Shown here: piece by piece, positions 1 to 64,000 of the stretch
Numbering within the stretch: the first letter of the stretch is position 1
Layout: every line of letters starts with the position of its first letter
NCBI GenBank assembly: GCA_030684405.1
Contig: JAUXYA010000014.1
Span: 1-64,000 of the forward strand
Reading direction: 5' to 3'
DNA from: Burkholderiales bacterium
GTDB lineage: Bacteria; Pseudomonadota; Gammaproteobacteria; Burkholderiales; SG8-41
DNA length: 64,000 nt
The notes under the pieces: model-generated
The model's input: only the letters and a program-made list of their open reading frames with translations
Told to the model about the DNA's origin: nothing
The model's database searches: none
Translations under genes and position numbers: made by a program

Positions 1-129
1 GGGGCAGCTCGAGGTCTTCAAAGAAGATCTGCATGAACTCTTCTTTGGACAGCGTGAAGGTGAAGTCGTCCTCACCCTCACCGCTGTCGCTGGCCTGGGA
101 GCCTTTGCCGGCGCCGCCGCCCGTGGATC
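1..129 (-). pseudogene. yeaH: 5'-truncated yeaH/UPF0229 (DUF444) fragment, runs off window start
   Basis: Read on the minus strand, the first ~125 bases give a glycine-rich linker, an acidic stretch (DSGEGEDDF), then [20 protein letters not shown]. This closely resembles the conserved segment about 100 residues into YeaH/YhbH (DUF444) proteins, which act with the PrkA-type serine kinase in stress responses. The normal N-terminal ~100 residues are missing. Upstream of the glycine linker the frame turns into low-complexity F/A/S residues, which look like the antisense of a Lys/Ala-rich protein, and meets a stop near 222. No start codon is visible. Either the gene is truly truncated or the sequence is chimeric near 110-130. 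Family recognition is from memory of the motif, not from a search. Confidence 0.55.
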
Positions 130-272
130 CGGCAGTGGCGGAAGCCGCGAAGAAAAAAGCTGCTGAAGCGGCGAAAAAGGACGCGGATATGCTGGCAAAG
201 GCCCAGGATCGGGTCGCCGAACGTTACAAGAAAGAGAAGAGCGGCACTGCGGCAGCGGGGAAGAAAAAGTAA
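33..272 (+). CDS. Lys/Ala-rich C-terminal fragment (only the part after ~115 looks genuine)
   Basis: The plus-strand frame ending at 272 encodes a strongly charged Ala/Lys/Glu-rich tail ([18 protein letters not shown], ending in AAGKKK), which looks like a real C-terminal helix or coil. The first ~28 codons are serine/proline-rich and look like the antisense of the yeaH fragment, so ATG 33 is probably not a true start. I think this is the 3' end of an unidentified gene abutting the yeaH fragment. A terminator follows 25 bases after the stop. Function unknown. Confidence 0.25.
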
Positions 273-296
273 TCGCTGTCTGTTTCGCTTGATTCA

Positions 297-321
297 AAAG
301 CCCGGCATGCCGGGCTTTTTT
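297..321. terminator. Rho-independent terminator, probably bidirectional
   Basis: The sequence shows a perfect stem AAGCCCGGC/GCCGGGCTT with an AT loop step, followed by a T run on the plus strand and flanked by A residues that serve as T run on the minus strand. It lies 25 bases after the stop at 272 and 40 bases beyond the end of the minus-strand gene at 361, so it can serve both. Confidence 0.8.
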
Positions 322-360
322 ACGCAAAGCGCATACAAAATAATTAATAAAAACAAGTGG

Positions 361-1305
361 TTATGATATACATCCGACACTGTCTTCGAGCAGTCGCCAG
401 GCTTTTTCCCCGGTGATTTCACGCCAGCGCCGATAGAAGCCGGCATCGCGCAGGCGCTTGCGGAAATCACTGCGGTCCACAGTCGTGGCTGTCATACCCC
501 ATTCGCCGAGACGTAATTCGAGGCCGCGATTCAGGGCATCGGTATGCGCCCGCTGGCGCGCCACGTGTTTACGCGCAATGCTTTCGATGGTCTGGCGAAT
601 GTCTTCGGGCAGGCGGTCCCAGAATCTGTTGCTGGCGATCAAGTTGAAGCCTGACCACATGTGTGAGGTCAGCGCGACATGGCGCGTGACTTCATGCAGT
701 TTCAGCGCCTCCATGATAGACAGCGGGTTTTCCTGAGCGTCGATCTCGCAGTTTTTAAGGGCATCGTACAGCTTCAGCACGTTGACTTCTACCGGCACCG
801 CGCCAAGGCTTCCGAAGGCATCAGCAAACATCTTTCCTTCCGGAATGCGGATGCGCAGGCCTTCGAGGTCAGCGGCCTTGGTGATCGGCCGGTCCATCGT
901 GGAAATATGGCGGAAACCGTTTTCCAGCAGGCCATGGGGCAGCGCATGGATACCCCTGGCACGCAGTTCGCTACGCAGGTAGTCGCCAAGCGCGCCGTCG
1001 AGCGCACGATGCACCTGCTCGTGGCTCTCGAAGGCGAAGGGCAGGCCCTGAATTTCCATTGCCGGCAGCATCGGCCCCAGCAGGCCGCCCATCAGCACAT
1101 AACATTCGATGTCTCCCGCCACCAGCAGATCGACCACCGCCTGGTGCGTCGGCGGCAACCCGGCATTGGCAGCCGTCACAGTCGCGGCGATGCGCCCCCC
1201 GGTGGCCGCTTCGACTTCCTGCCAGAGATCGACAAGGAAGGGATGGACGTGACTTTTTTCGGAAAGGTAGTGGTACTGGCGCACCCGCCACTGCGGAGCG
1301 CTCAT
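361..1305 (-). CDS. TRAP-type DctP-family solute-binding protein lacking a signal peptide
   Basis: This 314-residue protein has the DctP fold signature. The N-terminal lobe shows VEAATGGRI, the middle has a DLEGLRIRIPEGKMFADAF-like segment, and NVLKLYDALKNCEIDAQENPL matches the family's ligand-binding hinge (residues ~175-200). DctP proteins bind organic acids in the periplasm and hand them to DctQM permeases. Here the mature-like domain starts at about residue 5, there is no signal peptide, and no dctQ or dctM is nearby. The ATG overlaps the stop of the VOC gene by four bases, so the two are translationally coupled. It may act in the cytoplasm, perhaps as a ligand-binding or hydratase-like module, or the export signal may have been lost. 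Family is fairly secure; ligand unknown. Confidence 0.75.
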   Translation of the reverse strand: MSAPQWRVRQYHYLSEKSHVHPFLVDLWQEVEAATGGRIAATVTAANAGLPPTHQAVVDLLVAGDIECYVLMGGLLGPMLPAMEIQGLPFAFESHEQVHRALDGALGDYLRSELRARGIHALPHGLLENGFRHISTMDRPITKAADLEGLRIRIPEGKMFADAFGSLGAVPVEVNVLKLYDALKNCEIDAQENPLSIMEALKLHEVTRHVALTSHMWSGFNLIASNRFWDRLPEDIRQTIESIARKHVARQRAHTDALNRGLELRLGEWGMTATTVDRSDFRKRLRDAGFYRRWREITGEKAWRLLEDSVGCIS

Positions 1306-1760
1306 GCCGGCAGCGCCGCGGCCATCAGTTCCGGGGTGATGCCTTCAGCTTCTGCGTTGGCAAAATTAAGTTCAACTTTGACGCCGTTGGGATCGAGCAG
1401 GAACAACTGGAACAGACCCTGGTCGCTGACCATGCGCTGGCGGAATTCGACCCTGCGGCTGCGCAGGTGCTCCATCATCCCGCGCAGTCCTGTGCAGCGG
1501 AAGGCGACGTGGTCGACCACACCACTGCCGTGCACGGCATCTGACTGTTGACCAAGGTAAGCCTTGCGGTTGTCGCTGACATTCTTGCCGCCCTGGGTCA
1601 GGTGCACGACGTCGGTGTCGCCGAGATACAGCCAGACCACGGGAAACTTGAAGTCGGGGTGGGGTCCTTCACGGAACCCCAGCACGTCAACATACCAGTC
1701 GCGCGTGGCTTCAATGTCCGCTGTCTGAATCAGGAAATGTTCAAGGTGGCTGACGGGCAT
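1302..1760 (-). CDS. VOC (glyoxalase/bleomycin-resistance/dioxygenase) family protein
   Basis: A single ~152-residue vicinal-oxygen-chelate domain. It starts MPVSHLEHFLIQTADIEATRDWYVDVLGF, the classic first beta-alpha-beta unit, and repeats with VDHVAFRCTG and LFLLDPNGVKVELNF, where the terminal Glu is a usual metal ligand. I use ATG 1760 rather than an upstream ATG at 1811, because AGGAG sits seven bases before it and the upstream 17 residues look non-domain. These proteins are metal-dependent isomerases, dioxygenases or lyases; the substrate cannot be read from sequence. It lies 19 bases after the DUF1330 gene and overlaps the DctP-like gene, consistent with one small operon. Confidence 0.85.
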   Translation of the reverse strand: MPVSHLEHFLIQTADIEATRDWYVDVLGFREGPHPDFKFPVVWLYLGDTDVVHLTQGGKNVSDNRKAYLGQQSDAVHGSGVVDHVAFRCTGLRGMMEHLRSRRVEFRQRMVSDQGLFQLFLLDPNGVKVELNFANAEAEGITPELMAAALPA

Positions 1761-1779
1761 GCAATGTCTCCTGCAGGTT

Positions 1780-2088
1780 TCAAACCGGGGTGGCGTCGCC
1801 GGATTCGACAATCACTTGTTCGACCTCTCCTACTCCAGGAGCGCGCCGGAACGCGGCGGCAGCCTGATACTCCGGCGACTGATGGCATTTTACTGCCTGC
1901 TCCAGCGTCGGAAATTCGATGACGACGAAGCGGTGAAAGCGTTCTGTACCTTCCATGATCTGGTGTTTGCCACCGCGGGCCAGCACTTTGCCGCCGAATT
2001 TGGCAATGATGCCGGGGACAAGGTCCGTGTATTTCTTGTATTCGACCGGATCGTTGATTTTGCAGCGTGCGAGCCAGTAGGCAGGCAT
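1780..2088 (-). CDS. DUF1330 family protein
   Basis: A 102-residue protein with the DUF1330 pattern: PAYWLARCKINDPVEYKKY at the start, then ARGGKHQIMEG and HRFVVIEFPTLEQAVKCHQSPEYQ. These are small ferredoxin-like alpha/beta-barrel proteins related to the YCII/EthD type and are often linked to catabolic operons. No catalytic role is established for the family. It sits between moeA (43 bases upstream) and the VOC gene and probably belongs to the latter's operon. Confidence 0.8.
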   Translation of the reverse strand: MPAYWLARCKINDPVEYKKYTDLVPGIIAKFGGKVLARGGKHQIMEGTERFHRFVVIEFPTLEQAVKCHQSPEYQAAAAFRRAPGVGEVEQVIVESGDATPV

Positions 2089-2131
2089 GAAACCTCCTGT
2101 ACGGTTTCAGGAACGGATGTTGTTCCGCAGT

Positions 2132-3403
2132 CTAAATGACGCCTTCCATCACCTGCACCTCGACCAGGGTGCCCGGGGTGACGTTGCCCTGTTCGGTGGG
2201 CAGGATGATGAAACAATTGGCTTCGGACATCGAGCGCAGGATGCCCGAGCCCTGTTCGCCGGTGACGCGGACGCTCAGCGTGCCCGCGGCGTCACGTGAC
2301 AACACGCCGCGCTGGAATTCGGTGCGGCCCGGCGCTTTTTTCAGAGTCGAGGTACAGGGCACCCGGAAGGAGGGCAGCGCTTCGATCGGATCGCGTCCGG
2401 AGAGCTTGAGCAATGCGTCGCGTACAAACTGATAAAAGGTCACCATCACCGAAACCGGGTTGCCGGGCAGACCGAAGAAATGAGCGTTGCCAATCTTGCC
2501 GTAGGCCAGTGGCCGGCCGGGTTTCATCGCAATTTTCCAGAACACGACTTCGCCGAGCTTGTTCAGCAGGTCTTTGACGAAATCCGCTTCGCCGACCGAT
2601 ACGCCGCCGCTGGTGATCACCACGTCGGCCACTGCAGCGGCCTCGCGGAATGCGGCTTCGAGCAGTTGCGGATCGTCACGGATCACACCCATGTCGACCA
2701 CTTCGCAGCCGAGTCGCGTGAGCATGCCGTGGATGGTGTAGCGATTGCTGTCGTAGATCTGCCCTTCGCCCAGCGGCAAACCGATCGAAACCAGTTCGTC
2801 GCCGGTCGAGAAAAACGCGACCCGCAGCCGGCGATAAACCGGGACTTCGGCAATGCCCAGCGATGCGATCAATCCCGTTTCCGCGGGACGGACAGGCTGG
2901 CCGCGGCGCAGCGCCGGCTGGCCGCGCTGCAGGTCTTCGCCGGCCTTGCGCAGGTTCTGTCCCTTTTTATGCCCGCCACCGACGCTGACCTGGCCGTTCT
3001 TCGCTTCGACATGTTCCTGCATGACGATGGTGTCGGCGCCCGCGGGAACCACGCCGCCGGTCATGATGCGCACGGCTTCGCCGGCCTTGACCGCCCCCTG
3101 GTAAGGCACTCCGGCGAACGAGCTGCCGGCGACTTTCAGCGTGACACTGGCATCGGCCCTGAGATCGGCAAAACGCAGGGCATAACCGTCCATTGCCGAG
3201 TTGTCGTGCGAGGGCACATCGACCGGCGAGATCACGTCCACGGCCAGTATGCGGCCGAGTGCTGCGCGCACCGACACACGTTCGACGGTGGAGATCGGGG
3301 ACAGGAATTTTGCGATGACCTCCCGTGCTTTGGGCACGGGCATCGAATTCGGATCATAGTCATCGGCGCAGGACAGCTCGCGCAGTGTCGGACTGGTGCT
3401 CAT
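2132..3403 (-). CDS. moeA: Molybdopterin molybdenumtransferase MoeA
   Basis: A 423-residue protein of full MoeA length. It shows the N-terminal domain (VPSHDNSAMDGYALR, residues ~63-78), the GGVVPAGADTIVMQE segment, the MoCF-like domain with SGGVSVGEADFVKDLL, GLPGNPVSVMVTF, and a C-terminal beta domain. MoeA inserts molybdate into adenylylated molybdopterin in the last step of Mo cofactor synthesis in the cytoplasm. It is downstream of the regulator at 3456-4535 (52-base gap, same strand) and divergent from the Mo/W transport operon. The location beside four importers and mobB/moaD/moaE makes this a dedicated molybdenum island. No moco riboswitch-like leader fits in the short gap. Confidence 0.95.
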   Translation of the reverse strand: MSTSPTLRELSCADDYDPNSMPVPKAREVIAKFLSPISTVERVSVRAALGRILAVDVISPVDVPSHDNSAMDGYALRFADLRADASVTLKVAGSSFAGVPYQGAVKAGEAVRIMTGGVVPAGADTIVMQEHVEAKNGQVSVGGGHKKGQNLRKAGEDLQRGQPALRRGQPVRPAETGLIASLGIAEVPVYRRLRVAFFSTGDELVSIGLPLGEGQIYDSNRYTIHGMLTRLGCEVVDMGVIRDDPQLLEAAFREAAAVADVVITSGGVSVGEADFVKDLLNKLGEVVFWKIAMKPGRPLAYGKIGNAHFFGLPGNPVSVMVTFYQFVRDALLKLSGRDPIEALPSFRVPCTSTLKKAPGRTEFQRGVLSRDAAGTLSVRVTGEQGSGILRSMSEANCFIILPTEQGNVTPGTLVEVQVMEGVI

Positions 3404-3455
3404 GGCGCATTCCTCGATGCGGGGGATGGCCGGATTCTAGCAGGGCGAGGCTGCG

Positions 3456-4535
3456 CTATTCGATGACGTCGGCCGCGTCGACCCAGCGCAATGCAGCCAC
3501 GGAGCGGTAACCCGCCAGTTCATTGACCAGGCGGCGGAACTCGCGGCTGTCCAGCCAGGCCAGCAGCTTGCGCATGCCGGGGCGCTGCAGCAGCGTGCTG
3601 CGGGAGGCGATGTAATAGTGTTCGTTGACAACGGGCACGAAGTCGAGCCCCTGTTCGCGGGCGGCGGCCTCGATGCCGAAGGCGGCGTCGGCCATGCCGC
3701 TGGCGACAGTTGCGGCCACTGCGGCATGGGTGAATTCCTCGTGGCTGTAACCGTGGATGCCGGACGGCTGCACGCCCTGCTGGGTCAGCAGGAAATCGAG
3801 GCAGAGGCGGGTACCGGAGCCGGGCTGCCGGTTGACGAAACGAACCTTGCCGCCGGCAAGATCGCTTAGCCGGGTAAGTCCATGCGGATTGCCTGCGGCC
3901 ACCATCAGGCCCTGGGTGCGGTCGAGGAGGTGGGCCGCCCGCCAGCCTTTCTGCTGCAGATAGGGCAGGAACTGCGCCGCCAGCGTGCGGGTGCCGGGGA
4001 TCGCGGGCAGGTGAAACCCGGCGAGTTCGCATTGTTTGCGCCGCAAGGCGGCCAGGCAATCAAGGCTGCCGTGGAAATTGAGCGCCAGTTCGAAATCCTT
4101 CTGGCGTACGACGATGTCGCGCATCCGGGCCAGGGCAAGGTCATGACTGGCATGCATGGAGACCCGGATCGGCGAACCGGCGACATGTTCGGCCTGCGCC
4201 AGATGTTCGGCCATCCGTGCCTCCCCTTCGCGCAGTGCGGCCGCCAGGCTGCCGTTGACGTCGACCATCCCCTCCAGCAGGCGCGCGCCCAGGGGGGCAA
4301 GAACGGTCCCGCGACCCTGCTGGCGCAGCACCAGGGGCTGGCCCAGCTGAGTGGCTGCGGCTTCGAACAGGCCCCAGGCGTGACGGTAGGAGAGTCCAGC
4401 GCTGCGCGCTGCACCCTGCAGGTTGCCGTGGCGGGCCACGGCTTCCATCAGGGCCACCAGTCTGGGGTCGATATCAAGGTCGCCAAGGGTCCAGCGAATT
4501 TGTCCTGATATATTGATACTTGCAAGTTTTTGCAT
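3456..4535 (-). CDS. ModE/LysR-like HTH regulator with periplasmic-binding-protein-like sensor domain
   Basis: About 359 residues. The N-terminal ~75 contain a ModE/LysR-like winged helix (LVALMEAVARHGNLQGAARS, then YRHAWGLFEAA and RGTVLAPLG). From ~120 to the end there is a PBP-like ligand domain (VNRQPGSGTRLCLDFLL, HEEFTHAAVAATVASGMADAAFGIEAAA), the type found in MoeA-fused or stand-alone molybdate/tungstate-related regulators. I start at ATG 4535, where the HTH begins, not at an upstream in-frame ATG at 4616. The gene is divergent from tupB with a 59-base gap and precedes moeA on its own strand. It is therefore a good candidate for a molybdate/tungstate-responsive regulator of both sides; the effector is inferred. 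Confidence 0.8.
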   Translation of the reverse strand: MQKLASINISGQIRWTLGDLDIDPRLVALMEAVARHGNLQGAARSAGLSYRHAWGLFEAAATQLGQPLVLRQQGRGTVLAPLGARLLEGMVDVNGSLAAALREGEARMAEHLAQAEHVAGSPIRVSMHASHDLALARMRDIVVRQKDFELALNFHGSLDCLAALRRKQCELAGFHLPAIPGTRTLAAQFLPYLQQKGWRAAHLLDRTQGLMVAAGNPHGLTRLSDLAGGKVRFVNRQPGSGTRLCLDFLLTQQGVQPSGIHGYSHEEFTHAAVAATVASGMADAAFGIEAAAREQGLDFVPVVNEHYYIASRSTLLQRPGMRKLLAWLDSREFRRLVNELAGYRSVAALRWVDAADVIE

Positions 4536-4594
4536 GTTATGGATTCTCCCATGATCTTCGATGATTGGCGACCCTGAACTATGAGATTCCTTGC

Positions 4595-5299
4595 ATGACC
4601 AGCCTGTGGGAAGCATTCGCGGCGGCGTGGGCGTTGATTGCCGGATTTGATGCCACGCTGGCGCAGATCGTCGGGCTCAGTCTCCAGGTCAGCCTCAGTG
4701 CGGTGCTGATTGCGACCTGTTTCGGCCTGCCCTTGGGCGCTGCGATCGCCGTGGAACGGTTTGCCGGTCGCCAGGCGCTGATCGTCCTGCTCAACGCGCT
4801 GATGGGATTGCCGCCGGTGGTGGTGGGCCTGCTGGTGTACCTGCTGCTGTCGCGCGCCGGTCCGCTGGGCAGCCTCGGCATCCTGTTCACGCCGACAGCG
4901 ATGGTGATTGCGCAGACCTTGCTGATCGTGCCGATCATCGCCGCCTTGTCGCGGCAGACCCTCGAGGATGCCTGGCGTGAATATGACGAACAGCTGCGCT
5001 CGCTTGGCGCCCGGCGCCTGAATGCGGCGATGACCCTGATCTGGGACACCCGGTTTTCGCTGCTGACCATATTGCTTGCCGGTTTTGGCCGTGCCGCGGC
5101 GGAGGTGGGGGCGGTGATGATCGTCGGCGGCAATATCGACGGCGTGACCCGGGTGATGACCACCACCATCGCGCTGGAGACCAGCAAGGGCGACCTGCCG
5201 CTGGCCCTGGGACTCGGCATCGTTCTGATCGGCCTGGTGCTGCTGCTCAATACAGCGGCGGCACTGCTGCGCGAGCTGGCACAGCGGAGGTATGGCTGA
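4595..5299 (+). CDS. tupB: Tungstate ABC transporter permease TupB
   Basis: A 234-residue inner-membrane permease with about five hydrophobic segments and the binding-protein-dependent permease EAA-type loop (SLGARRLNAAMTLIWDTRF). The C-terminal FGRAAAEVGAVMIVGGNID is typical of TupB/ModB permeases. Start ATG 4595 is chosen because the ten codons before it are unlike the family. It is the first gene of the transport operon, followed at once by tupC and tupA. Assignment to tungstate rests on the neighbouring TupA with its TTS motif. Confidence 0.88.
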   Translation: MTSLWEAFAAAWALIAGFDATLAQIVGLSLQVSLSAVLIATCFGLPLGAAIAVERFAGRQALIVLLNALMGLPPVVVGLLVYLLLSRAGPLGSLGILFTPTAMVIAQTLLIVPIIAALSRQTLEDAWREYDEQLRSLGARRLNAAMTLIWDTRFSLLTILLAGFGRAAAEVGAVMIVGGNIDGVTRVMTTTIALETSKGDLPLALGLGIVLIGLVLLLNTAAALLRELAQRRYG

Positions 5300-5300
5300 G

Positions 5301-6011
5301 ATGCTGCCGCTGGAGCTCGACCGCCTGTCCTTCAGTGTCGGCAGCACGCCGATCATCGAGGACATCTCCGTCCGCATCGAAGCCGGTCCGCGGACGATCA
5401 TTCTCGGCCCCAACGGTGCCGGCAAGAGTGTGCTGATGCGCCTCTGCCACGGGCTGCTGCAGCCCACCGCCGGCCGCATTGTCTGGCACGGCCTGCGCAA
5501 TGGCGATCCGCGCCGCCATCAGGCGATGGTGTTCCAGCGCCCGGTGATGCTGCGTCGCTCCGCGCTGGCGAACGTGGTCTACGGTCTTGCGCTGGCCGGC
5601 AAATCCCGGCGCGCAAGCGAACTGCGCGCGATGGATGTGCTGGAAGTGGTGGGGTTGGCCCAGCATGCCGGTCGGCCGGCGCGGGTGCTCTCCGGCGGCG
5701 AACAGCAGCGGCTGGCACTGGCGCGCGCCTGGGCGCTGGGGCCTGATGTGCTGTTCCTCGATGAGCCGACGGCCAATCTTGATCCGGCATCGACCCAGGA
5801 CATCGAGAACATCATCCAGGCGATCCATGCCTCGGGCACCAAGATCATCATGACCACCCACAACCTCGGCCAGGCGCGGCGCCTGGGGGACGAGGTGCTG
5901 TTCATCAACAAGGGTTTGCTGATGGAGCAGGCGCCGATCGAACGTTTTTTCAGGGAACCTGCTTCAGCCGAAGCGGGCGCATTCATCAAAGGAGAACTGC
6001 CATGGCACTGA
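5301..6011 (+). CDS. tupC: Tungstate ABC transporter ATPase TupC
   Basis: A ~236-residue ABC ATPase. It shows Walker A LGPNGAGKSVLM, signature LSGGEQQRLALARA, Walker B VLFLDEPTANLD and H-loop MTTHNLGQARRLGDEVLF. An in-frame ATG at 5292 exists, but GGAGG at 5286-5290 is properly spaced (10 bases) only for ATG 5301. It energises TupB for tungstate (and possibly molybdate) uptake. The 3' end overlaps tupA by ten bases, indicating translational coupling. Confidence 0.88.
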   Translation: MLPLELDRLSFSVGSTPIIEDISVRIEAGPRTIILGPNGAGKSVLMRLCHGLLQPTAGRIVWHGLRNGDPRRHQAMVFQRPVMLRRSALANVVYGLALAGKSRRASELRAMDVLEVVGLAQHAGRPARVLSGGEQQRLALARAWALGPDVLFLDEPTANLDPASTQDIENIIQAIHASGTKIIMTTHNLGQARRLGDEVLFINKGLLMEQAPIERFFREPASAEAGAFIKGELPWH

Positions 6012-6823
6012 TACGGGGATTGTTTCTGGGATTGGCGCTGCTCGGGCTCGCGCAGGCACCCGCCGTCGCGCAGCAGAAGTTCATCACGGTTGCATCGACA
6101 ACATCGACCGAACAGTCCGGATTGTTCAAACACATGCTGCCGGTGTTCGAAAAGAAAACCGGCATCCAGGTCCGGGTCGTTGCACAGGGAACCGGCCAGG
6201 CGCTGGACATGGGCCGCCGCGGTGATGCCGACGTGGTGTTTGTTCACGACAAGGTGGCGGAGGAGAAATTTGTCGCCGACGGCTTCGGCGTGCAACGTTT
6301 CGAGGTGATGTACAACGACTTCGTGCTGGTCGGGCCGAAAGCCGATCCGGCAAAAATCGCCGGCACCAAGGACATCGTTGCCGGATATCAGAAAATCGCG
6401 GCAGCGAAGGCGCCGTTTGCATCGCGCGGCGACAAGAGCGGCACGCATGCAGCTGAGCTGAGGCTATGGAGGGTCGCAGGCATCGATCCGCAAACAGGCA
6501 AGGGTGGTTGGTACCGCGAAACCGGTTCGGGCATGGGACCGACGCTGAACACGGCTTCGAGCATGAACGCCTATGCCTTCACTGACCGCGGCACCTGGCT
6601 GTCCTTCAAGAACCGTGGTGATCTGGTGATCGTGGTCGAGGGGGACCAGCAGCTGTTCAACCAGTACGGCATCATGCTGGTCAATCCAGCCAGACATACC
6701 CATGTCAAAAAAGAAATGGGACAAACTTTTGTCGACTGGGTGGTTTCCGCGGAAGGCCAGAAAGCCATCGCCGACTACAAAATCGGTGCCGACCAGCTGT
6801 TTTTCCCGAACGCCAAACGCTGA
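6002..6823 (+). CDS. tupA: Tungstate-binding periplasmic protein TupA
   Basis: 273 residues with a cleavable signal peptide (LFLGLALLGLAQAPAVAQQ). The mature start ITVASTTSTEQSGLF carries the TTS motif that identifies TupA-type tungstate binders. Later segments VVAQGTGQALDMGRRGDADVVFVHD and FASRGDKSGTHAAEL also match TupA. TupA proteins bind tungstate very tightly, usually favouring W over Mo. The gene order tupB-tupC-tupA differs from the more familiar tupABC. GGAG is seven bases before the ATG. Confidence 0.9.
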   Translation: MALIRGLFLGLALLGLAQAPAVAQQKFITVASTTSTEQSGLFKHMLPVFEKKTGIQVRVVAQGTGQALDMGRRGDADVVFVHDKVAEEKFVADGFGVQRFEVMYNDFVLVGPKADPAKIAGTKDIVAGYQKIAAAKAPFASRGDKSGTHAAELRLWRVAGIDPQTGKGGWYRETGSGMGPTLNTASSMNAYAFTDRGTWLSFKNRGDLVIVVEGDQQLFNQYGIMLVNPARHTHVKKEMGQTFVDWVVSAEGQKAIADYKIGADQLFFPNAKR

Positions 6824-6838
6824 ATACCCGTCACCCTC

Positions 6839-8041
6839 GTGGCTGCGTTAGCATCCGGGGCTGTGAAACCACTTACTCCAGAGCGACGGGATGACGACGC
6901 CGGTGCTCCGCCGCGGCTGCGTTTCGACAGCCGTGAGTGGTCCGGCGCTTTCGGCGACCTCGGTACCCTGGTGCCGTTCCTGTTGGCCTATGTGACCGTG
7001 GTTGGCGTCGCGCCGGCGGGCATGTTGCTGGGTTTTGGTCTGGCACTGGTCGTCGCCGGCTGCTACTTCGGCACGCCGGTGGCGGTGCAGCCGATGAAGG
7101 CCATCGGCGCGGTGTCGATTGCAGGCGCAGCGCAGACCGCGACAGTCACGCCGGAGGCCGTCGCGGTGGCCACACTGGCGACCGGCCTGATCTGGCTGGT
7201 GCTGGGGGCTACCGGCACTGCGGAACGCGTCATCCGCTGGATCGGCCGTCCGGTCATCATCGGAGTAACTCTGGGGCTGGGATTCGCGTTCATGCTGCAG
7301 GGCACTCAGCTGATGGCCACTGCACCGTGGTTTGCGGCACCCTTGTTGCTGCTGACCATCCTGTTGCTGGCGCGCAAGGCGATTTTCGCGATGGCGCTGA
7401 TTCTCGTCAGCGGCGTGGCCTGGGCCATGTTCACCGATGCAGGCATGGCCGGCGCGCTGGCAGCGACGAAACCCGGATTCGTGGCGCTCGAATGGCCGTT
7501 CGGCAACTTGTCCTGGGAAGCGGTGTTGACCGGCATCGTGCTGCTGGCGTTGCCGCAGGTGCCGCTGACACTGGGCAATGCGGTGCTGGCGCCGGTGGAG
7601 TTCAGCAATCGCGAGTTTCCGGATCGTCCTGTTACCGAGCGCCGGATGGCTGTCTCCACCGGGCTGATCAATACCCTCGGCAGTTTCATCGGCGCCGTGC
7701 CGATGTGCCATGGCGCAGGCGGCATGGCGGCGCAGACCGGTTTTGGCGCGCGCAGCGGTGGGGCACCGGTCATCCTCGGCGTCCTGTTGATCGTGCTGGC
7801 GCTGACTTTCAGTGAGTCGCTGGGGGCACTGCTGCGGCTGTTTCCACAACCGGCGCTGGGCGTGATGCTGTTCCTCGCAGGACTGCAATTGGCGCTGGGG
7901 TCCTGTGATTTCGCGCGCGACAAGGGCGATCGATTCGTCACCCTGGGCACCGCTGCACTCGCGGTATGGAATGTCGGCATTGCGTTTCTGTTCGGCATAC
8001 TCATGCTCCATATCGCACGCCGTGGCGGCCTCAGGCTGTAA
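6839..8041 (+). CDS. MOT1-type molybdate/sulfate-like transporter
   Basis: A ~400-residue integral membrane protein with about ten hydrophobic segments. It contains the two MOT1 signature regions, SGAFGDLGTLVPFLLAY near residue 35 and VQPMKAIGAV near residue 80, and a second copy-like region VPMCHGAGGMAAQTGFGARSG. MOT1 proteins are truncated SulP relatives that transport molybdate with high affinity in eukaryotes; prokaryotic members are mostly uncharacterised. The start is a GTG at 6839, with another GTG at 6863 possible. It follows tupA by 15 bases. The location strongly suggests Mo or W transport, which is inference from context plus family. Confidence 0.85.
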   Translation: MAALASGAVKPLTPERRDDDAGAPPRLRFDSREWSGAFGDLGTLVPFLLAYVTVVGVAPAGMLLGFGLALVVAGCYFGTPVAVQPMKAIGAVSIAGAAQTATVTPEAVAVATLATGLIWLVLGATGTAERVIRWIGRPVIIGVTLGLGFAFMLQGTQLMATAPWFAAPLLLLTILLLARKAIFAMALILVSGVAWAMFTDAGMAGALAATKPGFVALEWPFGNLSWEAVLTGIVLLALPQVPLTLGNAVLAPVEFSNREFPDRPVTERRMAVSTGLINTLGSFIGAVPMCHGAGGMAAQTGFGARSGGAPVILGVLLIVLALTFSESLGALLRLFPQPALGVMLFLAGLQLALGSCDFARDKGDRFVTLGTAALAVWNVGIAFLFGILMLHIARRGGLRL

Positions 8042-8045
8042 TGCG

Positions 8046-9059
8046 ATGAATACCCGGTCCATCGTCGTTTGCGCGGCGGCCGCTGCCGCCCTGGCTGCGG
8101 TTATCGCACTGGCGTTTGCAACGGGTAGTTACCCGGTTGCGTTTGCCGACCTGCTGCGCGTGTTGTTGAACTGGCTGGGAGGCGCCGCACATGGCCTCGA
8201 TCCAACCGTTGAAACCGTGGTGCTGCAGATTCGCGGACCACGTGTGATCGCAGCGCTGCTGGTCGGAGCCTCGCTGGCCGCAGCGGGCGCGGCCTATCAG
8301 AATCTGTTCCGCAACCCGCTGGTGTCGCCGGATATCCTTGGTGTGTCAGCCGGTGCCGTGGTGGGGGCGGTGCTGGGCATTTTTCTGTCGCTGGGCATCG
8401 TGGCCATCCAGTCCATGGCTTTGGCGGGTGGCCTGGCCGCCGTGGCCATGGTGTATGTGGTGGCGCGGGCGGTGCGCGGCCACGACCCGCTACTGGTGCT
8501 GGTGCTCGCCGGCGTGGTACTGGGCTCTCTGCTCGGCGCCTTTGTCGCCCTGATGAAATACCTGGCCGATCCCTACAACCAGCTGCCGGCCATCACGTTC
8601 TGGCTGCTGGGCAGCCTGGCGTCCGTGAGTCCGCGTGACCTGTGGATTGCCGGGCCGCTGATGCTCGCCGGCCTGTTGCCGCTGTGGCTGCTGCGGTGGC
8701 GCATCAACGTGTTGTCGCTGGATGACGAGGAGGCGCGTGCACTGGGCGTGGCGACCGTGCGCATCCGTCTGGCGGTGATTGTTGGCGCTACGCTGATGAC
8801 GTCGGCGGCGGTGGCGATCGCCGGCGTGATCGGCTGGATCGGTCTGGTGATCCCGCATTTTGCACGACTGCTGACCGGCCCGGATTTTTCGCGCCTGCTG
8901 CCGGTGTCGATAGTATTGGGCGCGGGATTTCTGGTCGCGGTGGACACGCTGGCGCGCAGCATCGCCCATATTGAAGTGCCGCTGGGGGTGCTGACGGCCT
9001 TTATCGGTACGCCGTTGTTCCTCTGGCAGTTGATGACAGCACGGCGAGGGTGGCAATGA
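8046..9059 (+). CDS. FecCD/BtuC-type ABC permease, probable Mo/W importer subunit (MolB-like)
   Basis: A ~337-residue type II importer permease with many transmembrane helices. Hallmarks are LQIRGPRVIAALLVGASLAAAGA, FRNPLVSPDILGVSAGAVVGA, LSLDDEEARALGV and the C-terminal GWIGLVIPHFARLLTGPD. Family members carry iron-siderophore, cobalamin or heme, but the Haemophilus MolBC system carries molybdate/tungstate. Here the pair sits inside a Mo/W operon and no class III binding protein gene is present. Start ATG 8046 is four bases after the MOT1 stop; it overlaps the ATPase gene by four bases. Confidence 0.85.
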   Translation: MNTRSIVVCAAAAAALAAVIALAFATGSYPVAFADLLRVLLNWLGGAAHGLDPTVETVVLQIRGPRVIAALLVGASLAAAGAAYQNLFRNPLVSPDILGVSAGAVVGAVLGIFLSLGIVAIQSMALAGGLAAVAMVYVVARAVRGHDPLLVLVLAGVVLGSLLGAFVALMKYLADPYNQLPAITFWLLGSLASVSPRDLWIAGPLMLAGLLPLWLLRWRINVLSLDDEEARALGVATVRIRLAVIVGATLMTSAAVAIAGVIGWIGLVIPHFARLLTGPDFSRLLPVSIVLGAGFLVAVDTLARSIAHIEVPLGVLTAFIGTPLFLWQLMTARRGWQ

Positions 9060-9841
9060 AGCTGTCCGCGCAAAGCCTGGGATTCGGGTATCGCGACCAT
9101 GGTGTCGGCAGTGATGTCACGCTGGAACTCGCGTCGGGTGAGGTGTTATGCCTGCTCGGCCCCAACGGCAGCGGTAAAACCACCTTGTTCAAAACGCTGC
9201 TTGGATTGTTGCCGCCGCTGTCCGGCGCCGTGTTGATCGATGGTCGTGATGCCAGCACTCTGACGCGTGAAGCGATTGCGCGGCAGATCAGTTATGTGCC
9301 GCAAGCCCACGGTGCGTTTTTTCCATACACGGTGCTTGAAACCGTGCTCATGGGACGTACTGCGCACCTGGGATTGTTCTCGGCGCCGTCTGCGCGTGAT
9401 TACGCTGCCACTGCGGCCGCCATGGAACGCATTGGCATCAGCCATCTGGCGGATGCCATTTACACGCAGATCTCGGGTGGCGAACGGCAATTGGTGCTGA
9501 TCGCAAGGGCGCTGGCGCAGGAAGCGCGCATGGTGGTGATGGATGAACCCACCGCCAATCTCGATTTCGGCAATCAGGTGCGCGTGCTCGAACGCATCCG
9601 TGCGCTGTCTGCGGACGGCATCGGTGTGCTGCTGTCCACCCATGATCCGGATCACGCGTTTTTGTGCGCGGACCGGGTGGCGATGCTGCATCAGGGGCGG
9701 CTGGTGGCCTGCGGTGACGTCGTGACGGTGATGACTGCCCCGCAATTGCAGCAGCTTTACGGCATTCCCGTCAGCGTGACTGAGGTGTCATTGCAGGGTG
9801 GGGGCAGCCGCAAGATCTGCCTGCCTTTGGGGATGTTGTGA
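9056..9841 (+). CDS. ABC ATPase partner of the FecCD-type permease (MolC/BtuD-like)
   Basis: 261 residues with Walker A LLGPNGSGKTTLF, a variant signature ISGGERQLVLIARAL, Walker B MVVMDEPTANLD and H-loop STHDPDHAFLCADRV. These are typical of the FepC/BtuD/MolC class. ATG 9056 overlaps the permease stop (ATGA). The gene ends overlapping the modA start, so translation continues directly into ModA, which may be the only available binding protein. Whether ModA serves it is unknown, since ModA is normally a class II protein for ModB. Confidence 0.86.
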   Translation: MKLSAQSLGFGYRDHGVGSDVTLELASGEVLCLLGPNGSGKTTLFKTLLGLLPPLSGAVLIDGRDASTLTREAIARQISYVPQAHGAFFPYTVLETVLMGRTAHLGLFSAPSARDYAATAAAMERIGISHLADAIYTQISGGERQLVLIARALAQEARMVVMDEPTANLDFGNQVRVLERIRALSADGIGVLLSTHDPDHAFLCADRVAMLHQGRLVACGDVVTVMTAPQLQQLYGIPVSVTEVSLQGGGSRKICLPLGML

Positions 9842-10623
9842 TGTATATTTATAAGTACTTGTTTTTATTGATATTTATATTGTTTTCACGAGAGGCAATC
9901 GCACAGCCTGATGTGCCGGCCATCGCCGCCGCCTCTGATCTCAAGTTCGCGGTCGAGGAAATTGCCACGCGTTTCCGTGCGGATACGAAGCGCGAACTGC
10001 GCCTGTCCTTCGGCTCGTCCGGCAATTATTACCAGCAGATCGCGCAGGGTGCGCCGTTCCAGCTGTTCATGTCAGCCGATGAAAGTTTCGTGTTCAAACT
10101 CCATGCCGCAGGACGCACTGAAGACCGCGGCACGCTGTATGCCACTGGCCGCATCGTATTGTTTGCTCCGCAGGGTTCACCATTGCAGCTCGACACCGAA
10201 ATGACCGGACTGAAAAAGGCGCTCGCTGCCGGACAGATCCGCCGCTTCGCGATCGCCAATCCGGAGCACGCGCCGTACGGGCGTGCCGCCGAGCAGGCCT
10301 TGCGCAAGCTGGGCCTGTGGGAAGGATTGCGGGGTCGCATTGTGCTGGGCGAAAACGTATCGCAGGCCGCGCAGTTCGCCGCCAGCAGCTCGACGCAGGG
10401 CGGCATTTTCGCCTATTCGCTGGCATTGGCGCCGCAGCTTGCGAAACTGGGGCGCTACGCCCTGCTGCCCGAAGAACTGCACGATCCCCTGCGCCAGCGC
10501 ATGGTGCTGGTCAAGGGGGCGGGGGATACGGCACGCGCGTTTTACGCCTGGCTGCAGCAGCCTGCAGCGCGCGAGGTCTTTGTGCGCTACGGCTTCACCC
10601 TGCCGCAGGCGGCTTCAAAATAA
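9841..10623 (+). CDS. modA: Molybdate-binding periplasmic protein ModA
   Basis: 260 residues. A signal peptide is followed by AIAAASDLKFAVEEIATRF, SFGSSGNYYQQIAQGAPFQLFMSADESF, FAIANPEHAPYGRAAEQAL and ENVSQAAQFAASSSTQGGI, all canonical ModA oxyanion-binding regions. ATG 9841 overlaps the preceding stop; a GTG at 9838 is also in frame. The first ~20 codons are strikingly AT-rich (Tyr, Ile, Phe, Lys codons ending in A/T) compared with the GC-rich body. ModA delivers molybdate to ModB in the periplasm. Confidence 0.93.
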   Translation: MYIYKYLFLLIFILFSREAIAQPDVPAIAAASDLKFAVEEIATRFRADTKRELRLSFGSSGNYYQQIAQGAPFQLFMSADESFVFKLHAAGRTEDRGTLYATGRIVLFAPQGSPLQLDTEMTGLKKALAAGQIRRFAIANPEHAPYGRAAEQALRKLGLWEGLRGRIVLGENVSQAAQFAASSSTQGGIFAYSLALAPQLAKLGRYALLPEELHDPLRQRMVLVKGAGDTARAFYAWLQQPAAREVFVRYGFTLPQAASK

Positions 10624-10629
10624 ATCGCC

Positions 10630-11301
10630 ATGGACTGGTCCGCGCTCAAGCTGTCCTTCGAACTGGCCGCATGGACGGTACTGATCCTCCTTCCGGTCGG
10701 CATCGGAGTGGGGCGGCTGCTGGCCGTCAGGCAGTTCAGGGGCAAGGCCTGGGTCGAGGCCCTGCTGGCACTGCCCCTGGTGCTGCCGCCCACCGTGCTC
10801 GGTTTTTACCTGCTGGTGGCCATGGGCGGCGACTCTACGGTCGGGCGACTCTATGAATCGCTGGTGGGCAGGACGCTGGTATTCAACTTCGAGGGTCTGC
10901 TGGTGGCCTCGGTGATATTCAACCTGCCGTTTGCCATCCAGCCGATACAACGCGGATTCGAAGCCATTGCACCTGAAGTACGCGATGCCGCCGCCTGTTG
11001 CGGCCTGTCGGCCTGGCGCACGCTGTGGCGCATCGAATTGCCGCTGGCATGGTCGGGCCTGTTGTCGGCGGTCGTGCTGACTTTCGCGCACACATTGGGC
11101 GAGTTCGGCGTGGTGCTGATGGTCGGCGGCAACATTCCGGGCGAGACCCAGACCATTGCCATCGCCATCTATGACCGTGTGCAGGCTTTTGACCATGCCG
11201 GCGCGGGCATCATGTCGGCAGCGCTGCTGCTGATTTCACTGATTGCAATCGGCGCGGCCTATTTCGCGTCATCACACGCGCAAGCGCGCCGCCATGACTG
11301 A
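10630..11301 (+). CDS. modB: Molybdate ABC transporter permease ModB
   Basis: 223 residues with about five transmembrane helices. Diagnostic segments are LALPLVLPPTVLGFYLLVAMG and the EAA loop with AACCGLSAWRTLWRIELPLAWSGLL, followed by FAHTLGEFGVVLMVGGNIPG. It forms the inner-membrane channel for molybdate with ModA and ModC. It starts six bases after modA and overlaps modC by eight bases. Confidence 0.93.
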   Translation: MDWSALKLSFELAAWTVLILLPVGIGVGRLLAVRQFRGKAWVEALLALPLVLPPTVLGFYLLVAMGGDSTVGRLYESLVGRTLVFNFEGLLVASVIFNLPFAIQPIQRGFEAIAPEVRDAAACCGLSAWRTLWRIELPLAWSGLLSAVVLTFAHTLGEFGVVLMVGGNIPGETQTIAIAIYDRVQAFDHAGAGIMSAALLLISLIAIGAAYFASSHAQARRHD

Positions 11302-12427
11302 GCCGGGCCTCCATGTCCGGTTGCGGCAGCAGGGGCCGATCCCGCTGGATGCCGCCCTCGAGTGCGCGCCGGGCGAGGTGTTGGCGCTGGTCGGACCGTC
11401 CGGCAGCGGCAAGACCTCGATCCTGCGCGCGATTGCCGGACTGTTGCAGGTGGGGGAGGGTTCGATACGCATCAACGGCGATACCTGGTTCGATGCCAAT
11501 CAAACGATCAATCTGCCTGCACGCCGGCGCCGGGTCGGCTATGTGTTCCAGAGCTATGCGCTGTTTCCGCACCTCAGCGCCCTGCACAACGTGATGGAGG
11601 CCCTGCTGGAATATCCACCGGCTGAACGCGAACGACGCGCACGCGAGGCGTTGTCCCGGGTGCGGCTCGCAGGTCTTGAGGAACGCCTGCCGCGAAACCT
11701 GTCCGGCGGCCAGCAGCAGCGCGTCGCGGTGGCGCGGGCGCTGGCGCGAGAACCGAAGGTGTTGCTGCTCGACGAGCCATTCTCTGCCGTGGACCGCGCC
11801 ACGCGCCAGCGGCTGTATCGCGAACTGGCTGAACTGCGCCGCGAACTGGCAATGCCGGTGATCCTGGTGACGCATGACCTGGATGAAGCACTGATGCTCG
11901 CCGATCGCCTGTGTGTGCTGCATCAGGGGCGCACGCTGCAGTCCGGCGAACCCTGTGCCGTGATGACGCGCCCCGAGTCGGTGGAAGTCGCGCAACTGGT
12001 GGGCCTGCGCAATGTATTCCGTGCCGGTGTGCTGTGCCATGACGAGTCGCGGGGCATGACCACCATTGAATGGCGGGGCCATCGGCTGGAGGCGCGACTG
12101 CAGCCGGCGTTTGCGCCCGGGATGCAGGTGACCTGGGCGATTCCGCAAGGCCATATCGTGCTGCACCGGCGAGACCGGCCGTCGCGCGGCGAGCGCGAGA
12201 ACCCGGTGTCCGGTCCGGTGATCGAATGCATAGCACTGGGTGAGAATGTCGCGCTGACCGTGGCCGTCAACGGCCCTGACCGGCCACCGCTGTTCCTGAA
12301 CATTCCGGCACATGTTGCGCGGCGCAACGACATTGCCGCGGGTGTGGAGATCGGGCTTTCGCTGCTTGCTGACGGCATACACCTGATGCCGGCCGACGAC
12401 AGCCGCACGCCGGCCAAACCGCGCTAA
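11294..12427 (+). CDS. modC: Molybdate ABC transporter ATPase ModC
   Basis: 377 residues. The ATPase domain (1-~230) shows Walker A GPSGSGKTSIL, Q-loop YVFQSYALFPHL, signature LSGGQQQRVAVARAL, Walker B VLLLDEPFSAVD and H-loop VTHDLDEAL. The C-terminal ~130 residues resemble a regulatory TOBE-like region (VIECIALGENVALTVAVNG), which in ModC proteins binds oxyanion and gates transport. ATG 11294 lies inside the 3' end of modB. Upstream in-frame codons belong to the modB reading region and are not used. Confidence 0.92.
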   Translation: MTEPGLHVRLRQQGPIPLDAALECAPGEVLALVGPSGSGKTSILRAIAGLLQVGEGSIRINGDTWFDANQTINLPARRRRVGYVFQSYALFPHLSALHNVMEALLEYPPAERERRAREALSRVRLAGLEERLPRNLSGGQQQRVAVARALAREPKVLLLDEPFSAVDRATRQRLYRELAELRRELAMPVILVTHDLDEALMLADRLCVLHQGRTLQSGEPCAVMTRPESVEVAQLVGLRNVFRAGVLCHDESRGMTTIEWRGHRLEARLQPAFAPGMQVTWAIPQGHIVLHRRDRPSRGERENPVSGPVIECIALGENVALTVAVNGPDRPPLFLNIPAHVARRNDIAAGVEIGLSLLADGIHLMPADDSRTPAKPR

Positions 12428-12479
12428 GGCCCGCAGGGCAACTGGTAATATGGGTGCCATTCGTTGTGATTGTGAATCC

Positions 12480-12983
12480 ATGAAAATTTTCGGCTTCGCC
12501 GGTTATTCCGGCAGCGGCAAAACCACACTGATCGAAAAACTGATCCCGCTGTTCGTGCGGCGCGGCCTGAAAGTCTCGCTGATCAAACACGCGCATCACA
12601 CCTTTGATGTCGATCAGCCGGGCAAGGACTCCTTCCGTCACCGCCACGCCGGTTGCAGTGAGGTGCTGGTGACGTCATCGCGGCGCTGGGCACTGATGAG
12701 CGAACTGCGCGGTGCACCCGAGCCGACCCTGAATGAACAGATTTCACGCCTGTCCCCCTGCGACCTGCTGCTGGTCGAGGGCTTCAAGCATGAACATATC
12801 CCGAAGCTGGAGGTGTATCGCGCGGAGGTCGGCGAGTCGATGATCCATCCGCACGACAGCAATATCGTCGCCATCGCCAGCGATGCCAAGATCGATACCC
12901 CGTTGCCGCAACTGGATCTGAATGCACCGGACACGATTGCGGCCTTCATCCTCAAACAGGTCGGTCTGGGGCAGGGGACATGA
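12480..12983 (+). CDS. mobB: Molybdopterin-guanine dinucleotide biosynthesis adaptor MobB
   Basis: 167 residues with an N-terminal P-loop GYSGSGKTTL (residues ~7-16), SLIKHAHHTFDVDQPGKDSFRHRHAG and LLLVEGFKHEHIPKLEVYR, all MobB hallmarks. MobB is a GTP-binding helper of MobA in attaching GMP to Mo-molybdopterin. No mobA is seen in the window. Start ATG 12480 is chosen, since the ten codons before it do not match. It overlaps moaD by four bases. Confidence 0.93.
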   Translation: MKIFGFAGYSGSGKTTLIEKLIPLFVRRGLKVSLIKHAHHTFDVDQPGKDSFRHRHAGCSEVLVTSSRRWALMSELRGAPEPTLNEQISRLSPCDLLLVEGFKHEHIPKLEVYRAEVGESMIHPHDSNIVAIASDAKIDTPLPQLDLNAPDTIAAFILKQVGLGQGT

Positions 12984-13234
12984 TCACGCTGCTGTATTTC
13001 GCGCGGCTGCGTGAAGCGCTGGGCACCGGGCGCGAGGAACTGGCTTTGCCGGCGGACGTGACGACGCTGGGTGCCTTGCGCAGTCATCTGGCTCAGCGCG
13101 GCGACGCCTGGGCGAAGGAAATGGCCGGGGGCCGCAATCTGCGTGCTGCGGTGAATCAGGATGTGGCGATGCCCGACACGCCAATCAAAGACGGCGATGA
13201 GGTGGCATTTTTCCCGCCGGTGACCGGAGGCTGA
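12980..13234 (+). CDS. moaD: Molybdopterin synthase sulfur-carrier subunit MoaD
   Basis: 84 residues, a ubiquitin-like fold ending in the obligatory Gly-Gly (FFPPVTGG) that carries the thiocarboxylate. ITLLYFARLREALG at the N-terminus is typical. It donates sulfur to precursor Z together with MoaE in the cytoplasm. It overlaps mobB and is four bases upstream of moaE. Confidence 0.95.
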   Translation: MITLLYFARLREALGTGREELALPADVTTLGALRSHLAQRGDAWAKEMAGGRNLRAAVNQDVAMPDTPIKDGDEVAFFPPVTGG

Positions 13235-13238
13235 GGCC

Positions 13239-13709
13239 ATGAGCGTGCGCATCCACGAGCAGGATTTCGACGTCAGTGCCGAGATGGCCGCGATGCGCCG
13301 CGGCAATCCGAAGATCGGCGCCATCGCCAGCTTTGTCGGCGTGGTACGCGACATCAATGAAGGCGACAGCATCGCGACGATGACGCTGGAGCATTACCCC
13401 GGCATGACCGAAAAGGCGATCACCGAAATCATCGACCAGGCGCGCAGCCGCTGGGAAGTGCTGGATGCGCTCGTGATCCACCGCGTCGGCACGCTCAAAC
13501 CCACCGATCAGATCGTGCTGGTGATCGTCGCCAGCACGCATCGCGGCGACGCCTTCGCCGCCTGCGAATTCATCATGGATTACCTGAAGACCAAAGCGCC
13601 GTTCTGGAAAAAGGAAATCACGCCGCAGGGCGCGCGCTGGGTGGATGCGCGTGTCGTTGATGACCGGGCAGCGCAACGCTGGGAGCAAGGCAGCAAGAAG
13701 GGGCAGTAA
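13239..13709 (+). CDS. moaE: Molybdopterin synthase catalytic subunit MoaE
   Basis: 156 residues. IGAIASFVGVVRDINEGDSI, LEHYPGMTEKAI, ALVIHRVGTLKPTDQIVLV and YLKTKAPFWKKEI match MoaE, with the conserved lysines near the FWKKE motif forming the active site with the MoaD C-terminus. It converts cyclic pyranopterin monophosphate to molybdopterin and is the last gene of the Mo/W operon by spacing. A 144-base gap follows before the next gene. Confidence 0.95.
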   Translation: MSVRIHEQDFDVSAEMAAMRRGNPKIGAIASFVGVVRDINEGDSIATMTLEHYPGMTEKAITEIIDQARSRWEVLDALVIHRVGTLKPTDQIVLVIVASTHRGDAFAACEFIMDYLKTKAPFWKKEITPQGARWVDARVVDDRAAQRWEQGSKKGQ

Positions 13710-13853
13710 AGGCGCTGTCGTATCTCTTGCGCCGGTGAATGCGGAACCCGGTGGCGAGTTCGTGGTCAACTCTCCGTATTCTTATTTTTCCCAAAAACAG
13801 CAGAGCACGATTTGCCGCAGATGTCCGCGTCGGGTCACTCAAGGGGATCCGGC

Positions 13854-14558
13854 ATGATCGAACTGCGCGATGTGTCCATGCACTATGCCCTCGGCAATGC
13901 GCGGATCGAGGTGCTCAGGTCCGTGAACCTGCGTATTCCACGCGGACAAAGCGTTGCCATCACCGGACATTCGGGATCGGGCAAGACATCACTGTTGCTG
14001 TTGCTGGCCGGGCTGGAGCATCCAGCAGCGGGATCAGTTGTGATTGACGGGCTGCGTCTGGACCAGCTCGATGCCGACGCGCTGGCCGACCTGCGGCGTG
14101 ACCACATCGGCATCGTTTTTCAGTCCTTTCACCTGATCGGCAGTCTCAGTGCGCTGGACAACGTGGCACTGCCGCTGCAGATCGCGAGTCGGCGCGATGC
14201 GCTGAAGCGGGCGACGTTGCAGCTGGAGCGGGTCGGTCTGGCGGACCGCATGCACCACTATCCCGCGCAACTTTCCGGCGGTGAACAGCAGCGCGTGGCG
14301 ATTGCCCGCGCGCTGACCCATGGCCCCAAGGTGCTGCTGGCCGACGAACCGACCGGTAATCTCGACGACGCGACGGGCCAGGGTATTCGCGAGCTGTTGT
14401 TCGAAATGAATGCGCAATCGGGTACCACGCTGGTGCTGGTGACCCATGATCCGGATTTCGCGGCGCGCTGCGACCGCGTGCTGGGATTGCATGAGGGCAG
14501 GTTGCAGGAATTGAAGGTGGCTCCCAAGGCCGCGATACAAGATGCGATTTCTGTTTAG
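13854..14558 (+). CDS. ABC transporter ATPase, YbbA/LolD type
   Basis: 234 residues. Walker A GHSGSGKTSLL, FQSFHLIGSLSALDNVALPL, signature LSGGEQQRVAIARAL and Walker B VLLADEPTGNLD are typical of the MacB/LolD/YbbA class of mechanotransmission or extraction ABC systems. ATG 13854 is chosen because the alpha/beta core begins there (IELRDVSMHYALG). It overlaps the large FtsX-like permease by 17 bases, the arrangement seen for ybbA-ybbP. YbbAP has been linked to envelope lipid or peptide handling; the substrate is not deducible here. Confidence 0.88.
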   Translation: MIELRDVSMHYALGNARIEVLRSVNLRIPRGQSVAITGHSGSGKTSLLLLLAGLEHPAAGSVVIDGLRLDQLDADALADLRRDHIGIVFQSFHLIGSLSALDNVALPLQIASRRDALKRATLQLERVGLADRMHHYPAQLSGGEQQRVAIARALTHGPKVLLADEPTGNLDDATGQGIRELLFEMNAQSGTTLVLVTHDPDFAARCDRVLGLHEGRLQELKVAPKAAIQDAISV

Positions 14559-17049
14559 CTTCGCCTGGCGCGACCTGCGTGCCGGCGGTCAATCGCTGTG
14601 GGTGTTTTGTGTATGCCTGGCGCTGGGGGTTTGCCTGGTGGCCGCGGGTGGTGGCCTCTACCAGCTGGTCAGCCACAACCTGCAGGCGGATGCGCGGGCC
14701 CTGTTCGGCGGCGACCTCGAAATCCGCCATGACCGGCCCCTGGATCCTGCGGAACTCGCCTGGCTGAACGAACGCGGCACGGTTTCCCTGCTGACCGAAT
14801 TCCGTAGCATGTTGCGCACCGCGGATGGCCGCAGCCAGCTGGTCGAACTGCAAAGTACCGATGCGCAGTATCCGCTCTACGGCACGGTGAGGCTCGATCC
14901 GCCGGCGATACTCGGCAGCGCGCTCGATCGCCGTGATGGCCGCTGGGGCGTGGCGCTCGATGCCGCCTTGTCACAGCGCCTTGGCGTCGGCACAGGTGAC
15001 GAAGTAGCTCTCGGTGATGACCGCTTTTCAGTACGGGCGGTGATCCGCCACCAGCCGGACCGCAGCCTGCGTGCCGACTGGAGCGGGGCGCCGGTGATGA
15101 TCGCTGCTGAGGCTCTGGCCGCGACCGGACTGCTGCAGCCGGGCAGTCGCGTGGATTACCGCTACCGGATCAGGACCGATGTCGCGCCGGACAACCTGCG
15201 CGAGGCCCTGCTTGCGGCGTTCCCCAAAGCGAGCTGGGATGTCCGCACCTTCGCCGAACGCAGCGACCGCATGGCCGAAGTATTGGGGCAGATCGGCTCG
15301 GGGCTGCTGCTGATCGGATTCAGTGCCTTGTTCATCGGCGGCCTCGGTGTGTTCAACAGCGTGCACGCCTATCTCCAGGGCAAGCTCGGCACCTTGGCCA
15401 CCTTGCGCGCACTGGGGTTGCGCGACCGGCGTCTTGCCATGCTGTATTTGAGCCAACTTCTGATGCTTTCCGGCCTCTCCAGCTTCGTCGGCATAGTGCT
15501 CGGTGGACTTCTGGCGCTGGCGGGGATTTCGATGGCAGCCGAGAAACTGCCGCTGGCACCGGTGTTGTCGCAGCTCTCCGCTCCTTTGCTGCTGGCCTGG
15601 TGTTTTGGCGTGCTGACCGCGATCACCTTCGCGCTGCCGGCGCTGGGTCGCGCGCTGTCAGTGTCGCCGGCCGCATTGTTCCGCGGCCTGCAGGGCGTCG
15701 ACACGAAAGCTGGCCGCCCGTGGCTGTACCTGACTGCAGGCAGCGCCACTGTGATACTGGTTCTGCTGGTGGCGGTGATGCCGGACCCGCGCTTCGGCCT
15801 GGCCTTCGTCGTCGCCATGCTGCTGGTGCTGGCACTGCTCGAGGTCGGCGTCCGTTTGCTGCAACATGCGGCGCGTTTGCTCCTTCGGCAGCCAAGCATT
15901 GCCCGCCGCTTCGAGTGGCGGCTCGCGATTGCCAGCGTCGGCCGCAGTGGGTCGCCCTTGCGGCCCACGCTGATCTCCCTTGGGTCGGCGTTAACGCTGC
16001 TGGTAGCGTCAACACTGGTGGTCATGACCTTGCTGCGCACGATCAACGAAACAGTTCCCGAGCGCGCACCTGCACTGGTGTTCTACGACATCCAGCCCTC
16101 GCAGCGTGAGGCCTTGCGCGAGGCGGTCAAGGCAGAGAGCCTTGAGCGACTGGATCTGGCGCCGCTGGTTCTGGGGCGCCTGACGGCCGTGAACGGCGCG
16201 GCACTGCGTGACAGCGGGGATGCACGGCAGGTTCTCGAAGCCCGGGACGAGCACAAGTTGAGCGACCGCAGCGGAAATTTTGATGATGTGGTCATTGAAC
16301 GCGGTGCCTGGTGGCCCGCAAACCATGCAGGCCCGCCGCTCCTCGCCATGGAGGACCGCGAGGCGGATCAACTCGGCCTTAGTGTCGGCGATCTTCTGCA
16401 GTTCGAGATTATCGGCACCCGGGTCGAGGCGCGACTGGCGGCGATTTACAGTCAGCGGCGTTTCCAGTCGCGACTGTGGCTGGAGGCGATATTCTCGGAT
16501 GGTGTGCTGGATCCTTATGTCACGCGCTACGTCGGCGCGGCGTACATGGCTGCGGATGATGCACTGGCAGCGCAAAACCGGATTGCTGCCGCCATGCCCA
16601 ATGTGATCAGCGTGCGCACCGAAGGCATCCTCAGCGAGGCCCGACTGCTGCTGAGGCGTGCGGGAGGAGGGCTGGCCATGATCGCTGCGATGAGCTTGCT
16701 GGTAAGCCTGCTGGTGCTTGCCGGCGCAATGGCTGCAAGCCGTGCGCGTCAAGTATACGAAGCGAGTGTGCTGCACACCCTCGGTGCCCGTCTCGGTGCA
16801 GTGCGTCGCAGCCTGCAGCTTGAATATCTGTTGCTCGCGCTGCTGACTTCGAGCTTTGCCGTGGTGGTAGGCAGCGGGCTCGCAGTTGCCTTACTGCATT
16901 TCCGCCTGCAACTGGAGAGCGCTGGTCTGCTGTGGACCGGGGCGCTGACCGCAATTGTCGTCAGCGCCTGCAGCCTCGGCCTGGGTGCGTTGTATCTGAT
17001 ACGGAGACTGCGGGTATCACCGGCACAACTGCTGCGCAGTGCAAACTGA
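14542..17049 (+). CDS. FtsX-like ABC permease, YbbP type
   Basis: 835 residues. An N-terminal TM helix (residues ~15-45) precedes a large periplasmic domain. Two FtsX-type three-helix blocks follow (IGSGLLLIGFSALFIGGLGVFNSVHAYLQGK region near 250-400, and a C-terminal block ~700-830 with GARLGAVRRSLQLEYLLLALL). A second large periplasmic domain lies between them. This is the YbbP layout, with ten predicted helices. It works with the ATPase just upstream. The next 211 bases to 17260 hold no convincing gene. Confidence 0.88.
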   Translation: MRFLFSFAWRDLRAGGQSLWVFCVCLALGVCLVAAGGGLYQLVSHNLQADARALFGGDLEIRHDRPLDPAELAWLNERGTVSLLTEFRSMLRTADGRSQLVELQSTDAQYPLYGTVRLDPPAILGSALDRRDGRWGVALDAALSQRLGVGTGDEVALGDDRFSVRAVIRHQPDRSLRADWSGAPVMIAAEALAATGLLQPGSRVDYRYRIRTDVAPDNLREALLAAFPKASWDVRTFAERSDRMAEVLGQIGSGLLLIGFSALFIGGLGVFNSVHAYLQGKLGTLATLRALGLRDRRLAMLYLSQLLMLSGLSSFVGIVLGGLLALAGISMAAEKLPLAPVLSQLSAPLLLAWCFGVLTAITFALPALGRALSVSPAALFRGLQGVDTKAGRPWLYLTAGSATVILVLLVAVMPDPRFGLAFVVAMLLVLALLEVGVRLLQHAARLLLRQPSIARRFEWRLAIASVGRSGSPLRPTLISLGSALTLLVASTLVVMTLLRTINETVPERAPALVFYDIQPSQREALREAVKAESLERLDLAPLVLGRLTAVNGAALRDSGDARQVLEARDEHKLSDRSGNFDDVVIERGAWWPANHAGPPLLAMEDREADQLGLSVGDLLQFEIIGTRVEARLAAIYSQRRFQSRLWLEAIFSDGVLDPYVTRYVGAAYMAADDALAAQNRIAAAMPNVISVRTEGILSEARLLLRRAGGGLAMIAAMSLLVSLLVLAGAMAASRARQVYEASVLHTLGARLGAVRRSLQLEYLLLALLTSSFAVVVGSGLAVALLHFRLQLESAGLLWTGALTAIVVSACSLGLGALYLIRRLRVSPAQLLRSAN

Positions 17050-17260
17050 AATTCGATTCAATCAATGACGTGAAGGGACGCAAAACATGTAACTATGCTG
17101 GTGTTTGAGGTTGCAAGCAGGACTTGATCCATAGTGCGTGCGACTTGCCGCCCGTTTTAAAGCGGCACATTGGTTTTCAGCATGGCCGTTAATGACCCAC
17201 CTGACGCCGCGGCCCCATCGGTCGTTAACTGTCAGATTTGACAGGGTTATCTCGTGTTGC

Positions 17261-17443
17261 TCAGGAGCGAAGGGCGGCGCGCCGGGCGGCGATCTGGAGG
17301 ACTTTTTTTGCAGCCTCGTCATTGTTGATGGCATCAGCCTGCTTGAGCCGGCATAGCTCGCGACGCACTCTCGCAAAAGTTTTCTTTAAATCAGTTTGGA
17401 CGCTGTTGGTGTATTGAAATTTGTTATCCAGGATGCTTTTCAT
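17261..17443 (-). CDS. Small conserved-looking hypothetical protein, 60 residues
   Basis: The minus-strand ORF from ATG 17443 encodes a basic, helical 60-residue protein (MKSILDNKFQYTNSVQTDLK, ending in ARRAALRS). GGAG lies seven bases before the ATG, which favours this start over the longer ORF from 17512. The protein has Arg/Lys-rich helices and no cysteines. I do not recognise a named family. It may be nucleic-acid or membrane-associated on charge grounds only. It faces katG divergently, 490 bases away. Confidence 0.55.
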   Translation of the reverse strand: MKSILDNKFQYTNSVQTDLKKTFARVRRELCRLKQADAINNDEAAKKVLQIAARRAALRS

Positions 17444-20146
<2,703 letters not shown>

Positions 20147-20221
20147 GCAGGTGGCAGGCAGGGCGGCGGCGCTCCACGAGGGCGGCGCGCCGGCCGGCAA
20201 GGGCTTTGCAAGAAGCCCGGC

Positions 20222-20256
20222 AAACGGGCGGAATTCAATTTCGCCCGTTTTTATTT
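20222..20256 (+). terminator. Rho-independent terminator after katG
   Basis: The stem AAACGGGCG pairs with CGCCCGTTT around a GAATTCAATTT loop that adds a few further pairs, followed by TTATTTT. It is 76 bases after the katG stop and 39 bases before the convergent ggt end. Confidence 0.85.
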
Positions 20257-20294
20257 TCCTGGCCAGCCTGCAAGCAGTCGCCTGGTGCAGCCTT

Positions 20295-21863
20295 TTATCC
20301 GGCGGCGGCAGCCCCTGACCACGGCGACATCACGTCGGAAATTCCCTGATGTTCGCCCGTTGTTGGGTCACGCAGTACCGCACTGGGGCAGGCATAGTTC
20401 GTCGGGTAGACCACCAGTTCGTTGAACTGTACCGGAAACCGTGCGGCCAGCGACGCACACACGGCCGCGGCGTGGCGCGGATCAACACCGACGGTGTCTT
20501 CGCCACTGGCATCAATGCGCGGGTGATGGAAAGCCTCTCCGAGGCTCATGCCATGGTCGATCAGGAAGGAACTGATCTGGTATACCGCAGGCAGTATCTT
20601 GCGCCCGCCGGAAGCACCGATCGCAAACCAGGGACGCTCATCGCGCATCGCAATGACCGGGCACATATTGGACAGGGCGCGTTTACCCGGCGCGAGGCTG
20701 TTGGGTGAACCCGGACGCGGATCGAACCACATGATGCCGTTGTTCATCAGCACCCCGCTGGACGGCAACACGACCTTGGAGCCGAAGACGGACAGGAGAG
20801 TCTGGGTCAGTGCCACCATGTTGCCGTCACAGTCGATCACGTTGAGATGAGTCGTGGTCGAAGGATCGCGGCGGTCACTGTTGTCGCCCATCATGGCCAG
20901 GCGTTCGGCGTAGGCGTCGCGCAGGGCGGCGGCATAGGCCGTAAAGGCTTCGGCTCCGGGCCCTCCGGGCGGAAAAGTGATGCCGCGCAGCGAATCCAGC
21001 GCACGCAGCATGGTGGGTCCGGCAGTGAGTTGTGGCGGCAGCGCCAACTGCGCATCGCGATACGTGGTGATGACAGGATCAACGATGCGTGCGTGAAAGC
21101 CGGCGAGGTCTGCGGCCGAAAGCTTGCCGCCCATCGCCCGCAGGTCGTTTGCAATGCCGGCCGCGATGTCGCCCTCGTAAAAATCCCGCGGCCCGGCATC
21201 CGCCAGGCGGCGTAATGTCCGGGTCAGGCCTTTCAATTTCAGACGCGCAAGCGGGGCGCCTGCCGGGGTCACTGGCGGCAAGCCCCCGGGCAACCAGATC
21301 TCGCGGGTAGCCGGGTACAGCGACAGTTCCCGCGCCATCGTCGCGACCTTGAGCGTCAGGTACCAGTCAACCGCGATGCCTTCTTCGGCAAGGCCTATCG
21401 CCGGCTGCATCACGTCGCGGAAAGCCATCGTGCCGAAATCCGCGAGCGCGGTGGCCATCCCGTCGACCTGTCCCGGTATGGCGATCGACAGCGGGCCATG
21501 CACGTTGCGGTCGTCCTGTACGGCCGGCCAGGTAAAGAGGTCCCGGGTGATGCCACCGGTCAGCGGGTAATCGGCAGGGTCGAGGCTGCCGGGCGCTATC
21601 GGGCCAAAATCGACTACACGCACGCGCTTTTCACGGGCGAGGTAAACCATCATGAAACCGACGCCACCGAGCCCGCTGTTCCAGGGTTCGACCGCCGCGA
21701 GTGCAAATCCGGTGGCAACCGCAGCGTCCACTGCGTTGCCCCCGGCGGACAGAATCCGGGCCCCGACTTCACTGGCGATCCGGTTTTGCGACGCGACAAT
21801 GCCGCCCCGCGAACAGGCGACGGGTTTGGCGACTTTCCAGTTCTGCACAATATGGGCGTTCAT
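20295..21863 (-). CDS. Gamma-glutamyltransferase family protein (Ntn hydrolase)
   Basis: 522 residues. The large-subunit part has RILSAGGNAVDAAVATGFALAAVEP and GLGGVGFMMVYL. The autoprocessing site is the TTH of PSTTTHLNVIDCDGN (T337 by my count), preceding the small subunit with ALTQTLLSVFGSKV and SLGEAFHHPRIDASGE. Such enzymes hydrolyse or transfer gamma-glutamyl groups of glutathione or related amides. There is no clear signal peptide, which suggests a cytoplasmic member similar to those in amide or cephalosporin-acylase-like catabolic settings. It is divergent from the UxaA-family gene. Confidence 0.9.
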   Translation of the reverse strand: MNAHIVQNWKVAKPVACSRGGIVASQNRIASEVGARILSAGGNAVDAAVATGFALAAVEPWNSGLGGVGFMMVYLAREKRVRVVDFGPIAPGSLDPADYPLTGGITRDLFTWPAVQDDRNVHGPLSIAIPGQVDGMATALADFGTMAFRDVMQPAIGLAEEGIAVDWYLTLKVATMARELSLYPATREIWLPGGLPPVTPAGAPLARLKLKGLTRTLRRLADAGPRDFYEGDIAAGIANDLRAMGGKLSAADLAGFHARIVDPVITTYRDAQLALPPQLTAGPTMLRALDSLRGITFPPGGPGAEAFTAYAAALRDAYAERLAMMGDNSDRRDPSTTTHLNVIDCDGNMVALTQTLLSVFGSKVVLPSSGVLMNNGIMWFDPRPGSPNSLAPGKRALSNMCPVIAMRDERPWFAIGASGGRKILPAVYQISSFLIDHGMSLGEAFHHPRIDASGEDTVGVDPRHAAAVCASLAARFPVQFNELVVYPTNYACPSAVLRDPTTGEHQGISDVMSPWSGAAAAG

Positions 21864-22070
21864 GAAGGGGTGGCGGCGAAGTGGGAAAAGAGGGAATGAT
21901 GCTCTTTGATGCTATGCGAAAACGGGTGCCCCCGCCTAGTCTGGCGAAGGTATACCCGGGACAGGAAGACTCGGCAGTTGCAGCGCGCGGATGACCCCAT
22001 GGAGTTGTGCCGATTCTGCGATGACAACATTCCCGATAAAATGGCGGTTACTTACCCAGGAGGCAAGGCC

Positions 22071-23627
22071 ATGGACGACGGCGTCATACACATCAAGGAC
22101 AAACCCGCATCGGGACCGGTAATCCGGTTGCACGAGAATGACAATGTGTTGATCGCCCGCGGCGACATCGGCATCGGCACCAAGCTCGATGGCGGCCTCA
22201 CTGCAAAAAGCCAGGTGCCAGCAGGCCACAAGATTGCGGCCCGGGACATCAAGAAGGGCGAACCCATTCTGAAATATGCAGTAACCATAGGTTTTGCCTC
22301 GGCCGACATTCCGGCAGGCACTTATGTGCATTCACATAACCTCGAGTTCCGCGAATTCGACCGCGATTACGCCTATGCGCGCGATTACAAGCCGGAACAG
22401 ATGATCCCGGAGGCGGAACGCGCGTCCTTCATGGGCATCGTCCGCGCCAACGGTCAGGTCGCGACGCGCAACTACCTCGGCGTGCTGGCCACGGTCAACT
22501 GCTCGGCGACGGTGGCGCACAAGATTGCTGAGTATTTCACGCCGGAGCGACTGGCCGAATATCCCAATATCGATGGCATCTGCGCTTTCGCCCACGGCAC
22601 CGGCTGTGGCATGGAAATGACCGGCGAGCCCATGGATCTGCTGCGACGAACCATGGCTGGCTACGCGCGCCATGCCAATCTCGCCGGCGCGCTGATCATC
22701 GGCCTCGGCTGTGAACGCAACCAGATCAAAGGCCTGATGAAAGAGCAGGGCATCGACGTCAGCGATCGACTGAAGACTTTCGTGATGCAGGAGTCGGGCG
22801 GCACGCGCCAGACCATTGAGGCGGGCATTGCCGCGCTGAAGGAAATGTTGCCCGAGGCCAACAAGGTAGTGCGCCAAAAGGTGCCCGCGAGCCATTTAAT
22901 GATCGGGCTGCAGTGCGGCGGCTCCGACGGCTTTTCCTCAATTACCGCCAATCCGGCACTGGGTGCGGCGATGGATTTGCTGGCGCGTCATGGCGGCACG
23001 CATATCCTGTCGGAGACGCCGGAAATCTACGGAGTCGAGCACACGCTGACGCGGCGCGCGAGGTCGCGCGAGGTCGGTGAAAAACTGATCGAGCGCATCC
23101 GCTGGTGGAAGGACGTTTACAACGCCGGAAAGGACACCCAGATCAACGGCGTGGTCAGCCCGGGCAACCAGCACGGCGGGCTCGCCAACATTTTCGAGAA
23201 ATCCCTGGGTTCCTCGATGAAGGGCGGCACCGGCCCTCTGAACGCGGTCTACCACTATGCGCAGCCGGTTACCGAACGCGGCTTTGTATTCATGGACACG
23301 CCGGGATTCGACCCGGTATCGGCGACCGGCCAGATCGCCGGCGGCGCCAACATGATCATGTTCACCACCGGCCGCGGCTCCATGTTCGGTGCCAAGCCGG
23401 TGCCCTCGATCAAACTCGCGACCAACACGCCGATGTACAGCAGGCTTGCCGAGGACATGGATATTAATTGCGGCGAAATTCTGGACGGCACGAAATCGCT
23501 GTCACAGAAGGGGCAGGAGATTTTTGATTTGATGCTGCGCATTGCGTCGGGCGAAAAATCCAAGAGCGAGCTGCTGGGCCTTGGCGACCACGAGTATGTG
23601 CCCTGGAACATCGGCGTCACCAGTTGA
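22071..23627 (+). CDS. UxaA-family (altronate/galactarate dehydratase-like) hydro-lyase
   Basis: ~518 residues. The N-terminal SAF domain (residues ~10-100, VIRLHENDNVLIARGDIGIG) is followed by the UxaA catalytic part with YLGVLATVNCSATVAHKIAEYF, CAFAHGTGCGMEM, GLGCERNQI, GLQCGGSDGFSSITANPALG and SPGNQHGGLANIFEKSLGSS. Conserved Cys and His suggest an iron-dependent sugar-acid dehydratase. ATG 22071 has AGGAGG seven to twelve bases upstream, whereas the longer ORF from 21906 has no domain there. The true substrate may be altronate, galactarate or another sugar acid. Confidence 0.88.
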   Translation: MDDGVIHIKDKPASGPVIRLHENDNVLIARGDIGIGTKLDGGLTAKSQVPAGHKIAARDIKKGEPILKYAVTIGFASADIPAGTYVHSHNLEFREFDRDYAYARDYKPEQMIPEAERASFMGIVRANGQVATRNYLGVLATVNCSATVAHKIAEYFTPERLAEYPNIDGICAFAHGTGCGMEMTGEPMDLLRRTMAGYARHANLAGALIIGLGCERNQIKGLMKEQGIDVSDRLKTFVMQESGGTRQTIEAGIAALKEMLPEANKVVRQKVPASHLMIGLQCGGSDGFSSITANPALGAAMDLLARHGGTHILSETPEIYGVEHTLTRRARSREVGEKLIERIRWWKDVYNAGKDTQINGVVSPGNQHGGLANIFEKSLGSSMKGGTGPLNAVYHYAQPVTERGFVFMDTPGFDPVSATGQIAGGANMIMFTTGRGSMFGAKPVPSIKLATNTPMYSRLAEDMDINCGEILDGTKSLSQKGQEIFDLMLRIASGEKSKSELLGLGDHEYVPWNIGVTS

Positions 23628-23637
23628 TGCACGCCGC

Positions 23638-24021
23638 ATGAGTTTCTCCGCATTTGCCGCTGTCGGTATCGGCGCGATGTTTGGCGCCTGGTCGCGCTGG
23701 GGCCTGGCGCTGGCGCTGAACCAGCTGGTGCCGGCGTTGCCGATGGGCACACTGGTCGCCAATCTGGCAGGCGGCTTCATGATTGGTGCGGCATTCGAAT
23801 ACTTCATGCAGCACAACGCTCTCGCTCCCGAATACCGGTTGATGTTCATTACCGGTTTTCTGGGCAGCCTGACCACCTTTTCGGCATTTTCGCTGGAAAC
23901 GGTCATTCTGCTGCAGCAGGCCCGTTATGGCTGGGCATTGTTGCTGATCAGCAGCCACCTGATCGGTGCGCTGGCGATGACATTGCTGGGAATCGCGGTG
24001 GTTCGCGCGATCAGCGCATAG
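23638..24021 (+). CDS. crcB: Fluoride ion channel CrcB/Fluc
   Basis: 127 residues with four transmembrane helices. GAMFGAWSRWGLAL, PMGTLVANLAGGFMIG and GFLGSLTTFSAFSLE carry the Fluc pore residues (the conserved Asn and the TTFS motif). It exports toxic fluoride as a dual-topology dimer in the inner membrane. ATG 23638 lies 11 bases after the dehydratase gene. There is no room for a fluoride riboswitch directly upstream, so expression probably comes from the upstream gene's transcript. Confidence 0.93.
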   Translation: MSFSAFAAVGIGAMFGAWSRWGLALALNQLVPALPMGTLVANLAGGFMIGAAFEYFMQHNALAPEYRLMFITGFLGSLTTFSAFSLETVILLQQARYGWALLLISSHLIGALAMTLLGIAVVRAISA

Positions 24022-24034
24022 ACCAGCCGACCGC

Positions 24035-25522
24035 TCAGTTTCTGTTGAGCAAACGGCGCGCGGCGTCAATGACCTCACTCGCGGTCAGTCCGATCGGCCC
24101 CGTTCCAGTCCTCAACAGTCGATCGGCGGCTGCGCCGTGCAGGTAAACGGCGCCTGACAGTGCGTGCCGTTCGTCCACCCCTTGGGCGAGCAAGGCTACG
24201 ATGATGCCGGTCAGCACGTCGCCCATGCCCGCAGCGGCCATGCCCGGGTTGCCGGAGGTGTTGATGGCCCAGTGTCCGTCCGGCCAGGCGCAAAGACTGC
24301 CACAGCCCTTGAGCACAACACCTGCCTGGTATTCGCGGGCGATATTCAGCACTGCAGTGACCCGATCACCCTGCACGGTTTCCGTGGTCAAGCCGAGCAG
24401 CCGGGCGGCTTCCGCCGGATGCGGCGTCAGGATGGAGGGTGCACTGCGCTGTTTCAGTCGCTTGCCCAATTCAGGGAACGCGGCAACAAGATTCAGTGCA
24501 TCGGCGTCAAGCACCAGCGGCAAGTTCTTTTCCAGTGCCCAATCCAGATACTCGGCGGCATCCGGGGAATCCCCGAGTCCTGGTCCGATCGCCAATGCAG
24601 TGAGGTGGTCCAGTCGCAGCACGCCGTCGGCCGGGCGCAGCATCAGTTCCGGCTGGAGGGGGTCGAGCAGAGGCTGGTCATCCGCGAGCAGCCCGGCATA
24701 GACGCGTCCGGTGCCGCATTTAAGCGCCGCTCGTGCGGCCAGCAGGACTGCGCCGCCCATGCCATGCGCACCGCCGACGATGCCGGCGCTGCCATAACTT
24801 CCCTTGTGTGAATTGCGTGGTCGTTGCGGCAGCAGATGGGCCAGCACGCCATCGCCGATCAGCACACCATGGGGCGCCGCGGTCGCGGCTTCTTCCAGTC
24901 CAAGATCGGCAAGATGAATGTTGCCGCAGTGGTCAGGCCCGTCGAGTGTCAGCAGACCCGGCTTCAGGGCGATGAAAGTGATCGTGTGATCGGCCGCGAT
25001 CGCACTGCCGATAACGCGCCCGCTGTCGGCATCGAGTCCGCTGGGCACATCCAGCGCCAGCACCGGTGCATCCAGCGCATTGACCTCCTCGATAAGGATG
25101 GCATGGTCGCCGGCCGGCTCACGACGCAGGCCGATACCGAACAGGCCATCGACCACCAGGCTCCAGTCTTGCCCCGGAGGTATGGACGGGACGGTCGTGC
25201 CACCCGCCTGCTGCCAGGCACGGCTTGCCGCACCGGCATCGCCCGTATAGTTCTCCACACCCGCAGGAGAAACTACGGTTACCGGATACCACCAGGCTTT
25301 CAGGTGACGGGCCACCACGAGTGCATCACCGCCGTTGTTGCCGGGTCCTGCCAGTACCAGCACCGGCTTGCCACTTTCGCCGGCAAGGCTGCGCGCCAGT
25401 TCGGCAGCAGCCAGCCCGGCGCGCTCCATCAGTGGTGCCGGTGGACGTCCGGACAACGCAGCCTGTTCGACGGAGCGCAGATCGGCGGTCAACAGTACGG
25501 GAGAAGCGTGACGGAGTGTCAT
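24035..25522 (-). CDS. nnrD: Bifunctional NAD(P)H-hydrate repair enzyme (epimerase plus ADP/ATP-dependent dehydratase)
   Basis: 495 residues. The N-terminal YjeF_N epimerase domain (residues ~1-215) has [21 protein letters not shown] and [16 protein letters not shown]. The C-terminal ribokinase-like dehydratase domain (~220-495) has [36 protein letters not shown] and [18 protein letters not shown], with the catalytic GMGD. The fused protein repairs hydrated NADH/NADPH. ATG 25522 is chosen as the start because the preceding 69 in-frame codons overlap the purL region and do not match. It is divergent from purL with an 82-base gap. Confidence 0.93.
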
Positions 25523-25604
25523 GATGGCCACAAGTTTACCGCATGGGTCCGGGCGGAATGGGACCGGTTCGGGTAAAATTGTGCTTTCCGATAGCCCATT
25601 GATC

Positions 25605-28600
25605 ATGCCGCATTTTCTACGCCTGAGAGGTCGCGACGCCCTCTCGGCATTCCGCCGGAAAAAACTGCTGCAGGCCGTCGCTGCCGACATTTCCGGCCTG
25701 CAGATTGCCGCCGAATACTGGCATTTCATCGAACTGGCACAGGCGCTGGACGATATTGGCCGGCAAAGACTGGAGCGCGTGCTGAGTTATGGCGCAGCGA
25801 GCGCTGCTGTCGACCAGGCAGGCAGCCTGCTGCTGGTCACGCCGCGGCTGGGTACTATTTCACCCTGGTCGTCGAAGGCGAGCGACATCGCTCGTCAATG
25901 CGGCCTGCCCGAAGTCCTGCGCATTGAACGCGGTCTCGCCTGGTGGTGTTCATCCGGCGGCAAACCATTGTCCGCCGCACAGCGCAGGACATTGTTGCCG
26001 CTGATTCATGACCGGATGACCGAGTCCGTGCTCGACAGCCTGAACGCTGCGGAGGGCTTGTTCCGGCGCGTGGATCCGGCGCCACTGTCGACGATCGACA
26101 TCCTCGGTGGTGGTCGCGCAGCGTTGGCGCAGGCCAATATGTCCATGGGACTCGCGCTGTCACCGGACGAGATCGACTACCTGTTCGACAATTTCAGCCG
26201 CATCGGCCGCAATCCGACGGATGTCGAACTGATGATGTTCGCCCAGGCCAATTCCGAACACTGCCGGCACAAGATTTTTAATGCCGATTGGGTCATTGAT
26301 GGCGAAGCGCAGGATCGTTCCCTGTTCGGCATGATCCGTACCACCCACGAAAAACACCCGCAGGGCACGGTGGTCGCCTATTCCGACAATTCCTCGGTGA
26401 TCGAAGGCGCTGAAATCGAGCGCTTCTATCCAGTGCATGACGGCGCCTACGGCTATCACCGCGAATCCACGCACATCCTGATGAAGGTGGAAACGCACAA
26501 CCATCCGACGGCGATATCGCCGTTTCCGGGAGCTTCCACCGGTGCGGGTGGCGAAATCCGTGACGAGGGTGCAACCGGACGCGGCGCGAAACCGAAGGCC
26601 GGATTGACCGGCTTCTCGGTATCGAACCTGCGCATCCCCGGTGCCGAGCAGCCCTGGGAAGTGAATCCTGTCGGCAAGCCCGGCCGCATTGCCTCCGCGC
26701 TGCAGATCATGCTCGAAGGCCCGATCGGCGGCGCGTCTTTCAACAACGAATTCGGCCGGCCAAATCTGGCGGGTTATTTCCGCAGTTACGAGCAGCGCGT
26801 CGGCAGCGAAGTCCGCGGCTACCACAAGCCGATCATGATTGCCGGCGGTCTCGGCAACATCGCTGCACGACATACTGACAAGCAGGCGCTGCCCGAAGGC
26901 TCGCTGCTGATCCAGCTTGGTGGCCCCGGCATGCTGATCGGTCTCGGCGGCGGCGCGGCCTCGAGCATGGATACCGGCGCCAACCAGGAGGATCTCGATT
27001 TCGATTCGGTGCAGCGCGGAAACCCCGAAATCGAGCGTCGTGCCCAGGAAGTCATCGACCGCTGCTGGGCGCTGGGCGATGCCAACCCGATCCGGTCGAT
27101 CCACGACGTCGGCGCCGGCGGTCTGTCAAATGCACTGCCGGAACTGGCTCACTCCGCGCAGCGTGGTGCGCGCTTCGAGCTGCGCGACGTGCCCAGCGAA
27201 GAGTCCGGAATGTCGCCGCTGCAGATCTGGTGCAACGAGGCGCAGGAGCGTTATGTGCTGGCGATCTCGCCCCACGACCTCGAGCGTTTTCGCACTTTGT
27301 GCGAGCGCGAGCGCTGTCCCTTTGCAGTAGTCGGCACGGCCACAGCCGAAGGCCAACTGATCGTCCATGACCGGGTGTTCGACAACCACCCGGTTGACAT
27401 GGAAATGACGGTGCTGCTCGGCAAGCCGCCGAAAATGCTGCGCGATGTCAAACGCATCGTGCGCGAAGGCCAGGTTTTCGACGCTGCTGGCCTCGACATC
27501 CGCGAAGCGGCGTACCGCGTACTGCGGCTGCCTACGGTGGCGGACAAAACCTTCCTGATCAGCATCGGCGACCGCTCGGTCGGCGGCATGACCGCGCGCG
27601 ATCAGATGGTCGGACCCTGGCAAGTGCCCGTGGCTGACGTCGCAGTGACGTTGATGGGTTTTAGTACTTGCCGCGGCGAAGCGATGGCGATGGGTGAACG
27701 CACGCCGCTGGCAGTTCTGGATCCGCAGGCCTCGGGGCGCATGGCTGTGGGTGAGGCGATCACCAATATCGCTGCCGCCGCCATCGAAAAAATCGGCGAC
27801 ATCAAGCTCTCGGCAAACTGGATGGCCGCGGCCGGACATGGGGGCGAGGACGCCGCGCTGTTTGACACTGTGCATGCAGTGGCGATGGAACTGTGCCCGC
27901 AGCTGGGTATCAGCATTCCGGTGGGCAAGGATTCGCTTTCGATGAAGACGACCTGGAGCGAGAACGGAGCGCGCAAGGAAGTCGTTGCTCCGTTGTCGCT
28001 GATCGTATCGGCCTTTGCGCCGGTGAGTGATGTACGCCGCACGCTTACGCCGCAGCTGCGCCGAGACTGCGGCGAGACGGAGCTGCTGCTGGTCGATCTT
28101 GGCCGCGGCTGTAATCGCCTTGGGGGCTCGGCGCTGGCCCAGGTCTACGATGCGATTGGCGACCGGGTTCCCGACATAGTCAGTGCGCAGGATCTGAAGG
28201 CCTTTTTCGACGTGATCCAGAAGCTGAATGCGGCCGGGTTGCTACTTGCGTACCATGACCGCTCTGACGGCGGCCTGCTGGTGGCGGTCTGCGAGATGCT
28301 GTTCGCGTCGCGCTGCGGTGCACAGCTTGATCTTTCCGGCGATGTGGCAGCAGTGCTGTTCAGCGAGGAGCTGGGTGCCGTGTTGCAGGTCCGCCGCAGC
28401 GACCGCGAGGCGGTGATGGAGAGTCTGGCTGCTGTTGGCCTCGATGACTGCAGCGCGGTCATCGGCGCAGTTGATGACAATGACCGGCTGCTGGTCCGCG
28501 TCGATGATGAAATCGAGCTCGACGAATCGCGTATTGATTTGCATCGCGCGTGGTCAGAGACGACGTACCGCATGCAGCAGCTGCGAGATAACCCGGAATG

Positions 28601-29480
28601 CGCGCAGCAGGAATACGATCGCATCCTTGATGCTGCCGATCCCGGCATTTCGCCGAAGCTGACCTTTGAACCAGAAAAGGATGTGGCAGCGCCCTTCATC
28701 GGCAAGGGGGCGAAGCCGCGCATGGCAATCCTGCGCGAGCAGGGGGTTAACGGGCAGACCGAAATGGCGGCGGCTTTCGATCGCGCAGGCTTTGCTGCGG
28801 TTGACGTGCACATGAGCGACATCATTTCGGGGCAAGTCAGCCTCGGCGATTTCAAGGGCTTTGCAGCCTGTGGCGGCTTTTCCTACGGCGATGTGCTCGG
28901 CGCCGGCGAGGGCTGGGCGAAGTCAATCCTGTTCAATGCACGGGCTCGCGACGAGTTCGAAGCGTTCTTCCGGCGTTCCGACAGCTTCGCGCTCGGCGTA
29001 TGCAATGGTTGCCAGATGATGAGCAACCTCCGCGAGTTGATTCCTGGTGCTGAACTCTGGCCGCATTTCGTGCGCAACCGTTCGGAGCAATTCGAAGCCC
29101 GATTTGTGACTCTGCTAGTGCAGGACTCGGCGTCGTTATTTTTCGAAGGCATGGCGGGCAGCCGGATACCGGTTGCCGTGGCGCATGGCGAGGGCTATGC
29201 CGAATTCGCTGCTGCCGATGCGCTCAAATCAGCACAGCCGCTGGTGACCTTGCGGTATGTCGACAATGGCGGCACGGCCACCGAGAGATATCCGCTGAAT
29301 CCGAATGGTTCTCCCCAAGGAATCACCGGGTTAACCACTCAAGACGGCCGGTTTTCGATCCTGATGCCGCACCCGGAACGGGTGTTCAGGACGGCGCAGA
29401 ATTCCTGGCATCCGGTGGAATGGCCGGAGGATGGTCCCTGGCTGCGTATGTTCCGCAATGCGCGACGCTGGGTCGCATGA
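25605..29480 (+). CDS. purL: Phosphoribosylformylglycinamidine synthase PurL (single-chain)
   Basis: ~1291 residues, the large proteobacterial form. The N-terminal domain is followed by the FGAM synthase core with [54 protein letters not shown] and [14 protein letters not shown]. The C-terminal class I glutamine amidotransferase has [20 protein letters not shown], the nucleophilic Cys in GVCNGCQMM, and the His/Glu of [10 protein letters not shown]. It converts FGAR to FGAM with glutamine and ATP in purine synthesis. ATG 25605 gives the canonical MPHFLRLRG start. It is followed by the NifU-like gene after 10 bases. Confidence 0.97.
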
Positions 29481-29490
29481 CCTGGTTGCC

Positions 29491-29877
29491 ATGGCCGCAC
29501 CGCTGAAGACTGACGCGCCCTTCTATACCGAGGCGGAGCTGGATCAGCTGGAAGCGACTGATGCGGTCGCTGCCGTGCGCATTGCGCGCGAGCAGTTGTT
29601 GCTGAAGAAGCGCCTCTTGTCACAAGTCGCGGTAAATGCCGCCGGTCCGATGCCGCAGCTCCAGGAGCTCGAGCCGGTGATCGACGAGGTGCGAAGCATA
29701 CTCAGGCGCGACGGTGGCGATATCGAACTGGTCGGACTGGAGCTGGGTATACTGACCGTGCGCCTGAAGGGCAGCTGCAGCGGCTGCCCGCGGGCGCCGC
29801 TGGATTTGAAACAGGTGGTCGAAACGCTGGTGCGCGGTCGTTATCCGCAGATCACCGCGGTGCGCAACCTGTTCTGA
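29491..29877 (+). CDS. NifU C-terminal domain (Nfu-type) iron-sulfur scaffold-like protein
   Basis: 128 residues. The C-terminal ~75 residues form a NifU_C domain: VIDEVRSILRRDGGDIELVGLELGILTVRLKGSCSGCPRAPLDLKQ, with the CxxC (CSGC) that binds a cluster in Nfu proteins. The N-terminal ~45 residues are a helical extension (EAELDQLEATDAVAAVRIAREQLL) without known function. It could be an Fe-S carrier. ATG 29491 follows purL by 10 bases and may share its transcript. Confidence 0.85.
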   Translation: MAAPLKTDAPFYTEAELDQLEATDAVAAVRIAREQLLLKKRLLSQVAVNAAGPMPQLQELEPVIDEVRSILRRDGGDIELVGLELGILTVRLKGSCSGCPRAPLDLKQVVETLVRGRYPQITAVRNLF

Positions 29878-29898
29878 GGACTGCAGCCCGGAGTAGTC

Positions 29899-30882
29899 TT
29901 ACTGCTCCGCAAAGCCGATGATCTTGATCAGCTTTGCGTAGCGCGCGAGTTCCGACCGGATGTATTCCGCGAGTTGTTGCGGCGTACTGCCTGCAGGCTC
30001 GTAACCGACTTTCATCATGCGATCGCGGGTTTCCTGCGACTGGATCGCGGCTACCACGGCCGCATTCAGGCGGTCGACGATGGCTGCGGGCGTTCCGCGT
30101 GGTGCGGTCAGTCCATACCAGGGCGTCATTTCGTAACCCTTGAGACCACTTTCGGCAATGGTCGGAATTTTCGGATCGAGAGGTGAACGTTTTGCACTCG
30201 TTACCGCGATGATGCGCAGTTTTCCGGTGGTAACAAAGGGCGAAAGCGCCGAAAGGCTGGCGAAGGTCATCGTGGTCTCGCCGCTCAATACCGAAGTGAT
30301 CGCGGCATTGCCGCCCTTGTAGGGCACATGGAGCATGTCCAGATTTGCCAGCACCCTGAACTGCTCGCCGGAAAAGTGCGTGCCTGTGCCGCCTCCGGCA
30401 GAAGAAAAGGAAAGCTGGCCGGGCCGGGCGCGGGCGAGATCGATGATCTGTTTCACGGATTTCACCGGCAGCGAAGGATGCACTGCAAGCGCAAAAGACT
30501 GGGTTGCCAGCAGTGAAACCGGTTCGAAATCGCGTTGGGGGTCGTAACCGAGCTTGGGGCGCAGGTTCGGCAGCAGCGCATAAGTGGTATGGCTGGTGAT
30601 CAACAGGGTGTAGCCGTCGGGCGCCGACCGGGCGACATGTTCGGCGCCGATTGCAGTGCTGCCGCCGGAACGATTGTCCACGATCGCCTGTTGTCCGAGA
30701 CGTTTACCGAGATCGTCTGCGACGATGCGGCCGATGATGTCGTTGCCGCCGCCGGGCGGGTAGGGAATCACCACGCGCACGGCGCGCGTCGGATAGGCGG
30801 CCGTCTGGGCCGCAGCCTGGATAGAACAACCCAGCGCGAGGGCGACTGCCCCGCATGCATGTATGATTTTCAGATGAGGCAT
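29899..30882 (-). CDS. Bug-family (TctC) tripartite tricarboxylate transporter receptor
   Basis: 327 residues with a signal peptide (ACGAVALALGCSIQAAAQ). The Bug-fold hallmarks are YPTRAVRVVIPYPPGGGNDIIGRIVADDL, VDNRSGGSTAIGAEHVARSAPDGYTLL, SLPVKSVKQIIDLARARPGQLSFSSAGGGTGTHFSGEQF and HVPYKGGNAAITSVLSGE. It binds a small carboxylate or amide in the periplasm. No TctA/TctB genes are near, which is common for Bug proteins. It is divergent from the amidase gene with a 159-base shared promoter region, so the two may be co-regulated. Confidence 0.93.
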   Translation of the reverse strand: MPHLKIIHACGAVALALGCSIQAAAQTAAYPTRAVRVVIPYPPGGGNDIIGRIVADDLGKRLGQQAIVDNRSGGSTAIGAEHVARSAPDGYTLLITSHTTYALLPNLRPKLGYDPQRDFEPVSLLATQSFALAVHPSLPVKSVKQIIDLARARPGQLSFSSAGGGTGTHFSGEQFRVLANLDMLHVPYKGGNAAITSVLSGETTMTFASLSALSPFVTTGKLRIIAVTSAKRSPLDPKIPTIAESGLKGYEMTPWYGLTAPRGTPAAIVDRLNAAVVAAIQSQETRDRMMKVGYEPAGSTPQQLAEYIRSELARYAKLIKIIGFAEQ

Positions 30883-31041
30883 TTTCGATTCCTTTTTCAG
30901 CGAAGCCGGAAAGATACGTCATTCTTCGCGACCGGGTGCATGGTTGTCCACGTTATGTAATGCATCTGCAAGTTGCTGTCCGAGAATTGCGCGTGATATA
31001 CAACGCAACATGAAAGCAAACTCTTTTCCTGCGCCACTGAC

Positions 31042-32493
31042 ATGACCCATACAGCCGACGACATTGTTTTCCTCAGCGCTGCCGCGCAGTCGCAGCTGAT
31101 CCGCGAGCGCAAGCTCTCTCCGGTCGAATTGATGCGCGCCTGCCTGGCACGCATCGAACGCTGGAACCCGGTACTGCGTGCTTACATCACCGTGCTCGCC
31201 GACCGTGCACTGGCCGAAGCCGAGGCGGCCGAGCGCGAGATTGCTGCCGGGCGCTGGCGCGGTCCGCTGCACGGGCTACCTTTTGGTGTCAAGGATCAGC
31301 TCAATACCCGGGGCATCCGGACCACCCTGGGCTCGCGCATCCTCGCCGACAATGTGCCGGACCACGATGCCGCGGTGATCGAGCGTCTCAGGGATGCCGG
31401 CGCGATCCTGATCGGTAAGGAAAACCTGCATGAGTTCGGCAAGGGCGGCACCATCGACTTCGCTTACGGCCAACCGCGCAATCCCTGGAACATCGAACAT
31501 AATCCGGCCAGTTCCTCGAGCGGTTCCGGCATCGCACCCGCCTCGGGCTTCAGTTCGGGGTCCTTGGGCGAAGATACCGGTGGTTCGGTCCGCAGCCCGG
31601 CAGCCGCCAACGGCATCGTCGGCCTGCGTCCGACGTTTGGCCGCGTCAGCCGTTGGGGCGGCGTGATGTATGGCTGGACCGCTGACACCATCGGTCCGCT
31701 GACCCGTACGGTCGAGGACAATGCGCTGTTCCTGCAGGCAATCGCCGGACACGATTCGCGCGATCCGCTGTCCAGCCGACGGCCGGTGCCCGACTATCGG
31801 TCAGCCCTGACCGGCGATTTGCGCGGACTCAAAGTGGGCGTGGTTCGCGAGCTGTGCTGGCCAGAAGGGGCGCACCCGGAAGTCGTTGCGGCCATGCGGA
31901 GCGCGATTCAGGTATTGTCGAATCTCGGTGCGGATATCACTGAGGTATCGTTGCCCCGGGCGCGTTATGCAGTACCCCTGCAGTTGCTGACTTCGGATTC
32001 GGACATTGCGGCAATGATGCTCAGGCACTGGCTGCGCACGCGTTGGCAGGACATGGACGTTGGCACGCGCACCCGCCTCGCCGCCGGTGCGCTGATCCCG
32101 GCCGCGGTGTACCACCGCGCGATGCGCGGGAGGGTGCTGGTTCGCCGCGAGGTATTGGCTACGCTGCAGACTTGTGACGTGCTGATCTGCCCGACCAGCC
32201 TCAATCCGCCAGGACGCATCGAGACCACCCGGGAAACCGTGGACTCTCCGGAGGCGATGAAGAACAAGGTGCTGCTGAGGCGAATTTCGACTTACCCCTT
32301 CAGCATGGCTAATGTACCGGCCCTGGCGCTGCCGATGGGTTTCAGCGCGGCGTGCCTGCCCCTGTCACTGCAGATCGCCGGAAAACCTTTTGCGGAATCC
32401 ATGGTATTCCGGGTCGGACACGCCTATGAGCAGGCAACTTCCTGGCATACCCGGCATCCAGATCTTTTAAAAATTCCCGCAACGCCGGCCTGA
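31042..32493 (+). CDS. Amidase-signature family hydrolase
   Basis: 483 residues with the Ser-cisSer-Lys triad of the amidase signature. K84 lies in LPFGVKDQLNTRG, the cis-Ser in the S157-S160 stretch of NPASSSSGSGIAPASG, and the nucleophile S182 in EDTGGSVRSPAAANGIVGLRPT. It hydrolyses a carbon-nitrogen bond such as an amide, biuret or carbamate. An AtzG/GatC-like small protein follows 11 bases later, the pairing known for AtzE-AtzG and GatA-GatC. The canonical GGSSGGS is degenerated to a serine run here. The Bug receptor upstream (divergent) and the asparaginase-like gene downstream suggest an amide-uptake and degradation locus. Confidence 0.9.
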   Translation: MTHTADDIVFLSAAAQSQLIRERKLSPVELMRACLARIERWNPVLRAYITVLADRALAEAEAAEREIAAGRWRGPLHGLPFGVKDQLNTRGIRTTLGSRILADNVPDHDAAVIERLRDAGAILIGKENLHEFGKGGTIDFAYGQPRNPWNIEHNPASSSSGSGIAPASGFSSGSLGEDTGGSVRSPAAANGIVGLRPTFGRVSRWGGVMYGWTADTIGPLTRTVEDNALFLQAIAGHDSRDPLSSRRPVPDYRSALTGDLRGLKVGVVRELCWPEGAHPEVVAAMRSAIQVLSNLGADITEVSLPRARYAVPLQLLTSDSDIAAMMLRHWLRTRWQDMDVGTRTRLAAGALIPAAVYHRAMRGRVLVRREVLATLQTCDVLICPTSLNPPGRIETTRETVDSPEAMKNKVLLRRISTYPFSMANVPALALPMGFSAACLPLSLQIAGKPFAESMVFRVGHAYEQATSWHTRHPDLLKIPATPA

Positions 32494-32504
32494 AGGAGCG
32501 GACA

Positions 32505-32699
32505 ATGCTGAAAAAGGAGCAAACCCAGGCGCTGGCATTGATTGCCGGGCTGCAAATTCCCGCCGAGGATCTCGACAACGTGACCTTGCGTCTGTCAGCG
32601 CTACTCGAATCCATGGCGGAACTGGAGGCTGAACTGGGTAGCGAGATGGATGCGGTCGAGCCGCTGCCCCCCGTGTTTCCAGCAGAGGACTTTGATTGA
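32505..32699 (+). CDS. AtzG/GatC-like small amidase partner (DUF4089-like)
   Basis: 64 residues: an N-terminal helix (LALIAGLQIPAEDLDNVTLR), a long amphipathic helix (LLESMAELEAELGS) and a C-terminal proline-containing tail (EPLPPVFPAEDFD). This pattern matches DUF4089/AtzG proteins, which wrap around their partner amidase like GatC around GatA. A clear GGAG is upstream of the ATG, and it lies 11 bases after the amidase stop. Function as a stabilising subunit is inferred from position and shape. Confidence 0.65.
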   Translation: MLKKEQTQALALIAGLQIPAEDLDNVTLRLSALLESMAELEAELGSEMDAVEPLPPVFPAEDFD

Positions 32700-32783
32700 A
32701 TACGATGAAACCCTGTGGCAGGAAACTTGCTTGATCCTTGAGGCCCGGCACTGCCGGCCCTGAAACACGTATTGGAGAATGTC

Positions 32784-33767
32784 ATGATTCATGGATTGCA
32801 AAAGCACTTGATATCCGTCTCGGCAGCGGCACTTTGCGCATCCGCGCTGCCGGTCGCTGCCCAGCAGGTCGGGGATTATCCCAACCGTCCGATCCGCCTC
32901 GTGGTCTCTGCGGCGCCTGGCGGCAGCAGCGACGGCGCAGCACGCGTCATCGCGCAGCGTCTGAACGAGCTGTGGAAACAGCAGATCGTCGTCGATAACC
33001 GCGGCGGGGCTGGCGGCGTGATCGGCGCAGGTCTGGTGGCGAAATCCGAGCCTGACGGCTACACCATCGGCATTGTTTCGCTGCGCTTCTCGGTGAACCC
33101 GAGCCTGCTGAAAATGCCTTTCGATCCGCTCAAGGACTTCGAATTCCTGACGTTGAACGGGGCGGTCGGCAATGTGCTGGTCGTCAACGTCAAGTCGCCG
33201 CTGACTTCGGTCAAGGAATTGATCGCGCAGGCGAAGGAAAAACCAGGCCAGCTTACCTTTGCCTCTTCCGGCATCGGCGGTGCGCCGCACCTTGCTGGTG
33301 AATTCTTTGCACAACAAACGGGCATCAAACTGACTCATATCGCCTACAAAGGGGGCGGGCCGGCCGTGGCCGACCTGCTGGGCAACAACGTCAGCATGAG
33401 CTTTGCGTCGATGACTTCGGCGTTGCCGCACATCAAAGGCAACCGGCTGCGCGCCCTTGCCGTGGGAGCAAAGTCCAGATCCGCCCAGTTGCCCGAGGTG
33501 CCGACCATGAAAGAGGCTGGGGCGGGCGACCTTTACGTACTTGACTGGCAAGGCATGCTCGCTCCATCCGGCATTCCGAAACCGATCGCCGCCAAGTTGT
33601 CGACGACCATTCGCGGCGTGCTCAAGGAGCCGGAAACCACCCGTCGCTTCGAAGCCATGGGCCTCGACGTCATGGCGACATCCGGCGAGGAGTTCCGCCA
33701 ACTGGTGGCCAGCGACATCAAGCGCTGGGCCAAGGTGGTGAAGGAAGCCAACATCAAGGCCGACTGA
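32784..33767 (+). CDS. Bug-family (TctC) solute receptor
   Basis: About 327 residues. A signal peptide ends near AQQVG. YPNRPIRLVVSAAPGGSSDGAARVIAQRL, VDNRGGAGGVIGAGLVAKSEPDGYT, GQLTFASSGIGGAPHLAGEFFA and HIAYKGGGPAVADLLG are Bug hallmarks. ATG 32784 has GGAG six to nine bases before it; a TTG at 32772 is also in frame. It is the third gene of the amidase run and likely supplies its substrate. A terminator follows, so the transcript probably ends here, before the asparaginase-like gene. Confidence 0.93.
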   Translation: MIHGLQKHLISVSAAALCASALPVAAQQVGDYPNRPIRLVVSAAPGGSSDGAARVIAQRLNELWKQQIVVDNRGGAGGVIGAGLVAKSEPDGYTIGIVSLRFSVNPSLLKMPFDPLKDFEFLTLNGAVGNVLVVNVKSPLTSVKELIAQAKEKPGQLTFASSGIGGAPHLAGEFFAQQTGIKLTHIAYKGGGPAVADLLGNNVSMSFASMTSALPHIKGNRLRALAVGAKSRSAQLPEVPTMKEAGAGDLYVLDWQGMLAPSGIPKPIAAKLSTTIRGVLKEPETTRRFEAMGLDVMATSGEEFRQLVASDIKRWAKVVKEANIKAD

Positions 33768-33791
33768 AAGCCTGTCCGGTTCTACGTCACT

Positions 33792-33823
33792 CCGGGCCGT
33801 ATCCACGGCCCGGTTTTCATTTT
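33792..33823 (+). terminator. Rho-independent terminator after the Bug receptor gene
   Basis: A perfect nine-base stem CCGGGCCGT/ACGGCCCGG with ATCC loop is followed by TTTTCATTTT. It lies 25 bases after the Bug receptor stop and 25 bases before the next ATG. Confidence 0.85.
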
Positions 33824-33847
33824 GACTCTTGGATGCGTTTTTCCCAC

Positions 33848-34843
33848 ATGAAAAAACCCGTAATCTGCATCGTCGGCACCGGCGGCACCATCGCTTCCCG
33901 TTATGACGCCAAACTCGGCGGACATGTCTCGGCCGCGACCGCAGCCGATCTGGTTGCAGCCGTACCCGAACTGGAAAAAATCGCTGATATCCGTGTCGTC
34001 GAGCATTCCAACATCAACAGCGCACTGATGGATACGCCAACAGCTTTCGGCCTGCGCGACACCCTGCGCAAGGCGCTTGCGGATGATGCGGTTGTCGGCG
34101 CGGTGGTGACTCATGGCACGGCGACGCTGGAGGAATCGGCCTACCTGATGGACCTGACACTGGGTTCGGACAAGCCAGTGGTGTTCACCGGTGCCCAGCG
34201 CAATGCCGACGAAAAGGACCCCGACGGCCCGCGCAACCTGCTGTACGCGGCACTGATCGCCGCTGACCCCGAGGCACGCGGCCGCGGCGTCATGGTGGCG
34301 CTGGCGGGACAGATTTTTGCTGCGCGTGATGTGACCAAGGTCAACCCGGAAGTCGTGACCTGTTTCGGCGCGCGAGACGGTGGACCGATCGGTGCCGTCT
34401 CGAAATACAGCGGTGTCGATTTTTTTGCGATGCCCCAGCGCCGCATCCATCTTGAAGTGAATCACGTGAAACCCGAGGTGCCGATCATCAAGATGGTTCA
34501 GGGCGGCAGCGACATGCTGTTCCGTGCCTGCGTGCAGGCTAAGGTGGACGGCATCGTGCTTGAGGGCAGCGGCGGCGGCAACGTCAATGCGCCGTATTAC
34601 GCGGGCGTCTGCGCCGCCATCGATGCCGGCATTCCGGTGATTGCCGGGCTGCGCCTTGTTTCGGGTGCGCCGCATGCCGGCAAGGGATATCCCGGTTCCT
34701 TCCAGAGCCTGGTCGCCAAGGGTGCGATTCCGGCGGGTTACCTCAGCGGGCTCAAGGCGCGCCTGCTGCTGATGGTGGCCTTGGCAAAAACACAGGATCG
34801 CGCTGCGCTGCTTGATATTTTCAGACGTGCCGGTGGCGGCTGA
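33848..34843 (+). CDS. L-asparaginase-like amidohydrolase with an altered active-site motif
   Basis: 331 residues of type II asparaginase fold. The first Thr lies in GTGGTIAS (T14). The second motif reads VTHGTATLEE, where T91 is kept but the usual Asp of THGTDT is Ala (A92). The catalytic Lys is kept in RDVTKVN. In type II asparaginases that Asp binds the substrate alpha-amino group, so this enzyme probably uses a different amide, one without a free amino acid end. ATG 33848 is preferred; 33833 is an in-frame alternative. There is no signal peptide, so it is cytoplasmic. It follows the amidase/Bug unit but has a terminator between, and converges with a Gfo/Idh gene. Confidence 0.88.
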   Translation: MKKPVICIVGTGGTIASRYDAKLGGHVSAATAADLVAAVPELEKIADIRVVEHSNINSALMDTPTAFGLRDTLRKALADDAVVGAVVTHGTATLEESAYLMDLTLGSDKPVVFTGAQRNADEKDPDGPRNLLYAALIAADPEARGRGVMVALAGQIFAARDVTKVNPEVVTCFGARDGGPIGAVSKYSGVDFFAMPQRRIHLEVNHVKPEVPIIKMVQGGSDMLFRACVQAKVDGIVLEGSGGGNVNAPYYAGVCAAIDAGIPVIAGLRLVSGAPHAGKGYPGSFQSLVAKGAIPAGYLSGLKARLLLMVALAKTQDRAALLDIFRRAGGG

Positions 34844-34855
34844 CGCCGCCGTGGC

Positions 34856-35824
34856 TCAGAGGCGCACGGCCTCGCCGCTACGGATCGAGGTGATGATCGC
34901 TTCGAAAGAGCCGATGGTGTCGATCATTTCCGTTGTCGTGATTGGGTAGGGTGTGACCCCGGAAACGGCATCGGCGAAAGCGTCGATCTCCGCCAGCACC
35001 GAGTCGATTTTCGGGAAATCCTTCACTTCGCTTTTTCCGCCCTTGAGGCGAATAATGGTGCGCGTCTCGTCCAGCGCCTCAACAGAGCCTTCGTCGCCGA
35101 AAACATGCACGCGGAAGTACAGTGGCGAAGCACGCACTGCGCCGAGAAATCCGCTGATGCCATTTTTGAAACGGAACAATGCGGACACGGTGTCCCGCGG
35201 ATCGGCACCCTCGCGGTGTGAGATAAATTGTGCGGTAATTTTTTCCGCGGACCCGGCAACATTCGCAAAAGCATCGAGAATGTGAATGCCCGTACCGGTC
35301 ATGCCTGCTCCCGGTGTTTCAGCGGGCAGGTCACGCCAGGGCGCGAAGAACTTGCTTGAGTGCTCGTTGGAGTAGTGTCCCTCAACGTGCATGATGCGAC
35401 CCAGAGCGCCGCTGGCAATCACACGGCGCAATTCGGTGCAGGAAGGCCAGAAACGCTTGTTCTGACCGACTCCCAGCGGCACGCCGTTTTTTTTGCAGGC
35501 TTCCACCGCGCGTTCGGCATCCGCGCGGGTGAGTGAGAGCGGCTTTTCGCAGAACACCGCTTTGCCGGCTTCGGCAACCTGCATGACCTGCTGGCAATGC
35601 AGGGAATGCGGCGTCGCCAGCACGACCGCCTGCACGGCGGGGTCGGCCAGGGCTTCTTCAAGTGTTGCGGAGAGGCGAAAGCCTTTCTCCTGCGCGTAGT
35701 CGCGCGTCGCATCCAGTTCCTGGGTGACGCCATGCACGAAGCGGAGTTTTCGGCTCTTGTCCTGCACTGCATTGGTGATGCTTTTACCCCACCAACCAAG
35801 TCCGACAATTGCGGCATTTATCAT
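34856..35824 (-). CDS. Gfo/Idh/MocA-family NAD(P)-dependent oxidoreductase 1
   Basis: 322 residues. The Rossmann fold starts AAIVGLGWWGKSITNAV. VVLATPHSLHCQQVMQVAEAGKAVFCEKPLSLTRADAERAVEA contains the EKP catalytic-lysine motif, and TGTGIHILDAFANVAG belongs to the C-terminal domain. These enzymes oxidise or reduce hydroxyls of cyclitols, sugars or related compounds. It shares GWWGK, EKPLS-TRAD and TGIH-LD with the paralogue at 37601-38599, so the two probably arose by duplication or handle related steps. It is the last gene of the minus-strand cluster. Confidence 0.93.
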   Translation of the reverse strand: MINAAIVGLGWWGKSITNAVQDKSRKLRFVHGVTQELDATRDYAQEKGFRLSATLEEALADPAVQAVVLATPHSLHCQQVMQVAEAGKAVFCEKPLSLTRADAERAVEACKKNGVPLGVGQNKRFWPSCTELRRVIASGALGRIMHVEGHYSNEHSSKFFAPWRDLPAETPGAGMTGTGIHILDAFANVAGSAEKITAQFISHREGADPRDTVSALFRFKNGISGFLGAVRASPLYFRVHVFGDEGSVEALDETRTIIRLKGGKSEVKDFPKIDSVLAEIDAFADAVSGVTPYPITTTEMIDTIGSFEAIITSIRSGEAVRL

Positions 35825-35876
35825 AAAATACTCAATAAAAACAAATAGTTATAAAATTTATAGAGGGTGTGAGCGA

Positions 35877-36398
35877 TCAACCGATGTCGGAAATCGTTGC
35901 GATGCTGGCATAGCGGCCACGGAAATAGCCCAGGATCGGGCGCTCGGTGTAGCTGTAGTGCAGCACATGGCCGATGAAAATCACATGGTCGCCGCTGTAA
36001 TGGCGTGCTTCGGTGCGGCATTCAAATTGCGCTGCTGCACCGTCGATCAGCGGCATGTCGCTGCCGGCAAAGCGATGCGCGACACCTTCAAACTTGTTGA
36101 GAATGGGGCGGGCGAAGCGCTGGGACAATGCAATCTGATCCTGCGCAAGCACATTGACTGCGAAATGCGTGGCCTGCAGAAAATTCGGCAGATTGGGCGA
36201 ACGCAGCGACAGACTCCACAGCACCAGCGGCGGCGACAGCGATACCGAGCTGAAGGAGTTTGCGGTAAGGCCGATCGGTTCTCCGGCAGAAGTTTTCGTG
36301 GTGACGATGGTTACGCCCGTGGCGAACAGTCCCAGCGCATTGCGGAAATCCCGTGGATCGTGCTCCGGGTTGCCCGGTATAGAGGGTTTTTCAGCCAT
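35877..36398 (-). CDS. Flavin reductase component of a two-component monooxygenase
   Basis: 173 residues of the HpaC/flavin_reduct family: DFRNALGLFATGVTIVTTK, GLTANSFSSVSLSPPLVLWSL, HFAVNVLAQDQIALSQRFA and GDHVIFIGHVL. It makes reduced FMN or FAD with NAD(P)H for a partner oxygenase. ATG 36398 is used, since the long ORF upstream is the antisense/out-of-frame shadow of the oxygenase gene. The gene begins five bases after the oxygenase stop, a tight pair. Confidence 0.9.
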   Translation of the reverse strand: MAEKPSIPGNPEHDPRDFRNALGLFATGVTIVTTKTSAGEPIGLTANSFSSVSLSPPLVLWSLSLRSPNLPNFLQATHFAVNVLAQDQIALSQRFARPILNKFEGVAHRFAGSDMPLIDGAAAQFECRTEARHYSGDHVIFIGHVLHYSYTERPILGYFRGRYASIATISDIG

Positions 36399-36402
36399 CG
36401 AG

Positions 36403-37584
36403 CTACAGGGTCGGCAGGTCTGTGGCAATGCCCAATAGCGACTTGCCGGCCATCGTTGTGGAAATATCCCAGGCCAGCGCGTAATGGCTGTTTGCGGCGT
36501 GGATATCGCGGAAGGAGCGCTGGATTGTCTGCTGGTTGTAGAGAAACTCACCGCCGCCAGCACCGAACAGCAGGTCGACGGCCTCGGTGCATAGATGGGC
36601 GGCATAGGCGCCATCACGGCGGAGACGGATTTTCTGTTCCTGCGAGGGGATTTCGGTGGCGGCAATCGCCATCGCTTCGCGGCAACCGCCCATAAGTACG
36701 CGCTCAGCTGCGGACACGGCTGCGGCAGCGTGGCCCAGACGTGCCTGGGTGGTCGCATAATCGGCGAGCAGCGTTGTTGAGTAAGCGGTGATGCGGTGAC
36801 GAATGTCTTCGGAGAACACTTCCAGCGCGCCCTGGGCGATGCCGAGCGCTGCGCCCGCGACCACATACGGAAACATGTCGAATACCGCGAGCTGATATAG
36901 CGGAGCGGTTTCGCCGCCGGCGCTGACGCCGCCTTTCATGCGATTGACCGAGAGCGCGCGGTGGGCCGGGATAAAGATGTCGCTCACCTCGACGTCCTTG
37001 CTGCCGGTACCGCGCAACCCGGCGACATGCCAGGTATCGATGATTATGTAGTCGGACTTGGGTACCAGGAACACGTAGTACTCGGGCATTTCGCCTTCGG
37101 CGCTGTGGACGATGCCGCCCAGCATGCACCAGTCGCAGGCGTCGATGCCGCTGGAAAATTTCCAGTGACCGGACAGGCGGAAGCCGTGGCCATCGCGCTC
37201 GGCGTGGCCGGCCGGAAACATCAGTGCCGAGCCGACCAGCGCGTCGGCGGAGGGGCCCCAGATCTCGTTTTGCGCATCACGCGGCCACAGCGCAAGCATC
37301 CAGTGGTGATTGGCAAGATTGGCCAGCACCCATGCGGTGGAGCCACAGCCGCGGCCGATGATCGCAGTCAGTTCGACGATCGCTTCGTACGACAGCTCGC
37401 TGCCGCCGACGCGTTTCGGCTGCAGCATGCGGAACAGGCCGCTGCCATGGAGATCGCGCACGGTGTCGTCCGGAATGCGCCGCAGCTCTTCGGTGCGCGG
37501 TGCGCGTTCACGCAGCACCGGCACCAGCGCCTGCGCGCGGGCGACGAGGTCGGCGTGGCCGGGCTGTGTGGCGGGCGTGGTCAT
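36403..37584 (-). CDS. Acyl-CoA-dehydrogenase-fold flavin-dependent monooxygenase (HsaA/DszC type)
   Basis: About 393 residues with the ACAD-like domain order: a helical N-domain (LRRIPDDTVRDLHGSGLFRMLQPKRVGG), a middle beta domain (DGHGFRLSGHWKFSSGIDACDWCMLG) and a C-terminal helical bundle (LFGAGGGEFLYNQQTIQRSFRDIHAANSH). This matches HsaA/HpaB-like group D flavin monooxygenases rather than true dehydrogenases. It uses reduced flavin from the reductase five bases downstream. ATG 37584 lies 16 bases after the upstream stop; the ATG at 37620 would overlap the previous gene. Substrate probably aromatic, heteroaromatic or sulfur/nitrogen-linked; unknown. Confidence 0.88.
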   Translation of the reverse strand: MTTPATQPGHADLVARAQALVPVLRERAPRTEELRRIPDDTVRDLHGSGLFRMLQPKRVGGSELSYEAIVELTAIIGRGCGSTAWVLANLANHHWMLALWPRDAQNEIWGPSADALVGSALMFPAGHAERDGHGFRLSGHWKFSSGIDACDWCMLGGIVHSAEGEMPEYYVFLVPKSDYIIIDTWHVAGLRGTGSKDVEVSDIFIPAHRALSVNRMKGGVSAGGETAPLYQLAVFDMFPYVVAGAALGIAQGALEVFSEDIRHRITAYSTTLLADYATTQARLGHAAAAVSAAERVLMGGCREAMAIAATEIPSQEQKIRLRRDGAYAAHLCTEAVDLLFGAGGGEFLYNQQTIQRSFRDIHAANSHYALAWDISTTMAGKSLLGIATDLPTL

Positions 37585-37600
37585 TGCCTTGTGGATTCGC

Positions 37601-38599
37601 TCAGGATTCGACGTTGACAATCTGGGCGCTGGCGGCGGATTTGAAAATGGCTTCCAGCGCAGAAATATTGGCGATCATCTGCGACTGCGGCACCGGGTAT
37701 GGCGCGCGGCCTTCAGCTGCATCGACAAATGCCTCAAGGTTGGCCAGCACGTTCGGTGCCGGCGGGTACTCGCGGGTTTCCCGTTCCTTGTCGCGGACCA
37801 CTTTGGTGAAAGTCCAGCCGGTCGGCTTCTCCGGATGGGTCTTGTCACGCACCTCGACCCAGCCCTTGCTGCCGTAGACTGCGAAGCGGCCCTCGAAGGG
37901 GGTGGCGAGAATGGCGCTGATCAGCGCGTGGCCGCCGTTCTTGAACGATGCCAGGATCGCCAGTGTGTCGCCATTGACCAGCTGGCTGCCGAGCTGCTTG
38001 ACGCTGGCGAACACGCGCTCGGCTTCACCGAAAACGCCGACCGAGAGGTCGAGCAGGTGGATGCCGGTGGCGGTCATCGGGCCCGCGGGTGCTTCCTTGC
38101 CGGAGAGCCGCCAGTTGTCGGCTGCGAGCGTCAAAAATTTGTCCTGGCTGAAATTGGCCTCAACTTGCAGCGGCACCCCGATCTCGCCGGATTTCACGAC
38201 CTTCATCAGCTCGATGATCGGCGGCTCGAAGCGGCGCTCGTGGCCGACTGCGAGGGCGACTTTATTGTCATTCACTGCCTTGATCGCGCGCAACACGTCG
38301 GCACGCGTCATCGACAGCGGCTTTTCGCAGAACACGTGTTTGCCGGCCTTGGCCGCCGCGATGATCTGCTCGGTGTGCTGGGTATGTGGTGTGCAGAGCA
38401 CGACACCCTGAATGGACGGATCCTTGAGGACTTCGTCGAAGCCGGTGACGACCTTGACGCCATGCTCCTTCGCGAAATCCGCGATGCCGGCGGCGTTGAT
38501 CTCGACTACGGTACTGACGCTGATTTTCTTGCTGGTCTTGAGCAGCGGAACAATGATCTTGCCCCACCAGCCCATGCCGACGACGGCGACGTTGAACAA
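37601..38599 (-). CDS. Gfo/Idh/MocA-family NAD(P)-dependent oxidoreductase 2
   Basis: About 332 residues. NVAVVGMGWWGKIIVPLLK starts the Rossmann fold, followed by HVFCEKPLSMTRADVLRAIK with the EKP motif and TATGIHLLDLSVGVFG. I place the start at TTG 38599, because AAGGAG sits seven bases before it and it gives the usual beta-strand start; a further TTG at 38623 is in frame. It is close to the dehydrogenase at 34856-35824 and lies directly upstream of the monooxygenase pair, so it may act just before or after that oxygenation. Confidence 0.92.
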   Translation of the reverse strand: MFNVAVVGMGWWGKIIVPLLKTSKKISVSTVVEINAAGIADFAKEHGVKVVTGFDEVLKDPSIQGVVLCTPHTQHTEQIIAAAKAGKHVFCEKPLSMTRADVLRAIKAVNDNKVALAVGHERRFEPPIIELMKVVKSGEIGVPLQVEANFSQDKFLTLAADNWRLSGKEAPAGPMTATGIHLLDLSVGVFGEAERVFASVKQLGSQLVNGDTLAILASFKNGGHALISAILATPFEGRFAVYGSKGWVEVRDKTHPEKPTGWTFTKVVRDKERETREYPPAPNVLANLEAFVDAAEGRAPYPVPQSQMIANISALEAIFKSAASAQIVNVES

Positions 38600-38633
38600 G
38601 GTGTTTCTCCTTCGGTATTTCAATAAACGCGGA

Positions 38634-39743
38634 TCAGGCGGCCTTGCTGCTGCCCTTGGCGATGGCGGCGTTGACCACAGGCATCACTTTCTCGGCGAGC
38701 AGTTCCATCGAGCGTTTGCCGAGTTTCGGATCCATCCAGTCATGACAGGCGTAGACGAGAGTGCCGAAATCCCCGACCTTCTCACGGAAAGCGAGGATCT
38801 GGTCAGCGACGCTGTTGACCGTGCCGGCGATGACCAGCTGGTTGGTGACGTACTCCGGGGTGATCGCCGAATCCGGCATGCTCTGATCGACCTTGAACAG
38901 ATTGCCACGATTGCCGAAACCAACCAGCTTGCGCACCAGTTGCTTGAAATAGAAATGGTAGGGTCCTTCAGCGGACTTGCCGTAGCGCTGCGCAGTGGCC
39001 TCGTCGTCGGCGACAAATATGCTTTTGGCGATGCGCCAGTCGGCGGGATCGGCGACCTGACCGATGTTCTTCTTGCCTTCGACATAATTGGGCCAGTGCG
39101 TCTTCACCCATTCCGGCATCAGGAAATTCGCCGAGATTGGCAGCCAGCCGCGCTCAGCCATCGCGATTACGCCTTTGGAGTAGGGCGCGACCACGGTGCC
39201 GACGATGGGCGGATGCGGCTTCTGGAAAGGCTTGAGGATGATGCCCTGGCCGATGTCCGGGATCATCGTTTTCTCCGTACTGACTTTCCAGAACTTGCCT
39301 TCCAGGTTGTACGGCGGTTCCGATTCCCAGATCTTGAGCACCATGTTGATGCCTTCGATGAACATCGCCGTGCGGTCGTTGCCGAGATTCCCGAAAACTT
39401 CAGCGTCGGACATCAGTCCCCCCGGGCTGATGCCCATCATGAAGCGGCCCTCGAGCATGTTGTCGAGCATCGCCACCTGGGCGGCGATCGCCGCCGGGTG
39501 CGAGTTCGGAATGTTGATCGTGCCGGTGCCCAGCTTGATGCGTTTGGTTTCAGAAATCAGCGATGCAAGGAAGGTCATGCAGTGCGTAACCGTTTCCGCG
39601 GCATCGGTCACATGTTCTCCGACATAGGCTTCCTCGAAGCCGAGTCTGTCGGCCAGGATGATGGCTTCGCGATCTTCGCGCAGCGATTGCGGATAGCTCT
39701 TCCCGAGCGGGTGGAGCGGCATCATGAAGGTGGCGATTTTCAT
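38634..39743 (-). CDS. LLM-class flavin-dependent oxidoreductase (luciferase-like monooxygenase)
   Basis: 369 residues with a TIM-barrel bacterial luciferase-like domain: KIATFMMPLHPLGKSYPQSLREDREAIILADRLGFEEAYVGEHV, then IKLGTGTINIPNSHPAAIAAQVAMLDNMLEGRFMMGISPGG. It uses FMNH2 or F420-type flavin chemistry; in a betaproteobacterium FMNH2 is more likely. It may share the flavin reductase downstream. It lies between the Gfo/Idh gene and a Bug receptor, so it looks like part of a catabolic operon. Substrate not deducible. Confidence 0.92.
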   Translation of the reverse strand: MKIATFMMPLHPLGKSYPQSLREDREAIILADRLGFEEAYVGEHVTDAAETVTHCMTFLASLISETKRIKLGTGTINIPNSHPAAIAAQVAMLDNMLEGRFMMGISPGGLMSDAEVFGNLGNDRTAMFIEGINMVLKIWESEPPYNLEGKFWKVSTEKTMIPDIGQGIILKPFQKPHPPIVGTVVAPYSKGVIAMAERGWLPISANFLMPEWVKTHWPNYVEGKKNIGQVADPADWRIAKSIFVADDEATAQRYGKSAEGPYHFYFKQLVRKLVGFGNRGNLFKVDQSMPDSAITPEYVTNQLVIAGTVNSVADQILAFREKVGDFGTLVYACHDWMDPKLGKRSMELLAEKVMPVVNAAIAKGSSKAA

Positions 39744-39796
39744 CCTGGCTGTCCTGGCTGGCTGATTGGTCTGTCAATGTCGGCGAGTTTGCCGAA

Positions 39797-40777
39797 TTAT
39801 TCCGTCTTGATGTTGTTGTCGCGGATCGCCTTGGCGAAGCGATCGGTCTCGTTTTTGACAAAGGCGCGGAAATCCGCTGGATCCTTGCTGGTAATCACGG
39901 CCACGCCGCTGTCTCCCAGTTTCTTGATGACTTCTGCGTTCTTCATCGAGGCATGCGAGACCTTGGACAGGGTATTCACGACATTGGCAGGCGTACCCTT
40001 GGGCACGAAAATGCCCTGCCAGGAACCCACCACCATGTCAAAGCCCTGTTCACGCATCGTCGGTGCTTCCGGCATTGCCGAGCTGCGCTCCGGTGCAATG
40101 ATGCCCAGCATCCGCAGCCGGCCCTGTTTCGCGAAATTCACGGTGGAACTGAAGGTTGCCATCAGCCATTGCACCTCGTTGCCCAGCAAGCCGATCGTGG
40201 CGGGGCCGGCGCCGCCTTTGTACGGAATCATGGTTGCAGTCGTGCCGGACATATTGAGGAACATCAGCGCCTCCAGCGTGTTGGCACTACTGGGTGCCGC
40301 GGCCCCGTAATTGAGCTTGCCGGGATTGGCCTTCATGTGGGCGACGAGTTCCTTGACCGTTTTCGCCGGCACCGACGGATGTGACACGAGGCTACCCGGG
40401 ACATCTACGACCTGGGTGATCGGTATCAGGTCGACCAGTGGCTTGAACTGAAACTTGGTGTAGTAAACCGGGTTTATCGCCATTGTTCCGACGTTGCCGA
40501 GCAGGATGTTGTAGCCATCGGGTGTCGCTCGCGCGGCGGTTTCGACGCCGATATTGCCGGAAGCACCGGGACGATTGTCGACCACCACGGTCTGCTTCAG
40601 TTGCTCAGCCAGAGCAGGCTGGATGATGCGGCCGACAAAGTCGGAAGCTCCGCCAGGAGCGAAAGGCACGATCATGCGGATCGGGCGGTTGGGATAGCCC
40701 TCGGCGCTGAGTGCGGGGGCGCAGACCATCGTCGATAGTGCGGTAGCCAGGGCAATGCGCTTGAGATTGAACATCAT
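39797..40777 (-). CDS. Bug-family (TctC) solute receptor
   Basis: 326 residues with signal peptide (IALATALSTMVCAPALSAEG). YPNRPIRMIVPFAPGGASDFVGRIIQPAL, VDNRPGASGNIGVETAARATPDGY, LNYGAAAPSSANTLEALMFL and MIPYKGGAGPATIGLLG are the Bug markers. AGGAGG lies eight bases before ATG 40777. It probably captures the substrate of the surrounding dehydrogenase and monooxygenase cluster. The membrane partners are not in the window. Confidence 0.93.
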   Translation of the reverse strand: MMFNLKRIALATALSTMVCAPALSAEGYPNRPIRMIVPFAPGGASDFVGRIIQPALAEQLKQTVVVDNRPGASGNIGVETAARATPDGYNILLGNVGTMAINPVYYTKFQFKPLVDLIPITQVVDVPGSLVSHPSVPAKTVKELVAHMKANPGKLNYGAAAPSSANTLEALMFLNMSGTTATMIPYKGGAGPATIGLLGNEVQWLMATFSSTVNFAKQGRLRMLGIIAPERSSAMPEAPTMREQGFDMVVGSWQGIFVPKGTPANVVNTLSKVSHASMKNAEVIKKLGDSGVAVITSKDPADFRAFVKNETDRFAKAIRDNNIKTE

Positions 40778-40815
40778 GACTATCTCCTCCTATTGTATTT
40801 AACTATATGATTTTA

Positions 40816-41925
40816 TTATACTTTTTCATCACCGGGCGCGATGGGCAAGGACACCGGCCGCTTCAGCTTCGCTGACAGGTCGATGGCCTTCGTCAGCATC
40901 AGCCGGTTATGGCCTTCCGCCGCAGTGGCGTGCTGCGTCGGAACACCTAGCGATACCCGATTCAACCACGAATTGGTTTCCTCGCGCATGGGACCGCGCA
41001 GTTCGCCCAGCGCCATGTCGCCGACCGGATAGCTGGTCAGGAAATCGACGTGGCGGCGTTTGTCCGGAGCATAACCTTCGCCCTGGATCAGATTGGTGGC
41101 GAGCACGATATCGCGATGGGTGTCGTCAATGGTCAATACGCCTTCGGTACCGACTGCGCCGACCTCGAGGCTGTAGACAGCACCCGGCCAGACTTCGGGC
41201 AGCGCCCAGGAAATCACGCCGTGATAAATCGCGCCATCATCGAAACTGATGGTGTAGCCGGTACCGTCGTCACCCTGCCAGGTGGGTCCCAGCGCCTTGT
41301 TGACGGAGCGCGCATAAACTTCGACCGGCTTCTTGGCTTCCATCAGCCACATCACGACGTCGAGCGCGTGGGTGCCGGAAATCACCATCGGCGTGACTTC
41401 GGAGCGATTGTCGCTGCGCTTGTAGTTATCGATCGCAACCAAACGGTTCATGAAAGCACGCGAAGTCACCATCGTCACTTCGCCGAGGGAGCCGGTGCGT
41501 ACCTTTTCCTTGGCCACCAGCCAGCGCCGGCGGAAACGCTGGGTATAGCCAATCACCGCGTCGACACCATGTTTCTCAATGGCCGCGAGCGTCTGCGCCG
41601 ATTCGCCGAGGTCGGTGGCCAGCGGCTTCTCGATCAGCATCGGCAGTTTGCGTTCGGCTGCCATCAACACCGGGGCGACGTGCAGGTGTTCGTCGGTGCA
41701 CACCGCCACAGCGTTGACTTCGGGCCGCGCCAGCAGCTCGCGAAAATCGGTAGTGACGAAATCGCCACCGCACTTTTCGCGCACGATCTCGCCACGCTCA
41801 GGATTGATTTCGGCGATGCCGATCCAGTCCACTTCGGGATGGCGGGCGGCGAGTTCGGCGCGAATCAAGCCGACGCGGCCGGCACCGATGATGGCAAGTC
41901 CGATTTTCTTGGGGTTTTTTTTCAT
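40816..41925 (-). CDS. Gfo/Idh/MocA-family NAD(P)-dependent oxidoreductase 3
   Basis: 369 residues. IGLAIIGAGRVGLIRAELAARHP, CTDEHLHVAPVLMAAERKLPMLIEKPLATDLGES and VISGTHALDVVMWLME show the family's cofactor and catalytic regions. It is less similar to copies 1 and 2 than they are to each other and closer in style to myo-inositol 2-dehydrogenases. It is the second gene of the minus-strand cluster, separated from copy 4 by an inverted-repeat element. Confidence 0.92.
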   Translation of the reverse strand: MKKNPKKIGLAIIGAGRVGLIRAELAARHPEVDWIGIAEINPERGEIVREKCGGDFVTTDFRELLARPEVNAVAVCTDEHLHVAPVLMAAERKLPMLIEKPLATDLGESAQTLAAIEKHGVDAVIGYTQRFRRRWLVAKEKVRTGSLGEVTMVTSRAFMNRLVAIDNYKRSDNRSEVTPMVISGTHALDVVMWLMEAKKPVEVYARSVNKALGPTWQGDDGTGYTISFDDGAIYHGVISWALPEVWPGAVYSLEVGAVGTEGVLTIDDTHRDIVLATNLIQGEGYAPDKRRHVDFLTSYPVGDMALGELRGPMREETNSWLNRVSLGVPTQHATAAEGHNRLMLTKAIDLSAKLKRPVSLPIAPGDEKV

Positions 41926-41985
41926 TGTTGAATCCAGTTCAAAAATAAGTTCAATAACTTAGCCATAGAGAACACAGAAATAAAA

Positions 41986-42068
41986 CGTCATTCCGGACGC
42001 GCAACGCGCGATCCGGAATCCAGTGGTTTTGGCATCCGTACTGGATTCCGGCTTCCGCCGGAATGACG
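41986..42068. repeat. Palindromic dispersed-type repeat with TCATTCCGG/CCGGAATGA ends
   Basis: The left end CGTCATTCCGG is the inverse of the right end CCGGAATGACG. Internally GATCCGGAATCCAG and CTGGATTCCGG form a second inverted pair. Such GTCATTCCGG...CCGGAATGAC elements are frequent intergenic repeats in betaproteobacteria. The flanking A/T-rich arms (AGAACACAGAAA on the left, TTTCTCTGTG on the right) could extend the symmetry. It sits between two minus-strand Gfo/Idh genes and may act as a transcript-stabilising or attenuating hairpin. Confidence 0.8.
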
Positions 42069-42129
42069 GCCAAGGAAAGGATTTCTCTGTGAATTCTGTG
42101 CCCTCTGTGACCAAAAGGTTGTGGTTTTT

Positions 42130-43200
42130 TCAGCGACCCGTCGCGGCCACGGCCGGACGCGATTCGGGCAACGGCAGCATCACCGGCTCATTGCGTTCTG
42201 CCGAGAGGTCGGCGGCGATGTAAACCTCCATCACCTGGCGCGCGTCCTCGGCGGTGACCAGCACCGGGCGGTCGCAGCAGACAGCTTCGATGAAATGAAC
42301 GGTCTCAGCGTGCATCGGGCCGGCGAAGGCATGGTCGACGCGTTCGCCCGGCATCGAGGACATCGGCAGCTGCATGCCGTTTTTCATGGTGTTGAGCATA
42401 ACGTCACGATGGGTGTCATCGCAGAGCACCGCGCCGTCTGTGCCGATCATCTCTATCCAGGTCGAGCAGGCGTTGGGATAACCCGGCGGCAGGCTCCAGC
42501 CGGCACCGATGACAAAAGACATGCCGCTGTCCATGGTCACGGTGATCCACTGGGTGTCCGGCACTTCGGCGCCGCTGTTGGCCTTCATTGCGCCAAAGTT
42601 GAGTTGCGAATACACGCGGATCGGCTTCGCCGGCGCCAGACACCAGAGGATGAAGTCAAGGTCGTGAGTGGCTTCCATCGCCGCCGGTGAGAGCTTGCTG
42701 CGGCCGGTGATCTTGGCGCCGAGGCTGCGCTGAATGTGGCGCGAGACAAGGGCGCTGACCGGTTTGCCGATGAGGCCGGTGTCGATGCATTTCTTGACAT
42801 AGGCGTATTTCGGGTTGTAACGCTGCGAGTAGCCGATGGTGAACTTGACACCCTTGCGGCGGGCAATCGCGATCAGCTCGTCAGCCTCATGCAGTTCGAC
42901 CGCAATCGGCTTTTCCATGAACACGTGGAAGCCCGCTTCAAGGCAGTCGCGCGCCATCGGATAATGCAGTTTCTCCGGGGTCGCGGAAATCATTACTGCG
43001 TCGAGATCCTTGATCTCGAGCAACTTGCGGTAATCGTCGGTGGCGGTTTTGGCGTTGCAGGACTTTGCCACTTCGGCGAGGCGTTCGGGGCGGGTTTCGA
43101 CGATATGGAGATCCTTCACCGCCGGATTGATGGCACAGGTGTCGGCTCGGATGCCTCCGCACCAACCGGTGCCGATGATGCCTACGTTGATCTGCTTCAC
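42130..43200 (-). CDS. Gfo/Idh/MocA-family NAD(P)-dependent oxidoreductase 4
   Basis: About 356 residues. INVGIIGTGWCGGIRADTCAINP forms the dinucleotide-binding start, FHVFMEKPIAVELHEADELI has the EKP motif, and MEATHDLDFILWCLAP follows. I favour GTG 43200, preceded by GGGAG nine bases away, giving the standard start. An ATG at 43248 would add 16 Ala-rich residues. It heads the minus-strand cluster and is divergent from the LysR gene, which may regulate it. Confidence 0.9.
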   Translation of the reverse strand: MKQINVGIIGTGWCGGIRADTCAINPAVKDLHIVETRPERLAEVAKSCNAKTATDDYRKLLEIKDLDAVMISATPEKLHYPMARDCLEAGFHVFMEKPIAVELHEADELIAIARRKGVKFTIGYSQRYNPKYAYVKKCIDTGLIGKPVSALVSRHIQRSLGAKITGRSKLSPAAMEATHDLDFILWCLAPAKPIRVYSQLNFGAMKANSGAEVPDTQWITVTMDSGMSFVIGAGWSLPPGYPNACSTWIEMIGTDGAVLCDDTHRDVMLNTMKNGMQLPMSSMPGERVDHAFAGPMHAETVHFIEAVCCDRPVLVTAEDARQVMEVYIAADLSAERNEPVMLPLPESRPAVAATGR

Positions 43201-43497
43201 TGCAATTTTCTCCCTCGGGATGGCGCCTGCCGCAGTTGCGGCGGACAACGGGCGTGATGCGCTGTTTGTTTAGCTGGTCGCCATGTTAACGACGGACGGC
43301 GGCAGCGACAAATGCCGAATCGGTCCCCGTGACATAACAATCCGGCATGGCTAAACTGCGACATTGGCATGCCTCAGGGATGGCGCATCGCAACATTCCG
43401 CAAGAGGGAAAAGTCGCTAGTGCGGCGTCCTTCCCGGAAACGGCAGCGCCCGCAAAACATGCCGCATTGTTATCTCACGACGGAAAAGACCCAAACC

Positions 43498-44472
43498 ATG
43501 GACCTGCGCGGCATCCGCTATTTTGTCCAGATCGCCGAACTCGGCAGCATCACCCGTGCCGCCCAGCACCTGCGTGTTGCCCAGCCGGCGTTGTCGCGCC
43601 ACATCCATGCGCTGGAGGGCGAGCTGGGCGTGCTGCTGCTGGTCAGGCTGCCACGCGGCGTGCGCCTGACCACTGCGGGAAGGCAGTTCCTGGAACACTG
43701 CCAGCGCATCCTGCGAGAACTGGGTCGCGCGCAGGATGGCCTGCGCAAAGGCGGTGCAGCGGCGCAGGGTCGGGTGATCCTCGGCGTGTCACCGACCACC
43801 GGGCCGCTGCTGCTGCCGGGAGTCGTCGAACGCATGCGCCGGCAGTGTCCGCAGATCAGCCTGAAGGTGGTCGACGGCTTCAGCAACCAGCTCTACGACT
43901 GGCTGCAGGCCGGTCGTGCCGACATTGCCGTGCTCACCAATCCCGTGAGTTCGCGTTCGGTGACGGTGACGCCGCTGATCTCCGAGCCCATCGTGGTATT
44001 CGCCAAGGCGCAGGCGCGCGCCGCCAAACGCTTTTTTACCGTTGCCGAACTGTCACGCACGCCCGTGATCAGCACCGAGGCGATCCGCATCATCGCCGAC
44101 GAACAGTTGCAGCGTCATCGTGCGCACGTCAACGTGGAGGCGGAGATCGACGCGGTCGAGGCCATCCGCCGTCTCGTGCTCCGCGGCATCAGTATCGCGC
44201 TGATGCCGGTGTCGACATTCCATGAAGACGTGGCGGCGGGAAACATCACTGCTGCGCCGGTTGCCGACGCAAACATTCATCGTATACTCACGCTCGGCCA
44301 GCAGGCTGAACGTCGGCCTTCCGCCGCCATCGACGAAGTAGTGCAGATCATGGCGGCCGAAGTGCGCGCGCTGGCGGATGACGGCGTTTTCAGCCTTCCC
44401 GGCACTACGGCGAAAAAATCGGCGGCGCATACGCCGTCGCGGAAAAAAACACGCAAACAGGAGCAGGCATGA
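43498..44472 (+). CDS. LysR-family transcriptional regulator
   Basis: 324 residues. The N-terminal winged helix (MDLRGIRYFVQIAELGSITR, then AAQHLRVAQPALSRHIHALEGELGV) is textbook LysR, and the effector domain runs from ~90. The start is ATG 43498, since 43 preceding in-frame codons lack any match. It is divergent from the Gfo/Idh cluster (297 bases between) and overlaps the amidohydrolase gene by four bases. It therefore likely regulates the minus-strand cluster, its own operon, or both. The effector is unknown. Its C-terminal tail is Lys/Arg-rich. Confidence 0.92.
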   Translation: MDLRGIRYFVQIAELGSITRAAQHLRVAQPALSRHIHALEGELGVLLLVRLPRGVRLTTAGRQFLEHCQRILRELGRAQDGLRKGGAAAQGRVILGVSPTTGPLLLPGVVERMRRQCPQISLKVVDGFSNQLYDWLQAGRADIAVLTNPVSSRSVTVTPLISEPIVVFAKAQARAAKRFFTVAELSRTPVISTEAIRIIADEQLQRHRAHVNVEAEIDAVEAIRRLVLRGISIALMPVSTFHEDVAAGNITAAPVADANIHRILTLGQQAERRPSAAIDEVVQIMAAEVRALADDGVFSLPGTTAKKSAAHTPSRKKTRKQEQA

Positions 44473-45458
44473 AGCGTATCGACGTGCACAACCACGTGAT
44501 TCCGGAAACCATCGTCAGGGCGATGCAGGCGAATCCCGTTTACAACACCAAAATCGAGGGCGAAGGCCACAACCGGGTGTTCATTCGCGGCAAGGTGCGT
44601 TTTCCGTTTGAGCCCGAGTTCTACGACGCCGACGCCAAGCTTGAATCGATGGACCGCAAGAAAATCGACATCGCCTTCATCTCGCCGGGTCCCCAGACCT
44701 TTTTTTATAACCTGAAGGATGAACTGGCGATCGAAACGGCACGCATCGTCAATGATGGCGTTGCCCAGATGGTCGCGGCGAAACCCGACCGCCTGCGCGG
44801 CATGGCCACGCTGCCGATGCAACATCCAGAGGCGGCCATCTCTGAACTGGAACGTGTGGTCAAGGAATACGGCTTCAAAGGAGTCGAGCTCGGCACTGCG
44901 ATTGGGGAAGAGGAGCTGGCCGACCCGAAATTCCGTCCAGTGCTCAAACGCATCGAGGAACTCAAGGTGACGATTTTCGCGCATCCGAATACCCAGGGTG
45001 CTGCAGGGCGACTCGATTGCTACTACCTGATGAACCTGATCGGCAATCCGCTGGACACCACGATCATGGTCGGCAAACTGATGTTCAGTGGTGCGCTCGA
45101 CGAACTGAAAGACCTTAAAATCCTGCTCGCCCACGGCGGCGGTTTCCTGCCGTACCAGATCGGACGTTTCGTGCATGGTCACAAGGTGCGCCCGGACACT
45201 GCAGAATTCACGCAGTCCGACCCGATGCGGATGCTGAAGCGCTTCTGGTTTGACGCGCTGACCCACAGCCCGCAGTCGATCCGTCACCTGATCGACGTCG
45301 TCGGCTCGGAGAAAGTCGTGCTCGGCACCGATGCGCCCTTTGACATGGGCGAAATGGCTCCGGTGGATCGTGTCGAAATGACGCCGGGGCTGACTGCCAA
45401 AGAGCGCGAGGATATTTTCTACAAGGCCGCCACGACCCTGTTCGACGGCAAAATCTGA
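44469..45458 (+). CDS. Amidohydrolase-2 family protein, ACMSD-like
   Basis: 329 residues. The first metal motif is IDVHNHVIP (HxH, residues ~6-8), with FSPGPQ-type and VELGTAIG segments, the His of TIFAHPNTQG, LAHGGGFLPYQIGR, and the terminal metal Asp in GTDAPFDMGEM. This matches the aminocarboxymuconate-semialdehyde decarboxylase-like family, zinc-dependent non-oxidative decarboxylases or hydrolases. The start overlaps the LysR stop. It is a plausible ring-cleavage product or aromatic-acid decarboxylase in the pathway served by this island. Confidence 0.9.
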   Translation: MKRIDVHNHVIPETIVRAMQANPVYNTKIEGEGHNRVFIRGKVRFPFEPEFYDADAKLESMDRKKIDIAFISPGPQTFFYNLKDELAIETARIVNDGVAQMVAAKPDRLRGMATLPMQHPEAAISELERVVKEYGFKGVELGTAIGEEELADPKFRPVLKRIEELKVTIFAHPNTQGAAGRLDCYYLMNLIGNPLDTTIMVGKLMFSGALDELKDLKILLAHGGGFLPYQIGRFVHGHKVRPDTAEFTQSDPMRMLKRFWFDALTHSPQSIRHLIDVVGSEKVVLGTDAPFDMGEMAPVDRVEMTPGLTAKEREDIFYKAATTLFDGKI

Positions 45459-45465
45459 GCCGGCA

Positions 45466-46296
45466 ATGACGCCGGGAAAATTCGTGCCGGGGCATCGCGG
45501 TCCGGCCTTCGTGACCGAAGAAGTCGTGTGCTGTCTGTTCCACGGCAACCGCATCCTTGTTGCTCGAGATACGGACGGATCGCCGCTGCTGCCGAGGCTC
45601 GACCCCGGAGCCTGCGGGCTGCAGCTGAAGACTGCGCAATACATTGGACGTCTCGACGGCTGTCATTGCTACGGGCTGTATTTACCGAAGAGCGCGAACT
45701 TGCCGGAAGGGCTCGATCTGCTGGGTTTGCGCACGCTGATCCTCGAGGGCAACGATCTGGTTTCCGGGTTGGCAGGGCAGGCTTTCCAGTTGCTGGAATG
45801 GGAACGCACCCACCGTTTCTGCGGATCCTGCGGTGCACCGACGACCCCGCATGCCGCCGATCGCGCAGTCGAGTGCGCAGAATGCCGTCTGGTGTACTAC
45901 CCGCGCATCGCACCGGTGATGATGGCACTGGTGCATCGCGGCAAGGAACTCCTGCTGACGCGCAAGCCAGGCTACGCGCCCGGGCGCTACACGGTGGTAG
46001 CCGGCTTTGTCGAGGCCGGCGAATCGATGGAGCAATGCCTCGCGCGCGAGGTCATGGAAGAGGTCGGCGTTGAAATCCGCAATCCGCGTTACTTTGGCAG
46101 CCAGCCCTGGCCGTTTCCGAATTCACTGGTCATGGCTTTCAGCGCCGAATGGGCCGGTGGCGATGTGGCTCCCGATCCAGCCGAGCTTGAAGATGCACGC
46201 TGGTTTTCCATCGACGCGCTGCCGGATCTGCCCGAGCCGGTACACATCTCCCGCCAGCTGATTGACGACACGATGGTCCGGTTGCGTGTTACTTAG
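45466..46296 (+). CDS. nudC: NAD(+)/NADH diphosphatase NudC
   Basis: 276 residues. The zinc ribbon FCGSCGAPT...CAECRLVYYPR precedes the Nudix box GFVEAGESMEQCLAREVMEEVGVE and the NADH-pyrophosphatase motif SQPWPFPNS. NudC hydrolyses NADH and removes NAD caps from RNA. ATG 45466 is eight bases after the amidohydrolase, so it may be co-transcribed, though its function looks like housekeeping. Confidence 0.95.
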   Translation: MTPGKFVPGHRGPAFVTEEVVCCLFHGNRILVARDTDGSPLLPRLDPGACGLQLKTAQYIGRLDGCHCYGLYLPKSANLPEGLDLLGLRTLILEGNDLVSGLAGQAFQLLEWERTHRFCGSCGAPTTPHAADRAVECAECRLVYYPRIAPVMMALVHRGKELLLTRKPGYAPGRYTVVAGFVEAGESMEQCLAREVMEEVGVEIRNPRYFGSQPWPFPNSLVMAFSAEWAGGDVAPDPAELEDARWFSIDALPDLPEPVHISRQLIDDTMVRLRVT

Positions 46297-46415
46297 CACA
46301 TCGTGGACCGTGGCCAGCAGACCGGTGGCGGCGTGCTAGGATTATTGCGGGAGGAGGTGCCCGGCGGCCATGCCGGCCCGACAGTCTTTCAACACCACCA
46401 CGCGGACCTGCAAAC

Positions 46416-47258
46416 ATGCCTTTCCATCGTTTCGAGGATTTAGAGAGCCATTACCTGACACCGCACCTATCCACCGGCAAGGCGCCTGTGATCGAGGGGC
46501 GCTACATCTACTTCTGCCTGCTGCACAAGGTGGCGGGCACCGGTTCAGAGCTGCATTACCACCCGAACGAACTGTTGATTTTCCCGGTCCGCGGCAAGAT
46601 CAATGCCATTGTCGGCAAGGACCGGCGGATCGTGAAGCCCGGCACCTTCGTCCATGCGCCGGCCTATGCGCGGCACTCGATGAAAGCCACCGAAGACGGC
46701 AACTTGCAGTACCTCTATATCAAAGACAAGACCTGGACCGTGGTCGGGCTAGCCGAAGACGAGGCGGTGCCGGACAAGGCGATGACCGTGGCCGAGGTCA
46801 ATCAGAAATACAATGTCGGCGATCGCGACAAGCACCAGAAAACCCAGGGCAAGTCGCAGGCAATCATTGAAGGCCTGCCGGTCTGTTTTCATCCGATCCT
46901 CGACAGCCTGGATGCGCCGCCGCGTTCCGGCCGCTGCGTGAACTGGATCGAGGGCGAGCGCCTGGCTTTCGGCCTGTTTGAAGTGCCGGCGGGCTACGCC
47001 GAGCCGGAGGCGGTGTCCGAGCGCGAACTCTTCGTCTATGTGCTGAGCGGGAAAATCGACGCCCAGACCGGCGGTGCACGCAAAACCATAGGGCATGGGG
47101 ACATTCTGTATGTGCCGCGCGGAGAACGTTATCGACTGCAGGTGCGCGAACATGCGCGATACGCAACGGTGTGCTCGACACCATGGCTTGAAAACCGCAT
47201 CGACAACATGTCGCCCGCAGAAGCAGAGCAGGCGCGGGTCAACATGAAACCGAACTGA
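46416..47258 (+). CDS. Double-cupin-domain protein
   Basis: 280 residues with two cupin barrels. The first (~35-110) has ELHYHPNELLIFPVRGKINAIVG with the HxH and Glu metal ligands and a late His (YARHSM). The second (~185-260) has the pattern of FEVPAGYAEPE and LFVYVLSGKIDAQTGG but lacks the HxH pair. It may be a metal-dependent dioxygenase or isomerase acting in ring degradation, or a ligand sensor. It precedes a Bug receptor by 108 bases. The family is clear; the reaction is not. Confidence 0.82.
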   Translation: MPFHRFEDLESHYLTPHLSTGKAPVIEGRYIYFCLLHKVAGTGSELHYHPNELLIFPVRGKINAIVGKDRRIVKPGTFVHAPAYARHSMKATEDGNLQYLYIKDKTWTVVGLAEDEAVPDKAMTVAEVNQKYNVGDRDKHQKTQGKSQAIIEGLPVCFHPILDSLDAPPRSGRCVNWIEGERLAFGLFEVPAGYAEPEAVSERELFVYVLSGKIDAQTGGARKTIGHGDILYVPRGERYRLQVREHARYATVCSTPWLENRIDNMSPAEAEQARVNMKPN

Positions 47259-47366
47259 GTATCCAGGGTCCTACAAGAACAGGTTCCGCACCGCGCGACA
47301 TGCGCAGTGCAGGAATCGTCAGCAGCAGCATCGGCCGTGCGTATAAACAACCACCGGAGAGGAACG

Positions 47367-48362
47367 ATGAAAAAATATTTTATAATCAATAAGTTAAATT
47401 ATATTCTGGGTATTCTTTCAATATTGGCTGCGGGCGTTGTACAGGCGCAAGCCTGGAAGCCCGATCGCCACGTCGAATTGATCGTACCAGCCGGCGCCGG
47501 CGGCTCACTGGACCATGTCGGCCGCACGTTTCAGAAACTATGGGACGAATTGAAACTGGTGCCGTCATCCAGTGCCGTGGTCAACCGCTCGGGCGGCGGC
47601 CATGCCGTGGCGTACAACTTCCTGAACCAGCAGGCCGCAAATCCGCATTTCCTCAGCATCACCTCATCCACGCTGCACACCAGCCACATCAACGGGCGGC
47701 TCAAGCTGTCGTTCCGCGATTTCACGCCGCAGGCGGTGATGCTGACCGAATACATCGCTTTTGCAGTGCGCCCCGATTCTCCGTTGAAGACCGGTAAGGA
47801 TCTGATCGAAGCGCTGCGCAAGGATCCCGCCAGTCTAAGCCTCGCGCTCAGCAGCGCGCTGGGCGGCACGCACCATATATCCTTCGGCTTACCGCTGATG
47901 TCGGGGAAGGTAGATATCAAGAAAGCCAAAATGATTGCCTTCAATTCCACGGGGGAAGCGATAACGGCGCTGCTCGGTGGACATGTCGACGTGCTGTCGG
48001 GCGGGGCTGTGCAGATCGCACCGCATGTCACCAGCGGCAAGATGCGTCTGCTGGCGATTTCCGCTCCGCAACGCCTTCCCGGTGCGCTGGCCGACGGTCC
48101 GACCTGGCCGGAACTCGGTTATAAAGGCGTCTTTGAAAACTGGCGCGGTGTGATAACCCCCGGAAGAATCACGCCTGAGCAGACGGCTTACTGGGACGGC
48201 GTGTTCAGCAGGATTGCCGGTAGCGCCGAGTTCAAGGCAGTGGCCGAAAAAAACCAGTGGGTCATCAACTACAAGAACTCGGCAGAAACGCGCAAGTTCT
48301 TCGAGGCGGAATATGCCGAACTCAAGGATGTCATGGATTTCCTTGGTCTGACAGGCAAGTAA
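47367..48362 (+). CDS. Bug-family-like solute receptor
   Basis: 331 residues. The signal peptide (ending VVQAQA) is encoded by unusually AT-rich codons (Lys, Tyr, Ile, Asn) compared with the body. KPDRHVELIVPAGAGGSLDHVGRTFQKLW is a divergent Bug start, with VVNRSGGGHAVAYNFLNQQAANP and SLALSSALGGTHHISFGLPL. GGAGAGG precedes the ATG. It is likely the periplasmic capture protein of this operon. The next gene begins 19 bases later. Confidence 0.9.
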   Translation: MKKYFIINKLNYILGILSILAAGVVQAQAWKPDRHVELIVPAGAGGSLDHVGRTFQKLWDELKLVPSSSAVVNRSGGGHAVAYNFLNQQAANPHFLSITSSTLHTSHINGRLKLSFRDFTPQAVMLTEYIAFAVRPDSPLKTGKDLIEALRKDPASLSLALSSALGGTHHISFGLPLMSGKVDIKKAKMIAFNSTGEAITALLGGHVDVLSGGAVQIAPHVTSGKMRLLAISAPQRLPGALADGPTWPELGYKGVFENWRGVITPGRITPEQTAYWDGVFSRIAGSAEFKAVAEKNQWVINYKNSAETRKFFEAEYAELKDVMDFLGLTGK

Positions 48363-48381
48363 CGGTCAAGGAGCAACAACC

Positions 48382-49314
48382 ATAAAGCAGCGGCACATAG
48401 GCAGCATCGGTCTCGGCATTATGGGTGGCGCCTTCGCGCGCCACCTGCTTTCAGAGGGTTTTGCGGTAACCGGCTTTGATATCGATCCCGGCCGGCGGGC
48501 GGCTTTGCGAAAACTCGGTGGCATGGCGGCAACAACGGCTGCGGGGGTGTCTGCAAAATGTCCGGTGCTGATTACTTCGCTGCCGAGCATTGCGGCAGTC
48601 AATGCCGCTTTTTTCGGTAAAGGCGGCGTTGCTGAAACGGCGAAGCGGGGTACCGTGGTCATCGAGACCAGCACGTTGCCGCTGGCCAAAAAACACGAGA
48701 TCCGTGAACGTTGTGACGAGCGCGGCATTGTTGTCCTGGACTGCCCGGTAAGCGGCACCGGTGCCCAGGCGGCCAATCGCGACATCGCAATCTACGCCAG
48801 CGGCGACCGCAGAGCCTATGTAAAAGCCGAGACAGCGCTGAAGGGCTTTTCGCGCAGCGTTTATTACTGTGGCGAGTACGGCAACGGCTCCAAGCTCAAA
48901 TATGTGGCCAACCTGCTGGTGACCATCCACAACCTGTCGACCGCCGAGGCCATGGTGCTGGGCATGAAATCGGGGCTCGACCTTGAACTGCTCTACCGGG
49001 TGATCAAGGATGGAGCAGGGAGCTCGCGAATGTTCGAGGTCCGCGGCCCCTTGATGGTCAGCGGCAGCTACAGTCCGGCGACGATGAAAATCGATGTCTA
49101 CAAGAAGGATATTGATATCATTGAGCAGTTCGCGGCCGATCTGCATTGCCCGGTGCCGCTGTTCGAGGCCTCGAAACCGTTTTATGCCGCAGCCCATGCG
49201 CAGGGCCGCGCGCTGGAGGACACCGCCGCCGTCTGCGCCGTATTGGAGCAGATGGCCGGCGTAAAGCGCAAGAAAAGCAGCATTCCCAAAACCCGAAAGA
49301 GAAAGACCCGATGA
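48382..49314 (+). CDS. Beta-hydroxyacid (3-hydroxyisobutyrate-type) dehydrogenase with an apparent ATA start
   Basis: About 310 residues. HIGSIGLGIMGGAFARHLLSEGF is the NAD-binding motif, DCPVSGTGAQAANRDIAIYASG the catalytic-region motif, and GNGSKLKYVANLLVTIHNLSTAEAMVL contains the catalytic Lys. The first ATG (48421) would cut off the GxGxxG motif. The only reasonable upstream start is ATA 48382, with AAGGAG eight bases before it and no ATG, GTG, TTG or CTG between it and the in-frame stop at 48349. It could be real AUA initiation, a mutated start or a sequence error. It overlaps the LVIVD gene by four bases. Confidence 0.85.
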   Translation: MKQRHIGSIGLGIMGGAFARHLLSEGFAVTGFDIDPGRRAALRKLGGMAATTAAGVSAKCPVLITSLPSIAAVNAAFFGKGGVAETAKRGTVVIETSTLPLAKKHEIRERCDERGIVVLDCPVSGTGAQAANRDIAIYASGDRRAYVKAETALKGFSRSVYYCGEYGNGSKLKYVANLLVTIHNLSTAEAMVLGMKSGLDLELLYRVIKDGAGSSRMFEVRGPLMVSGSYSPATMKIDVYKKDIDIIEQFAADLHCPVPLFEASKPFYAAAHAQGRALEDTAAVCAVLEQMAGVKRKKSSIPKTRKRKTR

Positions 49315-50555
49315 AACCGACCATGTCGCCGCAGGGCCAGGCTGCCCAGACCATTTCCCGCAACATGAAGTTGATCTCCCACAACGAGCTCGCCGGATTC
49401 GGCGGCATCGGCGAGGGCATCAACATGCAGATCACCAAGGATGGCCGCCGCATCCTGTGGCTGGCGCATGAATCGGCGCCGAAAAATTTCACCGCAGTTG
49501 ACGTGTCCGATGTCAAAAATCCGAAAGTCGTCTGCCAGACCGACCTGCCGCACGAGCGCGTGCGCTCTAACTCACTCGACGTTGTCGGCGACATCATGGT
49601 AGTGGCCTACCAGACCAAGGCCGTTGGCGACAAGCCTGCCGGCATGGATATTTTCGACATCAGCACCCCGGAAAAGCCGAAACTGATTTCGCATTTCGAC
49701 GCCTCCGGTCCGAATTCTCGCGGCGCCCACTGCGTGTGGTTTGTCGACGGCGAGTACGTACACCTGACTTCAGGCTCCGGCGATTTCGAGCCGACGCACC
49801 CGAATGATTTCCAGTTCTATCGCATCATCGACGTGCGCAATCCCTCGAAGCCGGTAGAAGTGGGGCGTTGGCATTACCCCGGAACACACAAGGGCGACAA
49901 GGAAGCACCGCCGCCGCGTCACCCCAAATTCGACGGCGGTTATCGCCCGCACAACATCCTGGTCTACCCGGAGCGCCCGGACCGCGCATACGTCGCATAC
50001 CTCGACGGCGGAGCGTTGATTCTCGACATCTCGGATAAGGCCAACCCGAAGGTCATCACCAACTGGCGTTATTCGCCGCCGTATAACGGCTTCTGCCATA
50101 CCGTAATGCCCTTGATGAGCCGCGACATGCTGCTGGTCACCGACGAGTGCACCAAGGATGACGGCCTCGATTGGCCGAAACTCGGCTGGGTCGTCAATGC
50201 CAGCGCCGAGACGAATCTGGTGCCGATGTCGACACTGCCGCTGCCGCCGCTGGAAAGCTTCGTCAAGCGCGGCGGCCGTTACGGCGCTCACAACATTCAC
50301 GAGAATCTGCCGGGACCGGCTTCCTTCCGTTCCGATAACCTGATCGTGGGCACTTTCTTCAACGGCGGCGTGCGTGCATTCGACATCTCGAACGCCTACC
50401 AGCCCCAGGAAGTCGCTTACTACGTACCGGGGGCCCCCAAGCTGTCGCCGAAGGGCTCGATCCAGATCAACGACGTGTGGGTCGACGAGAACCGCCTGAT
50501 TTACACGGTCGACCGATTCGCCGGCGGCCTCTACATCCTCGAGATGGACATCTGA
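49311..50555 (+). CDS. LVIVD-repeat beta-propeller-like protein
   Basis: 414 residues. Repeated motifs such as FTAVDVSDVKNPKVVCQTDL, MDIFDISTPEKPKLISHFDA, IIDVRNPSKPVEVGRWHYPG, LILDISDKANPKVITNWRY and RAFDISNAYQPQEVAYYVPG are LVIVD repeats that build a beta-propeller. No signal peptide is visible. Conserved His/Asp-rich stretches (PHNILVYPERPD, GFCHTVMP, GAHNIHENLPG) suggest a metal-binding centre similar to selenium-binding-protein or lactonase-type propellers. It overlaps the dehydrogenase gene by four bases and is 16 bases upstream of the CobW-type gene, which may supply its metal. Reaction unknown. Confidence 0.82.
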   Translation: MKPTMSPQGQAAQTISRNMKLISHNELAGFGGIGEGINMQITKDGRRILWLAHESAPKNFTAVDVSDVKNPKVVCQTDLPHERVRSNSLDVVGDIMVVAYQTKAVGDKPAGMDIFDISTPEKPKLISHFDASGPNSRGAHCVWFVDGEYVHLTSGSGDFEPTHPNDFQFYRIIDVRNPSKPVEVGRWHYPGTHKGDKEAPPPRHPKFDGGYRPHNILVYPERPDRAYVAYLDGGALILDISDKANPKVITNWRYSPPYNGFCHTVMPLMSRDMLLVTDECTKDDGLDWPKLGWVVNASAETNLVPMSTLPLPPLESFVKRGGRYGAHNIHENLPGPASFRSDNLIVGTFFNGGVRAFDISNAYQPQEVAYYVPGAPKLSPKGSIQINDVWVDENRLIYTVDRFAGGLYILEMDI

Positions 50556-50571
50556 CCGGAGCCTTGACGCA

Positions 50572-51588
50572 ATGCTGGATGCACTTTCGGGGAGATTCCC
50601 GGTCAGCGTCGTAACCGGGTTTCTCGGCAGCGGCAAAACCACGCTGATCAACAAGCTGTTGAAGCGGCCCGACATGAACCGGGTCGCTGTCATCGTCAAC
50701 GAGTTCGGCGAGCAGGCCATCGACAACGACCTGGTCGAAATCTCGTCCGAACAGATGATGTTGCTGAACAACGGCTGTCTGTGCTGCGTGCTGCGCGGTG
50801 ATCTGCAGGAAACGCTGCGTGATCTTTTTGTCAAACGCCGCAATGGCGACATCATCGACTTCACCCGGGTGATCATCGAGACCACCGGCCTCGCTGACCC
50901 CGCCCCGGTGATGCAGACGCTGATGACTGATGACATGCTGCTGGCCCATTACCGGCTGGACTGCGTGGTGACCCTGGCCGATGCCGTCAACGGCATCGAA
51001 CAACTGGACACGATGCAGGAACCGGTGAAGCAGGCCGCATTGGCGGACCGCATTGTCATCACCAAATCGGATCTTGCAGGGGAAGACGCCACGAGCAGGC
51101 TGGAAGCCCGCCTGCGCGAGTTGAATCCCCAGGCGCCGATCAAACGGGCCGTCAACGGCGAAATAGATCTCGAGTTTCTCATCGATGTCGGCCTGCGCAA
51201 TACCAAGGCCAAGCTGGCCGACGTTGAGCGCTGGATGGGCGAACCCGATGAGCACGGCGAGCACCACCGCCACGATGTAAACGTGAAGTCATTCTGCCTG
51301 CGCTACCAGGAGCCGATGACCTGGCAGGCTTTCTCACAGACAATGGAGGTGCTGGGCGCCTTGCGCGGTTCAGACATGCTTCGGGTCAAGGGGCTGATCA
51401 ACATCGCCGGCCACGCGGGCCCCATGGTAGTACAGGGCGTGCAGCATCTGTTCCATCCGCCGGTCGAACTGGCGGCCTGGCCCAGCGAAGACCATTCCAC
51501 GCGGATCGTGTTCATCACCCGCAACATTCCGCGGGAGACCGTGGCGAACCTCTTTGCCGCCATTGGCGCGGTAACAGTCACCGCCTGA
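50572..51588 (+). CDS. CobW/COG0523-family GTPase (putative metallochaperone)
   Basis: 338 residues. Walker A VVTGFLGSGKTTLINKLL, the metal-binding NNGCLCCVLRGDL (CxCC), Walker B-like VIIETTGLADPAP, VITKSDL, and the C-terminal CobW_C domain after ~225. A short His-rich stretch HGEHHRHD separates the domains. The family hands metals (often Zn or Co) to target enzymes. Placement directly after the LVIVD protein in a catabolic operon suggests a dedicated client, which is inference. Confidence 0.9.
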   Translation: MLDALSGRFPVSVVTGFLGSGKTTLINKLLKRPDMNRVAVIVNEFGEQAIDNDLVEISSEQMMLLNNGCLCCVLRGDLQETLRDLFVKRRNGDIIDFTRVIIETTGLADPAPVMQTLMTDDMLLAHYRLDCVVTLADAVNGIEQLDTMQEPVKQAALADRIVITKSDLAGEDATSRLEARLRELNPQAPIKRAVNGEIDLEFLIDVGLRNTKAKLADVERWMGEPDEHGEHHRHDVNVKSFCLRYQEPMTWQAFSQTMEVLGALRGSDMLRVKGLINIAGHAGPMVVQGVQHLFHPPVELAAWPSEDHSTRIVFITRNIPRETVANLFAAIGAVTVTA

Positions 51589-51645
51589 TATTTCAACTTC
51601 CCGTAGCATGCATTGCCGCAGGAACAACATCTGGAATTACACATC

Positions 51646-52125
51646 ATGAGCATTATTCTCGAACGCATTCGCGCGCTGGGCCTGGAACTGCCGCCCGTGC
51701 ATCCCCATGCCAGCAAGAACCGGACTGCCTGTGTGCAGTCCGGCCCCGTGCTGTATCTGTCGGGGCACAGTTCAGGTCGCCACGAAATGCCGCTTGGCGT
51801 GGTGACCACCGGCAAGGTCGGGAGCGAGGTATCGGAAGAGGAGGCCTACAAGACCGCGCGCTCCGTGGCGCTGGTGATCATGGCCACCTTGCAGAAGCAC
51901 ACCGGAAACCTAGACCGCGTCACACGCATTATCCGCCTCTTCGGGATGGTCAACTCGGCCCCGGGTTTCGAGCGTCAGTTTGCTGTCATGGATGGTGCAT
52001 CGGACCTGTTCTACGAGATCTGGGGGCCGGAAAAGGGCTGCCACGCGCGCTCCGCGGTGGGGATTGCGGAATTGCCGCGTCGCGCAGTCATCGAGATCAA
52101 CGGGGAATTCGAAATCGACGGCTGA
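51646..52125 (+). CDS. RidA/YjgF-family protein
   Basis: 159 residues. VQSGPVLYLSGHSSGRHEMPLG, EEAYKTARSVALVIMATLQKHTGNLDRVTRIIRLFGMVNSAPGF and the C-terminal HARSAVGIAELPRRAVIEINGEFE (with the conserved Arg/Glu) match the RidA_YjgF-like superfamily. Members deaminate reactive imines or act in degradative pathways of aminophenol, pyrimidine or similar compounds. Its place at the end of the catabolic operon supports such a role. ATG 51646 gives a normal N-terminus. Confidence 0.88.
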   Translation: MSIILERIRALGLELPPVHPHASKNRTACVQSGPVLYLSGHSSGRHEMPLGVVTTGKVGSEVSEEEAYKTARSVALVIMATLQKHTGNLDRVTRIIRLFGMVNSAPGFERQFAVMDGASDLFYEIWGPEKGCHARSAVGIAELPRRAVIEINGEFEIDG

Positions 52126-52128
52126 AGA

Positions 52129-52142
52129 TTGACGTAGATCAA
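52129..52142 (+). promoter_or_regulatory. FNR/Anr-type box
   Basis: TTGACGTAGATCAA matches the FNR/Anr palindrome TTGAT-N4-ATCAA at nine of ten defined bases. It is centred ~42 bases before the DksA-like ATG at 52178. With the usual -41.5 position a transcript would start next to that ATG, giving a leaderless mRNA or a downstream start at ATG 52223. Confidence 0.6.
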
Positions 52143-52177
52143 AACCTTACATTCACCTTCGCAGCACCATTCGTCAT

Positions 52178-52573
52178 ATGAACACACTGACTGAACTTCA
52201 AATTACATCCCTGAAAGACTGGATGTCCAAGCGCAAAAGCAATCTGCTGGAAGAAATCCGCGAAGTTTTGGCGCGTTCCGGTAATGCGCACCACGCAGAA
52301 CTGGTGGGTGGCGTCGGCGACATGGGCGACGAAGCTACGGCGAGTCTGTTACGCGACATCTCCGAAGCTGAAGTGCTGCGCGATATCGGTGAGGTGCGGG
52401 ATATTGTCGCGGCAGAGCAGCGGATCACAGACGGCCGCTATGGCCTATGCATCGATTGCGGCGAGCCGGTAGCCTACGAACGCCTGAAAGCCTATCCCAG
52501 CGCCAAGCGCTGCATGCCTTGCCAGCAGCATCGGGAAAAAACCCGCGCGCCCTCGAAATACACCGGGCACTGA
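52178..52573 (+). CDS. DksA/TraR-type zinc-finger protein
   Basis: 131 residues. An N-terminal coiled coil (KSNLLEEIREVLARS) and a C-terminal C4 zinc finger (CIDCGEPVAYERLKAYPSAKRCMPCQ) are typical of DksA/TraR proteins, which bind the RNA polymerase secondary channel. It is shorter than classical DksA, so it looks like a TraR/DksA2-like member. There is no clear Shine-Dalgarno before ATG 52178; a second ATG at 52223 would cut the coiled coil short. An FNR-type box lies just upstream. Confidence 0.88.
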   Translation: MNTLTELQITSLKDWMSKRKSNLLEEIREVLARSGNAHHAELVGGVGDMGDEATASLLRDISEAEVLRDIGEVRDIVAAEQRITDGRYGLCIDCGEPVAYERLKAYPSAKRCMPCQQHREKTRAPSKYTGH

Positions 52574-52853
52574 TTCCGCGCCAGTGGCCTGGCGAACCCC
52601 GTGTTAAAAGCGGAGCCGTCATGCTCCGCCGCCTGACCGCGGCGCTCACGGAAAGCGCCGCGATTCCCGCATGAGCAATACCAGAAATACAAAACCTGCC
52701 AAAGGACAGGGTGCCGTGCGTGCCTGGTGCAAACTCAACCGTTACCGAGCGCTGAGTTCAGCCGCAGATAGAATTATGCTGTGGCATTTGAGCACACGCG
52801 CTCAAAGACTCGGCATCCTTTAATCAGGACAACGCGGGATTCAAGTTTCCAGC
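52574..52853. other. Intergenic, 280 bases, no convincing gene
   Basis: It contains a perfect hairpin GCGGAGC-CGTCAT-GCTCCGC at 52610-52629 without a T tract, just after the DksA-like gene. It may stabilise the transcript end. The rest shows nothing I can support. Confidence 0.5.
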
Positions 52854-53246
52854 TTACTTTAACAGGGCTTCGAAAGATTGCGGCGTGAAGCCCTGCATGC
52901 GCCGTTCTCCCACCAGTATGAGGGGCACGCCGTTACCGTTGAGTGCGCGAAAACTCTCGAGATTCGTCGCTGAGGCTTCGATATCGTATTCGATATAGCT
53001 GAACTGATGGCGCTTGAAATACTCGCGCGCCTTTTTGCAGTATGGGCACCAGCGGGTGCTGTACATGATTACGGGGGTTTTAATGTACTGGCCATGGCCC
53101 TCAGCTACTCCCGGGCTGGAGAAATAGTCTCGGGCGGCAGGCAGCGCACCCACCAGCAGGGTTAGCACCACAACAGCAGTCAGCGGGTATAACCGTGGCT
53201 TGGCACCGAAATGGAACTTTCGCAAATAGGCGCCGACTCGACCCAC
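52854..53246 (-). CDS. Membrane-anchored glutaredoxin
   Basis: 130 residues. One N-terminal transmembrane segment (LTAVVVLTLLVGALPAA, residues ~22-38) and a short linker precede a glutaredoxin domain with CPYC active site (YSTRWCPYCKKAREYFKRH) and the GNGVPLILVGERRMQGF substrate-binding cis-Pro loop. It would reduce disulfides or glutathionylated proteins at the membrane; orientation is not certain, but a Grx facing the periplasm would be unusual. Confidence 0.88.
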   Translation of the reverse strand: MGRVGAYLRKFHFGAKPRLYPLTAVVVLTLLVGALPAARDYFSSPGVAEGHGQYIKTPVIMYSTRWCPYCKKAREYFKRHQFSYIEYDIEASATNLESFRALNGNGVPLILVGERRMQGFTPQSFEALLK

Positions 53247-53630
53247 GGATTTCTTCCTTTCCTGCCGAACTGAACTGCGTGGAACTGCACCGTAATCATT
53301 AGTTTAGCACTGCACGAAAAGGCCCTTGGCGCAAAGCGCCTAGGGCTGAGATACCGCCAATCCAGAAGGGGAGTATCGATCAGCGGTTGGGTCGCATATG
53401 TTTTCACCGCTTCATGAGCGGTTCTGTTCGCTATCACACATACCATTGCGTGGGCTCTGGGTATGAGCATGCCAAGGATGCTCACCCTAATCCGCTATAC
53501 CGACCCGCAGACTTTCGGTATAGCGATCCCAGATAGACAAAAGCCTGGTCGGGGAGGCAGGGCTAAGCAGTCCGTTGTTCCTGGTCAGCTTTCACCAGCC
53601 TGGTGGTCAATTCGAGGCCGACGTCAACAA
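53247..53630. other. Intergenic, 384 bases, no gene; contains one copy of a dispersed repeat
   Basis: ORFs here are short and lack plausible protein character. The block 53497-53570 is one copy of the repeat listed separately. GGCGCAAAGCGCC at 53329 is a small palindrome. Confidence 0.55.
53497..53570. repeat. Dispersed repeat, copy 1 (copy 2 at 54609-54681)
   Basis: The ~74-base block starting ATACCGACCCGCAGACTTTC recurs at 54609-54681 in the same orientation with only scattered differences. Each copy begins with a hairpin (ATACCGA...TCGGTAT) and ends with AGGCAGGGCTAAG or GTGGCAGGGCTAAG preceded by AAAGCC. The two copies flank a glutaredoxin-like gene and a small membrane gene and stop just outside the tRNA-Asn element. 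Confidence 0.8.
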
Positions 53631-54023
53631 TCATGCCTCCGCAAAACGCCCCCGCAGATAGGTCATGATTTTTTCTGAATCGTAGAGCCAATGGCTATTG
53701 CCGGCTTGATCGGTAATCTTCAGGCAGGGCACTTTGACCTGTCCGCCATGTTGCAACAACTCCTGCCGGTCACGGCCTTCGTGTTGCGCGTCAATGCGGT
53801 GGATTTTCAATGACAGTCGGCTGATTTCCTGCCGGACCTTGATGCAGAAAGGGCAGGTCCTGTACTGGTACAGAACGAGCGAGCGGCATTGTGCATCCAC
53901 CTTTTCCTGCGTTGGCTGAGAGCGGCTCAATCCTTTGGGCCGGGTGATCGTTTCCTTGAGCAGCATCACCGGACCGAGGACGACGCGCAGTGTCTTGAAG
54001 AAGAGCCTGATAAAAAATTTCAT
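53631..54023 (-). CDS. Glutaredoxin/thioredoxin-fold protein with N-terminal hydrophobic helix
   Basis: 130 residues. A hydrophobic or amphipathic N-terminus (FFIRLFFKTLRVVLGPVMLL) is followed by LVLYQYRTCPFCIKVRQEISRLSLKIHRIDA with a CPFC redox motif, and a cis-Pro region QVKVPCLKI. It belongs to the glutaredoxin/GST-N type. Its partner is unknown. It is on the same strand as the other glutaredoxin but 384 bases away. Confidence 0.85.
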   Translation of the reverse strand: MKFFIRLFFKTLRVVLGPVMLLKETITRPKGLSRSQPTQEKVDAQCRSLVLYQYRTCPFCIKVRQEISRLSLKIHRIDAQHEGRDRQELLQHGGQVKVPCLKITDQAGNSHWLYDSEKIMTYLRGRFAEA

Positions 54024-54155
54024 AAATTAAGAGCATCTCTGATATTACGCTACACGAGGCTGTGGGCAATACCGATTTTCACACCGAGACCTCGTGACGG
54101 CGGGGGGACCTGCTGATTGGCGGGCAAGTTGGCAGACAAAGCAAGAAATCCAACC

Positions 54156-54374
54156 CTACTTTTTGCTACTTTCAAGGCTAGGCCACTTAGAAAACGCAAG
54201 GAAATACAAGAGAATGATATTTGCGAGTGGCACCACCATAAACAGACTCAACCACTTTGAGTATCCAGCTTTAGAGAAGATAAACCAAAACGGTAAAATG
54301 ATCAGTGCTGCCATTACCAACATCATGAACGGACCAAAGAACCACATTTCTGAACCATGCATTGTTTCATACAT
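54156..54374 (-). CDS. Small two-helix membrane protein
   Basis: 72 residues with two transmembrane segments (FGPFMMLVMAALIILPFWFIF and WLSLFMVVPLANIILLYFLAF) and a short charged tail. GGAG precedes the ATG by six bases. The core FSKAGYSKWLSLFMVVPLANI resembles a widespread small-membrane-protein pattern. The gene is more AT-rich than its surroundings. Function unknown. Confidence 0.65.
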   Translation of the reverse strand: MYETMHGSEMWFFGPFMMLVMAALIILPFWFIFSKAGYSKWLSLFMVVPLANIILLYFLAFSKWPSLESSKK

Positions 54375-54608
54375 AATATTTCTCCTTTGCTTCTTATGTT
54401 GAACCTATCTAACGTGTACTAGCTGACTTTTTTAGTTGCCAAATTTAGGTGGCATTTTTAGTTAGCAGAAATGTCACCTATTCCGAGTGCTGTCTATGCC
54501 CCCGTTCGAGTAACACGGGGGCCTACCGATACAAAACCCGGATACCCAGAGAATATAACCCCGTCTTTGTCTGGCGCATAAATCCACAGGAAGGCCCCGC
54601 AGGCCCCG

Positions 54609-54681
54609 ATACCGACCCGCGGACTTTCGGTATAGCGATCCCAAAAACGCAAAAAGCCCGGCTGGGGTGGCAGGGCTAAGT
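54609..54681. repeat. Dispersed repeat, copy 2
   Basis: Direct copy of 53497-53570, with the same hairpin head ATACCGA...TCGGTAT and the same tail ...GGCAGGGCTAAG. It ends 23 bases before the left attachment site of the integrated element. Confidence 0.8.
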
Positions 54682-54704
54682 GCAAGAAACGCTACGAAAT
54701 TCGG

Positions 54705-54749
54705 TGGCTCCCCGACCTGGGCTCGAACCAGGGACCTGCGGATTAACAG
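54705..54749 (-). repeat. attL: 45-base copy of the 3' part of tRNA-Asn
   Basis: The 45 bases are identical to 63390-63434, the 3' portion of the intact tRNA-Asn gene from the anticodon loop to the encoded CCA. Outside this block the sequences diverge at once on the 5' side of the tRNA. This is the displaced attachment site produced by integration into the tRNA 3' end. Confidence 0.95.
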
Positions 54750-54785
54750 ATTTAATCAGCCATCAACGAAATCAGGCACTTATGA

Positions 54786-54798
54786 GCTAAGTCATTGA
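54786..54798 (+). repeat. 13-base arm-type repeat near attL (GCTAAGTCATTGA)
   Basis: The same 13 bases occur in the same orientation at 63370-63382 near the other end of the element. The left copy starts 37 bases inside attL, the right copy ends eight bases before attR. Such terminal repeats are typical of integrase or excisionase arm sites. Confidence 0.5.
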
Positions 54799-54927
54799 AT
54801 TAACTTACTATCGTTTGGCCTCTTGTATCCTTTTTTTGCAGGGTTTAGTATCCGGTCTGGATACATGGATACACGGCGGACCCTAGGATAACTCCCCAGC
54901 GGCCCGCGAACCTTAAGAGGTGACGCG

Positions 54928-56292
54928 ATGAAGGCATACAGTTTTAGCAGGGCGGGAATCCTGGCGATGCCGCTACCGGAGAAGAACAATCAAGTTCTAT
55001 ATCCCGACCCTGAAACCCGGTTTCATTATGTCCGGGTGACTTCCAACGGTGCGCGGTCTTTTGTGGTGGACCGGAATACGCCCCGAGGCCGCATACGCAT
55101 CACGCTGGGGCAGGCTGGCACGGATGCCTTGACCGCAGAGCAAGCCCGCAAGAGCGCCTTAATCGTCCTTGGACTGATTGAACAGGGATTTACAGCGGGA
55201 CAGATCAAGGACCGGCTTGCAAGGGTTGATGAGCGCGTTCCGGAGGGCGCTGTAACGCTGGGGCAGGTGTTTGAGGAATATCTGCAGGACCGCACCGGCA
55301 AGCTGTCTGAGCGCACCGTATCTGATTACCGCCGGCTGATGGATTCCCACCTGAATGACTGGCGGCACAAGCCCGTTGAAACCATTGACGAGGCCGCAGT
55401 AAGGGCGAAATTCCATAGCATCAAATCCCCGAGCAGGGCGAATTACACGATGCGCCTGCTACGGGCTCTACTGAACCTTGGCAAGAGCATCAACAGTGAC
55501 ACCGGGACCCCGGTTGTTTCGATAAATCCGGTCCAGATACTTTCTAACCGGAAACTTTGGCACCGGGAGGAACCGAAGCGCGAGGTCATAGACTTAGCGG
55601 CACTTCCGGCATGGTGGCGGGCGGTGGAGAAGCTAGGCGCGCCTCAGAAGGTCAAGCGGGATGCCGCGCATCGATTCGAGAAGGGCAGCGCGGCCCTTAA
55701 CAGCAACGGGGAAACGGTTAGGGATTTTCTGCAATTCCTGCTGCTAACCGGATTGCGCCGCAGTGAGGCCGCGACCCTTCAGTGGTCCAGCGTGGATTTG
55801 AAGGCTAAGCTATTCACGGTCCAGATCACAAAGAACCGGGAACCGCATACGCTCCCTCTGTCCGATTACCTTTTGAATATGCTCAAGCGCCGCTTGGCCC
55901 TGAGCGACAAGGAGACAGACCCCGTTAAGAAACCTTTTGTGTTTTCTGGTGAGGTGGGACCGCTGGCGGAACCAAAGAAGCAGATCAAGAAGGTTGTAAC
56001 CGCATCGGGCGTTAAGTTTTCAAGCCATACGCTACGGCGGACATTCGCCAGCATCGCGGAATCGCTGGATATTCCTTATCTGGCGCTGAAGCGACTGCTA
56101 AACCACAAGGCGCAGGATGTAACGGGGCGGCACTATACCGTGATCGGAGCAGAGCGCCTGAGGGACCCCATGCAAAAGATAACCCGATTTACCCTAAAGG
56201 CCGCAGGCAAGGGGCGACAAACAGTTTCGCCGTTTGTTAGGTCGTCGCATGATACGACTACCACATCTAGATGGGCTGAGGGGCTGACATGA
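54928..56292 (+). CDS. int: Tyrosine-recombinase integrase
   Basis: 454 residues. The N-terminal arm-binding part covers ~1-110, a SAM-like core-binding domain (LGQVFEEYLQDRTGKLSERTVSDYRRLM) ~110-205, and the catalytic domain ~220-430. Active-site residues are R277 (LTGLRRSEAATLQW), K302 (VQITKNREPHTLPL), H367-R370 (SHTLRRTFAS), H393 (LLNHKAQD) and nucleophile Y403 (TGRHYTV). It catalyses site-specific integration at tRNA-Asn. It is the first gene inside attL and overlaps the next gene by four bases. Confidence 0.97.
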   Translation: MKAYSFSRAGILAMPLPEKNNQVLYPDPETRFHYVRVTSNGARSFVVDRNTPRGRIRITLGQAGTDALTAEQARKSALIVLGLIEQGFTAGQIKDRLARVDERVPEGAVTLGQVFEEYLQDRTGKLSERTVSDYRRLMDSHLNDWRHKPVETIDEAAVRAKFHSIKSPSRANYTMRLLRALLNLGKSINSDTGTPVVSINPVQILSNRKLWHREEPKREVIDLAALPAWWRAVEKLGAPQKVKRDAAHRFEKGSAALNSNGETVRDFLQFLLLTGLRRSEAATLQWSSVDLKAKLFTVQITKNREPHTLPLSDYLLNMLKRRLALSDKETDPVKKPFVFSGEVGPLAEPKKQIKKVVTASGVKFSSHTLRRTFASIAESLDIPYLALKRLLNHKAQDVTGRHYTVIGAERLRDPMQKITRFTLKAAGKGRQTVSPFVRSSHDTTTTSRWAEGLT

Positions 56293-56807
56293 AGCAAAAA
56301 GTGAAAAATAAAATTAAGCCGTTGACCGCCGAGGAGATTCTGCGCGCAGATGATCGGCCTGAATCTGTTAAGCAAATGGACGGTAAGAAGGGGCGCAAGC
56401 CCAAGTGGAGGGCGGTTGATATTGACGATGAAATATCGGTAGCGGTAGCCGTTGAGTTAGAGAGGCGACTGCAGGGTATTCCAATCGCAAGGCAACGGAC
56501 CCCTGATTTTATTTTCGAGAAAGTTGCAGCAGAAATTGCAGCAGAAAAGATTATGTCTCTGCGATCGGTGCGGCGGTTTTTCACCACACATAGAGCCGAG
56601 GCAATAAGGCTGGCGCGTATGACGCAAAGCATCCCGGAGCGCCGCAAGCTACTGGCGGAACTTGTGGGCATCTACGGCCCCGAGATTGCAAAACTGTCCG
56701 CAGTTAAATGCGATGCCATATTCCGGCTGCGGGAAGGTCTGAGTGTTAGCGAAACTCTCGAATTTGATAGGGCAATTGAGTTTTTAATTATTGGCCAGAA
56801 AGCATGA
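56289..56807 (+). CDS. Unknown basic protein of the element
   Basis: 172 residues, Lys/Arg-rich. A flexible N-terminus (KQKVKNKIKPLTAEEILRAD) precedes a mostly helical body with LRSVRRFFTTHRAEAIRLAR. No catalytic motif or membrane segment is visible. The start ATG overlaps the integrase stop, so it is translated with it. It could bind DNA or the integrase, but this is only charge and position. I do not recognise the family. Confidence 0.7.
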   Translation: MKQKVKNKIKPLTAEEILRADDRPESVKQMDGKKGRKPKWRAVDIDDEISVAVAVELERRLQGIPIARQRTPDFIFEKVAAEIAAEKIMSLRSVRRFFTTHRAEAIRLARMTQSIPERRKLLAELVGIYGPEIAKLSAVKCDAIFRLREGLSVSETLEFDRAIEFLIIGQKA

Positions 56808-56853
56808 AAATCGCGGTGTCAAATGCTCGTAAATCCCAAAAGGAGAGTACGAG

Positions 56854-57063
56854 ATGCAGACAACGCAAGACAGTAACCGCTGGATTCTCGATTACGAAGT
56901 CGAGCAGGCAACAGGCGGGCGCATTACCGCATCGCGGTTGCGCCATGACCGCGTAAAACAACAGATATTTCCCTTTCATCGCGTGGGCCGCTCTGTCTTT
57001 TACGACATGGCGGAAATCAACGCACTGATTGAGGCATCACGCTACGGCGGGAAGGCGGCTTAA
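56854..57063 (+). CDS. Small winged-helix/excisionase-like DNA-binding protein
   Basis: 69 residues. The pattern ITASRLRHDRVKQQIFPFHR followed by VGRSVFYDMAEINALIEASR resembles the Xis/AlpA-like winged helix, with a beta-hairpin wing (FHRVGRSVFY) and a trailing helix. AGGAG lies eight bases before the ATG. In satellites such proteins serve as excisionase or as activator of the int operon (AlpA-like). It abuts the primase gene without a gap. Confidence 0.7.
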   Translation: MQTTQDSNRWILDYEVEQATGGRITASRLRHDRVKQQIFPFHRVGRSVFYDMAEINALIEASRYGGKAA

Positions 57064-57885
57064 ATGCTGGCCGACATGCTGGCGCTGCCTTCAGGTCAAC
57101 ATCGTTTGCCCTGTCACGCTTGCAACAAAGGAGCGAGAGATACCGCCCTTTCCGTCCAGCGGCACGACGATCACGCAGTTTATGTTTGTCATCGCTGCGG
57201 AACCCGTGGCCGAGTTAATGAAAAAGGCGAGATACGCGCAGGACGCGCTGTTAAGCCCTCGGTGATACCAGAGGCGCACGAAACCCTTTCATCGTACTGG
57301 CGGGCGATCTGGCGCGACCTGAATCAGATTTCAGCAGGAACCACAGCGCATAAGTATCTGGTGGCGCGTGGGTGTGAAGTTCCGCCATCTGACGGTGATC
57401 TGCGCTGCACCGAAAACCTTAAACATCCTTCCGGATACCAAGGCCCTGCAGTCGTCGGGTTGATAACGGACGTATTGACCGGCGAACCCCTCAGTTTGCA
57501 CCGGACATGGATTAATTCAGACGGAAGCAAGGCCGATCTAAACCCGCCAAGGCTTCTACTTTCCAAGCATCGGAAAAAAGGCGGTGCAATTCGATTGTTC
57601 CCCGAGGTAACGCAAGGACTAGCTATAGCCGAGGGCATCGAAACCGCCCTTGCCGCGGCTAAAACTTTCCGCCCCGTATGGTCTGCGATTGATGCAGGAA
57701 ATTTGGCGGAACTCCCTTTGTTAGATGGGATTGAGTCATTAACGATTTTTGCCGATCACGACCCTGCCGGTATGCGAGGTGCAGCGGATTGTGCTGCGCG
57801 ATGGGCTGAAGCAGGACGTGAAGTAAGGATGTGGGTTTCAAATGAGGGAGGGCGAGACTTTAACGACGAGGTAATTAATGCTTAG
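57064..57885 (+). CDS. Zinc-ribbon Toprim primase
   Basis: 273 residues. An N-terminal zinc ribbon (C17, C20 in CHACNKG and C42, C45 in CHRCGTRG) precedes the Toprim fold with E190 in GLAIAEGIETALAA and D231-H-D233 in IFADHDPAG, the metal-binding triad of DnaG/gp4 type primases. A DUF7146-like region lies between (DLRCTENLKHPSGYQGPAVVGLI). It probably makes primers on element DNA. ATG follows the previous stop directly, and the gene overlaps the helicase gene by eight bases. Confidence 0.9.
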   Translation: MLADMLALPSGQHRLPCHACNKGARDTALSVQRHDDHAVYVCHRCGTRGRVNEKGEIRAGRAVKPSVIPEAHETLSSYWRAIWRDLNQISAGTTAHKYLVARGCEVPPSDGDLRCTENLKHPSGYQGPAVVGLITDVLTGEPLSLHRTWINSDGSKADLNPPRLLLSKHRKKGGAIRLFPEVTQGLAIAEGIETALAAAKTFRPVWSAIDAGNLAELPLLDGIESLTIFADHDPAGMRGAADCAARWAEAGREVRMWVSNEGGRDFNDEVINA

Positions 57886-59368
57886 CACAGTCGAAAAACT
57901 CAAGCGGGACGTAGATGCCCTCCCTGTTTATCGCAGTTCAAAAGAAGTCGAGACTTTTTTCCGGCGATATAACGCGCCAGCGGGGCATGTGCTTTCGTGG
58001 CGTGAACGGATGCATAAGAAAAATGCGCCCAATGTAAGGCCGGAGGAGACGATATCTAAGCCAGCCGCAACGGCATCCGACGATTTCCCGCAATGCAGGG
58101 CGCGGGCTTGGACCCTGCCCGAAATGCTGACTGAATGTGTTTTCCTGCAGGATGGCGCGCAGGTTACAACGCTTTCTAAGCCAGACATTGCGCTGTCATT
58201 CCAGAATTTTAGAACAATGACAGCTGCAAGTTTTGAGCGCACCGATGCTGGAAAAAAAATACTTATCGCCGACCAATGGGCTGCACATCCCGAGCGGCTG
58301 GAGGTTTTTGGTAGAACTCACGCCCCAGGTCGTCCAGCAATTGCCGCGGACCCTCTCGGCAGAATTTGCGTAAATTTTTGGCGAGATATTCCCCACACTG
58401 TGCCGCGAGATTGGGAAGGGCGATGCAAACTCTTTGTTGACCACATCGCATTTTTAATTCCCGCCCCTTTCGAGCGTGAATTGTTTATGGATTGGCTGGC
58501 GCACATCGAGCAAAAGCCCGGAGAGCGGCCACACTTTCACTTTTTGATGCGAACAGATGGCGCGCAGGGTATCGGGCGCAATTATCTGGCCGAAGTGATG
58601 GCTCGCATGTGGCCTGGTCGGGTGTCTCTATCCGTTGACCTGATGCGGATTCTTGACGGTGGATTCAATGGGCTGGTGGCAGGCTCTCTGGTGGCCGTGG
58701 TTGACGAGATTCACGCAGACCAAGCACATGCATCCCCGCGAAGGGTTGCGCAGGCCCTTAAGTCTGAACTCACTGCATCGGTGCGAAATGTCAGGCCGAA
58801 GTATGGGCGCGAATATACGGAATTCTGCGCAACCCGCTGGCTGATGTTTTCCAACCATGTGCGCGCCTTGCCCTTACCCAAAGAGGATCGGCGATTGGTG
58901 GTTATCAAAAATCCTGAAGTAGCGAAGGACTCGGATTACTACCGGACCATATACGCGGCCTTAAACGATGGCGAATTTATTGCATCCGTTCGGGAATTCC
59001 TGCGACAGCGGGATTTATCAGACTTCAATCCCGGACTTCATGCGCCATTGAATGATGCGAAGTCCGCAATGATTTTAGCAACCACATCGGCAGCGGACCT
59101 AGCTGCAGCAGAGGTGATTCAACAATGGCCCGCCGATTTGATTACTTCCGGCGAACTCGCCAATGAATTAGCCGACGAGGACGGAAAGAGGCCGACCGGC
59201 TCAATGCTGAGAGCAATTGCAATTGAAGCAGGAATGGTTCCGGGCAGAGGGCAGATTAAGTTAGGCGGTAATCCCGTGCGCTACTGGATTCTGCGCAATT
59301 CCCAAATCTGGCAATCAGCCAACCATATGCAGATGCGTACCGAACTTAAAAAGGTAACGGGCAGGTAA
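57878..59368 (+). CDS. D5/DUF5906-like replicative helicase
   Basis: 496 residues. The central AAA-like ATPase part shows a P-loop-like RTDGAQGIGRNYLAEVMARM (residues ~225-244, with R234 where a Walker A Lys is usual), Walker B LVAVVDEIHAD (~271-281), sensor-1 LMFSNHVRALPL and an arginine finger KEDRRLVVI. The C-terminal ~100 residues form a winged-helix region (IQQWPADLITSGELANELAD). With the upstream Toprim primase it forms a primase-helicase pair. Its last codons lie inside the iteron origin. The missing Lys may reflect a family variant or reduced ATP binding. Confidence 0.83.
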   Translation: MLSTVEKLKRDVDALPVYRSSKEVETFFRRYNAPAGHVLSWRERMHKKNAPNVRPEETISKPAATASDDFPQCRARAWTLPEMLTECVFLQDGAQVTTLSKPDIALSFQNFRTMTAASFERTDAGKKILIADQWAAHPERLEVFGRTHAPGRPAIAADPLGRICVNFWRDIPHTVPRDWEGRCKLFVDHIAFLIPAPFERELFMDWLAHIEQKPGERPHFHFLMRTDGAQGIGRNYLAEVMARMWPGRVSLSVDLMRILDGGFNGLVAGSLVAVVDEIHADQAHASPRRVAQALKSELTASVRNVRPKYGREYTEFCATRWLMFSNHVRALPLPKEDRRLVVIKNPEVAKDSDYYRTIYAALNDGEFIASVREFLRQRDLSDFNPGLHAPLNDAKSAMILATTSAADLAAAEVIQQWPADLITSGELANELADEDGKRPTGSMLRAIAIEAGMVPGRGQIKLGGNPVRYWILRNSQIWQSANHMQMRTELKKVTGR

Positions 59369-59474
59369 CAGGTAACGGCCAGTAACGGCAAATCCTATAA
59401 ACCCCATGGAAATATTTACATAGAAGTATATGAAAACGGCGTTACCAGGCGTTACCCGTTACCTAGCCGTTACC
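59353..59474. other. Candidate replication origin: eight iterons around an AT-rich core
   Basis: Four 7-mers GGTAACG or one-base variants occur at 59353, 59364, 59371 and 59381 on the plus strand. Four inverted CGTTACC copies start at 59440, 59450, 59457 and 59468. The 50-base centre (59388-59437) is strongly AT-rich. This symmetric layout behind a primase-helicase pair is the architecture of satellite or plasmid origins. The left iterons overlap the helicase stop, and the right ones end just before the next gene's RBS. Confidence 0.75.
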
Positions 59475-59487
59475 CGAGGATTAATGA

Positions 59488-59679
59488 ATGACTACTGATT
59501 ACCGCTTACTGTTTGCAAAAAAAAGATTTACCGCTGCCTGCATCGCAGCCTTGTCAGGTAAGCCCGACGCACAAGACCGCGCTGCTGCTGCATTGGCTGA
59601 GATTAACGAGGCACGGAAGGAACAAGAGGCAGGCCCGAGGCCAAAGCCTTACGGGTGGCATGGGTGGCGGCTTTGCTGA
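59488..59679 (+). CDS. Small protein of the element, unknown
   Basis: 63 residues, helical, with an Ala-rich stretch (CIAALSGKPDAQDRAAAALAEI) and a Trp/Pro-rich tail. GAGGA sits seven bases before ATG 59488, directly after the iteron array. No known family. It could be autoregulated by Rep binding to the iterons because of its position. Confidence 0.55.
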   Translation: MTTDYRLLFAKKRFTAACIAALSGKPDAQDRAAAALAEINEARKEQEAGPRPKPYGWHGWRLC

Positions 59680-59828
59680 CGAGAAAAAATATATGCAGGA
59701 AAAATTTAGCGAGAGAGAGCGGAAAAAATGTCGGCGGGGGAGTTCGTAAGTTTTGGTGCGGCGCGCCAGAAACCGGACTGTTAGACCTAAAAAGCTCATT
59801 TTGAGTATCCCATGTGAGAGGCAAGACG

Positions 59829-60170
59829 ATGAATGCAATACCGATGATTAAACAGAAATTTGACGAACCGCCGGACTACCTAGTGGACCCTGAGCGGTCA
59901 CTGTGGATACGGCTGCAGCGCGACTACGGCCTAACGGATGCGCCGGCGCTGGTCCTGCTTGAACAGTTATGCCGGAACCTGAGCCTTGCGCGCGAATGTC
60001 GCGAGCGTGTCGAGGCTGATGGCAAGGTTACGGCGAATGGGCGAGAGCATCCATTGCTGAAAGTCTGGCGGGATGCCGAGAAACAAGCCTCTAGTGCGCT
60101 GAAGTCACTAAATTTTGATTTGGAGCCGCTAAGAGATGGACCGGGGCGTCCACCTGGCCCGAGGAAATAA
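59829..60170 (+). CDS. P27-like small terminase subunit
   Basis: 113 residues. YGLTDAPALVLLEQLCRNLSLARECRERVEADGKV and GREHPLLKVWRDAEKQASSALKSLNFDLEPL match the P27 family of small terminases, where a helical domain recognises packaging sites on DNA. Its tail is Pro/Arg-rich. A matching large terminase is absent from the element, which suggests it would redirect a helper's large subunit. GAGG lies upstream of ATG 59829, and it abuts the next gene. Confidence 0.75.
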   Translation: MNAIPMIKQKFDEPPDYLVDPERSLWIRLQRDYGLTDAPALVLLEQLCRNLSLARECRERVEADGKVTANGREHPLLKVWRDAEKQASSALKSLNFDLEPLRDGPGRPPGPRK

Positions 60171-60398
60171 ATGCCGACTAAGCGAAAAAACCTTACACGG
60201 AAAAGCACCGTTCGGATTACGCGGGATGCGCTAGAGGCATTTGAGAAAGGGGATCATGCTTTGCATCGTGCGCTAGGTCTTAAGCCGTGGGAAATCAGTC
60301 CGCTAGATGCCACTGGTTCCTGTCCGTATCCGGCCAGCACTGCCGGCGCTGCATCGTGGCCTCAGGCCGTCGAGTTACGAAAACTTTTGGAAGGGTAA
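60171..60398 (+). CDS. Small basic protein, unknown
   Basis: 75 residues. The basic N-terminus (PTKRKNLTRKSTVRITRDAL) and the motif GDHALHRALGLKPWEISPLDA resemble short phage proteins next to terminases. The ATG follows the terminase stop directly. Function unknown. Confidence 0.5.
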   Translation: MPTKRKNLTRKSTVRITRDALEAFEKGDHALHRALGLKPWEISPLDATGSCPYPASTAGAASWPQAVELRKLLEG

Positions 60399-60403
60399 AA
60401 CTT

Positions 60404-60664
60404 ATGGGAACCATTGACCGCCCGGACTTTGCCGCGCTAATCCGCAACAGCGCAAAAATGATTACTGACGTTCTGGAACAGTCTGCACATCCGGCGCGGC
60501 AGAGCATCGAGGCTGCATTAGCTGGCGGATCGACGTTATCGGTCCGATGCCAAGTTCTGCCAAAGCCGCGCCTACTTTTGGAGATTCACGAACCCGAAGG
60601 CGCACGGCACGAATTGTTAGAAATTAAATTGTCTGCACCGCCAACCCTTGAAAGGAGTCATTGA
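60404..60664 (+). CDS. Small protein of the element, unknown
   Basis: 86 residues with MGTIDRPDFAALIRNSAKMI and VRCQVLPKPRLLLEIHEPEG. It is acidic/neutral, lacks membrane or catalytic motifs, and is preceded by GGAAGGG. It ends one base before the next gene's ATG. No recognised family. Confidence 0.55.
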   Translation: MGTIDRPDFAALIRNSAKMITDVLEQSAHPARQSIEAALAGGSTLSVRCQVLPKPRLLLEIHEPEGARHELLEIKLSAPPTLERSH

Positions 60665-60665
60665 T

Positions 60666-60884
60666 ATGTTTGGAACCTTAATGCGCAAAGAAGCGCCCCA
60701 AGACGAACCGCAAGAGGAAAAGGAAAACCTACCAGATGCGCGGGACATTTTTTACGCGCTGGAGGATTTTCTAAAAATTAACGCGGGGCTGTCTCGTAAC
60801 GGATCGAAGGCCGGAGCGCGGTCGATCATGCGACTGTTGAGGCGTCACGGCGTGCGTATGACGTCACCGCCAGAGCGATGGTAA
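60666..60884 (+). CDS. Small charged protein, unknown
   Basis: 72 residues. An acidic linker (DEPQEEKENLPDARD) is followed by a basic helix (SKAGARSIMRLLRRHGVRM). AAGGAG is upstream of ATG 60666. A protein of this charge pattern in front of a capsid gene could be a scaffold or capsid-size factor, which is speculation from position. Confidence 0.55.
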   Translation: MFGTLMRKEAPQDEPQEEKENLPDARDIFYALEDFLKINAGLSRNGSKAGARSIMRLLRRHGVRMTSPPERW

Positions 60885-61169
60885 AAACCGTACTTATTCA
60901 TTGATTAGTAAAATCTATCGTGGTACGATTTTGCATAGCTTTTGGGCAATGCGTGCGCAGCGGGATGCTGTTGCAAGCGGCCCTAAAGCCAAGACCAAAC
61001 GCGCTTTGCGGGATGCGGCGCGGCTGGTGCGTGCGGGATGCTCGTGCTCAAGCGGTCGGCTTCAAACTCGGCAACGTGCCTTGCGCGGGATGCGCAACAA
61101 CGAACCGGGCAATTTCCGCCAACGTCATGGTGACGCGGGCGAAGCTAACCATTTTTAAGGATCATTGAC
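60885..61169 (+). other. 285-base leader before the capsid gene with repeated GCGGGATGC motifs
   Basis: Short ORFs here have poor protein character. GCGGGATGC occurs at 60960, 61008, 61033 and 61085, spaced roughly by multiples of 25. The copies at 60960 and 61033 are similar over ~20 bases. It is preceded by a promoter-like pair and ends with the capsid RBS, so it may be a structured 5' leader or a packaging or Rep binding region. Confidence 0.5.
60901..60929 (+). promoter_or_regulatory. Candidate sigma-70-type promoter for the capsid gene
   Basis: TTGATT (60901) and TACGAT (60924) are separated by exactly 17 bases; each keeps four of six consensus bases. It stands in front of the ~240-base leader of the capsid gene. 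Confidence 0.35.
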
Positions 61170-62285
61170 ATGAGCACAATTAATCCGCATGAAGTTGTAG
61201 CCGACATTAAGTCTGGCATTGATAAGATCAAAACGAAGGTTAACAGTCTGGATGACCGCCTTTTGGCCGTCGAACAGCAAGGCATTGCACCGCCTGCCGG
61301 CTTTGGTGGATTGCAAGGCAAGACTACCGCTGCCGCCAAGCTGCTGACTGATTCGCCTGAGATACAAGCCTTTGCAGCGCGCAAGCTGTCGTCGGCTGGT
61401 GCATCTATCCCGCTTTCGGTATTCGCGGCGACGACGAGCGACAACGCGACGAACCCGAGTTATCGGATTCCCGGCATTGCCGCACATCCGACCCAGCGCG
61501 TTTATCTGCGCGAACTGTTGCCATCGTTGCCGGTAGGCTCTGCGACATTTGAATTCACCCGCGAAAGCTCAAGCCTTGATGACACGAAGGCGGCGGCGCA
61601 GTGGGATGGTTCCGATTCTCCGGGCTTCTCCGAAGGCGCGGCAAAAAAAGAATCGAACTTCGGTTTTCAGGCAATCACGATGCCGGTTTCGACTGTCGCG
61701 CATTTTACGAAAGTATCGCGGCAAGTGATGAACGATAACGCCCGTCTGCAACAGTTCATTGGCGAGCGTATGCGTTCTGGTGTCGAACTTCGCGCAGAGC
61801 AAGACCTCATCAACGGAACCGGCGCAAGCGGTCAAATGTCTGGACTTTTGAAGGCTGGAAACTTTACGAGTTTCACGCCGGCAACGGGCGATGACCGTGT
61901 TGATAGTTTGCGACGTGCGAAGCTGGCGTTAGAGGCTGCGGACTATTTTTGCGGGTTGTATATCATGAACCCTGCTGACGTTGCTGCGATTGAACTGCAG
62001 CGCGACAACGAAGAACGATTCCTGATTGGCAGGCCGCTTGAGGCGTCGATGCCGCAAATTTGGGGTACTCCGATTTACTGGTCAACGAAGATTGCACCCG
62101 GCCAGTTTGTTGCGTTGGACCTCGCTGCGGTCATGGTTGGTATCCGCGAGGAGATCGATCTGCGTTTCAGCGAGAGCGACGAGGACGATTTTCAAAGGAA
62201 TTTGATTAGCGTCCGTGCCGAGGCTCGCATGGGGCTGGGTGTGCTTCAACCTGGCGGCGTGCGCGCTGGTGCGTTGCTGATCTAA
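61170..62285 (+). CDS. HK97-fold phage major capsid protein
   Basis: 371 residues. A short N-terminal delta/scaffold-like helix (residues ~1-40) precedes the HK97 core: LPVGSATFEFTRESSS, FGFQAITMPVSTVAHFTKVSRQVMNDNARLQQFIGERMRSGVELRAEQDLINGTGASGQMSGLL (E-loop to spine region), and a C-terminal A-domain with VVRA-type ISVRAEARMGLGVLQPGG. AAGGA precedes the ATG. It is the only virion structural gene in the element; no portal, protease or tail genes are nearby. Capsid assembly would need helper functions, or this protein alters the helper's capsid. Confidence 0.9.
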   Translation: MSTINPHEVVADIKSGIDKIKTKVNSLDDRLLAVEQQGIAPPAGFGGLQGKTTAAAKLLTDSPEIQAFAARKLSSAGASIPLSVFAATTSDNATNPSYRIPGIAAHPTQRVYLRELLPSLPVGSATFEFTRESSSLDDTKAAAQWDGSDSPGFSEGAAKKESNFGFQAITMPVSTVAHFTKVSRQVMNDNARLQQFIGERMRSGVELRAEQDLINGTGASGQMSGLLKAGNFTSFTPATGDDRVDSLRRAKLALEAADYFCGLYIMNPADVAAIELQRDNEERFLIGRPLEASMPQIWGTPIYWSTKIAPGQFVALDLAAVMVGIREEIDLRFSESDEDDFQRNLISVRAEARMGLGVLQPGGVRAGALLI

Positions 62286-62293
62286 TGGAGATC

Positions 62294-62319
62294 GGGCCGG
62301 CCTTCGGGCTGGCCCTTTT
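62294..62319 (+). terminator. Rho-independent terminator after the capsid gene
   Basis: GGGCCGGCC-TTCG-GGCTGGCCC with a UUCG-type tetraloop followed by TTTT, eight bases after the capsid stop. Confidence 0.85.
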
Positions 62320-62324
62320 CAAAT

Positions 62325-62522
62325 ATGAGATACCGAAACCCGGCAGTACACGAATCAATGATCCGCCAACAAGCTGCGGATCGGAATTTGAAAATTGAGC
62401 GGCGCGGCAATCTGTGGCGGCTGTATGGTCAATGCGTCGATCTTGTATTCAAGGATTTTTCTTGCGTCGAACCATCGGACCTGCGGCCAGTGTTGAACGT
62501 AAAGGCGCAGCTGTATAACTGA
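62325..62522 (+). CDS. Small protein, unknown
   Basis: 65 residues (RNPAVHESMIRQQAADRNLK at the start, CVDLVFKDFSCVEPSDLRPV near the end). There is no obvious RBS before ATG 62325, and it lies right after the capsid terminator, so expression is uncertain. A terminator follows 20 bases later. No family recognised. Confidence 0.4.
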   Translation: MRYRNPAVHESMIRQQAADRNLKIERRGNLWRLYGQCVDLVFKDFSCVEPSDLRPVLNVKAQLYN

Positions 62523-62542
62523 ATCGAACTCCTGCAGCATTT

Positions 62543-62569
62543 GGCCGGCCTAGTGCTGGCCTTTTTTTT
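62543..62569 (+). terminator. Rho-independent terminator
   Basis: GGCCGGC-CTAGT-GCTGGCC stem followed by eight T residues, located between the small ORF and the thermonuclease gene. Confidence 0.88.
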
Positions 62570-62585
62570 GGCGGCATAATGCGCC

Positions 62586-63041
62586 ATGCTTAAATTCATC
62601 TTGCTGTTTTTCCTTGCGACTCCTGTCTACGCTTTTACGGGAAAGGTTGTTTCCATTGCTGACGGCGACACACTGACAGTACTGGTTGACCGTTCACAAG
62701 TCCGAATCAGGCTTGCGGATATTGATGCACCCGAGAAAGGGCAGGACTTTGGCGACAAGTCTAGACAATCGTTAGGTGAACTCTGCCACGGCAAGACCGC
62801 GACCGTGTCCGGTGGAGAGCAAGACCGCTTTGGCCGAACCTTGGGAACAGTAAACTGCGACGGAGTTGACGCTAATGCCGAACAGGTTAGGCGTGGTATG
62901 GCATGGGTGTTTGACCGCTACGCACCCAAGGATTCACCGTTATATTCGATTCAGGACGCTGCCAAAGCCTCTAGGCGGGGCTTGTGGAGTGATCCCAACC
63001 CGACACCCCCTTGGCAGTTCCGGCGCGGCATAAGGCGCTGA
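62586..63041 (+). CDS. Secreted thermonuclease (staphylococcal-nuclease family)
   Basis: 151 residues. A signal peptide (FILLFFLATPVYA) precedes the SNase fold, with VVSIADGDTLTVLVD, the catalytic RIRLADIDAPEKGQ (Arg and Glu), and the second Arg in DRFGRTLG. The end resembles the usual DAAKASRRGLWSDPNPTPPWQFR. It degrades DNA/RNA outside the cytoplasm. In a satellite it might attack phage DNA or be carried cargo. It overlaps the next ORF by 31 bases. Confidence 0.9.
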   Translation: MLKFILLFFLATPVYAFTGKVVSIADGDTLTVLVDRSQVRIRLADIDAPEKGQDFGDKSRQSLGELCHGKTATVSGGEQDRFGRTLGTVNCDGVDANAEQVRRGMAWVFDRYAPKDSPLYSIQDAAKASRRGLWSDPNPTPPWQFRRGIRR

Positions 63042-63382
63042 TAAAGATACGTGCTGAGAGGCGGTGCGGGGAGATGCTGTCGCAAATGGAAATGCGGAAT
63101 GGTGGACATGCTGCAAAGGCTCTGTCGAATCTACCGACAGAGTTACCACCCACCCTCTCAGACATCGGCCTAACCCGCGACCAATCCAGCCGCTACCAGC
63201 AATTAGCTTCCATGTCCGATGAGCATTTTGAAGCCGCAGTTGAAACCGCCAAGAATTCAACGGGCGAAGTTACTACCGATTTCACGCTGCGAGAGGCTGC
63301 GTTTTTAAGAGTCACCCAGCCCGGATACATAACGGAGACATGGGGAAGGCGCGTTTTTGCTGAAACTGCGCTAAGTCATTGA
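63011..63382 (+). CDS. Phage-type KIRAERR/GDQSS-like protein, probably N-terminally truncated
   Basis: 123 residues from a TTG codon. LIKIRAERRCGEMLSQMEMR and LSDIGLTRDQSSRYQQLASMSDEHFEAAVE match a family of phage proteins whose N-terminal ~60-80 residues are missing here. The body starts inside the thermonuclease reading region, so a deletion may have joined the two genes. It ends eight bases before attR. Function unknown; possibly a remnant. Confidence 0.5.
   Translation: MAVPARHKALIKIRAERRCGEMLSQMEMRNGGHAAKALSNLPTELPPTLSDIGLTRDQSSRYQQLASMSDEHFEAAVETAKNSTGEVTTDFTLREAAFLRVTQPGYITETWGRRVFAETALSH
63370..63382 (+). repeat. 13-base arm-type repeat near attR (GCTAAGTCATTGA)
   Basis: Identical and co-oriented with 54786-54798. 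It overlaps the last codons of the truncated phage-type ORF and lies eight bases from the tRNA-Asn CCA end. Confidence 0.5.
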
Positions 63383-63389
63383 TTTTATT

Positions 63390-63465
63390 TGGCTCCCCGA
63401 CCTGGGCTCGAACCAGGGACCTGCGGATTAACAGTCCGTCGCTCTACCGACTGAGCTATCGGGGA
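63390..63465 (-). tRNA. tRNA-Asn (anticodon GTT)
   Basis: On the minus strand the 76 bases fold as a standard tRNA: acceptor TCCCCGA/TCGGGGA, D-arm GCTC...GAGC, anticodon stem CGGAC/GTCCG-like with loop TGTTAAT giving anticodon GTT, T-arm CCTGG-TTCGAGC-CCAGG, and an encoded CCA. The 3' 45 bases form attR of the integrated element. The gene stays functional because the element supplies an identical 3' end. Confidence 0.97.
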
Positions 63466-63550
63466 ATTGTGCTGGGAAAACCGGTTGTTACCGGCTCAGC
63501 GAGGGGCGTATTCTATCCGTGCTTCGAAGGTCGGTCAACGCGGAAAGTCG

Positions 63551-64000
63551 ATGAAAATGAAGTGGTTCAAGCGTTTAGCTGTGTTCATTGCAATGCTGGT
63601 GGCGGCTCTGGCAGTCCTTCCATTGTTTATATCGGTGGACGACTACCGGCCGCGCATCGAACGCTTGCTTGCTGAGAAACTCAAGGAGCCTGTGACCATC
63701 AAGCGGGTCAGGCTTGCGGGATTGCCGTTGCCACATGTGGTCATCGATGGCGTGGAAATCGGCAAGGCCGATATCAAGGTAGGACGCATCGCGGTTACAC
63801 CGAATTTGCTGTCGATGCTCTCCGACACCAAGGTCATCCGCAGCATCGACATCGACGGACTGGTACTGAATCAGCGTGCACTGGACCGCATTCCCGCTTG
63901 GATCAAGACTGATCCCAAGGCCAAGCCAGCCGATTTTTCGGTGCAGGTGCGCGCGATCGTTCTCGATGGCGCATTGCTCCAATTGCAGAAAGCGAGCTTT
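63551..64000 (+). CDS. AsmA-family protein, N-terminal part (cut by window end)
   Basis: 150 residues are visible. An N-terminal membrane anchor (LAVFIAMLVAALAVLPLFI) is followed by DDYRPRIERLLAEKLKEPVTIKRVRLAGLPLPHVVIDGVEIGKADIKVG, the typical start of AsmA/TamB-like lipid-transport proteins. ATG 63551 (MKMKWFKR) is the likely start; 63557 is also in frame. It is the first host gene to the right of the element. The rest lies outside the window. Confidence 0.85.
   Translation, partial: MKMKWFKRLAVFIAMLVAALAVLPLFISVDDYRPRIERLLAEKLKEPVTIKRVRLAGLPLPHVVIDGVEIGKADIKVGRIAVTPNLLSMLSDTKVIRSIDIDGLVLNQRALDRIPAWIKTDPKAKPADFSVQVRAIVLDGALLQLQKASF

Follow-up and report, generated by a model that had tools for sequence, protein, structure and literature searches.

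In the 64,000-nucleotide stretch of the Burkholderiales contig JAUXYA010000014.1 analysed here (the window), a tRNA-Asn(GTT) gene carries an inserted element with an excised length of 8,685 bp (a corrected figure), which is probably an integrated phage satellite that behaves in the manner of Gram-negative PICIs and carries a Ccm-type capsid gene. An earlier note on this DNA had proposed a satellite with its own replicon, and the anatomy of the element, its empty site and its relatives back that proposal. The integrase, Toprim primase, helicase, HK97 capsid and thermonuclease named in the note were all confirmed by Pfam or PHROG matches.

Perfect 45-bp direct repeats flank the element, as had been claimed. 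attL (54705-54749), identified by repeat comparison and from the empty site, corresponds to the 3' part of tRNA-Asn, and attR (63390-63434) lies within tRNA-Asn(gtt) at 63390-63465 on the minus strand. The empty site is found in three genomes of the same genus (G003, G010 and G012), where the left flank is followed by a single att copy and then by the remaining tRNA; in G010 and G012 this left flank is limited to the repeat (about 90 bp) adjoining att. Empty-site order is also given by BLAST coordinates in G004, G006 and G020, with an att copy at 91%. A subterminal repeat (54783-54806), 83% identical to 63367-63390, is a possible integrase or excisionase arm site. With its core genes open and its att sites preserved, the element looks intact.

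The left end encodes a tyrosine integrase of 454 aa (54928-56292; plus strand, as are all genes named below) with matches to PF00589 (8.3e-21) and phrog_1 (2e-46). An integrase with att repeats flanking the element at a specific chromosomal site is as expected of Gram-negative PICIs. The next open reading frame (56289-56807, 172 aa), whose start overlaps the end of the integrase gene, matched nothing in family searches. Further downstream, a small HTH-like protein of 69 aa (56854-57063) occupies the AlpA/excisionase position. The xis-like gene of the earlier note is present as a small ORF in the right position, but it is only a sub-threshold HTH match (HTH_17, E 0.036, scoring 14.8 bits where the cut-off is 27; excisionase phrog_1840, likewise sub-threshold at 0.25), and at most a putative AlpA; the PICI descriptions drawn on here use the Phage_AlpA or HTH_17 families as regulator markers.

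The replication module consists of a Toprim primase of 273 aa (57064-57885; DUF7146 2.3e-17, Toprim_3 9.4e-13, phrog_510 2e-35) and a DUF5906 replicative helicase of 496 aa (57878-59368; PF19263 1.8e-10), for which relatives were found. Directly downstream of the helicase gene, inverted GGTAACG/CGTTACC iteron arrays surround an AT-rich core (59352-59476). Six exact CGTTACC copies lie in 59353-59474, two on the minus strand and four on the plus strand, and the whole window holds 10 iteron matches against 3.45 expected, a number reached in none of 100 shuffles. As a sequence array, the iteron origin proposed earlier is therefore confirmed; in function, it is a candidate origin. In Gram-negative PICIs, DUF5906 is one of the replication genes, and its genes colocalize with mapped origins (PMC10111431); the element has the same layout of primase, DUF5906 and downstream origin-like array. 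A 52% identical primase is sited at a contig edge in genome G672, in which a search for a helicase match found none.

Two virion-related genes follow, with a small ORF of 63 aa (59488-59679) without significant family ahead of them. The first encodes a P27/Terminase_4-like TerS of 113 aa (59829-60170), which more likely starts at ATG 59829 than at the longer GTG start 59814. The P27-like assignment in the earlier note is backed by matches to Terminase_4 (PF05119, 5e-6 to 5.5e-6, 27.2 bits, cut-off 24.7), to phrog_83 (1.3e-7 to 2e-7) and to the TerS of contig L273 (1.2e-6); the NCBIfam model sm_term_P27, however, scores 15.1 bits, well short of its cut-off of 45.6. Among the assignments of integrase, primase, helicase, TerS, capsid and thermonuclease, that of TerS is the weakest.

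The second gene encodes an HK97-type major capsid protein (MCP) of 371 aa (61170-62285; Phage_capsid 2.1e-37), which aligns over its full length with phage MCPs (residues 8-369 for phiL7). It has an N-terminal delta-like domain, and at the positions of the HK97 cross-link residues K169, N356 and E363 it retains lysine, asparagine and glutamate. An 11-residue insertion in its E-loop is a new detail. The combination of an HK97 fold, a delta-like domain and no protease found in the element is that of Ccm-type capsid proteins. A Family-3 encapsulin was considered and rejected (27.1 bits, cut-off 180).

The interval between TerS and MCP contains three short ORFs as well as a directional array of 9-mers. 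The ORFs, none of which has a significant family, encode 75 aa (60171-60398), 86 aa (60404-60664, with an RBS-like GGAAGGG upstream) and 72 aa (60666-60884, with an RBS-like AAAGGAG upstream). The 9-mer GCGGGATGC is directional and occurs in seven copies, all inside the element: four direct plus-strand repeats at 60960-61093, and three at 55656, 60068 and 60221. The array at 60960-61093 is a candidate packaging or regulatory array. An ORF at 60901-61158 was rejected as a gene; it has a TTG start and no PHROG family, and the four 9-mer copies are spread over all three frames.

Downstream of MCP, a G+C-rich hairpin followed by TTTT (62294-62319, plus strand) was recognised by eye and is absent from the terminator scan list. 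A small ORF of 65 aa (62325-62522) that matched no family is followed by a terminator-like hairpin with a T-run (62543-62569, plus strand) from that scan, which found 7 sites against 11.5 in shuffles. The thermonuclease (SNase, 151 aa, 62586-63041; PF00565 1.5e-19), with a signal-peptide-like start by eye, is probable cargo. At the right end, an ORF at 63011-63382 is a probable gene fragment, its phrog_33995 match (0.0028) covering positions 67-142 of 224, and this fragment points to a past rearrangement there.

The earlier note had also claimed that TerL, portal, protease and tail genes are absent. Indeed, tblastn with references from related prophages found no TerL, portal, protease or tape measure in the element, and Pfam and PHROG scans of its ORFs found no TerL, portal, protease, connector or tail gene. 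As in Gram-negative PICIs, most virion genes are absent, with MCP and TerS carried. Related MCP genes have TerL and/or portal nearby in 12 of 14 order-level loci and in 75 of 80 IMG/VR viral-contig loci. A search of the element's own genome for a helper found none of the families PF04860 (portal), PF20441 (TerL) and PF03354 (TerL).

The collections searched yielded no close copy of the complete element. With MCP or TerS as single queries, viral contigs gave no close relatives, and phage records gave none with TerS. The earlier note had held that full prophages with the same genes at the same site would reveal a deletion remnant. None was found: the best MCP match among those seen is 37% identical, and in 18 same-genus stretches at att-like sites the integrase was the sole element protein matched (G007, 33% over 132 residues). 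Related helicases were located on 53 genome contigs and in 80 kept viral loci; 33 of these loci (L041-L059 and L094-L107), searched with the window proteins, held no MCP or TerS homologue (phmmer, 1e-3). By eye, no virion gene was recognised in 9 of 12 helicase-relative gene lists; two large ORFs from the loci read by eye turned out, on scanning, to encode a tape measure in L054 and a TerL in L055.

Two circular helicase relatives, Klebsiella CP067839 and Moellerella NZ_CP093253 (8,712 and 8,725 bp), are plasmid records that encode a scaffold and an MCP of another family (phrog_247); the Klebsiella circle also has a terminase-like gene. There is no room for TerL or portal in these circles, since their largest unassigned ORFs are at most 219 and 174 aa, respectively. 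Repeated 9-mers lie downstream of the helicase gene in the circular relatives L025 and L027; L026 and L028 showed no conspicuous iteron-like array. CP077066 (17,382 bp) was rejected as an exact dimer, its helicase copies lying 8,944 bp apart. A wider generalization, which we offer tentatively and hold to be rather doubtful, is that of a recurrent satellite class of about 8.7-9.0 kb on a DUF5906-helicase replicon, in which unrelated capsid families are plugged into one chassis in Betaproteobacteria and Enterobacterales. Its members would pack only a shell kit of capsid protein, scaffold (built-in or separate) and terminase small subunit, relying on helpers for the motor, portal, protease and tail, and near-constant size would reflect a packaging limit. 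The shared size of about 8.7 kb is less telling because PICIs average 9.5 kb (PMC10803314).

For the element itself, we infer every step of the following cycle. Infection by a helper phage, or its induction, would lead the integrase to excise an 8.7-kb circle. The satellite primase and DUF5906 helicase would then copy this circle, starting at the inverted iterons that lie immediately past the helicase gene. The satellite TerS would tag satellite DNA for the TerL of the helper, with the GCGGGATGC repeats close to the capsid gene as a possible site. The satellite capsid protein, with a delta-like scaffold domain built in and no protease encoded, may co-assemble with or replace the helper shell, and the helper would provide portal, protease, TerL, connectors, tail and lysis. 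That TerS and MCP redirect the packaging and shell of a helper is plausible by analogy, in agreement with SaPIbov5 Ccm (PMC8569155) and with PmCI172, which has an MCP homologue and makes small capsids (PMC6092414). Counting against the satellite reading are the negative helper search in the element's own genome, the missing close copy in the collections searched, the weak TerS call, the merely putative AlpA, the probable gene fragment at the right end, and the lack of a conspicuous iteron array in L026 and L028.

An unlikely alternative is a reduced capsid-forming PICI: its ancestor would have shed TerL, portal, protease and connectors, which a helper now has to supply. Such an ancestor would resemble contig L273, which looks like a capsid-forming PICI and has, as the element does, an integrase, a primase (41% identical, 7e-35), TerS (1.2e-6) and MCP (1.2e-7); beyond these, L273 has a full head-packaging set that includes portal, a protease-MCP fusion, adaptor and TerL. 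However, the L273 helicase is from another family, its gene order (portal, MCP, TerS, TerL) is unlike that of the element, and the TerS and MCP similarities are low. This history is compatible with the satellite reading, as it can be the origin of such a satellite. Quite unlikely is the derivation of the element by deletion from a complete HK97-type prophage, with TerL-portal-protease and the tail and lysis genes gone and helicase, TerS and MCP left behind. The PHROG-scanned prophage L004 (G080), which runs primase-helicase, TerS, TerL, portal, protease, MCP and tape measure, is colinear with these three genes, and the gene fragment at the right end fits such a loss. Against it stand the open core genes, intact att sites and retained cross-link residues, the short ORFs and 9-mer array between TerS and MCP, an MCP merely 31-35% identical to that of L004, and two circles of 8.7 kb that follow the same gene logic with a capsid from a different family. 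It is very improbable that the element is an unpackaged island or plasmid-like replicon keeping TerS and MCP only as anti-phage weapons that poison helper assembly, since TerS would have no obvious use unless the element is packaged, even though helper suppression by a capsid homologue is on record (with a ccm mutant, phi12 titres rose by a factor of 10^6-10^7; PMC8569155) and no virion gene was recognised by eye in 9 of 12 helicase-relative lists.

If the satellite reading is true, capsid-carrying PICI-like satellites extend to a betaproteobacterial order; a literature search on such satellites gave, among the matches listed, no paper centred on that group. The element would be a compact case for testing the swap of a satellite's own shell with a borrowed portal and motor, and so which head parts interchange between phages, with the E-loop insertion and the repeat array as concrete handles.

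P4-like satellites carry sid/psu/delta-type capsid and regulatory genes, and none of these families turned up when the ORFs of the element were scanned against Pfam and PHROG. PICMIs, as defined in the cited passage, are without capsid-remodelling genes and integrate next to fis (PMC10803314); the element has MCP and sits in tRNA-Asn. Capsid-forming PICIs similarly combine an integrase-primase module with their own MCP and TerS, but, as described in PMC10690885, also carry protease, portal, connectors and TerL, none of which was found in the element. The Klebsiella and Moellerella circles (8.7-9.0 kb) share a DUF5906 helicase, a tyrosine integrase, an MCP and nearly equal size, and differ in their phrog_247 MCP, separate scaffold gene and circular plasmid records, in contrast to an integrated element. 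SaPIbov5 Ccm (PMC8569155) is likewise an HK97-fold capsid homologue with an N-terminal delta domain, no protease and divergence from phage capsids. However, SaPIbov5 has the cos site of its helper and no TerS, and Ccm is 24% identical to the CP of a known helper, whereas the element has TerS and an E-loop insertion in MCP.

The closest likeness is to Gram-negative PICIs such as EcCICFT073 and PmCI172 (PMC6092414; PMC10111431), in which an integrase, AlpA, primase and downstream origin are followed by late genes, most often with a capsid gene. The element shares the integrase, small regulator position, primase and DUF5906, an origin downstream of the replication genes and then late genes, usually MCP, in a mostly unidirectional arrangement, with TerS in some. 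A capsid gene is recorded, as presence only, in 21 of 29 reference Gram-negative PICIs. At 8,685 bp, the element is near the 9.5-kb average and under the 10-20 kb of PMC10111431. As these islands share its layout and capsid gene and average close to its size, the earlier suggestion of an undescribed satellite type is unsupported (PMC10111431; PMC10803314). The element differs in its host, a betaproteobacterial order, PICIs being placed in many Firmicutes and Gammaproteobacteria (PMC10803314), and in having only a putative AlpA. Its general plan has been described before in other bacteria, and the new details are the circles with a capsid of another family, the E-loop insertion and the directional 9-mer repeat.

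The element is bounded by two identical 45-bp repeats (54705-54749 and 63390-63434), the right of which is part of tRNA-Asn(gtt), and its length once excised is 8,685 bp. The G+C content per kb of this region (55-63 kb) is 51.6-57.3%, compared with 50.8-66.4%, mostly 57-66%, in 1-54 kb. An uninterrupted tRNA-Asn site is present in three genomes of the same genus (G003, G010 and G012). In G010 and G012 the left side of the empty site consists of nothing more than a ~90-bp repeat, which has copies elsewhere too; in G003, G004, G006 and G020, BLAST places a longer part of the left flank (window 50001 to ~52127-52580) before att. In G003, BLAST shows no counterpart of the left-flank segment 52580-54704 in the interval from the conserved flank to tRNA-Asn; this segment contains two small ORFs, read as glutaredoxin-like, and a repeat at ~53497-53568 and 54608-54704 recurs next to tRNA-Asn in several relatives. 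The right-flank query matched 20 of 21 same-genus genomes (own included), and 18 stretches were fetched. A different integrase adjoins att in G007 (L207), and second or isolated att-like matches occur in several same-genus stretches, e.g. among L208 and L217-L221. These findings suggest that other elements probably use tRNA-Asn too and that it is a hot spot for integration in this genus.

All genes of the element lie on the plus strand. An integrase is followed by a 172-aa protein of unknown function, a 69-aa HTH-like protein, a DUF7146-Toprim primase, a DUF5906 helicase and the iterons; then come a 63-aa ORF, TerS, three short ORFs, the major capsid protein (MCP), a 65-aa ORF, an SNase and a probable gene fragment. 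TerS was assigned from Terminase_4 (27.2 bits, cut-off 24.7), phrog_83 (1.3e-7) and its resemblance to the TerS of viral contig L273 (1.2e-6), with 15.1 bits only against the NCBIfam P27 model. A search with references taken from related prophages, including genes of a full HK97-type prophage (L004) verified by PHROGs, found no TerL, portal, protease or tape measure in the element.

The iteron origin proposed in the earlier note is borne out as a candidate. Directly 3' of the helicase stop, GGTAACG-type repeats in one orientation and CGTTACC-type repeats in the other flank an AT-rich core, with six exact CGTTACC copies at 59353-59474; the whole window holds 10, against 3.45 expected, a count attained in 0 of 100 shuffles. 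In the circular relatives L025 and L027, too, 9-mers recur downstream of the helicase gene, and no such array stood out in L026 and L028. A second repeat, GCGGGATGC, was absent from that note and is newly found. All 7 of its copies in the 64-kb window fall within the element and share the plus-strand orientation: int, terS and the ORF after terS contain one each, and the other four are clustered at 60960-61093, upstream of MCP. One of 100 whole-window shuffles reached 7 copies (mean 2.43, largest 9). When the element was shuffled 500 times, no 9-mer of any kind exceeded 5 copies, the maximum also seen in six other 8.73-kb window stretches; some 9-mer occurred 4 or 5 times within a span like 60960-61093 in 7 of 500 shuffles. 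The four clustered copies occupy all three frames and are therefore not protein repeats. The array is a candidate packaging or TerS-binding site.

Residues 8-369 of MCP align with the phiL7 head protein, and the protein also aligns with HK97- and D3-type capsids. The best structural matches of its AlphaFold model (29 sequences, mean pLDDT 73.4, pTM 0.63) are the D3 and HK97 capsids, with TM-scores of 0.55-0.60 by query length. MCP K159, N344 and E351 align with HK97 K169, N356 and E363, which we take to be the cross-link residues; the respective columns hold K in 53, N in 54 and E in 55 of 61 rows. MCP residues 130-165 span 36 residues, against 25-27 in 58 of 60 other MCPs (48 extractable of 80 viral MCPs, plus 12 from phages or prophages); the remaining two, with 43 and 6 residues, look like reading or alignment faults. 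This 11-residue insertion is located in the E-loop, in a stretch modelled at low confidence. No protease gene was detected in the element, a feature shared with SaPIbov5, whose capsid homologue Ccm was yet seen cleaved (PMC8569155).

Related capsid genes usually lie near motor or portal genes. At 1e-8, an order-level MCP search had matches in 13 of 399 genomes, the element's own genome among them, and yielded 14 MCP places besides the one in the window. At 12 of these, TerL and/or portal lay within the fetched stretch; six of the 12 themselves supplied the reference genes. The exceptions are L269, which shows just a tape measure, and L005, a contig of G145 that is 6.1 kb long and has an MCP remnant. 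Within 4005-5863 of L005 a thermonuclease gene lies near that remnant, as in the window, and L005 may derive from a relative of the element that has decayed. Among the best 80 of 506 confirmed IMG/VR MCP loci, the flank that was fetched includes TerL or portal at 75; the other five are three contigs <5 kb, L286 with a protease and L333 with a tape measure. A Rhodococcus plasmid (L271, NZ_CP096036) carries near-tandem copies of ~6.8 kb with integrase, replication initiator and HK97-type MCP (phrog_10, 4.6e-27; second MCP copy short), with neither motor nor portal among its annotated genes.

A fuller relative is L273 (IMG/VR 3300001815_000321), a 12.96-kb viral contig encoding integrase, a 41% identical primase, a different helicase type, portal, protease-MCP fusion, head-tail adaptor, TerS and TerL, and close in gene content to capsid-forming PICIs (cf-PICIs) as PMC10690885 describes them. 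The TerS proteins resemble each other (E 1.2e-6), TerS and MCP similarity being low; L273 and the window element may be cousins, the latter in reduced form. We consider it unlikely that the element is a remnant prophage. The probabilities assigned to the rival readings overlap, because descent by reduction from a cf-PICI would agree with the satellite reading.

Six plasmid records have a helicase match covering at least 80% of the query, and they vary in gene content. Five of them measure 8,712 (two), 8,725, 8,873 and 8,955 bp; the sixth, of 17,382 bp, contains two helicase copies at a distance of 8,944 bp. Moellerella NZ_CP093253 encodes integrase, scaffold (phrog_206, 4.9e-5), MCP (phrog_247, 1.4e-88) and DUF5681; Klebsiella CP067839 encodes integrase, scaffold (5.3e-5), MCP (1e-90) and a terminase-like protein (phrog_3064, 1.3e-5); E. 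coli CP058022 has TerS (9.4e-12) and HNH, and Proteus NZ_CP104987 (L025) a tape measure. HK97-type virion references matched none of these plasmids, a narrow test that missed the Proteus tape measure too. The scaffold and MCP genes mark the first two, of the same helicase family and size as the window element, as carrying a predicted shell kit of another capsid family. Stronger than the reference search is the observation that unassigned ORFs do not exceed 174 aa in L026 and 219 aa in L028. Searches among open-access papers showed no account of such shell-kit circles. At nine of 12 further helicase loci no virion gene was recognised by eye, a PHROG scan placed a tape measure in L054, and TerL (phrog_2, 5.3e-19) follows a related helicase in L055 (Bradyrhizobium erythrophlei, 11733-13241), where no further head gene was recognised by eye; thus, having this helicase is not enough to define the class. 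In two other small circles whose helicase is related, the virion gene recognised is a tape measure homologous to that of L025 (L094) or an annotated tail protein gene (L030, Vibrio pMP1).

Overall, the element is quite probably a PICI-like satellite that has a replicon of its own and a capsid gene resembling Ccm. Its layout fits the known plan of Gram-negative PICIs, which have int, alpA and pri, an ori located after pri, and most genes in one direction; the length stated for them, 10-20 kb, is above that of this element, and genes for primase, SSB and DUF5906 colocalize with mapped PICI origins (PMC10111431). PICIs average 9.5 kb, are carried by many Firmicutes and Gammaproteobacteria, and have AlpA markers that include HTH_17 (PMC10803314). 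AlpA is putative here and induction a prediction, and the element is therefore named PICI-like. Some PICIs carry terS, and PmCI172 encodes an MCP homologue and has heads of 38-39 nm, the cause of which is not proven (PMC6092414). A major capsid gene occurs in 21 of 29 reference PICIs and is dispensable for transfer (PMC10111431), and Ccm, 24% identical to the helper capsid protein, sits in pentamers (PMC8569155).
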